DNA of 36,328 nucleotides. Origin: Methanosarcinales archaeon. Lineage in GTDB: Archaea > Halobacteriota > Syntropharchaeia > Alkanophagales > Methanospirareceae. Positions 1 to 36,328 of the stretch are shown here, piece after piece. The notes beneath the pieces are model-generated. The model saw nothing but the letters and a program-made list of their open reading frames with translations, was not told where the DNA came from and ran no database searches. The position numbers and the translations under genes were made by a program. The stretch is taken from assembly GCA_030611045.1 (NCBI GenBank), contig JAUWQN010000009.1:1-36328 (forward strand), read 5' to 3'. Within the stretch, counting starts at the first letter, position 1, and each line of letters opens with the position of its first letter.

Positions 1-96
1 TTCTTTGAACTCCTCAGGATCCTCTCCCCTCTTCTTTGCAATATTTGAGATTAACTTGTCTACGACACTGTAAAACTCCGGAATTTGCTCGCTCAT
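1..96 (-). CDS. Small protein, N-terminal part only (cut by window edge)
   Basis: An open frame starts at the ATG at 96 and runs off the left edge. The visible N-terminus reads MSEQIPEFYSVVDKL and is followed by a charged helix-like stretch. The start overlaps the stop of the winged-helix gene at 93-356 by four bases (ATGA), which implies translational coupling. A decayed second copy of the same arrangement lies at 413-448 (MNNKISEFYKIL), so the two genes form a recurring pair. I do not recognise the family. It is probably part of the mobile region that also holds the recombinase at 838-2316. Confidence 0.55.
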   Translation of the reverse strand, partial: MSEQIPEFYSVVDKLISNIAKKRGEDPEEFKE

Positions 97-356
97 AGCA
101 CAGGTTCCTCCTTTTCAAATTCGGGGTTGAGGGAAAACAGCCTAGTCCCTCCCTCAATTTCTCGCAAGACAACTTTTCCTTCGTCCACCAGTTCGAAGAG
201 GTGCTTCGTTGCTGTGTTCCTTGAAATATTTGCTCTGATTGATATTGCAGTAATCGTTAACGGTTCTTCTTTTTTGAGTGCGTCGATAATATCCGCTTTA
301 ATAGTTGCTTCAAGTCTATCCATGTACAACTGATATTTGCTTTTTGTTTCGGCCAT
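93..356 (-). CDS. Winged-helix DNA-binding protein, 87 aa
   Basis: The 87-residue protein has a helix-turn-helix at about residues 24-60 (motif TITAISIRANISRNTATKHL) followed by a short wing (about 61-78, containing GKVVLREIEGG). This is the layout of a MarR/GntR-like winged helix with no effector domain. It is probably a transcriptional regulator. It overlaps the next small gene by four bases, and a frameshifted paralogue lies upstream at 445-698. Both copies have a CCTTAAAC box 31-32 bases before the ATG, which looks like a TATA-type promoter element. The start at 356 fits that spacing. Its targets cannot be told from the sequence. Confidence 0.7.
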   Translation of the reverse strand: MAETKSKYQLYMDRLEATIKADIIDALKKEEPLTITAISIRANISRNTATKHLFELVDEGKVVLREIEGGTRLFSLNPEFEKEEPVL

Positions 357-375
357 AAAATTTGAAATAGCCCTA

Positions 376-387
376 AAGCGTTTAAGG
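376..387 (-). promoter_or_regulatory. Promoter box of the winged-helix gene
   Basis: The minus strand reads CCTTAAACGCTT about 31 bases before the ATG at 356. Nearly the same string, CCTTAAACTCT, stands 32 bases before the ATG of the decayed paralogue (719-730). Conservation of box and spacing in both copies suggests the TATA/BRE region of an almost leaderless transcript. Confidence 0.4.
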
Positions 388-412
388 AGGATCCGGAAAA
401 AGTGAGCATATT

Positions 413-448
413 TAAGATCTTGTAGAACTCCGAAATTTTGTTGTTCAT
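413..448 (-). pseudogene. Truncated second copy of the small coupled gene
   Basis: The frame starts with an ATG at 448 that overlaps the stop of the decayed winged-helix copy (447-445) by four bases. It encodes about 12 residues (MNNKISEFYKIL) resembling the start of the gene at 1-96 (MSEQIPEFYSVV). It then runs straight into the promoter region of the intact winged-helix gene. The rest of this copy has been deleted, as expected for an old tandem duplication that lost its middle. Confidence 0.5.
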
Positions 449-698
449 GGTGCCTGCTTCCCCCTTCTTAACTCGGGATTGAGGAAAAATAGCTTGGTAC
501 CTCTCTCAATCTCTCGCGATACAACTTTACCCTCATTCACCAGCTCTATAAGCCGCTTCTTTGCGGTTCTCGCCAGTGGAGGTGCGCCCGAACTGAAACT
601 GCAGTAATCGTTAGCGGCTCTTCTTCACGGAGTTTCTTGATGATTTCCGCCTTAATGTCTTCACATAATTCTTCTAAGTAGGGTCTTACATCTGCCAT
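445..698 (-). pseudogene. Frameshifted paralogue of the winged-helix protein
   Basis: From the ATG at 698 the frame gives MADVRPYLEELCEDIKAEII and continues into TITAVSVRAHL, matching the helix-turn-helix of the protein at 93-356. Near 575-585 the homology jumps to another frame, which reads ARTAKKRLIELVNEGKVV and ends in LNPELRRGKQAP with a stop at 445-447. Both halves align with the intact paralogue, so one indel has broken the gene. The ATGA coupling to the following remnant is still preserved. A sequencing or assembly error is possible. Confidence 0.7.
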
Positions 699-720
699 AC
701 TCAATATAATAAAGGGAAGA

Positions 721-815
721 GAGTTTAAGGAAGGTTTTGCCAAATTATACAAAAAGGATAACAAAAAGCAGAGCGTTTAAGGGAAGGGCTGTCAAACTAT
801 ACAAAAGGATAATAT
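721..815. repeat. Imperfect tandem direct repeat, unit about 45-50 bp
   Basis: Copy one covers about 721-765 and copy two about 771-815. They share GAG..TTTAAGG, then AAGG, then TATACAAAA(A)GGATAA in the same order. The repeat lies between the 3' end of the recombinase gene and the promoter of the decayed winged-helix copy. It could be an operator array, part of a recombination site, or a duplicated promoter. Confidence 0.5.
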
Positions 816-837
816 TAGAGGAAAAAAAGAAACTGGA

Positions 838-2316
838 TCAATCTTTGTTCATCAAATCCTCCATTTTCTTCAACAGTAATCTTTGCACTTCAGGATCGCT
901 CACGAGCTGGTACATTATGCCATCAACCGGTTCCTTTTCCGCTTCTCGCGCCTTCACTGCCTCTACCTCTTCCCTCAGCTTTGTTATTTCGCCATTTCTT
1001 TCTTTCAACGCAGCCTCGTATATCGTAATTTTTTCGCTGAGTTCTTTATACTCTTCAGATGCTAAAACCTGCGTTTCTGTGGGTTGTATGAGGACTGCGG
1101 GCATATATTTAAGGTAAATTTCCTTAAGCCTCTTCGATCTTCCAAAGTAATACGTTGCTCTTGTTCTATCTACTAAATGCCCCATCATAAATTCTACCGC
1201 ATACTCAGGTGCCCCAGCATCTTTCATTTCCGTGTTGAAGAATTTTCGTAATAGGTGTGGATGATACCTACCATAAATCCAGTTGCCTTGCTCGTTTTGC
1301 TGTGGTGTATGTGCTACATCAATCCTTTTTGCTATATCCCTGAATATTCGATCTATACTTGCGTTTGTTAAGGAAGTTATATTGGCCTGCCCACCTCTCC
1401 ACGTGTTCTTTAATGCTGTAAATAACGGTTTCTCTAAATACTTTTCAATATCTGCTCTTTCTATTTCTCTCACTTTCTCCAGATAGTTCCATATCATATC
1501 CACTGCTTCTGGACTCGCAAAGGTTACAAAATCGTTATTTGTCTTTTTTCTTCGCACCGGGAGCATGCATATTCCGTTCTCCTCATCTAACCCGTTATAG
1601 AAATCACCAATGGTTAAGCCTCTTATCTCCGCTCTTCCTAATCCAGATGACGACATAAGCAAAATCATAGATTTATCTCGGATGTATTTAGCAACCATCA
1701 GCATGTTTTGTATATCCTTCTTTGTTACTATCCCGTTAGCATTTTCCTTTAAAGGCAAAACAGTACGTGATTTCCTTCCTCCTCTCCGTCTTGGCATATC
1801 AACATAAAAGAAACCATAAAAACTGTGGACCGCACTCAAATAAGCGGCCTTTGATTTATCCGCATAGCCTTCTTCTTTTAACCACTCTTTAAATCGGGTG
1901 AGATAAGAGAAATAACCGCGTTCATCCAAGAGTTTTCCCTCTTTTGTTTCTTTTTTCGCTTCTTCTATGAGCGGTGTTGGTCGTTTTCCCACGAAGCTGC
2001 AAAAATAGCTGAGACCTATCGCATAATTCTCCTTTGTTTTATCTTCAAAATCCGATAGCCACTCGCTTGCTTTCTCATCCGCAAGCACATCTTTCGGGCG
2101 TATATCAAGTGGCGTTAAATTCTCTTTCAGTCTTCTCACCTCATCCATCGCCTTTTCTCTCCCCATTTCCGAGTATCGCTTTACTGTCTTTAGATGTATA
2201 TTGAGCTTCTTTGCTATACGCTTTGTACCATAACCTTCCTTTTCTCTCAACTCAAATATTTCTTCCACTTTGCTTTCAGCAATCACGCTGTTTATCGTTC
2301 GCATTTTTATCGCCAC
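838..2316 (-). CDS. Tyrosine recombinase/integrase with N-terminal HTH
   Basis: The 492-residue site-specific recombinase has an N-terminal resolvase-like helix-turn-helix (about residues 28-50, GTKRIAKKLNIHLKTVKRYS), a SAM-like core-binding domain (about 82-175), a catalytic domain (about 195-400) and a C-terminal coiled coil (about 415-480). Visible catalytic residues are the HxxR box H354-R357 (HPHLLRKFF), H380 (MMGH) and the nucleophile Y389 nine residues later. The first arginine is odd: the usual GLR.SEL box reads GLGRAEI, moving the Arg one position to R228. The start is a GTG at 2316; an ATG at 2304 is an alternative. It lies beside duplicated small regulator genes, which suggests an integrated or decaying element, but I found no att duplication. 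Confidence 0.85.
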   Translation of the reverse strand: MAIKMRTINSVIAESKVEEIFELREKEGYGTKRIAKKLNIHLKTVKRYSEMGREKAMDEVRRLKENLTPLDIRPKDVLADEKASEWLSDFEDKTKENYAIGLSYFCSFVGKRPTPLIEEAKKETKEGKLLDERGYFSYLTRFKEWLKEEGYADKSKAAYLSAVHSFYGFFYVDMPRRRGGRKSRTVLPLKENANGIVTKKDIQNMLMVAKYIRDKSMILLMSSSGLGRAEIRGLTIGDFYNGLDEENGICMLPVRRKKTNNDFVTFASPEAVDMIWNYLEKVREIERADIEKYLEKPLFTALKNTWRGGQANITSLTNASIDRIFRDIAKRIDVAHTPQQNEQGNWIYGRYHPHLLRKFFNTEMKDAGAPEYAVEFMMGHLVDRTRATYYFGRSKRLKEIYLKYMPAVLIQPTETQVLASEEYKELSEKITIYEAALKERNGEITKLREEVEAVKAREAEKEPVDGIMYQLVSDPEVQRLLLKKMEDLMNKD

Positions 2317-2336
2317 TATAACTGTTCATCTTAAGG

Positions 2337-2346
2337 CTATATAAAA
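2337..2346 (+). promoter_or_regulatory. TATA box in the recombinase/ORF divergent gap
   Basis: CTATATAAAA lies 28 bases (centre to ATG) before the start at 2370, the distance of a leaderless archaeal transcript. On the minus strand the same element is about 25 bases before the recombinase GTG, so it may serve both directions. Confidence 0.45.
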
Positions 2347-2369
2347 CTTGTGATTATTTCATCACCTTA

Positions 2370-3038
2370 ATGCGGTTCAAGCATGAACAGAGGACGGTGT
2401 GGGCATTACGAAGATGGTTTGAGGGCGGTAAGTTCAGGGGACTCTTACCTAATAGGGTGCGGTTAACGATTTTAAGCGTTACGAGTACGTATGCAATTGC
2501 AGCAAATGAATACTGGGAACTGAAACGGATTTATCCGTTGGAAGCAGGATTACATAGATGGGACGTGATAAGAGCAGACGTAGCGGAGTTCTTTCCTGAA
2601 GAGGACAAAAGACCGGAGAGTATAAGGCTAAAAGGAGACGGGATGGAGTACGTACGGAGTATAGAGTCTGATGAAGAGCGAATAAGAATTGCGGAAAGGA
2701 TAGCGGAGAGTGGGGAATTCCTGCACACCGATGCCTGGAAAGGGAAGACGCTGGGTTTGACCAAGCCGAGGTTCAGATGTTTTTACTTCTATAAACATGC
2801 CTTTATAGATGATTATAATTATCGATGTCAATTCTTTTGCGACCAGAGTGTTTGCGTAGGGCACGACACGGGGGTAGCAGAGGAAGAAGATACAGAAATA
2901 AGGGGCGACAGAGTTTATTTTATCTTGGAAGCAGTAGAGCAAGCTAAAGGCGAGTTTATATGGGAAAAGTCAAGGGTAGAGTGGTACATAACGTCTGTGA
3001 TTTCGTTGACCGATCCGAGGCAGCGGCGGTTGCTCTGA
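2370..3038 (+). CDS. Hypothetical protein, 222 aa, unrecognised
   Basis: An uninterrupted frame starts at an ATG placed 28 bases downstream of a good TATA box, which supports a leaderless gene. The first two thirds have gene-like composition, with charged helical segments around residues 75-125. The last third is rich in aromatic residues and Cys (RCFYFYKHAF, then NYRCQFFC), which could be a metal site or an accidental extension of the frame. I see no signal peptide or membrane segment and recognise no family. It is divergent from the recombinase and probably belongs to the same accessory segment. Confidence 0.4.
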   Translation: MRFKHEQRTVWALRRWFEGGKFRGLLPNRVRLTILSVTSTYAIAANEYWELKRIYPLEAGLHRWDVIRADVAEFFPEEDKRPESIRLKGDGMEYVRSIESDEERIRIAERIAESGEFLHTDAWKGKTLGLTKPRFRCFYFYKHAFIDDYNYRCQFFCDQSVCVGHDTGVAEEEDTEIRGDRVYFILEAVEQAKGEFIWEKSRVEWYITSVISLTDPRQRRLL

Positions 3039-3123
3039 TTCTGATTTTTTGCAACTATCTTGGGTTCGAATGTATTTTTGGTATATGCCCAATAAGGAGT
3101 GCGAAATCCTAAATCATAAGCAT

Positions 3124-3155
3124 CGTGGGCTCTGCCCACGTCCCCGCAAACCCTG
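3124..3155. repeat. Hairpin plus dispersed repeat module between ORFs
   Basis: CGTGGGC-TCT-GCCCACG (3124-3140) is a perfect 7-bp stem with a 3-base loop. The stretch 3134-3155 matches 24401-24422 at 19 of 22 positions (core CCCCG.AAACCCTG). The rest of the 3039-3330 gap is AT-rich, with short repeats of TTTAGTGTTTAG around 3240-3265. No gene is visible in it. Confidence 0.45.
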
Positions 3156-3330
3156 AAAGTGTTTAATCCTAAACAATATCAAAAATCCCAAAATAAAGGT
3201 TCGTTTTGAATTTTAAGTTTAGATATTGGAATTTGTTTCGGATTTAGTATTTAGTGTTTAGTGTTTGAAATTTATACCACAAGATATTGAGCAATTACTA
3301 TTTTTATATCAATAAGGATTATTTAAAATT

Positions 3331-4599
3331 GTGAATTGTAGCATGAGAACCTCGAGAATATCAGGATTTTATAAGCTGAATTCAAAGCAAAGATTGGAGA
3401 TTGTAAGGGACTTTGCAGGGTTAAGTGACGAAGAGATAACCGATCTTGGTAATACTGGTTCTTTGGGGGAACTGGCAGACAGAATGATAGAGAACGTTGT
3501 TGGCACCATGCCACTGCCGTTAGGCATTGCCGTGAATTTCGTGATTAATGGTACGGATTACCTGATACCAATGGCGATCGAGGAGCCGTCTGTAGTCGCA
3601 GCGGCGAGCAATGCAGCAAAGATAGCCGGGGTGAAAGGCGGGTTCCAAACGAGTTCTACAGAGCCCATAATGATCGGGCAAATCCAGGTAACAGATGTTC
3701 CCGATCCGTCATCTGCGAAATTCACCATTCTCGCACATAAACAGAGAATTTTGGAGATTGCAAATGAAAAAGACCCCGTGCTTGTTAACCTTGGTGGTGG
3801 TGCGAAAGACGTCGAGGTGAGGGTAATTGATACGATCGCAGGACCACAGGTGATTGTCCATCTCTTGGTTAACGTTAAGGATGCCATGGGCGCAAACGCG
3901 GTAAATACAATGGCTGAAGCGGTTGCACCATTTATTGAGCAGATCATTGGTGGAAAGGTATATCTAAGAATTATTTCAAACCTTGCAACGCATCGGTTAG
4001 TATTTGCGCGGGCTGTTTTCGCAAAGGATGTTATAGGCGGAGAGGAGGTTGTTGATAGAATCATTAACGCATACTCGTTTGCAAAGTCCGATCCGTACAG
4101 GTGCGCAACGCATAACAAGGGTATAATGAACGGGATAGACCCGGTTGTAATCGCTACCGGCAACGATTTCAGAGCGGTTGAAGCAGGTGCACATGCGTAT
4201 GCAAGCATTACCGGGCAATATATTCCTTTAACACACTGGGAAAAGAACAAAGACCATGATTTGGTGGGGACGATCGAACTGCCGCTCGCCGTCGGTCTTG
4301 TTGGTGGTGCAACAACGGTTCATCCTACCGCAAAGATAAACGTCAAGATACTGGGTGTGAAAACGGCAAATGAACTTGCAGAAATCATTGCTGCGGTGGG
4401 TCTCGCACAGAATTTCGCTGCACTGCGCGCATTGGCGACAGAAGGCATTCAGAGAGGGCACATGTCCTTACATGCACGGAACGTTGCAATAGCAGCGGGT
4501 GCACAGGGAGAATTGATAGACCGAGTTGCGGAAATTCTGGTGAAGGAGAAGAAGGTGAGAATTGATCGTGCGAAGGAAGTGCTGGAAACGATTAAATAA
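3331..4599 (+). CDS. hmgA: Class II hydroxymethylglutaryl-CoA reductase
   Basis: This soluble 422-residue enzyme reduces HMG-CoA to mevalonate (or runs in reverse) for isoprenoid lipid synthesis. It follows the Pseudomonas mevalonii class II pattern along its whole length. Catalytic residues by alignment are E85 (IEEPS), K263 (ATHNKG), D279 (ATGND) and H377 (GHMSLHARN), with DAMGAN at 184-189. The class I membrane domain is absent. The listed start is a GTG at 3331; an in-frame ATG at 3343 gives 418 residues. A TATA-like TTTATAT at about 3303-3309 fits a leader of few or no bases. Most archaea have class I; class II is known from Archaeoglobus and Thermoplasma relatives and is attributed to transfer from bacteria. 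It stands alone between a recombinase region and an IS remnant. Confidence 0.95.
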   Translation: MNCSMRTSRISGFYKLNSKQRLEIVRDFAGLSDEEITDLGNTGSLGELADRMIENVVGTMPLPLGIAVNFVINGTDYLIPMAIEEPSVVAAASNAAKIAGVKGGFQTSSTEPIMIGQIQVTDVPDPSSAKFTILAHKQRILEIANEKDPVLVNLGGGAKDVEVRVIDTIAGPQVIVHLLVNVKDAMGANAVNTMAEAVAPFIEQIIGGKVYLRIISNLATHRLVFARAVFAKDVIGGEEVVDRIINAYSFAKSDPYRCATHNKGIMNGIDPVVIATGNDFRAVEAGAHAYASITGQYIPLTHWEKNKDHDLVGTIELPLAVGLVGGATTVHPTAKINVKILGVKTANELAEIIAAVGLAQNFAALRALATEGIQRGHMSLHARNVAIAAGAQGELIDRVAEILVKEKKVRIDRAKEVLETIK

Positions 4600-4745
4600 T
4601 GAGAAATCATAGAAGTGCTAAGTGCTCAAGTAGTCGAGGGGAATTAGCGTAGAGGTGCCGAAAAGGGTGCAGTTTTTGTAAGTAGTGTTCACTTTCATAT
4701 ACTCATAGCACCAGTCAATATGAGCTTTTTACCTTCGTTTGAAGA

Positions 4746-5394
4746 ATGAGGGATGCCGAGGGGAGACTGGTACGCAAAGGGTTTTCTTCGCTACAGTGGA
4801 AACCTAACCCCCACACATCAAAATTAAATCCAAAAGCGAAAAGCTTAACACACAGCACCGGTAAAAGAGTACAAGCTACAGCAGATAAGTTAGTTAATGG
4901 AAACGGTAAGAAAACGGGGCAATCAGCCAACAGAGGATGGAAAGGCCACATTCATTAGTGACGGAAACGATCAGTATATCAATGCTATCTTGGATAATTT
5001 TTAGGCAGAGACGATTAACTACGGGCAACTCATCAAGGAACGGGAAAAGGGCCGGGTAGTCAGTAAGACCAGAATGGTCATATCTGGTGAAGTAGATGAT
5101 GCGGGCATAGACACTGTCTATGTGGAGAGATATAATCTAACATTGAGACACGGCATTTCGAGGCTGGCTGGTCAGGAAAAGTTTGTGCTTTTCAAGTGCA
5201 AAGAGATGTTGGACAACCATTTAGACACGTATCAGTGCTACAACAACCTGATCAGGGCTAATTCGGCGTTGACGATAAAAACAGAGAAGGGTGTCAGAAA
5301 CATCGAGAGGACACCGTGCATGGCTGAGGGCATCACCAATCTCATTTGAACCTGGAAGGAATTGTTAATGTCCAAAAGAAGTCGCGAAGTTTAG
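4746..5394 (+). pseudogene. Decayed IS1-family transposase
   Basis: In one frame from about 4900 the translation contains ISDGNDQY, then NYGQLI...GRVVSK, then YVERYNLTLRHGISRLA, KEMLDNHLDTYQCY and ERTPCMAEGI. These are the conserved DDE-domain and C-terminal motifs of IS1-type transposases. The frame is broken by TAG at 5002-5004 and by TGA at 5347-5349, the latter where these proteins have Trp (LI*TWKELL); it ends at 5394. Upstream 4746-4900 reads in another frame (ATADKLVNGNGKK) and looks like a further transposase fragment. No terminal inverted repeats were found. 4600-4745 holds no gene I can see. Confidence 0.75.
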
Positions 5395-5496
5395 GACACC
5401 ACCTAAAATTTTCGGGGGATTTCCAGTGGAACCGGGGTAAAGAAGAAAGATAAAGATAAAGTTCTAATCAATTCATCAAATCAGTTTTGATAGAGC

Positions 5497-5949
5497 ATGA
5501 AAGTAGCAATAGGCGGCACGTTTGACCCGCTACACGACGGGCATAAGAGATTGTTGAAGAAGGTATTCGAGCTGAGCGAAGGTGGCGAGATAGTCATAGG
5601 CGTGACATCAGATACGATGGCACGAGCCAGTAGGAACAGAGAGGGTCTTCCTTACAGCGCAAGGACCGAGAACATCAGACGATACATGTATAAGGAATAT
5701 GGGGCGGAAGTGAGGATAGTGGAATTAAACGACCGATATGGCGTTACTTTAGATGAGGATTTTGAGTACATTGTTATATCGCCCGAGACGTATACTGTGG
5801 CGTTGAAGATAAACGAACTCAGGGAAGAGCGTGGAAAGCAGCCAATAAAGATAGTAAAGGTAGAGCATATGAAAGCGGTAGACGGAAAGATAATCTCTTC
5901 TACAAGGATAAAAGCGGGCGATATAGATGAGCACGGCTCTTTACTTTAA
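5497..5949 (+). CDS. coaD: Archaeal phosphopantetheine adenylyltransferase
   Basis: This enzyme transfers AMP from ATP to 4'-phosphopantetheine to give dephospho-CoA, the penultimate step of CoA synthesis. The 150-residue protein has the nucleotidyltransferase signature GGTFDPLHDGH at residues 6-16 and the second nucleotide-binding motif ISSTRIKAGDID near 133-144, as in the archaeal (COG1019/eukaryote-like) family. Length is typical. The ATG at 5497 places the signature directly at the N-terminus. It is convergent with the M24 peptidase gene; the gap between them holds a palindromic repeat. Confidence 0.93.
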   Translation: MKVAIGGTFDPLHDGHKRLLKKVFELSEGGEIVIGVTSDTMARASRNREGLPYSARTENIRRYMYKEYGAEVRIVELNDRYGVTLDEDFEYIVISPETYTVALKINELREERGKQPIKIVKVEHMKAVDGKIISSTRIKAGDIDEHGSLL

Positions 5950-5952
5950 ACC

Positions 5953-6040
5953 CTTTCTTTAAAAAGAAAGCGTTTACGGAAAGAAACACCCGTTTTTTTC
6001 TTTTAGCACAGGTTTTCTTTTTGTGAAAAAGAAAAAGTGT
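5953..6040. repeat. Palindromic repeat module with AAAGAAAAAGTGT tail
   Basis: CTTTCTTT-AA-AAAGAAAG (5953-5970) is a perfect 8-bp inverted repeat directly after coaD. AAAGAAAAAGTGT (6028-6040) recurs exactly at 23188, 24487 and 26844. On the minus strand it reads as a T-rich tract just after the M24 peptidase stop, so it may also act in transcription termination for that gene. Confidence 0.6.
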
Positions 6041-6059
6041 TGTGTCAATCTCGTGGTTT

Positions 6060-7199
6060 TTATACCGGGAGCTTCTTCTCTAACCTCGTCAGGTTCTCAC
6101 AGCCGTTCTTCAGCACGAGCACCATATCCTCCAATCTGACTCCTCCCACTTCGGGATCGTACAATCCCGGCTCTAAGGTAATCACATTTCCTTTTCGTAG
6201 TTCGTAATCATTGTCCCCAACCTTTGGGTTCTCATGCACATTGAGTCCGACTCCATGTCCGGTGGAATGAATGAATCCCTTTTTGCCACCTTTTCTCAGC
6301 GTCTCGTATCCTCTCTCCTCGAATAAATCGCACACACAATTATGCACTTCTCTGCATGTTACTCCTTCCTTTACAAGAGCTAAGGCAGCGTTTTGCGCTT
6401 CCAGAACCGCTTCGTACATCTCTTTTATTTCCTTTTCCGGCTCACCTTTAACGACGGTTCTGGTCATATCAGCAAAATATCGTTCCACATTTAATCTCGG
6501 GAAAATATCTATGATGATAGGCTCATTTGCGAAAATAGGACCACTGCCAGAGAAATGAGGGTCGGCAGCCTTTTTCCCGCACGCTACTATCGGCTCTCCA
6601 CCATCACAGGTACATCCAGCATCAATCAATGCATGTTCTATGTATGCCTTCACTCTCTCAGAGGTTAAAATTTCCCCTTTCCCCATCAAAACGTTTCCAT
6701 TCGCAGTAGATTTTTTAATAATTGTTAGAGCGAGCGCCATTGCCTTATCACATGCTCTTTGTGCCTTCTTCATATACGTTATTTCCTGTTCATCCTTTAT
6801 CTCCCGCGCTTTCGTCAATGCCATTTCATCCACAGGCACCACTTCTATGCCGTTCTTCCTCAGTTCCTCAGCGGTATATAACTGAAAATACCCCGGCACT
6901 TCTATTGTCTCCACGTGTTCTTCCCGAAGGACTTTTATAATCAGCTCTTCCATTTTAAGGTCATAACCGTAATCAAGTGTAGAGCGAACTTCTTTTACAA
7001 TTGACTCTTTTTTTGCTCGTTCATACTCCATCTGTGACACAATGAGAATGTCTCTTAGCTCGTGGTGAACGCGAAGATAAATAAAAGGGTCCGCGGCGAG
7101 AAAACGAGTGGCGTAATACATGTCAGCGTTACGCATGCTCTCGCTAACTATTAAAAGAGGTTTTTTCGGTTCCTCTGTGCTTTCTATTTTATCTGACAT
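6060..7199 (-). CDS. pepQ: M24 family Xaa-Pro dipeptidase/aminopeptidase
   Basis: This 379-residue cytosolic metallopeptidase is expected to cleave Xaa-Pro bonds. An N-terminal creatinase-type domain (about 15-135) precedes the pita-bread catalytic domain. The five metal ligands are visible in order: Asp in IIIDIFP, Asp in FADMTRT, His in HSTGHGVGL, Glu in TLEPGLY and Glu in VRLEDM. Cys-rich segments (AGCTCDGG, CREVHNCVCDLF) are unusual additions. The gene is divergent from the DUF2117 gene and has a TATA box at 7237-7245. The split between proline dipeptidase and aminopeptidase cannot be decided from the sequence. Confidence 0.85.
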   Translation of the reverse strand: MSDKIESTEEPKKPLLIVSESMRNADMYYATRFLAADPFIYLRVHHELRDILIVSQMEYERAKKESIVKEVRSTLDYGYDLKMEELIIKVLREEHVETIEVPGYFQLYTAEELRKNGIEVVPVDEMALTKAREIKDEQEITYMKKAQRACDKAMALALTIIKKSTANGNVLMGKGEILTSERVKAYIEHALIDAGCTCDGGEPIVACGKKAADPHFSGSGPIFANEPIIIDIFPRLNVERYFADMTRTVVKGEPEKEIKEMYEAVLEAQNAALALVKEGVTCREVHNCVCDLFEERGYETLRKGGKKGFIHSTGHGVGLNVHENPKVGDNDYELRKGNVITLEPGLYDPEVGGVRLEDMVLVLKNGCENLTRLEKKLPV

Positions 7200-7236
7200 G
7201 TCTCTCTCTGTAAGTAATTTATGTTTGCCACCACAA

Positions 7237-7245
7237 GATATAAAT
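7237..7245 (-). promoter_or_regulatory. TATA box for the M24 peptidase gene
   Basis: ATTTATATC on the minus strand lies about 42 bases before the ATG at 7199, predicting a short leader of about 15-20 bases. The 47-base divergent gap also carries TAATTTATG at about 7213-7221, positioned for a leaderless DUF2117 transcript on the plus strand. Confidence 0.4.
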
Positions 7246-7246
7246 A

Positions 7247-8479
7247 ATGAACCCCTTAGGATTGCTCATTCACGGACCGGAGATATTAGACGAAGGCGAA
7301 GCGGAAGAAGCGATAGAAACGCTAAAGGAAGCCGGATTTGAGTTAGAAGCAGCTTTGGGCGGAATATCGGGTAAAACAGCAGTTATAGACGCTGATATGC
7401 AGCACGTAATAGATATAAGCAAGGATATGAAACCCTCTGAAGTGGTGGACGATTTCTTAAAGCGAGGAATAGATTTTATCGTGCTGGTGAACCATGCGAA
7501 GACCGAAGAGAGTGGTTTTATACTGGGTGAAGGCATTTTGAGGAATTTTTTAAAAAGGGGTAGAGCAAAGGAGAATCTTTCATTTGTGCAATTAGAATAC
7601 AGCAGCAAGGTTGTTATTCGATGGCTTGTGAAGCTCGGTGATGAGAACATATATGGGAAGATAACGGGCGCTCTCAGTGAGTTCAAGGAGAAAGAACCTA
7701 ACAAGCTTGAAGCACGATGCAGAAAAGACTTGGATTTGGTGTACAGGGAAATATGGGGTGTGCATCCCGGAGAGAAGATCGTTGTGGATGGCGTTATTAT
7801 CGGCATGGTCTCGGATGAAAGCAGGAATAATAGTGTTACGTTGGTCGCGAAAGAAGGCAAACTGGTTAAAGTCCTGGGTGGCACGTTGATAAAGCATAAC
7901 CTGGAGAAGCTACCCCCGCTGGACCTGGAGAAAGAGATGATAAAAACTGCCCGTGTGATCAGAAGGACGAAACCGAAAAGGGTAGAAAGAGACGTAATGT
8001 CAAAGAAAGGGAAGAAAAAGAAGATAGCTTGCTTTTTCTACACCGTTGAAACTCTTTTTCCGAAGCTTAAGGAGAAGGATGCTGATGTTGAAGTTGCGGT
8101 AACTATAGGAGACGATACGACGAGCATTGCCGGTGACATACTGAAAAGGTTTGGTATCCGCATGATCGGCATTACAGATGGCGATGCAGATGGATTGATA
8201 GCGGGTATAGAAAGCGGAACGTTAGACGAATACGCAAAATTCCTACCACCTGATTCGCTTATAATACGATTGAAGCCGGAAAGAGACGATATCATCGGGA
8301 AAAAGGTGAAAGAGGCTATTTTTAAAGGCGGTGATGAAATCGAACTGGAAGGCGAGGTTGAGGCACAGTTTGAGGATTTGCTGCATCGCATACTCAACCT
8401 TGCTAAGGACGATATTATTGGCGTATTGAATTCTTCAACTGCAAGGAGCAAAACCATGAAAAAAGCGAAAAAATTATGA
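7247..8479 (+). CDS. DUF2117 domain protein, 410 aa
   Basis: The N-terminal domain (about 1-130) starts with LLIHGPEILDEGEAEEAI and contains LGGISGKTAVIDA, the pattern I associate with DUF2117, a family found mainly in methanogens and without an assigned reaction. A middle segment (about 135-255) is followed by a basic linker (SKKGKKKKIACFF, about 250-265). The C-terminal half has GDDTTSIAGDILKRFGI and TDGDADGLI, an acidic Rossmann-like pattern. There are no membrane segments. It is divergent from pepQ and followed 36 bases later by a CBS protein. Its role is unknown. Confidence 0.75.
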   Translation: MNPLGLLIHGPEILDEGEAEEAIETLKEAGFELEAALGGISGKTAVIDADMQHVIDISKDMKPSEVVDDFLKRGIDFIVLVNHAKTEESGFILGEGILRNFLKRGRAKENLSFVQLEYSSKVVIRWLVKLGDENIYGKITGALSEFKEKEPNKLEARCRKDLDLVYREIWGVHPGEKIVVDGVIIGMVSDESRNNSVTLVAKEGKLVKVLGGTLIKHNLEKLPPLDLEKEMIKTARVIRRTKPKRVERDVMSKKGKKKKIACFFYTVETLFPKLKEKDADVEVAVTIGDDTTSIAGDILKRFGIRMIGITDGDADGLIAGIESGTLDEYAKFLPPDSLIIRLKPERDDIIGKKVKEAIFKGGDEIELEGEVEAQFEDLLHRILNLAKDDIIGVLNSSTARSKTMKKAKKL

Positions 8480-8515
8480 GTGTTTAGTTCAATATTATAA
8501 TGAAGTGAAGAAGAA

Positions 8516-8929
8516 ATGGTGACAGAAATGTTAGAGGTTGGGGATGTGATGACACCAAAGGTTATTACTGAGGATGAGGAGACACTGGTCACTAAACTAT
8601 CAAAGGATATGGAATTAGCGGGGATAGGGAGCGTCGTGATAACAAAGGTGGGCAAACCGGTAGGAATTGTTACTGACCGAGATATAGCACTAAAAATTTT
8701 CGTATCGAAGAGAAATCCGAGTGAAGTAAAAGCAAAAGAGATTATGTCGTCTCCTTTGCTCACCATCGAGCCAGACGTATCCCTGGAGAAAGCATGCGAG
8801 CTTATGGCTGATAGGGGCATAAGAAGACTGCCGGTGATTGAAGATGATAAGCTCGTAGGCATTATAAGCCTCAGAAACGTCCTGACGCGAAGTCCAGCGT
8901 GTGTACATAAATTCTATCCCGCGGAATGA
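8516..8929 (+). CDS. CBS-pair protein, 137 aa
   Basis: Two CBS motifs make up the whole protein: residues about 8-65 (DVMTPKVITEDEETLV...GIVTDRDIALK) and about 74-131 (EIMSSPLLTIEP...GIISLRNVL). Free-standing CBS pairs bind adenine nucleotides or S-adenosyl compounds and regulate partner proteins. Two close paralogues lie at 9052-9444 and 20204-21037. All three end the second motif in LTR.P..V..FY. Start options are ATG 8516 or ATG 8528. Ligand and partner are unknown. Confidence 0.85.
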   Translation: MVTEMLEVGDVMTPKVITEDEETLVTKLSKDMELAGIGSVVITKVGKPVGIVTDRDIALKIFVSKRNPSEVKAKEIMSSPLLTIEPDVSLEKACELMADRGIRRLPVIEDDKLVGIISLRNVLTRSPACVHKFYPAE

Positions 8930-9051
8930 TAACAACTGCAGAAACTGAGACTGCGCATGCAAGATAGACGTGGGTATGGAGATACGTTAGAAGCCCCTCC
9001 TTTTTATTTTTAGTTAAGATATAGTGAATAAACAAAGGTGAAGAAGCAAAA

Positions 9052-9444
9052 ATGAACGTTAAGGATATAATGAGTCGTCCGATCATCGTAGAAGATGAAG
9101 AAACATTGGTGACTAAAATCGCGGAAGATATGGAAGAGTTGGGGATAGGGAGTGTGGTGGTAACAAAAGGAGGTGCGCCCGCAGGAATAATTACTGAACG
9201 AGACATAGCACTAAAGGTTTTACTGAAGAATAAAAGAGCAAGTGAAGTAAAAGCAAGAGAGATCATGACATCTCCTCTGACCACCATCGAGCCCGAAGCA
9301 TCTGTGGAGGAAGCGTGCAAGCTCGCGGCACGGAAGCATATAAAAAGGCTGCCCGTGGTTGAAAAAGGCGTGCTCGTAGGGATCGTAAGTATTCGCGATC
9401 TATTAACAAGGAAACCGGAGTTCGTGCGGGAGTTTTACTTCTAA
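9052..9444 (+). CDS. CBS-pair protein, 130 aa
   Basis: The protein is a tandem CBS pair: first motif DIMSRPIIVEDEETLV...GIITERDIALK (about 4-62), second EIMTSPLTTIEPEASV...GIVSIRDLL (about 70-122). It is closer to the CBS half of the protein at 20204-21037 than to its neighbour at 8516-8929: both share IMSRPI, LLKNKRA or ILKNKRA, and EAS(V). A possible ribosome-binding site (AAAGGTGAAG) precedes the ATG. It is separated by 120 bases from the previous CBS gene, so the two are probably separate transcripts. Confidence 0.87.
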   Translation: MNVKDIMSRPIIVEDEETLVTKIAEDMEELGIGSVVVTKGGAPAGIITERDIALKVLLKNKRASEVKAREIMTSPLTTIEPEASVEEACKLAARKHIKRLPVVEKGVLVGIVSIRDLLTRKPEFVREFYF

Positions 9445-9450
9445 TCTAAA

Positions 9451-9810
9451 TCACATCAACCCTTCTTCCACTAACGCCCTCATAGTTCTCTCACAAGCCG
9501 TTGTAGCGTGCGATACAGTACTTCCGAGGGTTGCATGTGCCTCCTGAAAATCGCCCTTTTCTATCTTTTTTTTCACCGACTTTACTGTTTCTTCCACCCG
9601 CTCGAATTCTTGCATTCCAGTCGCGTTCAAAGCTAATGCGGTCTCTGAGGATAAAGCATCAAAGAAAGCGAACATCACTTTTTTCGCGCCCTCAAATTCA
9701 TTTCCCGTCAGCGTTTCTAATACCAGCAGCATCTTAGAGCTGATAATCAGTGCGGATTTTATCCGCTCTGCAAATTGGTAACCGATTATCTCGTTTTTCA
9801 TAATAATCAC
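9451..9810 (-). CDS. Hypothetical helical protein, 119 aa
   Basis: The protein is almost entirely predicted helix, with heptad-like leucine and alanine spacing at about 12-55 and a charged coiled-coil-like stretch EEVKSVKKKIEKG-like at about 70-90. The only Cys (TTACERTM) is near the end. There is no signal peptide or membrane span. The listed start is ATG 9810; ATG 9801 (MKNEIIGYQ) is equally possible. It is convergent with the CBS gene (7 bases between stops) and divergent from purA. I do not recognise the family. Confidence 0.6.
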   Translation of the reverse strand: MIIMKNEIIGYQFAERIKSALIISSKMLLVLETLTGNEFEGAKKVMFAFFDALSSETALALNATGMQEFERVEETVKSVKKKIEKGDFQEAHATLGSTVSHATTACERTMRALVEEGLM

Positions 9811-9867
9811 GAGTTCTATCTTACCACTTTAAAAAACTTTTTGTTGCACCATAATAAATGAGTATGC

Positions 9868-10878
9868 ATGCCATCAACAATATTAGTCGGGGGATTTTTT
9901 GGCGATGAAGGTAAAGGGAAGATTATCGCGTATCTTGCAAAGCATGACAAGCCGGATTTGGTTGCGCGAGGCGGTGTAGGACCCAATGCGGGGCATACGG
10001 TAATAGAAGAAGGGACACGATATGCATTGAGAATGGTTTCTTCGGGATTGGTGTGTGAATCTGCACGACTTCTTATCGGTGCAGGCGTATTGGTTGACCC
10101 ACGAGTGCTAAGAGGTGAAATAGAGTCTTTTGGGCTGCAGGGACGTGTAGGCGTGGACCGGCGTTGCGGCATTATAGAATTGGAGCATATAGAAGCGGAC
10201 AAGAGTGATGCGCATTTAAAGGGTAAAATAGGCTCCACGGGCACCGGATGCGGCCCTGCGAATTCAGCGCGAGTATTAAGGAAGTCAAGGCAGGCGAAGG
10301 ATGTAAAGGAGCTTGAGGAGTTCCTTTGTGACGTGCCTTTGGAAATAAATGAGGCGTTGGACCGTGGAAAGGGGGTGCTGGTAGAAGGTACGCAAGGGTT
10401 TGGCATTTCTTTGCTCTACGGGACTTATCCATTCGTTACTTCTAAAGATACGACTGCATCACAGATGGCTGCTGATGTGGGCATAGGTCCTACACGAGTA
10501 GATGAGGTCATCGTTGTATTCAAGTCATTTCCGACGAGAGTGGGCGAAGGTCCGTTTGAAACGCAGATGACGGAAGAAAGAGCGACTGCGTTGCATATTG
10601 AGGAGTACGGCACGGTTACAAGACGGAAAAGACGAATAGGGGAGTGGGACGGAAAGATGGCTGCTTACTCAGCGATGATAAATGGAGCGACGATGATAGC
10701 ATTGAGTGGTGTGGACAGGTTAGACGCGTCATGCAGAGGTGTGAAGGAGTACGAGGAGTTGAGCAAAGAGGTAAAAGAGTTTGTAGCTCAGGTTGAACGG
10801 GACACACGAGTGCCAGTGAAGTTGATCTCTACGGGACCTGAACTCTCGGAGATAGTGGATCTGCGGGAGAAAAAATAG
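9868..10878 (+). CDS. purA: Adenylosuccinate synthetase, short archaeal form
   Basis: PurA condenses IMP with aspartate using GTP to give adenylosuccinate, the first committed step to AMP. The GTP P-loop variant GDEGKGK is at residues 12-18, GPNAGHTV near 37-44 provides the catalytic His, and [22 protein letters not shown] and [11 protein letters not shown] follow as IMP-binding elements. The 336-residue length matches the archaeal form, which lacks about 90 residues of the bacterial enzyme. An in-frame TGA at 9859-9861 upstream fixes the start at ATG 9868. It is divergent from the unknown gene at 9451-9810. Confidence 0.95.
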
Positions 10879-11017
10879 AAATTGAACAAAGAGGAATTGA
10901 TGGTCATTCGCGAAAAGATGTGAATTTATCAATTTCTAAAAGCTAAATGTTCTTCTGGCTAGTTTGAACGTGCAAAGAAAAGGTGGGTGTCCCTGTGCAA
11001 AAAGCCTCAGGATTCAC

Positions 11018-11956
11018 TCACTCCCCCACATATCCTGCCAAACGCTGTGCCTGTGCACCGGCTTTTGCAAGCAATGTAGGCATCGTCTCTTTCGTATATA
11101 CCTCAGCATTTATAGAGAGATTACGTGCTTCAGAATATGCCTTCTGAAGCAGTGGCTTTATGGTCTCCGACGTTGGATACGCAATGTTAAACGCCAAAGC
11201 TACTGACTTGTCACTTGCCTCATATAATAAATCACCAATAGTATAATGAGTCGGATACTCATACTTCAGGTGTGTGGCAAGCGAAAACGCAGCTTTCGTT
11301 ACTTCCTGCACGTCCGACACGTACTTCTCGGCGTCTACATGCAGAACGTCAGGCGTAAATAGCACGCTTCCGTCGCGATCATACACGGCACACAAGTCCA
11401 GTCCTTCCTTCATCGGGTAGATTTCGAGCCGTGCCAAAATATCTGCAAGCGGATGAGAAACTTTTTCGCCTTCCTTCACTGCTACTTTCCGTTGCTTTAT
11501 CACCACCTTGCCACTCGCGATTCCCGCAGGTATGCCCAAACTCTGCAAATCGCCTACGATCGGTCCCGGCGTGAGTGAGGTCGGACCGTCCTCTATGGCA
11601 ATATCAAACGGAGCGACGGCACCCGCTTTTATCGGCGCAGGTATTTTCCCCTCTTCCAGTACGTTATACAATTCAAAAGCATCGAAATTGGTAAAGATTA
11701 ACGCCATCTGATCGTCTATAAAATCCACCATATCATTCATTCCGCTTTCATTGAACGAAATAGAAATTAAGCTATTTTTCGACACGCGCAGCAGCACTTT
11801 TCCCTGTAAATCTTTTCGTATCCGCTGTACCTGGTTAGAGCCCAATCCTCTTATCTTCGCTATACCTACTGTTGGATATGCGTCCATCTGGCTTTTTAGA
11901 GCAGCGACCTGCTCATTCTTCCATTGCTTTGCTCGTTTGACTTTCTTCTTCTTCAT
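11018..11956 (-). CDS. rpl10: Ribosomal protein uL10 (P0), short C-terminus
   Basis: uL10 is the base of the ribosomal stalk and carries the L12 dimers. The N-terminal rRNA-binding domain (about 1-110) contains KAQWKNEQVAAL-like and KSLISISF-like elements, followed by the archaeal insertion domain (SLTPGPIVGDLQSLGIPAG). Three successive helices near 235-308 (TIGDLLYEAS..., SETIKPLLQKA..., KETMPTLLAKA...) look like the L12-binding spine. The protein then stops at GYVGE, without the charged acidic hinge and tail usual in archaeal P0 (family members are about 335-350 residues; this one is 312). A GGAAGG ribosome-binding site precedes the ATG. It is last in the rpl11-rpl1-rpl10 operon; rpl12 does not follow. 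Confidence 0.93.
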   Translation of the reverse strand: MKKKKVKRAKQWKNEQVAALKSQMDAYPTVGIAKIRGLGSNQVQRIRKDLQGKVLLRVSKNSLISISFNESGMNDMVDFIDDQMALIFTNFDAFELYNVLEEGKIPAPIKAGAVAPFDIAIEDGPTSLTPGPIVGDLQSLGIPAGIASGKVVIKQRKVAVKEGEKVSHPLADILARLEIYPMKEGLDLCAVYDRDGSVLFTPDVLHVDAEKYVSDVQEVTKAAFSLATHLKYEYPTHYTIGDLLYEASDKSVALAFNIAYPTSETIKPLLQKAYSEARNLSINAEVYTKETMPTLLAKAGAQAQRLAGYVGE

Positions 11957-11969
11957 CTTTCTTCCTTCC

Positions 11970-12593
11970 TCACTCTACCTTCACGGTGGGACCCATTGTG
12001 GACTTCATGTAAATAGAACCGATATTCTGCCAGCCACGCTCTAAACGCGATTCGATCGCTTTGAGTACCGCAGCGGCATTCTCTGCTATGTCTTTCGCAT
12101 CCATGTCCCTGCGACCGATGTTCACCCAGATCGTTGTGGTCTTTGACTTCACCCGTGCGATTTCCGCTAATCGCGCCAATACCTGTGCAGGATCCACGCC
12201 CGGTGGAAGCGGTTGCGGCATCTTACCACGCGGACCTAAAATAGTACCTAAACTCTTACCTATAAGTGCCATCAGAGAGGTATCGGCAACGAAAAAATCG
12301 TACTTCTGTACCAGATCCCGGGCCTTCTTCTTATCCATCCGCTTAAGTTCTTCCGGGTCTATCACCTCGGCACCAGCCTCCTTCGATTTTAACGCTACCT
12401 CACCAGAAGCGAAAACGCCAATCTTCGGCTCCCTGATCTTTTTTGGTAAAACGACATCCACATTTATCCTGTTCTTCGGCTGTTTCAAATCTACATTCTT
12501 CAAATTTATGCAGAGGTCTACACCCTCAACAAATCCTCTCTCCTTTGAGCTTAAAACTTTCTCCACAGCCCCTACCAGCTCTTCTGCTTCCAT
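11970..12593 (-). CDS. rpl1: Ribosomal protein uL1
   Basis: uL1 binds helices 76-78 of 23S rRNA and forms the mobile L1 stalk. In methanogenic archaea it also represses its own operon by binding the mRNA. The 207-residue protein has the N-terminal segment NRINVDVVLPKKI, the second domain with FFVADTSLMALIGKSLG and the signature LGPRGKMPQPLPP, ending in TMGPTVKVE. It starts one base after the uL11 stop and ends 13 bases before uL10, so the three are co-transcribed. Confidence 0.97.
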   Translation of the reverse strand: MEAEELVGAVEKVLSSKERGFVEGVDLCINLKNVDLKQPKNRINVDVVLPKKIREPKIGVFASGEVALKSKEAGAEVIDPEELKRMDKKKARDLVQKYDFFVADTSLMALIGKSLGTILGPRGKMPQPLPPGVDPAQVLARLAEIARVKSKTTTIWVNIGRRDMDAKDIAENAAAVLKAIESRLERGWQNIGSIYMKSTMGPTVKVE

Positions 12594-12594
12594 A

Positions 12595-13065
12595 TTATTC
12601 GCCTATCACCCCATCATAAACGCCTTCGTCTATCTCTTTCTGTATCTCCTTAGGCTCCTTCCCTTCTACCTTTAAACGCATTGAAACACACGTGCCTATT
12701 AACTCTTTAACCGCTGCTTTTAACGAAGAGGCTAACATTCCTTCTCTCTTCTTCTTAGCGACTTCTTTTAGTTGCTCTATAGATATATCGCCGAGATAAT
12801 CGGTTGTAGAGTCAGTCTGTGCCTTCTCAAGCCCTATCTCTTCCTTTATCAATGCTGCGGTCGGCGGTACACCCACTGTTATGTCCACCTTCTCACCATC
12901 AATGGTTATCTTCACGGGGACTACCATTCCCGCATAAGCCTCCGTACGCTCATTTACAGAGTTCACTATCTCTTTTATATTTACCCCCAGTGGACCAAGA
13001 GCGGGCCCTAACGGTGGTCCGGGATTCGCTTTCCCTCCTTCTATCAAGACTTCAACGACGTTCAT
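12595..13065 (-). CDS. rpl11: Ribosomal protein uL11
   Basis: uL11 binds the GTPase-associated region of 23S rRNA. The 156-residue protein has the N-terminal glycine/proline loop KANPGPPLGPALGPLGVNI and a C-terminal rRNA-binding domain with DISIEQLKEVAKKK. It leads the operon. The leader of about 57 bases after the TATA box at 13144-13152 carries GAGG just before the ATG and GTATC/GATAC short inverted elements at 13111-13130, which could take part in feedback control. Confidence 0.97.
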   Translation of the reverse strand: MNVVEVLIEGGKANPGPPLGPALGPLGVNIKEIVNSVNERTEAYAGMVVPVKITIDGEKVDITVGVPPTAALIKEEIGLEKAQTDSTTDYLGDISIEQLKEVAKKKREGMLASSLKAAVKELIGTCVSMRLKVEGKEPKEIQKEIDEGVYDGVIGE

Positions 13066-13143
13066 TTTTTCCTCTTCGTGCTAAGTAAGCAAGTATCAGG
13101 TCTGACGGACGTATCCAGTTTAAGTGATACGCACATCTGAGAC

Positions 13144-13152
13144 CTTTATAAC
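13144..13152 (-). promoter_or_regulatory. TATA box of the rpl11-rpl1-rpl10 operon
   Basis: GTTATAAAG on the minus strand predicts a start near 13122 and a leader of about 57 bases before the uL11 ATG, longer than for most genes here. The same AT-rich tract lies upstream of the divergent FEN1 gene and may hold its promoter too. Confidence 0.45.
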
Positions 13153-13214
13153 TATACCTTACTTTATTTTATTTCTTTCCTCTTAAGATATTTGTACAGT
13201 ACAGAAGCATAAAA

Positions 13215-14207
13215 ATGGGTGTCAATATCGCTGAGTTGGTAGAGCCAAAAGAGACGAGTTTAGAGGCTATTTCAGGTAAAATCGTTGCGATCGATGCCTA
13301 CAACACGCTTTACCAATTCTTAAGCATCATTCGCCAGCCTGATGGAACACCATTGCAAGATTCCACGGGTAGAGTAACCTCGCATCTCTCAGGGCTGATA
13401 TACCGCACGACAAATCTGATGGAGAATGGAATAAGGCCAGTATTTGTCTTTGATGGCAAACCCTCGGAGTTGAAAGCAGAGGTTATCAAAGCCAGGTCGG
13501 AACGGAGAGCAGAGGCAAGGAGGAAATGGGAAGAAGCAAAGGTGCTGTATCCTGAAGAAGCGTTTAAGTACGCGCAAGCATCCGCACGGATTGACGCAAC
13601 GATAGTAGAAGATTCGAAGACGCTTTTAACGTACCTGGGCATCCCGTGTGTGCAGGCAAAAGCGGAAGGGGAGGCGCAGGCTGCTTATATGGTTCAGAAA
13701 GGAGATGCCGAGCTCGTTTCCTCTCAGGATTACGATTGCTTACTCTTTGGCGCGCCCATTATGGTACGAAATCTCAGCGCTACAAGAAGAAAGGCAAAGC
13801 CCGATGTCGTTTCGTTTAACGAACTCGCAGAGAAGTACAGAATAACTAGAGGGGAGCTTGTAGACATTGCAATTCTCATAGGCACTGATTTTAATCCTGG
13901 AATAAAAGGGATTGGGGTTAAGAGAGCGCTCAAACTGATAAAAAAGCATCATAGCATCGAACGATTATTAGCAGAATCTGAAATCGAGGCGATTGAGAAT
14001 TACGAACTCGTTCGAGATATCTTCCTGCACCCGGATGTGAACGAGTCGTATGAAATAGTATGGGGAACGCTGGATGAGAAGAAAGTGAAAGAATTTCTCT
14101 GTGAGGTGCATGACTTCTCAGAAGAGCGTGTGAGTAAAGTTCTGGAAAAGATCGAACCGCAAAAGACACTATGCTCGCAACAGAAGAGCATAGAGCAGTG
14201 GTTATAA
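13215..14207 (+). CDS. fen: Flap endonuclease 1 with PIP box
   Basis: FEN1 removes 5' flaps during Okazaki fragment maturation and long-patch repair. The 330-residue protein has the N domain with D27 (AIDAYN) and PVFVFDGKPSELK, the internal domain with EGEAQAAYM and SSQDYDCLLFG, and the helix-hairpin-helix region ILIGTDFNPGIKGIGVKRAL. The C-terminus is QKSIEQWL, a PCNA-interacting peptide. The acidic metal ligands of both sites are present. It is divergent from the ribosomal operon; there is no partner gene beside it. Confidence 0.96.
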   Translation: MGVNIAELVEPKETSLEAISGKIVAIDAYNTLYQFLSIIRQPDGTPLQDSTGRVTSHLSGLIYRTTNLMENGIRPVFVFDGKPSELKAEVIKARSERRAEARRKWEEAKVLYPEEAFKYAQASARIDATIVEDSKTLLTYLGIPCVQAKAEGEAQAAYMVQKGDAELVSSQDYDCLLFGAPIMVRNLSATRRKAKPDVVSFNELAEKYRITRGELVDIAILIGTDFNPGIKGIGVKRALKLIKKHHSIERLLAESEIEAIENYELVRDIFLHPDVNESYEIVWGTLDEKKVKEFLCEVHDFSEERVSKVLEKIEPQKTLCSQQKSIEQWL

Positions 14208-14308
14208 ACATCGCGACTGTGGGTTCTTCAGTATAGTTCGCTTTTCGTAAGAGGATGCCAAAATAAAACTGATTAAAGAATGCCAAAACCCTTACTTATA
14301 CACAAACT

Positions 14309-15139
14309 ATGGAACTTATAACCGCAGTCATCATTCTGGCATTGACTGGAGTAGTCGTTGGATTCGGTGAGGGTTTTCTCGGTGTTGGCGGCAGCTTCAT
14401 CATGGTTCCTGTGGTGTTCTGGCTGTTTACCGCACTGGGTGTTGCACCTGATATAGCAATTAAGCTTGCATTTGGCTCTACGCTCCTTGTCATCTTTCCA
14501 ACGGCAATCAGTGGTGCTTTGGCACATACGAAAAAAGGAGCGGTATGGTGGAAAGCAGGAATCATTCTGGGTGTTTGCGGCACGATTGGCGCGTTTATAG
14601 GCTCTACCATTACTTCATGGTTCCTTAGCGCAGAGATATTGAAACCTGTATTCGGACTCGTAGTTGGTCTCGGTGCGATACGGATGTTAACGGGAAAGCC
14701 TCCAGGAAGTGAGGACGGTTCGAAAGAGTTGCCGCTTATCTGGGCTTGCTCTGGATTCCCTATCGGCATTATTTGTGGACTGATCGGCATTGGCGGTGGA
14801 ATAATCATGGTTCCCGTGATGACGCTATGGTTGAAATTCAAGATGCATCATGCAGTTGGCACTTCGCTCGCAATGATGATCTTCACGAGCTTTGGCGGTG
14901 CACTCGGCTATCTCATACATGGACTGTCAGTGCCTGATTTACCGCCGTTTTCTGTTGGTTATGTCAATCTACTTGCCGGGGCTTGTTTGGCGGTGACAAG
15001 CATTCCTGTAGTTCGGATAAGTGCAAGAACTGCGCATAGACTACCGGAAACGCAGCTACGGTATATCTTTACCGCTTTGATGGTTTATATCGCATTGAAG
15101 ATGGTCGGAGTATTTGAATGGCTGGGCTTGCCGTTATAA
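14309..15139 (+). CDS. TauE/SafE family sulfite/organic anion permease
   Basis: This 276-residue integral membrane protein has about eight hydrophobic segments and the internal duplication typical of the family: GFLGVGGSFIMVPVV in the first half and GLIGIGGGIIMVPVM in the second. Members export or import sulfite, sulfoacetate, taurine or similar anions. The N-terminus starts directly with a membrane segment. A basic loop between the fourth and fifth segments (TGKPPGSEDGSKEL) separates the halves. No neighbouring gene points to a substrate. Confidence 0.88.
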   Translation: MELITAVIILALTGVVVGFGEGFLGVGGSFIMVPVVFWLFTALGVAPDIAIKLAFGSTLLVIFPTAISGALAHTKKGAVWWKAGIILGVCGTIGAFIGSTITSWFLSAEILKPVFGLVVGLGAIRMLTGKPPGSEDGSKELPLIWACSGFPIGIICGLIGIGGGIIMVPVMTLWLKFKMHHAVGTSLAMMIFTSFGGALGYLIHGLSVPDLPPFSVGYVNLLAGACLAVTSIPVVRISARTAHRLPETQLRYIFTALMVYIALKMVGVFEWLGLPL

Positions 15140-15187
15140 ATCAAATTTATTCAGCCAGTATAAATCCTTAAGGCTGCTTTATCTACT

Positions 15188-15505
15188 CTACAATGTAATG
15201 CCCCCATCAAGGGCTTCCCGCACGATTGTTATCCCCTGCGATAATTTCCTGAATTCTTTCGGAGTATAGCATAAAAAATCTACGGGGTACCTTAAATCCC
15301 AATAGTCGTACATCTTAGATGCCCTCTTAATGAAGTTCATACCTTTAAACCTGTCAGATACTATAATAAGGTCTATATCACTCTCCTCTGTAGCTTTACC
15401 GGCCGCCATGCTGCCGAAGAATATCATGCTCTTTACTGGGAAATCCTTGTTCACTCTATCCTTAAATTTCTCCAGCACCCTCTTTATATCTTCTCTTGAA
15501 TCCAT
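15188..15505 (-). CDS. MNT nucleotidyltransferase (HEPN/MNT pair)
   Basis: The 105-residue minimal nucleotidyltransferase has the pol-beta signature FGSMAAGKATEESDIDLIIVSD split over residues about 30-52, with the two catalytic Asp in SDIDL. In HEPN/MNT toxin-antitoxin pairs the MNT protein modifies (AMPylates) and neutralises the HEPN protein. It follows the HEPN reading frame, whose restored 3' end overlaps this start by 22 bases, the usual arrangement. Because the HEPN partner is frameshifted, this antitoxin may now lack a functional target. Confidence 0.88.
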   Translation of the reverse strand: MDSREDIKRVLEKFKDRVNKDFPVKSMIFFGSMAAGKATEESDIDLIIVSDRFKGMNFIKRASKMYDYWDLRYPVDFLCYTPKEFRKLSQGITIVREALDGGITL

Positions 15506-15850
15506 TTTAGTATCTTCTCCGCGTGATGTATAAGGTCTTCGGATACCTCTTCTACATCCTGAATCTCAATAACATCCGGGTATCTCGTATAAGTATAGGC
15601 AGGCAGGGCTTAGTTCCTTACACAACTCCACGAGATCGCCTGGCAGATTTAGTTCGGTTGCCAATAAGAAGAGATCGTGAGCCTTTTTAAGTTTCCTGAA
15701 TCTCTTTATATAGAGGGCTTTCAATGCCTTCTCTGCCGCTTGCTGGGAGAAAAATGCAGCCGCTCTGTATTTCTCGCCTCGGAAGTTGAACTTTGCGGTT
15801 TCTAAGTCTTCTGTAGCCCTATCCCTCCATCTCTGGATATCTTCTTCCAT
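15484..15850 (-). pseudogene. HEPN-domain protein, frameshifted by 4-bp duplication
   Basis: From the ATG at 15850 the frame reads WRDRATEDLETAKFNFRGE, FFSQQAAEKALKALYI and KKAHDLFLLATEL, the COG2250-type HEPN pattern. At 15597-15604 the plus strand has AGGC twice in tandem. With both copies the frame ends early at 15566 (94 residues). With one copy removed it continues as SPAYTYTRYPDVIE and on to WIQEKI with a stop at 15484-15486, giving about 121 residues. The continuation resembles normal HEPN C-termini, so the duplication is the break. No clear R-x4-6-H RNase motif is visible. A slippage event, phase switch or sequencing error could explain it. Confidence 0.82.
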
Positions 15851-16014
15851 ATTATAGAATATAGTGATATAACCTTTTTAAGTACACCTTCTAACAAACG
15901 AGAACGATTTCGTTATCTATGCGTTCATTTCGGTCATTTATTTCTCTATGCTCCAATCACCCCTCGCCGTACTGAAATAGGGCACATCCATTTGTCGTAG
16001 GTGGGGATAAATAC

Positions 16015-16731
16015 CTATTTCAATAGAAATGGATAATTCTGCGTAATCTTTGGTAAGGCCACTTCTTCTTTAAATTTGACATCCTTCTCGGACTTTTCTA
16101 TTTCTTTACCAAAAGGGTGTCTCCTTGTATGTTTTCTCCAAAAACTAATAAGTCTCTTTATCTTCTCTTTTTTGGATATCACAAATTCCTCATCCCATTC
16201 TTTGTTTACAAGGGGGATAATAATCTGCTCTTTTACTATATCCCTTGCTACTCTTGCTGTTTTCTTTTTAAATAATTCGCCACACCCATCAGCAATCCAA
16301 TCAAGCATTCTATTCCCAAATTCTACATCAACTAATTTTTTATTCGTTAGATGAAAGATTATATTTCCCTCAAAGTCCACTTCATAAAACTCGAGTTTCT
16401 CCTCAGGAAATCCAATTTCTCTTGCTCCAATAAGCGTTGCCTCTACCATGGAATACATGGGAGGGGGAAATACAAACACTACCTTGTCAAACAAATTTGG
16501 GAAATGTAAACGCATAATCTTAAGCCTTTCAAGTTTTTTCTCGCTTCTTTCTCCTTTAAAAACTCTTCTTCTGTTAATATATCTCCTTTTACCCACTGAT
16601 AGCTTTCATCTGTAAATTCGTTCCCTTTTTCTTTAATGACTTTTTCAATCTCTTCAAATGCTTCTGAGGAAAGAGATTCTTTTTCTTGGACACATTTTCA
16701 TATGTTTAAATTCATCTATTGCTATTGGCAT
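16015..16731 (-). pseudogene. Decayed gene of unknown family, two frameshifts
   Basis: The longest open piece starts at a GTG at 16596 and contains DKVVFVFPPPMYSMVEATLI and FGNRMLDWIADGCGELF. Its first 20 residues are probably out of frame: the other frame gives a better continuation, ESLSSEAFEEIEKVIKEKG then TEEEFLKEKEARK, which joins KLERLKIMRLHF across a T6 run (A6 in the gene) at 16534-16539. A further break near 16690 separates this from a plausible start, MPIAIDEFKHM, at ATG 16731. The protein would have about 235 residues and no membrane span. I do not recognise it. Confidence 0.5.
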
Positions 16732-16870
16732 GTATTTTACCTATATTTTACCATTTGTTGAAACACCATATAAAGCGTGCTATCTTATATCCGTATGTCA
16801 TAGATAAACTGCATTCTCTGTCAACAGATTATCCTGTACACTTAGTTTGTAATAAAACCCTCCAAACACC

Positions 16871-17116
16871 TCAAGACTTCACATCAACGGCAAAAGAGCA
16901 GTACCGATCTCCATTTGCGATACAGCTCTTTAGCTCAACGCTCGAATTGAGTAAACTACTGATGGAGCTCCGATCGAACTCACACACGGTATCTCCGAAC
17001 TCCATGGCAATCTCATAATCCAAATGTATGTTGCGATGTTCCTGGCAGTATGCGAACGTTGAGTGCCAACAAGTTAGTTTCCAATGACTCAAGAAAAACC
17101 TCGAAGATCGTAACAT
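16871..17116 (-). pseudogene. Possible C-terminal remnant of an ATC-hydrolase/V4R-like protein
   Basis: The frame contains AYCQEHRNIHLDYEIAMEFG, then DTVCEFD, then SCIANGDRYCSFAV. The spacing C...E-FG-CE.D-C.A.GD.YC.F resembles the end of L-2-amino-thiazoline-4-carboxylate hydrolase or V4R-type domains. There is no convincing start or N-terminal domain, so I read it as a remnant. It is the only content I see in the otherwise gene-free stretch 16732-17163, and it could still be accidental. Confidence 0.3.
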
Positions 17117-17163
17117 TTAAATGTACAAGAACATTGGAATTAAATGGTGTGGGGAAGTTATAA

Positions 17164-18324
17164 ATGAAATGGTCAATCCAAATTGGTAGTATCCGAGGGA
17201 TACCGATAAAGCTGCACTTGACGTTCCTGATAATATTCTTGTTTGTTATCTGGATATTTGCAACTAACGATTTTGTCGTACTTGGCATTACTCTTGGGTT
17301 CGGAGGCCTGGCGATTTCAACAGAGGTCAAATACCTGCTGGGCGCTATTGCGTCGGTACTCTTTTTCTCAACATTATTATTTCACGAACTCAGTCATTCC
17401 TTCGTTGCACAGGGTTATGGCGTAACTATAAGGAGCATAACCCTGTTCGTCATCGGTGGCGTGGCTCAGATGGAGGAGATTCCCCGGGAACCACGAAAGG
17501 AAGCACGGATTTCGGCTGCTGGTCCTGCTCTCAGTCTGGGTATTGGTATCGTCTCCTATGCCATTTACTACCTCTTCGGTCCGGTAAGTAGGACGGTAAT
17601 CGGGGATATGACGATAATCGACGCGACATTCAAGAATGCTGCACTCATCGTGATAGGTATAATTGCATTTTACAACATCTTACTCGGCTTCTTCAATCTC
17701 ATTCCTGCATTCCCTATGGATGGCGGACGGATACTCCGCGCCGCATTCGCTATGCGCATGCCGTACATCGATGCAACCAAACGGGCAGTTGCAGTGGGCA
17801 AGAGCTTCGCCTTTGCTATGGGAATCTTAGGACTGTTCACCTTTCAATTCTTCTTGCTTCTTATCGCCTTCTTCATTTACTTTGGTGGTGCTGAAGAGGA
17901 GAAGGCAACGGTTGTTTCGGTTACCCTGGAAGGGGTTACGGCCAGAGACCTTATGACCAGCGTTCCGAATGTCATCTACGTGCCGCCAGGCTGGACGCTC
18001 GATCAGTTAATCGAGGCGATGTTTAAGACAAAACATATGGGCTACCCGGTGCAGGAAAGCCTGGATTCCCCGGTGCTTGGCGTGATAACCTTCTCGGACG
18101 TCCAGAAGGTACCCGCCCCGGAACGAGCCACTACTCTGGTCGAAGACGTTATGAAGCGTGAGATAATCTCAATCCAGCCGGATGCAGATGCCTATGATGC
18201 GCTCAAGCTCATGTCCACGCATAATTTGGGTCGCTTGATGGTCATGAAGGACGAGCAGTTGCAGGGGATAGTCTCCAGGACAGATCTCGTGAGGGCTATC
18301 CAGTTCAGAGGCATATACAAATAA
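17164..18324 (+). CDS. M50 (site-2-type) metalloprotease with CBS domains
   Basis: This intramembrane zinc protease has about 386 residues. The zinc motif HELSH is at residues 74-78 inside a hydrophobic segment, and the third ligand is in NLIPAFPMDGGRILR (about 178-192). Around six membrane segments precede a C-terminal pair of CBS motifs (about 258-320 and 325-383), the layout of the archaeal/MJ0392-like S2P group. Such proteins cleave membrane-anchored regulators, and the CBS pair probably senses nucleotides. The ATG at 17164 starts a short amphipathic segment before the first membrane helix. It is a single gene, with no anti-sigma-like or other substrate gene next to it. Confidence 0.92.
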   Translation: MKWSIQIGSIRGIPIKLHLTFLIIFLFVIWIFATNDFVVLGITLGFGGLAISTEVKYLLGAIASVLFFSTLLFHELSHSFVAQGYGVTIRSITLFVIGGVAQMEEIPREPRKEARISAAGPALSLGIGIVSYAIYYLFGPVSRTVIGDMTIIDATFKNAALIVIGIIAFYNILLGFFNLIPAFPMDGGRILRAAFAMRMPYIDATKRAVAVGKSFAFAMGILGLFTFQFFLLLIAFFIYFGGAEEEKATVVSVTLEGVTARDLMTSVPNVIYVPPGWTLDQLIEAMFKTKHMGYPVQESLDSPVLGVITFSDVQKVPAPERATTLVEDVMKREIISIQPDADAYDALKLMSTHNLGRLMVMKDEQLQGIVSRTDLVRAIQFRGIYK

Positions 18325-18376
18325 ATGAGTGAAGAAGAGCCTATTTAAGATCTTACCCCCTAATTCATTTTCCATA

Positions 18377-18445
18377 TCATTCCCGGATTTCTTCCCAATA
18401 GTCTTTCGCTGCCTGTTCTGGATCGCTATTAAACTTGTCAATCAT
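18377..18445 (-). CDS. Possible small protein, 22 aa
   Basis: A short frame after the SCP2-like gene begins MIDKFNSDPEQAAKDYW and ends EEIRE. It is an amphipathic acidic helix with gene-like composition and lies 34 bases downstream of the SCP2-like stop on the same strand. It may be a real small protein, the tail of a decayed gene or chance. Confidence 0.25.
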   Translation of the reverse strand: MIDKFNSDPEQAAKDYWEEIRE

Positions 18446-18479
18446 TGGAAAAGTTAAGGTTAGAATTACACATCATCGC

Positions 18480-18863
18480 TCATAAAAACAGTTCTCGTAA
18501 TTTCGTGACTCCTTGCCTACCTTTAAAAGTGAATGTGCTAATCGTTATTTTTCCTGTTCTTTCATCCATATCAAATCTCTTTTTATCCCGTGTTTGTAAC
18601 AAAAATAGTAATTCCGCATGCTCACCTGAAACTTTAACGTCTGGACTATTATGTAATCCACTATACAAAGAGACAGAGCCCCCTTTTTGGAATATAAAAT
18701 GATAACTTTCCTCTTCATCAGTTTGGAAATTAAGAACCAAAGGCATCAACATATTATACAGAAGTGCTTTTATCGATCCCGGTGGATCCGAAAGCTCTCC
18801 CTTTACTTTGCTCTCCGCTTCAGTTTCAATCTCTTTTAGCACATTATACAAGTGTCCTTCCAT
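18480..18863 (-). CDS. SCP2-like (sterol carrier type) small protein, 127 aa
   Basis: The second half alternates short strands in the manner of an SCP2 fold: SYHFIFQKGGSVSLYSG, SPDVKVSGEHAELLFLLQ, then RTGKITISTFTFKG and a final helix VTKLRELF. SCP2 domains bind lipids or other hydrophobic ligands. The N-terminal helix (about 1-30) is acidic. Its ATG follows a 14-codon ORF by one base, and that ORF carries the only good ribosome-binding site, so translation is probably coupled. The family call rests on pattern only. Confidence 0.5.
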   Translation of the reverse strand: MEGHLYNVLKEIETEAESKVKGELSDPPGSIKALLYNMLMPLVLNFQTDEEESYHFIFQKGGSVSLYSGLHNSPDVKVSGEHAELLFLLQTRDKKRFDMDERTGKITISTFTFKGRQGVTKLRELFL

Positions 18864-18864
18864 T

Positions 18865-18909
18865 TTAGCTCACCACTACACCTGCTGAACTAAGCTTTTT
18901 CATAGCCAT
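18865..18909 (-). CDS. Possible 14-codon leader ORF with strong ribosome-binding site
   Basis: MAMKKLSSAGVVVS is preceded by GGAGGAGAG (18912-18920) at good spacing. It ends in TAA one base before the ATG of the SCP2-like gene. A TATA box at 18963-18976 fits a leader of about 35 bases. It is either a leader peptide coupled to the next gene or the first codons of a gene whose body has been lost. Confidence 0.4.
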   Translation of the reverse strand: MAMKKLSSAGVVVS

Positions 18910-18962
18910 TTCTCTCCTCCGTGTTAAACTATTAGATTATTGATGAATAAAGCAGTCAAAAA

Positions 18963-18976
18963 TATAGTATATATAC
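18963..18976 (-). promoter_or_regulatory. TATA box upstream of the leader ORF and SCP2-like gene
   Basis: The minus strand is GTATATATACTATA, about 60 bases before the ATG at 18909, predicting a start near 18944. The stretch 18977-19164 between here and the histone terminator holds no gene that I can see. Confidence 0.4.
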
Positions 18977-19164
18977 AACATGAGAAATACTATACCTTCT
19001 ATGTGCCTTATTTCCCCGTTACTTTTTATGAACGTTAAAAGCAAGATGCACACACATAAAACACCATTTCTTGTTACACAATTTGAATAGCTCTATGTTC
19101 AATTATAAGCTTTGCCGATGATGGTGTCGACGAGTAACTCTTTTGTGTCATTGAAGGGATTATA

Positions 19165-19206
19165 ACAAAAAATAAAAAGGGGTAAGCTCGTATATGCTGT
19201 ACCCCC
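19165..19206 (-). terminator. Hairpin plus T tract after the histone gene
   Basis: On the minus strand GGGGTACAGC pairs with GCTTACCCC (one bulge; plus-strand arms 19179-19187 and 19196-19205) and is followed by TTTTTATTTTTTG. It lies about 20-60 bases past the histone stop, the position and shape of an intrinsic-type terminator. Archaeal RNA polymerase stops mainly at T tracts, so the tract may matter more than the stem. Confidence 0.55.
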
Positions 19207-19225
19207 ACACTTCATCAAACTTTTT

Positions 19226-19426
19226 TTATTCTATCGCTTGCAGGACGTCTTCCGCTTTCACGGTCTTTCGTCCGGCATGCTTAGCGAGACTTACGGCTTT
19301 TTTTGCTATTTTCTCGCCGTATTCCTCTAACAGTCTCACCAATTCCTGACTTGCGTCTTCACTTACTCTCTCTGCTCCTGCGTTTCTAACTAATCTGGTC
19401 ACAGGTGCTATAGGTAGTTCAGCCAT
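19226..19426 (-). CDS. Archaeal histone, HMf type, 66 aa
   Basis: This DNA-wrapping histone-fold protein begins MAELPIAPVTRLVRNAGAER and has the core motifs RVSEDASQELVRLLEEYGE, AKHAGRKTVKAEDV and the terminal helix VLQAIE. The length equals the classical HMf/HTz family with no tail. The open frame extends upstream to 19444 (six more residues), but the ATG at 19426 gives the conserved N-terminus and fits the TATA box at 19458-19466 with a leader of about 10 bases. It is a single-gene transcript with its own terminator. Confidence 0.95.
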   Translation of the reverse strand: MAELPIAPVTRLVRNAGAERVSEDASQELVRLLEEYGEKIAKKAVSLAKHAGRKTVKAEDVLQAIE

Positions 19427-19457
19427 TTTTATCACTATGATCAAGTAATAGGATGGT

Positions 19458-19466
19458 CTATATAAG
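19458..19466 (-). promoter_or_regulatory. TATA box of the histone gene
   Basis: CTTATATAG on the minus strand, centred about 36 bases before the ATG at 19426. Confidence 0.45.
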
Positions 19467-19785
19467 CTTTCCGGTTTTTTACCCTCAAAAACAACATCAA
19501 CGCCGATGTATGAGTGCCTTCCGCCTCACTTCTTCAAAATAGGGGGTGTCATAGCGAAAAAGTTGTAACACCCTCTGTGCAATGGTATTACTTTATTTTG
19601 AACAGAATAAGTGTAAGAAATATAAAAACGAATCAGGAGTTTTTGTCCATAGCACCAAATATAGTAAAGGTTTAAATACTGGAATATTTTATCTTACAGT
19701 GTAAATATCTATAGTTAGTGATGTGTTTTAAAAGGGGGTGTATGAGGATTATCTATTGCTCTTTAAAGAAGTGGAGGTGTAAAAA
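19467..19785 (+). other. Gene-free leader region before DUF2111, with hairpin
   Basis: There is no ORF here. A 9-bp stem with one G-U pair (AGGGGGTGT 19541-19549 with ACACCCTCT 19568-19576, 18-base loop) lies in its centre. A TATA-like GGTTTAAATACT is at about 19667-19678, predicting a leader of about 85-90 bases for the DUF2111 gene. GGAGGTG at 19773-19779 is its ribosome-binding site. The hairpin lies upstream of that promoter, so it may belong to a separate small RNA or be a protein-binding site. Confidence 0.35.
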
Positions 19786-20196
19786 ATGGATGCAGAAATC
19801 GTAATAAATGAAGACTCAACTGCGGAAGAACTCGCACCGATAGCAAAGGCAGCGAACGATTTGCTTGTAATACCCATAACACTGCGAAGCAAGAATAGAA
19901 AAGGTGTTCGAGTGGAGAAAGGGGACGTTATAGATTTTGAATACACCAGTCCTGTATTAGAACGTGTGCTCGATGAGAATCGGGTGATACGGACAATACC
20001 TCTTACAGGGAGTTATGCGCATGTGCCTGTTGTTGTTGCTCCAATTCGGAACAGGAAAGGAGAAGTTATAGCAGCTTTGGGCGTTGTGGATGTATTAGGA
20101 ACGGCGGATTTAGGAGCGGTGTTTGCTGACTCACCTCGTGTTCTCGAACAAATTAAGTTGCATCCGAGATATCCGTTAAAACAGGAAGAGGGATAA
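19786..20196 (+). CDS. DUF2111 domain protein, 136 aa
   Basis: The protein begins MDAEIVINEDSTAEELAPIA and contains ITLRSKNRKGVRVEKG, ENRVIRTIPLTGSY and VAPIRNRKGEVIAALGVVD. I recognise this as DUF2111, a methanogen-associated family with a roadblock/PAS-like alpha-beta pattern and unknown function. A strong GGAGGTG ribosome-binding site fixes the ATG. A CBS protein follows after seven bases, so the two are co-transcribed and may act together, with the CBS pair as a nucleotide sensor. Confidence 0.8.
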   Translation: MDAEIVINEDSTAEELAPIAKAANDLLVIPITLRSKNRKGVRVEKGDVIDFEYTSPVLERVLDENRVIRTIPLTGSYAHVPVVVAPIRNRKGEVIAALGVVDVLGTADLGAVFADSPRVLEQIKLHPRYPLKQEEG

Positions 20197-20203
20197 AACA
20201 GAT

Positions 20204-21037
20204 ATGCGTACCAAAGAAGTAGAAGTAGATATGAAAGTTCGTGAGATAATGAGCCGTCCAATCGTCGCCGAAGATGAAGACGCTCTTGTCATAGAAATAG
20301 TGAAGAAGATGGCAGAGCTGAGAATTGGCAGTGTCGTTATAACATCGAAAGGTAAACCTGCGGGAATTATTACCGAGAGGGACCTCGCGTTAAAAGCTAT
20401 ATTGAAGAATAAACGTGCAAACGAGGTAAAAGCAAAAGAGATAATGTCTTCCCCTCTGGTAACTATCGACCCAGAAGCCTCTGTAAATGAAGCAAGCGAG
20501 TTCGCAGTGAAAGAGCATTTAAAAAGGCTACCTGTGGTTGAAAACGGCGTGCTCGTAGGCATTATAAGCATTAGAAACATATTGACACGGAAGCCAGAGT
20601 ATGTAAAAAGATTCTATCCAAGGATGCGTCTTTTAGCAAGTGGCTGGACCCTTGATAGACTTGAGCGGACTTTAAGCGACTGCGAAGTATATTTAGTGGG
20701 AAAAAATGTTGATAGTTTTAAGAAAGCTTTGAAAGACGTATATGATGAATTGGAGGAACTCGTAAATCATTATGTGGATGACAAGGAGCTCAAAGATATT
20801 TTTGAGAGCATGGACCAGTTCTATCATGAAGTTACGGGTAAAGGAGAAGGTGAGAACGAGATTTCGTTGGAGGAGCAACGGATGAAGTTAAATGCAATTT
20901 TGAGAAAATTCAGGCATACAACGTACGCAAGGAAGCAGCAAACACTCTCCAGCTTCGCGGGGGTTTCACGGTTAGGTGATTATCGGCATCGCACAGGCAA
21001 AGAGCTTCGTCTGCCCTTTAAAAGAACTCGACCGTAG
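20204..21037 (+). CDS. CBS-pair protein with helical C-terminal extension, 277 aa
   Basis: Residues about 10-140 are a CBS pair nearly collinear with the protein at 9052-9444 (EIMSRPIVAEDEDALV, GIITERDLALKAILKNKRA, EIMSSPLVTIDPEASV). A C-terminal domain of about 130 residues follows, helical and acidic up to about 225 (LKDVYDELEELVNHYVDD), then basic with a Gly/Arg-rich end (SRLGDYRHRTGKELRLPFKR). The extension is absent from the two other CBS paralogues here and I do not recognise it. ATG 20204 follows GAGGGAT; an internal ATG at 20231 matches the N-terminus of the paralogues. Confidence 0.85.
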   Translation: MRTKEVEVDMKVREIMSRPIVAEDEDALVIEIVKKMAELRIGSVVITSKGKPAGIITERDLALKAILKNKRANEVKAKEIMSSPLVTIDPEASVNEASEFAVKEHLKRLPVVENGVLVGIISIRNILTRKPEYVKRFYPRMRLLASGWTLDRLERTLSDCEVYLVGKNVDSFKKALKDVYDELEELVNHYVDDKELKDIFESMDQFYHEVTGKGEGENEISLEEQRMKLNAILRKFRHTTYARKQQTLSSFAGVSRLGDYRHRTGKELRLPFKRTRP

Positions 21038-21201
21038 TGATAAGCTGCAGATAATGAGAGAGATAGAGATATAGAAGGGGTTTAGAAAAGGCGAAAATTG
21101 TTTCCCTTTGGTTCTTATCTCTCTTATTACTAAATATCTACAAATAATGCAATCAGTCCATAGTTTAATTATGTAAATTCTGATTAAGCAGTCCTACCAT
21201 T

Positions 21202-21221
21202 TTCCGGAGGATGCACCGGAA
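21202..21221. repeat. Hairpin between convergent genes
   Basis: TTCCGG and CCGGAA form a perfect 6-bp stem with an 8-base loop, and flanking CATTT/AAATG can extend it past a small bulge. It lies in the 240-base gap between the CBS gene and khtU, so it could end either transcript. No gene is visible in the gap. Confidence 0.35.
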
Positions 21222-21277
21222 GGAAATGAAGGAGTAGCCATAAATTAGAATGAAGTTATTTGGGGCATACAAAACAT

Positions 21278-22456
21278 TCAACGCTTCTGCTTCGTCAATT
21301 TATTGATGCTCCCTACCATTACTTTGCTAATTCTATTGCCGTGCCTGGCGAAGAAAGAGCCGATGATCGAAAGAATGATTACGTAAGCAATGACGAGCGA
21401 AATTAATAGCTCAGAAATGCTCGTTCCCATTCCGATTGCAACAGCCAGCAGCACAATTGAAAACTCGCCCCTCGGCGTCGTGTATGCGCCGATTTTCAAC
21501 CCGGCTTCAAGCGAGTTGTACAGTCTTTTCCCAATAAGTGCGCCACTGGCGAACTTTCCTAAGATGGAGAGGGTTATGAGTGCAAGGAGTGCGAGGACAA
21601 AATCTGCCGAGGACAATGTTGCAAATTGGAACTGGAACACCATTCCGAAAGAGAAGAAGAAGAGGGTTAGGAATAAGTTCTTAAATGAGATGATGGCTCC
21701 GAAGGGCTTCTTGAAGGACTTGACTCCAGAGAGTGCAGAGCCAAGGAAAAATGCAACAATTACCTCAGAAACATTCAGGAGATGTGCAATTGCTGAAAAT
21801 CCGAATATGAGTGCGAAAATAAGCAGTATGGGTATTTCATCGTCACGCTCGAACAGGGGCGAGATGAAGTTGCTTAGCCTTCTGATGAGAACCAAGATGA
21901 ATACGATGAGCAGCAAAGTCGTTGCTAAGGACACGGGAATCATGGCGAGGCTGCCAGACATAATGGACGTTAGCACCACGAGCAGAATCGCCAGTATTAT
22001 GTCCTCGAATACCATCAGCCACACGACGGTCTCTGCTTCCGGGTAGATCAGTCTCTTGTTCTCTATCAGCGAGGATATGACTATTGCAGAACTGCTGATA
22101 TAAACTGCGGATGCTAATATGAATGCCTCTAGTAGGCTCAAGCCAATGAGGAGCCCCAGCAAAAATCCTGCAATAAAATTCACGAAGAAGTCCGTGTAAC
22201 CCGCGAAGAATCTTCCTGGCTCTTTTATGCCTTTGAAGTTGAACTCATGCCCTATGTAGAACATCAGGAGAATTATACCGATTTTACCCAGCCACTCGAC
22301 GAACTCGTATGAGGATATTAAGTCAAAGCCACTCTTTCCGAGGATTATTCCTGCAATTATGTATGCAGGGATCGCGGCTTGCCTCAGATATTTCGATGCC
22401 AGTCCAAGGGCTAAGCAGGAGACTGTTATAATGCCCAAATCCACCAGAAAGGTCAT
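21278..22456 (-). CDS. khtU: CPA2-type K+(Na+)/H+ antiporter, KhtU-like
   Basis: This 392-residue membrane protein has about 12-13 hydrophobic segments. Family features are AAIPAYIIAGIILGKSG near the N-terminus, VYISSSAIVISSLIENKRL in the middle, LMVFEDIILAILL carrying the membrane Asp expected for proton coupling, and YTTPRGEFSIVLLAVAIG near the end. It lacks the C-terminal TrkA-N domain of Kef proteins; the regulatory part is the separate KhtT-like protein directly upstream (stop and start adjacent). Together they resemble the Bacillus KhtTU potassium exporter. Ion choice is inferred. Confidence 0.87.
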   Translation of the reverse strand: MTFLVDLGIITVSCLALGLASKYLRQAAIPAYIIAGIILGKSGFDLISSYEFVEWLGKIGIILLMFYIGHEFNFKGIKEPGRFFAGYTDFFVNFIAGFLLGLLIGLSLLEAFILASAVYISSSAIVISSLIENKRLIYPEAETVVWLMVFEDIILAILLVVLTSIMSGSLAMIPVSLATTLLLIVFILVLIRRLSNFISPLFERDDEIPILLIFALIFGFSAIAHLLNVSEVIVAFFLGSALSGVKSFKKPFGAIISFKNLFLTLFFFSFGMVFQFQFATLSSADFVLALLALITLSILGKFASGALIGKRLYNSLEAGLKIGAYTTPRGEFSIVLLAVAIGMGTSISELLISLVIAYVIILSIIGSFFARHGNRISKVMVGSINKLTKQKR

Positions 22457-22939
22457 TTAACCTCGTCCCAGAATCAGTCTCTGACATGCATTTATTTGCT
22501 CACGCTCACCTATCGCCACTATCAGGTCTCCCTCTTCGAAGACCGTTTCCGGTGGCGGGCTGATGATGCTCTGTCCCTTTCTCGACAGTGCTACTATCGT
22601 GACGCCCGTCCTCTTCCGGATTCCCAAATCCTCGATGCTCTTTCCCTCCATATCCTCTGTTATTGGACATATGTGGATATTTATTCTGAGGTCCGCGATT
22701 TCGGAAAACGAGACTTCAACGTCCTCACGCTCTATTGTGAGCATCGCTCCGGTGAGAACGCTTCCGACACGTCGGGCTTCTTCCGAGGTCAGCCTTGTAA
22801 CCGAAGGCTTATCAGCACCAGCTTCTAATACGTAGAGTTCTATCTCACCACTCGTCAAAAATATGACCGCTACTTTATCGCCTTTTGGACTTTCTATCTC
22901 ATACTTCGTGCCTATCTCAGGAAGTTCGGAGATTCGCAT
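22457..22939 (-). CDS. khtT: KhtT-like regulatory subunit with TrkA-C (RCK_C) domain
   Basis: Starting at ATG 22939 the protein (160 residues) begins MRISELPEIGTKYEI as KhtT proteins do. An N-terminal alpha-beta domain (about 1-70) precedes a TrkA-C domain (about 75-158: IEDLGIRKRTGVTIVALSRK, PPPETVFEEGDLIVAIGERE). KhtT gates the antiporter in response to cyclic dinucleotide, cations or pH in bacteria. The frame continues upstream to 22972, but ATG 22939 follows GGGTGTTG and gives the conserved N-terminus. It is translated with khtU. Confidence 0.87.
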   Translation of the reverse strand: MRISELPEIGTKYEIESPKGDKVAVIFLTSGEIELYVLEAGADKPSVTRLTSEEARRVGSVLTGAMLTIEREDVEVSFSEIADLRINIHICPITEDMEGKSIEDLGIRKRTGVTIVALSRKGQSIISPPPETVFEEGDLIVAIGEREQINACQRLILGRG

Positions 22940-23030
22940 TTGACAACACCCTCTTTTTAATATTAGAGGCAAAGGATATATTATTTATGCATGGCACAGA
23001 TTTAAAAGTGAGGAACTCGAAAGCTTTACC

Positions 23031-23200
23031 ATCCAACTTTCTTTCACAAAGAAAGTTGGATTAAACCTTTTTTAAAGGTTTGACTTACCAACCCTCCTAA
23101 CCCAAAAAAGCTAAAGACTGCTAATTTTTGGCACACACCTTTTTAAAAGGTGTGATTTGGATTGCCCCTTTTTCTAAAAGGTTTGTAAAAGAAAAAGTGT
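23031..23200. repeat. Cluster of four hairpins ending in AAAGAAAAAGTGT
   Basis: In order: ATCCAACTTTCTTT-CAC-AAAGAAAGTTGGAT (perfect 14-bp arms, 23031-23061); AAACCTTT-TTT-AAAGGTTT (perfect 8-bp arms, 23063-23081); CACACCTTTT-T-AAAAGGTGTG (perfect 10-bp arms, 23134-23154); and an imperfect CCCTTTTTCTAAAAGGTTTG (about 23166-23185), followed by AAAGAAAAAGTGT at 23188-23200. The cluster fills the gap between divergent khtT and the AEC gene. It belongs to the dispersed family seen at 5953, 24401, 26844, 27502 and 29575. Confidence 0.8.
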
Positions 23201-23240
23201 AGCAACAACTTTTTAAGCTCGCTTCGCATTCTTCTTCTCT

Positions 23241-24110
23241 ATGCATCAATCACTCGTACAAACCGTAATCCCCATATTCTCAATCATTTTAGTCGGGTAT
23301 GCGATCGGCAAATACAAAAAAATAGATATTCAAGCCTTCGTTAATCTAATCGTCTATATCGCAGGCCCGTGCTTAATCTTCGCGTCTATCGCACGAAGTG
23401 ATATCAACCTAACAGATTTTACCACAATAGCCGGCGCAGCATTAGCAATCATCCTCATCATGGCCCTTGCCACTTATCTCATCTTTAAACTAACCAATTC
23501 AGACAGAAAAGGATTGTATTTACCAATGGTCTTTGGCAATACGAGTTATTTAGGCTATCCAGTTGCATTATTCGCTTTTGGCATGGACGGCTTGTCACGA
23601 GCGGTTGTTTATGATATGATGAATTCTTTAGTTATCTTCAGCCTCGGCATCTATATCGTGCATCACAAAAACGAGCTGCAAGAAGCATTCAAAGTTCCGT
23701 TACTCTACGCGGTGGTAATTGGCTTGGCAGTCAATCTCTTACAAATTCCCGTTCCCGATTTGGTATTCACACCAATTGAACTGATCGGGATGATCACCAT
23801 CCCCTTAGCATTGCTCGTGCTCGGCTATAAACTGACGGAGATAAAGATAAGCGCAGTGAAAATAGCAATTCTCGCCTCTGTATTCAGGATTGGTGGCGGA
23901 GTTTTGGTTGCCCTTGCGATAATTAATCTCCTGTCCATAGACGGATTAGTAAAAGACATCATAGTGCTTCAGGCAGCAATGCCATCTGCGGTGATGGCAA
24001 TGATATTAGCCGCTAAATACAACAGAGACGCTTCGTTAGTCGCCTCGGTTGTTCTCATTACCACTGTGCTTAGTATGATCTCTATACCACTCATCTTGTA
24101 TGTTCTATAA
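23241..24110 (+). CDS. AEC family (auxin efflux carrier-like) permease
   Basis: The 289-residue membrane protein has about ten hydrophobic segments in two halves separated by a short loop around 150-160. The pattern IFSIILVGYAIGKYKKID at the start, PMVFGNTSYLGYPVALFAFG in the fourth segment and QAAMPSAVMAMILAAKYNRD near the end is typical of AEC transporters, including bacterial malonate/malate carriers. Substrate is unknown. It lies alone, preceded by the hairpin cluster and followed by a gene-free repeat region. Confidence 0.87.
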   Translation: MHQSLVQTVIPIFSIILVGYAIGKYKKIDIQAFVNLIVYIAGPCLIFASIARSDINLTDFTTIAGAALAIILIMALATYLIFKLTNSDRKGLYLPMVFGNTSYLGYPVALFAFGMDGLSRAVVYDMMNSLVIFSLGIYIVHHKNELQEAFKVPLLYAVVIGLAVNLLQIPVPDLVFTPIELIGMITIPLALLVLGYKLTEIKISAVKIAILASVFRIGGGVLVALAIINLLSIDGLVKDIIVLQAAMPSAVMAMILAAKYNRDASLVASVVLITTVLSMISIPLILYVL

Positions 24111-24400
24111 CCTCCTTGGTTATTATGCTCACAAAAATTGTGGAAACCGCCTGGTATGCTTACCGTTACTTACTGCCTTTTCCCCGCTCAACTGGACTGC
24201 TAATATAGGGTAAACTCACAGTATTTATATTTGTCTAAAAACTAACTTGTTGAGACACTAGACTACCTTTATCTTCGCACCTCAAAAAACTTTTCTTCGC
24301 TCTTTTTCACGTCACGTTCAAACCTCAAAAGTTATGTTCTCAGTATCTGCTCAAACTTCTGTGCGATCATGACCTGAGTTCTGCCCGGTGTAAGGTTCCG

Positions 24401-24499
24401 CCCCACGACCCCGAAAACCCTGCTCAACTTTTCTTTTTTCCGCGAAGCCGCGAAGCATTTTTGGTCCAACTTTCCTAAAGTTTGAAAAAGAAAAAGTGT
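24401..24499. repeat. Composite repeat inside the gene-free stretch 24111-24539
   Basis: Three modules stand in order: 24401-24422 (19/22 identical to 3134-3155); 24464-24486, an inverted repeat TCCAACTTT-CCT-AAAGTTTGA with one mismatch; and AAAGAAAAAGTGT at 24487-24499. A double CGCGAAGC lies at about 24441-24456. The downstream flank of argD (minus strand) therefore begins with the T-rich side of the module. The rest of 24111-24400 has no gene, tRNA or clear hairpin that I can see. Confidence 0.65.
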
Positions 24500-24539
24500 A
24501 AAGCAAGCGCCAAGAATAGTTTTTTCGTTCCAAATCTAT

Positions 24540-25721
24540 TTATCGGATAACCTCACTCAAGACTGAGATCACTCTATCTACTTGCTCTTTACTTATAACC
24601 AGCGGCGGCACTAACCTTATCACGTTACCCGCAGTGCAATTTATCAAACATCCTCTTTCAAGCGTCTTCTCCACTATTTCACCACAGGGCTTCGTTAATT
24701 CTATTCCTATCATCAGCCCTATTCCCCTTATCTCTTTCACTATTGGCTTTGAATTGATCCCGGTATCGTGAGCACTTTTCATGAAATATTCACCAAGCTC
24801 TCGGGACCGTTCCACCAACTTTTCGTCCTCTATCACAGTTATAGACGCTAATGCAGCAGCACACGCCAGTGGATTACCGCCAAAAGTTGATGCATGTTCA
24901 CTGGCTTCAAATTCTATTCCCTCTTTTGCAAGCATTGCACCAATAGGGAAACCAGCACCAAGTGCCTTTGCCACGGTCATTATATCCGGCTCTACGCCTT
25001 CATGCTCCTTACCAAACCATCTCCCGGTACGACCAAACCCCGTCTGGATCTCATCCAAAATCAGCAGAACATTTTTTTCAGTGCATATCTCCCGTACCTC
25101 TTTCAAGTAGCCTGCTGATGGGACTATTACACCAGTTTCTCCCTGAACAGGCTCTAAGATAACTGCCGCAGTGTCATCATCTATCGCCTTTCTAATTGCT
25201 TCTGCATCGTTGTATCGCACGAATTTCACGCTCTTCAACAGTAAAGATTCAAATGCGCTCCGGAATTTCGGTTCAAACGTTACACTCAATGAGCCAAGTG
25301 TTCTGCCGTGAAAACTGCCTTCCGCAGCTATAAAATTATGCTTACCGGTCATTTTACATGCCAATTTCAATGCTGCTTCTATGCTTTCCGCGCCCGAATT
25401 ACAGAAAAACGTCTTAGCCATGCCAGTTATCTCAGAGAGCTTCTCCGCGAGTTTTACCTGCGGCTCGGTATAATACAAATTCGAGACGTGCATGAGCTTC
25501 TCAGCTTGCTTCTTTAGCGCAGCCACTACCACCGGATGGCAGTACCCAAGCACATTCACTGCAATGCCACCAACGCAATCAATATACTCGTTCCCAAAAA
25601 AGTCCGTTACTATCGCGCCTTTGCCCTCTTTTATTACTATTCGCTGTCGCTTGTACGTTTGCATTATGTACCGCTTCTCTTTCTCTATAACCGCTTCCTG
25701 AGACGAAAACATATTAATCAC
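24540..25721 (-). CDS. argD: Acetylornithine aminotransferase
   Basis: This class III PLP aminotransferase (393 residues) makes N-acetylornithine in arginine synthesis. Key segments are FFCNSGAESIEAALKLA, FHGRTLGSLSVT, VILEPVQGETGV, LILDEIQTGFGRTG with the cofactor Asp/Gln, the PLP lysine in VAKALGAGFPIG and the ArgD-like end INCTAGNVIRLVPPLVI. An N-terminal extension of about 15 residues precedes YIMQTYKRQ, so an internal start (MFSSQEAV or MQTYKRQ) is possible. The listed start overlaps the upstream PHP gene by four bases. A lysine-pathway LysJ role cannot be excluded. Confidence 0.92.
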   Translation of the reverse strand: MINMFSSQEAVIEKEKRYIMQTYKRQRIVIKEGKGAIVTDFFGNEYIDCVGGIAVNVLGYCHPVVVAALKKQAEKLMHVSNLYYTEPQVKLAEKLSEITGMAKTFFCNSGAESIEAALKLACKMTGKHNFIAAEGSFHGRTLGSLSVTFEPKFRSAFESLLLKSVKFVRYNDAEAIRKAIDDDTAAVILEPVQGETGVIVPSAGYLKEVREICTEKNVLLILDEIQTGFGRTGRWFGKEHEGVEPDIMTVAKALGAGFPIGAMLAKEGIEFEASEHASTFGGNPLACAAALASITVIEDEKLVERSRELGEYFMKSAHDTGINSKPIVKEIRGIGLMIGIELTKPCGEIVEKTLERGCLINCTAGNVIRLVPPLVISKEQVDRVISVLSEVIR

Positions 25722-26374
25722 CGCACTACCTTCTTCAACAATTCCCTTGGATTCTCTTCCATCACATTTGTCACTTCGTCGTGATCTAATCCTGCACCGG
25801 CAAGGATTTTTGCACCGAGTTCTTTCGTTAGAAAATCATCCGGTGAATGCAAATCAGAATTGAGCAATAATTTCGCTCCTACTTTTCGCGCAACTCTCGA
25901 TACATGCCCGTTTGTCAGGCAATGCCCCTTCCTTGACGTAATCTCAAGATAAACGCCATTTTCCTTCGCCAGTTCAGCGTCCTCTTCACTGATAAGTCCT
26001 GGATGTGCGAGCAGGTCCACCGAGGGATTGCTCACGGCTGCTCTGTTTGTGCCGCTCTCAACAGGCTCCACTATCGTCTCGCCATGCACCACCACCAGTT
26101 CCGCACCCAGATCCTCTGCCTTTAATACCAGTTTCCCTATCTTCTCCGGTGGAACATGCGATATTTCAACGCCTATTATCACAGTTATATCGCTGTTTGG
26201 TTTGCCCCGAAGCTCCAGGTTCTTTAAACTACCCAGCACGTGCTCCACGTTCGTGAAGTCCACATGATCGGTTATTGCAATCGCTCTGTAACCATTAAAT
26301 ACCGCTCTCCTTACCAATTCGCTTGGGATGAGCTCGCCATCACTAAAAAGTGAATGTGTGTGAAAATCAAACAT
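25718..26374 (-). CDS. PHP-domain phosphoesterase (histidinol-phosphatase-like)
   Basis: The 218-residue metal-dependent hydrolase has the full PHP ligand set: DFHTHSLFSDGE at residues 3-14, ITDHVDF (about 36-42), GVEISH (about 69-74), VVVHGE (about 95-100), DLLAHPG (about 123-129) and LNSDLHSPDD (about 171-180). Similar archaeal proteins are annotated as histidinol phosphatase-like, but the substrate is not established. It overlaps argD by four bases (ATGA), so the two are co-expressed. SRP19 lies nine bases upstream on the same strand. Confidence 0.85.
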   Translation of the reverse strand: MFDFHTHSLFSDGELIPSELVRRAVFNGYRAIAITDHVDFTNVEHVLGSLKNLELRGKPNSDITVIIGVEISHVPPEKIGKLVLKAEDLGAELVVVHGETIVEPVESGTNRAAVSNPSVDLLAHPGLISEEDAELAKENGVYLEITSRKGHCLTNGHVSRVARKVGAKLLLNSDLHSPDDFLTKELGAKILAGAGLDHDEVTNVMEENPRELLKKVVR

Positions 26375-26382
26375 TGTTACTT

Positions 26383-26721
26383 TCAGCGCCCTCCGCTCTT
26401 AGTCTTAGATTTCTCGCGCAGCTCTTTTATCCCATTCGCAATCTCACGTACCATCTCCGCTTTTCGCCCTCGTTTCGTCACTAACACCCTCCCACTTTTC
26501 TCCCAGTGCGTCTTCGGATATGCTTTTTCTTTCTCCACCTCGGGCTCCAGATTGAGCGTCCGCGCAACCCTTTCTATCTCCTCGGCCTTTGGCGATTTTA
26601 CCGCATACTTTCTCGCAACGATTCTTCCTTCACTCTTCGTCTTCCCCGCTGTTAAATACGCAGGCCAGATGACCATCTTCTTTGCCATTTCATCAAAATG
26701 TCTTCTAATCTCGTTTTCCAT
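26383..26721 (-). CDS. srp19: Signal recognition particle protein SRP19
   Basis: SRP19 binds the tips of helices 6 and 8 of 7S RNA and primes SRP54 binding. The core MVIWPAYLTAGKTKSEGRIV, TLNLEPEVEKEKAYP and a basic C-terminal helix are present. The listed start at 26721 adds about 12 residues before MAKKMVIWP; family members usually begin close to that Met, so ATG 26685 is an alternative. It heads a run of minus-strand genes with PHP and argD nine bases downstream. Confidence 0.9.
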   Translation of the reverse strand: MENEIRRHFDEMAKKMVIWPAYLTAGKTKSEGRIVARKYAVKSPKAEEIERVARTLNLEPEVEKEKAYPKTHWEKSGRVLVTKRGRKAEMVREIANGIKELREKSKTKSGGR

Positions 26722-26841
26722 TCTGCCAGTTCCTTCTCCAAGCCCTCATAGTTCCCTCACACGTAAGATTTATGTATAGTGGTACATTTAACACTTCCGA
26801 TTTCACAGGGTTTTCAAAACGGTTCGCTGTTAATCAAAGTT

Positions 26842-28230
26842 TTAAAGAAAAAGTGTCTTCAACCCGAGCCATATATCCTGTATATTTATACCGATTACCT
26901 GCCCCACAACATAAAGCCCGATGAACGTGCCTGCAATGCTCCCTATATTTGCCAGTGCCGCGACAAGAATGACTTTAAATAGTCTGTTGCTCATCAACTC
27001 TCGTACCGAGTCCACATTCAGCATATTCTTTGCATCTTCCATTGACGGCTTTCGGAAATGAGCCTCTGCCAGGCCTGCAAACCAGCCCGCCGCTAAAAAT
27101 GGGTTCAAAGACGTAAGCCATGCCACGCAAAAAGCGGTAACTGCAGAAAGCGGATGCCCACGTGCGATCACCACACCAGCCGCAGACAAAACGCCGTTTA
27201 TTATGAACCACCACAAAAACGCTCGAAGAAGAACATGAAAAGATATGTCCGTGAAGATGAACGCTAAAAGGACGATCAGGAAAGCCGCACCGATCCCAAT
27301 CCCCAGCAATTTCCTTATTGATATATTAACCCGTTTTTTAGGAAGCGTGCATAACTCCTCCTTCGTGGGTAGCAGCTCTGGCTGACTGAGAAATTTCTTT
27401 ATCCCCGTCACATGTCCCGCACCAACTACCGCAACTATTTTTCCTTTTTCGCGGGGAGCCGTTTGATCCCAGGTCTCTAAAGTATGTTGCGTAGCATTTT
27501 GATCAAACTTTTCTAAAGTTTGATAGGCGGAAGCTTGCGTAACGCTTTTGAACGTTTGAGTTTGGATTTCGAGCAAACTTCTTGCAATATACGCATCTCG
27601 TTCATCTAACAGTGCTGTTGCTGCACCCGGTGAAAACTCCCTTAGTTCTTTCATCAACTGCGTAACTACATCGTCATCCGTCAGTCTATCAAGCTCTATC
27701 TCATTATTCATGCCCATAATGCCAGTCATGATCTTCTTATTCCCTTTCTCGTTTTCTCCCTCGCCACCCGCTTTAAACGTTCCACCGCGTCCTATAGTGA
27801 CAATCGAGAAGATGATAGAAAAAAGCATCTTGAGCTTCTCCCAAAACCGCATCTTCTTCCAGAATCGCTGCATCGTTATTTCTATAGGGCGGTCAATCAA
27901 CGCAATCTTACAACCCTGCTCCTCTGCCTTATTTATCGCCGCCAGCATATCTGCTCCGGGTTCAATACCCAACTCTGCGCCCAGTTTACGCTGCACGTAT
28001 GCAAGCAGCCAGTGAGTGAGTATCATAAAAGGATTGCCAGAGCTGAGCATTTCTTTGGGAGAAACTTCTCTCATTTCACCTTTCAATGCATTGTATCTCG
28101 CTTCACACAATTCAACAGCGACGACATCAGGCTTTTCTCGCTCTATTACCGCTTCTACTTCCTTCACGCTCTTCTCTAAAACGTGCCCGGTTCCTATCAA
28201 TAGTATATTACCCGCATCATGCTCGCTCAT
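26842..28230 (-). CDS. traB: TraB family membrane protein with in-frame repeat insert
   Basis: The TraB domain begins NILLIGTGHVLEKSVKEVE and has PDVVAVELCEARY, FMILTHWLLAYVQRKLG, ALIDRPIEIT and VVAVVGAGHVTGIKKFL. About four to five membrane segments follow (from about 300 on), including GHPLSAVTAFCVAWLTSLNP. Family function is unsettled. Between LLEIQT and KGKIVAVVG an unusual insert of three 12-residue repeats occurs (QTFKSVTQASAY, QTLEKFDQNATQ, HTLETWDQTAPR). The last codons (KTLFL) are encoded by the AAAGAAAAAGTGT repeat. I choose ATG 28230 because a TATA box (28284-28293) and GAGAGG fit it; the open frame extends 30 codons upstream to 28320. Confidence 0.85.
   Translation of the reverse strand: MSEHDAGNILLIGTGHVLEKSVKEVEAVIEREKPDVVAVELCEARYNALKGEMREVSPKEMLSSGNPFMILTHWLLAYVQRKLGAELGIEPGADMLAAINKAEEQGCKIALIDRPIEITMQRFWKKMRFWEKLKMLFSIIFSIVTIGRGGTFKAGGEGENEKGNKKIMTGIMGMNNEIELDRLTDDDVVTQLMKELREFSPGAATALLDERDAYIARSLLEIQTQTFKSVTQASAYQTLEKFDQNATQHTLETWDQTAPREKGKIVAVVGAGHVTGIKKFLSQPELLPTKEELCTLPKKRVNISIRKLLGIGIGAAFLIVLLAFIFTDISFHVLLRAFLWWFIINGVLSAAGVVIARGHPLSAVTAFCVAWLTSLNPFLAAGWFAGLAEAHFRKPSMEDAKNMLNVDSVRELMSNRLFKVILVAALANIGSIAGTFIGLYVVGQVIGINIQDIWLGLKTLFL
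26844..26856. repeat. AAAGAAAAAGTGT module overlapping the traB 3' end
   Basis: This is an exact copy of the 13-base module at 6028, 23188 and 24487. Here it is read through by traB: on the minus strand it supplies the codons for the last residues and adjoins the stop codon. The flank 26805-26843 has GGGTTTTCAAAACGG and ATCAAAG, further family-like pieces. 26722-26841 holds no gene. Confidence 0.6.
27451..27558 (-). repeat. Three tandem 36-bp repeats inside traB, with palindrome
   Basis: The units are 27523-27558, 27487-27522 and 27451-27486, each exactly 36 bases and in frame, encoding 12 residues each with shared pattern (Q/H)T(L/F)(E/K)xxxQxx. The middle unit holds a perfect inverted repeat, ATCAAACTTT-TCT-AAAGTTTGAT (27502-27524). 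The same palindrome stands at 29617-29639, and a one-mismatch version at 24464-24486, both followed or preceded by GNAGC(A/G)TTTT. So the coding insert derives from the dispersed intergenic family. Confidence 0.75.
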
Positions 28231-28283
28231 ATCTACTTTTATCCTCTCGTTGCCTGTCCTGCAATTACGTAATATTCCTGCAG

Positions 28284-28293
28284 ATTTATAAAT
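28284..28293 (-). promoter_or_regulatory. TATA box deciding the traB start
   Basis: ATTTATAAAT is centred about 59 bases before ATG 28230, predicting a start near 28263 and a leader of about 33 bases with GAGAGG before the ATG. The element lies inside the longer open frame, which argues against the start at 28320. Confidence 0.45.
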
Positions 28294-28372
28294 CCTAAAC
28301 CCTCTCTCCGTCTGAACCATATTCGATTTATTTATTGAGAACTGAGTGCCGGGAATTTAGACCTGCTTACCG

Positions 28373-29479
28373 CTATTGGGTATTATATCCCGTTGTTCTA
28401 TATCGCAATATCGCAGCAACACCGCCAAATGCACGCTTTAACTGTGCGCCTTCTTCAAATTCTGCTGAGATGAATTCCATGTTAGAGCCGGTCATCTCCG
28501 CCTTTTCTACTAATTCGTGCACGAACTCAGCGTCGAGTTCTTCCGAGACTAAAAGCGTGTCCACCGCACCTATTTCCAATTTCCCTTTCACTTCTTTCTC
28601 ACCGTACGCCACCATTGTCTCGTTACTTGCGATGAGTTCCATGAATCGTGCCATGAGCTTCTTCTCCCTCATCAAATCCAGTCCTTCTAAAGCATCCTCT
28701 GCGGCGTCAACGAGCTCATAAAGGCCTGATTCATCAGTATACGCGACATCAAACTCACCGAGCATCTTATTTTGCAGCTCATAATGCAAGTAAGACCCCT
28801 TCATAAAATCATCCTTCGTTGGACTTGGACCACCGATTATAATGCCCCTGAGGTCTTTGATTTGAAGGAAAATTTGTGATGCGTGTTTGCCTATCCGCTT
28901 ATAAAAATCATCGGTTGCGATCTCTCGCAGTCTTTGAAACCGCTGTGCGGACTGTCCTCCTTTTCTTATCTTGCCCGGAACTGAAGAGGTGAGGTGTTTC
29001 ACCGATTCCACAACCTTTCCGCTTAAGATACCAATCGTTGCTTCTCGTTTGTCAAGCACGAGCAAGCCATATTTATCCTTCTCCTCCACGAGTTCTTCCA
29101 GCGGCTCGAGGAAGAAGCTCGAATCACAGTGATAGATATAAGAATATATTTTTGCCGGTGGCTCCACAATGGAAGTTTCGATATCCGTCTTGTATCCACC
29201 CTTATCTACAGCACCACAGAATATCACCAGACCATTTTCTCCCACACTCACATACCTCAGCTTGGATAAAAGAGATTCCAGAGAGCTTTGAACGTTAGTA
29301 CGAGTAATTTTACTCTTTATGTTCATTGCTTGTCCGTGTTCATCACGGAGATGAGACGTAACATCTGATATTTGCTTATCAGGCGGAATATAAACTGACA
29401 CAAGTTCTGTGCCTCTTCCACTCTTTTTCCTCAGTTCTTCCAATACTTTCCTGAATTCATACTTCTTTATTTGATCCAT
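28373..29479 (-). CDS. prf1: Peptide chain release factor aRF1 (short form)
   Basis: aRF1 decodes all three stop codons and triggers peptide release. The 368-residue protein has NIKS at 53-56, the YxCxxxF element at Y116-C118-F122 and the catalytic GGQ at 174-176 (GKIRKGGQSAQR). The C domain runs to FGGVAAILRYRTTG. The zinc-ribbon-like minidomain found in longer archaeal and eukaryotic factors (about 40 residues between LVSEEL and the helix EFVHELVEKAE) is absent, which explains the short length. It lies between traB and tRNA-Gly, all on the minus strand, but spacing suggests separate transcripts. Confidence 0.93.
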   Translation of the reverse strand: MDQIKKYEFRKVLEELRKKSGRGTELVSVYIPPDKQISDVTSHLRDEHGQAMNIKSKITRTNVQSSLESLLSKLRYVSVGENGLVIFCGAVDKGGYKTDIETSIVEPPAKIYSYIYHCDSSFFLEPLEELVEEKDKYGLLVLDKREATIGILSGKVVESVKHLTSSVPGKIRKGGQSAQRFQRLREIATDDFYKRIGKHASQIFLQIKDLRGIIIGGPSPTKDDFMKGSYLHYELQNKMLGEFDVAYTDESGLYELVDAAEDALEGLDLMREKKLMARFMELIASNETMVAYGEKEVKGKLEIGAVDTLLVSEELDAEFVHELVEKAEMTGSNMEFISAEFEEGAQLKRAFGGVAAILRYRTTGYNTQ

Positions 29480-29574
29480 ATCTCATAGTCTCATTCCTAT
29501 CCCGTATTCAGTTTGATCATATAATTAAAATCTTGAAGGGTGTTTTTCTTTCTCCAAACCACTTTTTCTTCGTT

Positions 29575-29639
29575 AAAACTTTCTTTTAAAAGAAAGTTTT
29601 ATGTGGAGCGTTTTCGATCAAACTTTTGTAAAGTTTGAT
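29575..29639. repeat. Two palindromic modules abutting tRNA-Gly
   Basis: 29575-29600 is a perfect 26-base palindrome with half-site AAAACTTTCTTTT. 29617-29639 is ATCAAACTTT-TGT-AAAGTTTGAT with perfect 10-bp arms. The last base of the second palindrome is the tRNA discriminator base, so the element begins exactly where the mature tRNA ends. A CACTTTTTCTT variant of the tail module lies at about 29560-29570. Confidence 0.75.
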
Positions 29640-29709
29640 GCGGCAACCGGGGCTCGAACCCGGGTTATAGGCTTGGGAAGCCCAGGTCCTACCGCTAGAC
29701 TATTGCCGC
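29639..29709 (-). tRNA. tRNA-Gly (anticodon CCC)
   Basis: Minus-strand cloverleaf: acceptor GCGGCAA with TTGCCGC, D arm GTCTAGCGGTAGGAC, anticodon stem TGGGC/GCCTA (one G-U), loop TTCCCAA giving anticodon CCC, four-base variable loop TAAC, and T arm CCGGG-TTCGAGC-CCCGG. The discriminator is A at 29639 and CCA is not encoded. Its 5' end overlaps the last codons and stop of rpo11 by 15 bases. No intron. Confidence 0.96.
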
Positions 29710-30021
29710 TTTGTACTTCTTTCCAAACTCCTCAAATTCTGATGCAAGAGAAGCAACCGCGGACTTTATCGCCTCTAAGGGATCCCCCTCCTTCATCTTC
29801 ACATACAAAACGGGGTTGCTTCTCAATGTATGTTGAATGCTGTAGGTTGCGATATCCACCTGTTCATTCTCGAGTAGTTTGGAAGTTAGCGGCGCTAAAA
29901 GGGTATGATCCTCTCCTTCTATCTCTATTCTCACCACGTTTTCCTTTGCCTCTAATATTCTTACCTTCTTAGTTTCATCCCCATATTCTTCAGTTTCAGT
30001 CTCCATGCTTACATACATCAC
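29695..30021 (-). CDS. rpo11: RNA polymerase subunit Rpo11 (RpoL)
   Basis: Rpo11 pairs with Rpo3 to start assembly of archaeal RNA polymerase (the bacterial alpha equivalent). Conserved core: IEIEGEDHTLLAPLTSKLL, then VDIATYSIQHTLRSNPVLYVK and a long C-terminal helix with LASEFEEFGKKYKAAIV. The last five codons and the TAG lie inside the tRNA-Gly gene on the same strand. The start may be ATG 30021 or the in-frame ATG at 30006 (METETEEYG). It follows csl4 by 30 bases, a frequent archaeal neighbour. Confidence 0.93.
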   Translation of the reverse strand: MMYVSMETETEEYGDETKKVRILEAKENVVRIEIEGEDHTLLAPLTSKLLENEQVDIATYSIQHTLRSNPVLYVKMKEGDPLEAIKSAVASLASEFEEFGKKYKAAIV

Positions 30022-30051
30022 CGCCCTTTTCTCGGTATAAAGTATAAAAGG

Positions 30052-30615
30052 TTACAATAATCCCTTACCATAATCTTCAGATATATTCCTTACTTCTACC
30101 CGCTTGCAGCTCTCACACGCCAGCGTATTCCCTTTTCTCTTCAGATTACTTTTGCACTTCGCACATATCGCTTTTATCACGCCTAAATCTTTCCCTTCCG
30201 TGCTGAGTCTTAAAGCCGCCACGTCTATCACTTTCGCCTTTACCAAATCAAGATAGCCAAACTCGCGCTGCAAATCATTCACATACCCGTTCCTCACGTT
30301 AGATATATGAATAACCCCCTGCGTGGATGCCGCAATCTCTCGCTCTTCATGCCCTTTCAGGCATGCTATACTCACGATGGCAACAGTATCCCGTAAGTCC
30401 TCTATTCTGCATACAACCACATCTCCCTCTTTAAGCGTTGGCGGGGTCTCCACCTTTGGCTGGACTTCTATAACCCTCTTATCACTTATGCTAACTCCCC
30501 CAATAAGCGAAGCACATATATTCCCTTTTTCATCATACACACCCTCTCCCGGCGTGAATTCCTCTGAAGTACCTAAGAAATCTCCTGGCACTACGATTCC
30601 TTTTTCTTTTTCCAT
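30052..30615 (-). CDS. csl4: Exosome RNA-binding subunit Csl4
   Basis: Csl4 is a cap protein of the archaeal exosome that recruits substrates and DnaG. The N-terminal domain (about 1-60, VVPGDFLGTSEEFTPGEGVY) precedes an S1 domain (about 65-140, EGDVVVCRIEDLRDTVAIVSI and GVIHISNVRNGYV). A C-terminal zinc ribbon with CAKC and CESC follows. The 187-residue length is typical. GGAGAG lies just before the ATG. It is the first gene of a csl4-rpo11-tRNA-Gly unit. Confidence 0.94.
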   Translation of the reverse strand: MEKEKGIVVPGDFLGTSEEFTPGEGVYDEKGNICASLIGGVSISDKRVIEVQPKVETPPTLKEGDVVVCRIEDLRDTVAIVSIACLKGHEEREIAASTQGVIHISNVRNGYVNDLQREFGYLDLVKAKVIDVAALRLSTEGKDLGVIKAICAKCKSNLKRKGNTLACESCKRVEVRNISEDYGKGLL

Positions 30616-30682
30616 TCACTTCTCTCCTTTTCTCTTTCTTCTCTGCTCCATTAATATGTTACTTCTTCTCTATTTATTAGTT

Positions 30683-31165
30683 ATGCGTGTAATTGGAATA
30701 GACCCGGGAACTGCAAGAACTGGATGGGGCGTTGTTGAGTTCAATAACGGCAGATTAAAATCCGTTGATTGTGGGTACATAAAAACAACCACGGAGCAAT
30801 CAACCGGCGATAGATTGAAGAAGATATATAACGATTTGCTTGAGCTGATAGCAGATACTACGCCGGATGATATGGCAATCGAGAAAATTTTCTTCAACAC
30901 CAATGTGAAAACCGCATTAAGCGTTGGGCAGGCACGTGGCGTTTGTCTCTTAGCGGCTGCTATCGCTGGAGTTACCATATACGAATATAACACCTCAGAG
31001 GTGAAAAGTTTTATGACCGGATATGGACGGGCAACGAAGAGTGAAGTGGCGAGCAAGGTAACGGAATTGCTTCAGTTAGAGGAAGTACCAAAGCCTGACG
31101 ATGTCACCGATGCCCTCGCTATTGCAGTCACGCATATCGCGCTGGAGTCACATGTAGATTTTTAA
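30683..31165 (+). CDS. ruvC: RuvC Holliday junction resolvase, bacterial type
   Basis: The 160-residue protein has all four acidic residues of the RuvC active site in E. coli spacing: D7 (GIDPGTARTGWG), E67 (AIEKIFF), D140 and D143 (DDVTDALAIA), with the aromatic pair F70-F71 at the position of E. coli F69. RuvC cuts Holliday junctions symmetrically. Archaea normally use Hjc, so this is unexpected. ruvA and ruvB are not adjacent. An open frame extends far upstream (to 30323), but the conserved N-terminus starts at ATG 30683. It overlaps the convergent EMC6-like gene by four bases. Confidence 0.93.
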   Translation: MRVIGIDPGTARTGWGVVEFNNGRLKSVDCGYIKTTTEQSTGDRLKKIYNDLLELIADTTPDDMAIEKIFFNTNVKTALSVGQARGVCLLAAAIAGVTIYEYNTSEVKSFMTGYGRATKSEVASKVTELLQLEEVPKPDDVTDALAIAVTHIALESHVDF

Positions 31166-31452
31166 TTTAACAATAACGTGAATGTGACAAACCAGCAGAA
31201 AACGGTCATGAAAGAGATGTAAATCCAATCCTTTGCCCCCTCCATGTTTATATGTAAGAACGGATAGACGAATTTCTGCACTAAGACTAAGAGAATCGCA
31301 ATGATCAAGCCATCTTCTGAACTGGGGTTATTTAGCACGAAGAATGATATGACACCTGCGAGAACACCAAATAGAGATGGTACCGCGGTCTTTATTATGC
31401 CTTCCGCGTATTCTTCCTTTTTTTTAGCCTCCCTGCTCTTCTCGTTCTCCAT
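31162..31452 (-). CDS. EMC6-like small membrane protein, 96 aa
   Basis: A charged N-terminus (MENEKSREAKKKEEYAE) precedes three hydrophobic segments: SLFGVLAGVISFFVL, GLIIAILLVLVQKFVYPFL and WIYISFMTVFCWFVTFTLLL. The pattern VQKxxYPxL...KDWxYISFMT...WF...LLN matches archaeal proteins annotated as EMC6-like; eukaryotic EMC6 is a subunit of the ER membrane insertase. Its role in archaea is not established. The signal peptide peptidase gene lies about 90 bases upstream on the same strand. Confidence 0.72.
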   Translation of the reverse strand: MENEKSREAKKKEEYAEGIIKTAVPSLFGVLAGVISFFVLNNPSSEDGLIIAILLVLVQKFVYPFLHINMEGAKDWIYISFMTVFCWFVTFTLLLN

Positions 31453-31542
31453 CTAACAGCCCACTTTTACTACTAATTATATCTGCTATATAAGTATTCT
31501 ATAAAAACGAAGCGAAACAGGGGGATAGAAGGCGGAGCAAGC

Positions 31543-32394
31543 TTATGATGGAAAAAGAGGAACAAATGACACATAACCGCTCTCTATTACCTTTGAATCT
31601 TCGAGTCTTAAAGCTACAATCTTAGTATCTTCCATAGAAATATTTGCAAGTTTAGCTGCAGCCTCTATCGCATCGTCCAAGTTCCCTATTTTATCTACGA
31701 GACCAAGATGCAAGCTTTCTTCACCGGTAAACCAGCCTCCTTTTGCTATTCTCGTTATATTCTCCTCGTTTATGTTCCTGTGCTCAGTAATGCAGTTCAA
31801 AAACACTTCGAGAACGTTTTCTAACCGTCCCTCCAAATAACCTCTTTCACTCTCATTTAACCGGTAATCTGCAAACATATCTTTGAATTCGCCGGAGGGC
31901 ATAGAAGATAGTTCTTCCGCTTCTTCTGATGCATTTATTGGAACGTCAAAAGGAAACTCTAAGGAAGCCCCTATACTTCCAACCATCGACATAGGCGTAG
32001 CTACTATCTCATCTGCTGCAACTGCAACTAAATATGCCCCAGAAGCACCGGTATTGCCTATAGATGCAACAACAGGCTTCTTTACCCTTTTTACTGCGCT
32101 ATACATATCCCATGATGCCCCTGCTTCTCCTCCTGGACTGTTTATCCTTAGCACGATTGCTTTTATCTTGCTATCTTCTTCAGCATGAAGTAAAAGTTCT
32201 CGAAATTCTCCCGGATTTGTTCCTACTCCACGATTCTCAGTTATCTCCCCAGTAACCTCAATAATGGCTATTTTGTTTGATGGAGCATGCCACTTCTCAC
32301 CAGGTAAAAAGAATAATACGAAAAATGCTCCTGCGAGTATCGCTGCTACTAATACCGTAACGATGATTATTTTCTTTCTCATTCGCCCGACCAC
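31543..32394 (-). CDS. sppA: Signal peptide peptidase SppA (S49)
   Basis: This is a membrane-anchored serine protease that degrades cleaved signal peptides. An N-terminal anchor (about 8-30, KIIIVTVLVAAILAGAFFVL) precedes the S49 domain with IKAIVLRINSPGGEAG, the nucleophile S118 in NTGASGAYLVA and the general base K171 in SGEFKDMF, the Ser/Lys pair and spacing of the archaeal and Bacillus enzymes. GWFTGEESLHLGLVDKIG closes the domain. Its start overlaps the end of the alcohol dehydrogenase gene by 16 bases, so the two are co-transcribed. Confidence 0.93.
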   Translation of the reverse strand: MVGRMRKKIIIVTVLVAAILAGAFFVLFFLPGEKWHAPSNKIAIIEVTGEITENRGVGTNPGEFRELLLHAEEDSKIKAIVLRINSPGGEAGASWDMYSAVKRVKKPVVASIGNTGASGAYLVAVAADEIVATPMSMVGSIGASLEFPFDVPINASEEAEELSSMPSGEFKDMFADYRLNESERGYLEGRLENVLEVFLNCITEHRNINEENITRIAKGGWFTGEESLHLGLVDKIGNLDDAIEAAAKLANISMEDTKIVALRLEDSKVIESGYVSFVPLFPS

Positions 32395-33551
32395 ATCTGC
32401 TCAAACAGCTTTATTGCATCTTTCTGCTCGATTTTACGAGGGTTCCGTGCTAAGTATCCCTTCTCCTTTAATAGTGCTTCAGCCAAATCAGGCAAGTCCC
32501 CCGCGGGCACATCCAAATCAGCAAGCCGTGTTGGCAATTTTAACGATTCCAATAGGTTCTTAACACGAGCAATAGCTTTAGAAGCTGCTTCTTCATCCGT
32601 CAACCGGGATACATCCTCACCCAGCTCTCGTGCCACCTTTGCTAACCATCCCTTAACTGCAGGTTCCTTCGCATTATATTCCATTATATAAGGCAACGCA
32701 AGTGCGGCAGCGATACCATGTGGAATTTTATACCTTGCTCCGAATGTATGAGCTGCTGCATGACCTGCTATAACACCTGCATTTCCAAATGCCATACCAG
32801 CCAGCATCGCTGCTATTGACATCTTTAAACGGGCATCGAGATTATCGCCATGTGAAAATGCTTCTTCTAAATTGTCTGCAATCTTCCTTATCGCTTCTAA
32901 TGCAAAAGAATCGGTCAGCGGGTTTGCGCCAAGTGAGATAAATGCTTCTATTGCATGACTCAGTGCGTCCACACCTGTGGAAGCGGTCACCTCTGGCGGC
33001 ATCGTGGCTGTGAACGATGGAGAAATTAACACAACGTCTGCGAGATTATAAGGACTTGCTATTGCCTTTTTCTTATCCTCAACAATGATGAGTGCGAATG
33101 GAGTAGCTTCCGCACCCGTTCCAGCCGTTGTCGGGATTAAAATCGTCGGGACGCTTGGGTTCACAATCTTGTTCGCACCAAAAAAATCGCTTGCACCCTG
33201 CTCAGGGTTAGAAGCTGACGCAGCGGCAACCTTTGCCATATCCAGCACGCTTCCGCCTCCAACACCCACCACCAGGTCATATCCCGCTGCTCTTGCAGCC
33301 ATTGCAACTTTTTCTGCAGCTTCTAAAGTTGGTTCCGACGCCACGTTATCGAAGATGTCTACTTCCACTACCTCTTTCAAAGGTCTTTCCACCTTCTCGA
33401 GCAAGCCTGCTTTTTCAATTGTGCCATCGGTAACAATGAACGCTTTTTCCGCACCCAATCCTTTCGCTTCAGCACCAATTTTTTCCTCTACAACGTCGCC
33501 AAAAACAATTCGTTTTGGTAACTGAACTGCATACACCCCCATTTTTACCAC
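32379..33551 (-). CDS. Iron-containing alcohol dehydrogenase
   Basis: This family III NAD(P)-dependent dehydrogenase has 390 residues. The nucleotide loop is VVGVGGGSVLDMAK (about 94-107) with TTAGTGAEAT further on. Metal ligands are Asp and His in GVDALSHAIEA and the two His in AGHAAAHTFGARYKIPHG. The listed start is MVKMGVYAVQL; ATG 33542 (MGVYAVQL) is an alternative. A minus-strand TATA-like TTATATAAG lies about 30 bases upstream. Primary alcohol, 1,3-propanediol or other substrates cannot be told apart from the sequence. Confidence 0.9.
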   Translation of the reverse strand: MVKMGVYAVQLPKRIVFGDVVEEKIGAEAKGLGAEKAFIVTDGTIEKAGLLEKVERPLKEVVEVDIFDNVASEPTLEAAEKVAMAARAAGYDLVVGVGGGSVLDMAKVAAASASNPEQGASDFFGANKIVNPSVPTILIPTTAGTGAEATPFALIIVEDKKKAIASPYNLADVVLISPSFTATMPPEVTASTGVDALSHAIEAFISLGANPLTDSFALEAIRKIADNLEEAFSHGDNLDARLKMSIAAMLAGMAFGNAGVIAGHAAAHTFGARYKIPHGIAAALALPYIMEYNAKEPAVKGWLAKVARELGEDVSRLTDEEAASKAIARVKNLLESLKLPTRLADLDVPAGDLPDLAEALLKEKGYLARNPRKIEQKDAIKLFEQMWSGE

Positions 33552-33734
33552 CCAATTATTAAATACTGAGCTAAGGACTTATATAACTTATCTTTACCTG
33601 AAGCGCCTTTTCGTTGGAGATTATCATAACCACCCGTAGACAAAAAGAAATGCGCGTGGATTTGCAGGAGAATACGAAAAATATTTAACAAATGAACGCA
33701 TACTAAAAACGCGGCATAGCCGGAGGAAACGAAT

Positions 33735-34337
33735 TTGACAGAAGTTCAGAAGAAAGTGCCGGATGCACAAAAGAACGAAGGAAAGGAACGTGAAGAGGCT
33801 AATGTAGAGGCTACAAGCACTGATTTGGAGCGATTGCAGGCGGAATTAGAAGAGAAGACGGCGTTAGCAGATGAGTATTTATCTCGACTGAAATACCTTC
33901 AAGCGGACTTTGAGAACTATAAAAAGATGGTGGCTCGTGAGAGGAAAATGTATGAACAGTGCGCAACTGAAGAGTTAATAAAACGCTTATTGCCAATTAT
34001 TGATACTCTTGAGGCAGGTTTTGCATCGGCTAAGCAGTGTGAGGATATAATGTCATTTGTAAAAGGGATTGAGTTGACATATAACGATTTAATGGCGGTG
34101 CTTGGCAAAGAGGGGTTAAAACCGATCAATACTGTTGGAGAGAAGTTCGACCCTTATAAACATGAAGTTACTATGACGGTTATTAACGATGATCTTCCTG
34201 AGGATATGATTTTGGAAGAACTTGAGAGAGGCTATATGCTGGGTGCGAAAGTGATACGAACATCGAAGGTTGGGATTTCAAAGAAGGCAGCACCTCGGAG
34301 CCACACCACTCAGAACAGCTCAGATAAAAAATCTTAG
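33735..34337 (+). CDS. grpE: Nucleotide exchange factor GrpE
   Basis: GrpE releases ADP from DnaK. A charged disordered N-terminus (1-30) leads into a long coiled coil (about 32-90, LQAELEEKTALADEYLSRL, LQADFENYKKM), a four-helix region with RLLPIIDTLEAGFASA and the beta-wing domain with EKFDPYKHEV and MLGAKVIRTSKVGISKK. The start is TTG with GGAGG eight bases before it. dnaK and dnaJ do not follow; the next gene is cooC on the other strand, overlapping this 3' end by 18 bases. Confidence 0.94.
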   Translation: MTEVQKKVPDAQKNEGKEREEANVEATSTDLERLQAELEEKTALADEYLSRLKYLQADFENYKKMVARERKMYEQCATEELIKRLLPIIDTLEAGFASAKQCEDIMSFVKGIELTYNDLMAVLGKEGLKPINTVGEKFDPYKHEVTMTVINDDLPEDMILEELERGYMLGAKVIRTSKVGISKKAAPRSHTTQNSSDKKS

Positions 34338-35099
34338 GAACGAGAGAGACAGAATTTTATCTTTAATCGCCTTTATATGCTCAACCGCTTCTCCACCTAC
34401 ATCTAACGGAGCTTTAGCCTCTATATCTGCCGTTATCAATGCTTGCTCATAAGGAATAGCTCCGAGTAAGGGTATGTTCATCTCCTCCAACTTAGTTTCG
34501 ATCTTTTTTTCCATCTCGGAATCCGTAACTTTGTTTATCACTGCCACTATATTGTTTATTCCGATATCCTCGCCGAGCTTCTTTATTCTGCCTACGGTCT
34601 CTACAGACCTCATCCCGGGCTCCACCACGGTAAGCATTATATCAACCCCTTTTGCGGTGCCTCGGCCTAAATGCTCTATCCCTGCTTCCATGTCCATGAT
34701 AACCGTGTTTTCCTTGAATAACACGTGTCGCAACAGCGCGCGCAGGAACGCATTTTCGGGGCATGTGCACCCGGTTCCGCCTTTCTCTATCGTGCCCATT
34801 ACCAATAGCGTCACGCCATCAGGTCCTTTTGCACCATATTTCATGATTATATCATCCACTTTTGGATTTAATTTGTAGACTCCAGTCCCGGTATGAGCAC
34901 CAGTCCGTTCAAAAATCAGATCCTTTAGTTCGGATATAGGCGGAGGGTTCTTTTCGATGCCCAGGACAAATTTCAAGTTCATTGCGGGATCTGCATCCAC
35001 CGCGATTACGTTCTGCCCATCCTGCGCCAAGAGTCGAGCAAGCGTACCTGCAATGGTGGTTTTACCCACACCGCCTTTTCCCGCAACTGCTATCTTCAT
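34320..35099 (-). CDS. cooC: CooC-type ATPase for CO dehydrogenase nickel insertion
   Basis: This MinD/CooC P-loop ATPase has 259 residues with the deviant Walker A motif GKGGVGKTT at 7-15 and VIAVDADPAMNL at 31-42. The CxC pair is C111-C113 (GCTCPENA), the dimer-interface metal site of CooC, which delivers nickel to CO dehydrogenase. IMDMEAGIEHLGRG is the Walker B region. It lies 39 bases downstream of a CooT-like gene on the same strand. The CO dehydrogenase/acetyl-CoA synthase genes are not in the window. Confidence 0.92.
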   Translation of the reverse strand: MKIAVAGKGGVGKTTIAGTLARLLAQDGQNVIAVDADPAMNLKFVLGIEKNPPPISELKDLIFERTGAHTGTGVYKLNPKVDDIIMKYGAKGPDGVTLLVMGTIEKGGTGCTCPENAFLRALLRHVLFKENTVIMDMEAGIEHLGRGTAKGVDIMLTVVEPGMRSVETVGRIKKLGEDIGINNIVAVINKVTDSEMEKKIETKLEEMNIPLLGAIPYEQALITADIEAKAPLDVGGEAVEHIKAIKDKILSLSFLRFFI

Positions 35100-35138
35100 G
35101 CTTTATCGCTTTATCTCCTCCGGTTACATAGCCCAGTT

Positions 35139-35279
35139 TCATTTCTGTCTTTTTAATTGTGTCTCACCTAATATCCCGGTGAGTTTTATCTCCTCACCGT
35201 CAATGTCTACACGCACTACATCCTCCATCAGTAATTCTCTATTTCCTTCTTTCTCTATGAACACACTCGATTCGCACAT
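35139..35279 (-). CDS. cooT: CooT-like nickel-binding protein, 46 aa
   Basis: A short frame from ATG 35279 begins MCESSVFIEKEGNRELLMED and continues VVRVDIDGEEIKLTGILGE, the beta-barrel pattern of CooT, whose Cys2 binds Ni(II) in bacterial members. GAGGG (35291-35295) precedes the start. Family members usually have about 60-66 residues; this frame stops early after QLKRQK. The +1 frame continues TIKKTEMKLGYV, which could be the original tail, so the gene may be naturally short or recently frameshifted. Position just upstream of cooC supports the assignment. Confidence 0.75.
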   Translation of the reverse strand: MCESSVFIEKEGNRELLMEDVVRVDIDGEEIKLTGILGETQLKRQK

Positions 35280-35327
35280 TTTGAGTTTTTCCCTCTGTAA
35301 TTCTTTACTGTGTTACACCTTTTTATT

Positions 35328-35345
35328 TAATTGTGTATGCAATTA
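35328..35345. promoter_or_regulatory. Inverted repeat in the cooT promoter region
   Basis: TAATTG-TGTATG-CAATTA is a perfect 6+6 inverted repeat about 50-65 bases before the cooT ATG and next to the AT-rich AATTAAATAAAAA (about 35320-35332) that could be its TATA region. It has the size of an operator for a dimeric regulator. The regulator is unknown; the winged-helix protein at 35379-35708 is one candidate. Confidence 0.35.
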
Positions 35346-35378
35346 GAACAATCCAATAACAGCAAATACTGCTCCCTG

Positions 35379-35708
35379 TTAAAGATTAAACTCTTTTAAC
35401 ACCCTTGGATCAATTTCATCCATGTTCAGCATATCTCTGATTCCTACTTCCTTGTTTACGTGAATTTTCTTTTGCAACTCGTTGTTTTCTATTTCCTCTA
35501 TCATCCTAACCAGGCCCATCTTTTCCAAGCGTGACACGTAATAACTCACCAACTTTTGATCCCATCCGAGTTTTTTTGAGATCTGATAAATACTCAGCCC
35601 GTCATTGTTATCCATAAATTCCAACAGCTCGTATTCCCTTTCTTCTGGCAATGTCTCCTTCTTCAGTGCCTGAGCCTCTGTTGGAAATGCTACGCTTTTA
35701 GCTCCCAT
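35379..35708 (-). CDS. Winged-helix transcriptional regulator, 109 aa
   Basis: After a 25-residue N-terminal segment, residues about 26-75 form a winged helix (ELLEFMDNNDGLSIYQISKK, WDQKLVSYYVSRLEKMGLV), with a wing-like strand pair at 70-90 and an acidic C-terminus. The type is MarR/ArsR-like, close to archaeal HTH proteins that lack a ligand domain. CTTATAAATG at 35721-35730 suggests a leaderless mRNA. It is divergent from the restriction-modification gene and lies upstream of cooT, so it might regulate either. Confidence 0.78.
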   Translation of the reverse strand: MGAKSVAFPTEAQALKKETLPEEREYELLEFMDNNDGLSIYQISKKLGWDQKLVSYYVSRLEKMGLVRMIEEIENNELQKKIHVNKEVGIRDMLNMDEIDPRVLKEFNL

Positions 35709-35752
35709 GTTTTCTAATTACATTTATAAGAAGATATAGCTTTCTCCGGCTT

Positions 35753-35780
35753 TGCACTTTTATTTGCGTCTGCACTTTTA
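35753..35780. repeat. Direct repeat TGCACTTTTA, 18-base spacing
   Basis: TGCACTTTTA occurs at 35753-35762 and again at 35771-35780 in the divergent gap between the winged-helix gene and the restriction-modification gene. The 18-base period is close to two helical turns, as for paired sites of one regulator. Confidence 0.4.
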
Positions 35781-35867
35781 ATCGAGTTAAAAAGATATTT
35801 AAAATGCGAAGCCTACAAGAACATAATATAGTAATAGATTTAAAAAACCGAATGAAGGGGGGATTTT

Positions 35868-36328
35868 ATGAACTATCACAAACATATTTTCAATCAAAAA
35901 ACGCTTAACATAGTCCTGAGCCGAATCGGAGCTTCTTCTGAACCAAATCTAAAAGAAAAACAGGAAATTATATCGAAATGGATTCAATTTCTTCAAAGCG
36001 GGAAATTGGACAATATTAAAGAGACGTCCATTGACCAGAAATTTTTGGATGACTTTTTCGTGAGTGTGTTAGGTTATCAGGGCGTGATAGGAGGTTCGGA
36101 AGCGTGGAATATGATACCCCAACAAAAGATGAAAGTTACCACCAACCGAGCAGATGGGGCATTAGGATATTTCTCAAACGAGCAAGAAGACATACGGGCG
36201 GTGATTGAACTCAAAGATGCCAATACCGATTTAGATTCGCCACAGCACCGCAGGAATGATAAAAGAACGCCTGTTCAGCAAGCTTTCGGGTACGCTCCGG
36301 AAGCGGGAAAGAGTTGCAAATGGGTTAT
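35868..36328 (+). CDS. Probable type IIG (Eco57I-like) restriction-modification enzyme, N-terminus
   Basis: The frame starts at ATG 35868 after AAGGGGGGAT and is cut by the right edge at 153 residues. It reads FLDDFFVSVLGYQG, TTNRADGALGYFS and IRAVIELKDANTDLDSPQ, then KRTPVQQAFGYAPEAGKSCKW. The D(G/A)...ELK arrangement (RADGALG then VIELKDA) is a PD-(D/E)xK nuclease core as found at the start of single-chain type IIG enzymes and related PglX/BREX-like proteins. The methyltransferase part would lie beyond the window. TATA-like GATATTTAAAATG at about 35793-35805 fits a leader of about 40 bases. Confidence 0.75.
   Translation, partial: MNYHKHIFNQKTLNIVLSRIGASSEPNLKEKQEIISKWIQFLQSGKLDNIKETSIDQKFLDDFFVSVLGYQGVIGGSEAWNMIPQQKMKVTTNRADGALGYFSNEQEDIRAVIELKDANTDLDSPQHRRNDKRTPVQQAFGYAPEAGKSCKWV

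Follow-up and report, generated by a model that had tools for sequence, protein, structure and literature searches.

An in-frame segment of a TraB-family protein in an ANME-1 archaeon is very probably a copy of a dispersed palindromic repeat

The window, which is the whole stretch of 36,328 nucleotides analysed here, comes from a 1.54 Mb genome of ANME-1 (Methanophagales) and contains a traB gene in which the loop between the conserved LLEI and VVGAGH blocks of the protein contains three in-frame 12-residue units. The same palindrome is seen in the middle unit and outside genes, and the question raised by this locus is how it came to be part of a coding sequence. In a preliminary description of this DNA, it was proposed that a mobile palindromic element was inserted into traB without breaking the frame, similarly to the Rickettsia palindromic elements (RPEs), and was then tandemly duplicated. 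The analysis described here indicates that the traB unit is very probably a copy of a dispersed ANME-1 palindromic repeat, which is non-autonomous, apparently selfish, and tolerated in frame.

The features on which this interpretation is based are listed in Table 1. The translations of the three units are as quoted in the preliminary description, and perfect 10+3+10 palindromes are present at 27502-27524 in traB (ATCAAACTTTTCTAAAGTTTGAT) and at 29617-29639 outside genes, with 0 expected in dinucleotide shuffles. The likeness it had pointed out near 24430-24486 was borne out by a true family member, in which both the tail and the palindrome are visible. The extent of the repeat had to be revised; the palindrome is real, but the full unit is the palindrome plus a ATCAAAATGCTTCGCAA tail, 36 or 39 nt in length.

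Table 1. Coordinates of palindromic units and associated genes in the window and in other loci.
Feature	Position	Strand	Remarks
traB (TraB/PrgY/GumN family, 492 aa)	26842..28320	-	PF01963, E 3e-31; bears inserted units
Unit 1 of traB, diverged relative	27523..27558	-	Reads QTFKSVTQASAY; 18/36 to consensus, shuffle p 0.002
Unit 2 of traB, near-consensus 36-bp element (A36)	27487..27522	-	Reads QTLEKFDQNATQ; model match E 1.8e-10
Unit 3 of traB, diverged relative	27451..27486	-	Reads HTLETWDQTAPR; 23/36 to consensus, shuffle p <5e-5
A36-type copy outside protein genes	29605..29639	-	Adjoins 3' end of tRNA-Gly(ccc) at 29639
tRNA-Gly(ccc)	29639..29709	-	Neighbour of the intergenic copy
Longer related palindrome AAAACTTTCTTTTAAAAGAAAGTTTT, CTTT class	29575..29600		Beside the A36 copy
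Third A36-type copy	24450..24484	-	Between ORFs 23241-24110 and 24540-25721; E 2.2e-8
CTTT-class palindrome ATCCAACTTTCTTTCACAAAGAAAGTTGGAT	23031..23061		Between ORFs
Degenerate copy of the GC-rich family (C)	3107..3161	-	Between ORFs
Palindromes in introns of tRNA-Gly(tcc)/tRNA-Arg(cct)	L109:6127-6147, L128:1289-1309, L328:1206-1228, L097:1198-1218, L155:1218-1237		
Ogt with 14-residue GC-rich insert	L341:1261-2208		Own genome, contig C8; insert directly before catalytic IPCHRV

The unit was defined from 137 palindrome sites with their flanks, taken from the window genome and six relatives. At these sites, the palindrome belongs to a longer unit that has an orientation and takes the form CAAACTTTAGGAAAGTTTGATCAAAATGCTTCGCAA (36 nt) or CAAACTTTTAAGAAAAGTTTGATCAAAAACGCTTCGCAA (39 nt); the family consensus is CAAACTTT(nnn)AAAGTTTG followed by ATCAAAA(A)nGCTTCGCAA. 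These units are designated as A type, with 36- and 39-bp forms (A36 and A39). As DNA, the A unit is a hairpin with an 8-9 bp stem and a 3-nt loop, followed by a tail of 17-18 nt, and the hairpin is more stable than shuffles (z -3.2 and -2.6). A related class with longer stems (CAAACTTTCTTT...AAAGAAAGTTTGATCAAAG) is mostly intergenic. The search for known RNA families returned tRNA only. The forward frame of the A unit is stop-free and reads QTLGKFDQNASQ or QTFKKSLIKNASQ; with all six frames considered, the 36-nt form has two that are open and the 39-nt form has three. Of the A units within long ORFs, 30 use the single QT frame and 5 use other frames. The frame preference is moderate when counted per gene family (14/18, p 0.015), and the comparison of coding and non-coding copies for lengths that are multiples of three is suggestive only (Fisher p 0.064).

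Unit 2 of traB, whose palindrome spans 27504-27522, is identical to the dispersed consensus at 34/36 positions, versus 24/36 and 19/36 to its neighbours. Because of these identities, unit 2 looks younger than the neighbouring units and not their duplicate, as if it had arrived later among units already in decay; the tandem duplication once proposed is not supported as its source. The motif ETWDQTA of unit 3 is common to the TraB linkers of other members of the genus (L009, L012, L031, and L034). In the closest sequenced relative (G018), whose TraB is 92% identical, all of unit 2 is absent, together with one further codon of the otherwise preserved flanks: ...TTCCTATCATACTTTAGAGACC in G018 versus ...TTCCGCCTAT[36 nt]CATACTTTAGAGACC in the window. 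Between one and four A36 or A39 units are seen in TraB proteins of other genera, some of which have no unit at all, and the TraB of G021 includes three near-identical 39-bp units in tandem. The linker of a distant genus (L087) has no element and an unrelated sequence, LLELQAQAQKK (LLELQAQAQKKIVAVVGAGH). Since linkers without the element occur in distant genera, the site is a tolerant loop that was not made by the element. In the AlphaFold model of TraB, which has modest overall confidence (mean pLDDT 63.6), the insert loop (residues 257-290) is predicted to be disordered (pLDDT<50) and lies between a helix and a strand. The TraB loop is a place where units accumulate, decay, and get replaced.

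Palindromic units are present in many other ORFs. A units were found in frame in PurL, PheA, NnrD, UbiA, EndA, a DUF92 protein, a glutamate-synthase-like protein, and CfbE (Mur ligase), and further in PheT, GlmS, an NAD epimerase, and others. Pfam matches support these hosts as PDT, tRNA endonuclease, Carb_kinase, UbiA, DUF92, Glu_synthase, Mur ligase, PheRS beta, Epimerase, and GlmS. Presence/absence comparison revealed that in-frame units of these unrelated conserved genes are missing in orthologues. The PheA loop, for instance, reads LLGKGSFTKIKK without a unit and LLAK[QTSGKFDQNASQ]SFARIRK with a 12-residue unit, and GlmS of G020 has an insertion in its glutaminase domain relative to solved homologues. 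The turnover of units is best displayed by PurL, in which one and the same loop has one A unit in G017, two in G018 (an extra 36-nt unit), a class-B palindrome in G000, and none in G035. In the window's own genome, CfbE contains a variant unit (L299), PurL a class-B palindrome (L203), and WecB an A36 unit within the C-terminal region, just before NWQNPFGDG (L287, contig C12).

Some of these loci show additional features. The WecB frame is interrupted around 50-60 codons upstream of the A36 unit, between this unit (L287) and a GC-rich element (L352); the interruption may reflect a genuine frameshift or a mistake in the assembly. EndA, the tRNA splicing endonuclease, carries an A39 unit near its own C-terminus in G002 (L109:32-1258). 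Two contigs of G001 (C107 and C120; L114 and L148) both end in a perfect array of 39-bp coding units, which probably split one gene in the assembly.

A second, GC-rich palindromic family (C) is also present in frame in genes. Its element AAGCCCTTACAGGGCTTGCGGGGTCGTGGGGCAGAGCCCCAC is 42-45 nt long and has two 7-bp hairpins, so that the units of the two families measure 36, 39, and 42-45 nt. Copy numbers reach 127 in a single genome; the window's own genome has 21 copies, and the control count was 0. In Ogt of this genome, the element is in frame (KPLQGLRGRGAEPH) between NPYPVI and IPCHRVV, beside the catalytic cysteine, and solved homologues have a gap of exactly 14 residues where the insert lies. 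Further in-frame hosts in the same genome are WecB, an NAD epimerase, an AlaRS/AlaX-like protein, and two more ORFs. The Ogt ORF runs on into a C-terminal segment outside the methyltransferase match. A partial element of a GC-rich subfamily (reverse complement of CAGGGTTTTCGGGGTCGTGGGGC) is located at 24400-24425 of the window, and around 25 bp separate it from the A36 copy of 24450-24484. Elsewhere in the window, 8512-9332 and 20212-20619 include three related stretches of around 300 bp, 67-69% identical, which look like paralogous domains, possibly CBS.

Insertion into preexisting sequences is shown by nested copies. In TraB of G003, a 45-nt GC-rich copy interrupts an A39 palindrome, and its removal exactly restores CAAACTTTTGAAAAAAGTTTG, the palindrome that is intact in TraB of G002. 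In PurL of G002, an A-type unit lies within a class-B palindrome. Therefore, insertion happens, and slippage is not the only process. The nested insert of G003 shows no net target-site duplication, and the flanks at other sites are ambiguous.

RNA genes are also targets. Twenty of the 137 sites are inside tRNA genes or abut them (within 5 nt), while random placement in the same loci gave 1.2, with a maximum of 7 in 2000 runs. The palindromes inside tRNA genes correspond to the introns of tRNA-Gly(tcc) and tRNA-Arg(cct) recognized by ARAGORN. Assembly error is unlikely for these copies, since a genome assembled into 5 contigs (G005) has a tRNA-intron palindrome as well as coding copies. The palindrome next to tRNA-Gly(ccc) is in the same place in G001-G004.

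The abundance of the palindrome is far above chance. It has 6 copies in the window's own genome, with 0 for the control, and the sequence model of the full unit gives 15-16 matches there at E<1e-3, including those in traB, at 24450-24484, and at 29605-29637. In the family, 46 of 51 genomes contain the palindrome, with up to 37 per genome, and the reversed-pattern control was 0 in every one. It is absent from both genomes sampled of the sister family and nearly absent from the rest of the class. In a survey of 394 genomes from the phylum, it was essentially restricted to the family, except for a few families with small genomes and one genus whose genomes are larger (f8 g68, presumed to be Methanosarcina). 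Four genomes of this genus (G160, G179, G192, and G295) have 30 to 62 palindromes each in a 23-nt form, CAAACTTTTTnnnAAAAAGTTTG, and no insertion into a conserved gene was seen in nine loci sampled. These 23-nt palindromes are possibly relatives of the ANME-1 element, or look-alikes.

It is very improbable that the TraB linker is an intragenic minisatellite that grew by local slippage, with the intergenic match being secondary or due to chance. The hypervariable length of the linker across the family and the clean tandem arrays in some relatives, such as the 39-bp units of G021, are what slippage would give. However, this explanation is largely refuted already by the dispersed copies: the traB unit is also present in many unrelated genes and at intergenic sites, its palindrome is in tRNA introns, and unit 2 is closer to the genome-wide consensus than to its neighbours. 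Another possibility is that the element is an archaeal intron cut from the mRNA by the tRNA splicing endonuclease and thus stays outside the protein. A spliced insert needs no frame, whereas the copies in conserved genes are in frame, stop-free, and 36, 39, 42, or 45 nt long, and the units in long ORFs favour one frame. These properties leave splicing very improbable, although palindromes of the family do occur in the introns of tRNA-Gly(tcc) and tRNA-Arg(cct), and pre-mRNA introns exist in archaea, according to the account of the Cbf5 case in PMC2738675.

In several genomes, a copy follows tRNA-Gly(ccc) at a conserved position, and copies are strongly enriched at tRNA ends. Both observations recall a functional hairpin, such as a tRNA 3'-end processing signal, a terminator, or a regulatory site, which would be selected, vertically inherited, and immobile. 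Such hairpins would not be expected upstream as well as downstream of tRNAs, nor in unrelated proteins, nested, and differing between close relatives, as the copies are. A function of this kind is quite improbable as the general explanation, but some copies could have it as a secondary role. Mobilization by a RAYT (Y1) transposase, as for REP/REPIN repeats, would be in line with the size, the hairpin form, and the paired arrangement (24-bp spaced 19+21-nt palindromes), which recall BIMEs, and Y1 transposases are present in 29 of the 51 family genomes. Nevertheless, no Y1 match was found in G000, G002, G005, G017, and G045, which bear 6 to 28 copies, and no palindrome was found in any Y1 locus examined. 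For a MITE-like relationship, too, the transposases compared were those of the Y1 family, and none could be tied to the element. The presence of the transposase does not track copy number, and RAYT/Y1 was rejected as the mobilizer; a REP-like origin of this type is unlikely.

The dispersed palindromic repeat remains the preferred explanation for traB. The preliminary description was right in regarding the segment as a palindromic element inserted in frame and RPE-like in kind; that it is mobile is suggested by the insertion patterns. The repeat would spread to sites between genes, next to tRNA ends, and within tRNA introns and genes, the hairpin presumably being copied in trans by some activity. 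In the right orientation and frame, an insertion would add 12 or 13 polar residues and the protein would stay intact if the loop is tolerant, as the units have lengths of 36 or 39 nt and one frame free of stops. Selection would remove the remaining insertions, and the surviving genic copies would be explained by the frame-neutral length, the open polar frame, and the tolerant loops. The insert in protein genes is likely to be translated, not spliced. Some of the variation at shared loops could arise via deletion, slippage, or gene conversion between copies. As for viral carriage, the A39 and C units have no exact match in IMG/VR. A wider proposal is put forward tentatively: at least two unrelated coding-compatible families, the AT-rich A (36/39 nt) and the GC-rich C (42-45 nt), with stop-free frames, may continue to enter tRNA introns and the loops of core enzymes, with frame-neutral lengths selected and copying independent of RAYT, and may be a continuing source of novel protein segments.

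The closest known systems are the RPEs (Ogata et al. 2000, 2002), whose units are around 105-150 bp according to the passages on them in PMC10969869 and PMC2229807. As described there, RPEs are interspersed palindromic repeats located between genes and in frame in unrelated conserved genes, as well as in RNA genes, with several families per genome. The ANME-1 repeats are of this Rickettsia-type coding palindromic kind in being multicopy above chance, in frame in conserved genes, and present in RNA genes. Their units, 36-45 bp in an uncultured archaeon, do not have the length of RPEs proper, and the likeness is one of kind; the RNA genes are tmRNA and M1 RNA for RPEs, and tRNA introns and tRNA ends for ANME-1. 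Palindromic repeats with coding potential were also reported from Methanocaldococcus jannaschii, as cited in PMC2229807, where the review speaks of archaeal palindromic repeats fused into protein genes. This archaeon is outside the ANME-1 group, and the similarity is at the level of the review's description. Going by the title of a 2005 paper cited in PMC2229807, coding palindromic repeats are likewise found in Wolbachia, a bacterial endosymbiont. REP, BIME, and REPIN repeats associated with RAYT share hairpins of 20-40 bp in single and paired arrangement (PMC3733652 for REP classes). Classical REPs are extragenic and have a tetranucleotide tag (PMC3733652), while many ANME-1 copies lie in coding sequence, and a link to RAYT was not found. 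In the library searched, no report was found that deals with palindromic repeats in ANME-1 or Methanophagales.

For annotation, segments similar to QTFKKSLIKN or KPLQGLRGRGAEPH in ANME-1 proteins should be regarded as insertions, and repeat arrays break assemblies, as at the two G001 contigs. Most records of coding palindromic repeats have so far come from Rickettsia and Wolbachia, and an archaeon is the subject of one report. Here they recur in dozens of genomes across a family of globally important methane-oxidizing archaea, with near-exact before/after pairs, nested copies, and several host genes in a genome. With repeats in so many related genomes, the questions of the RPE era, that is, how such elements move, which proteins tolerate them, and whether they bring any benefit, are now testable by comparison.
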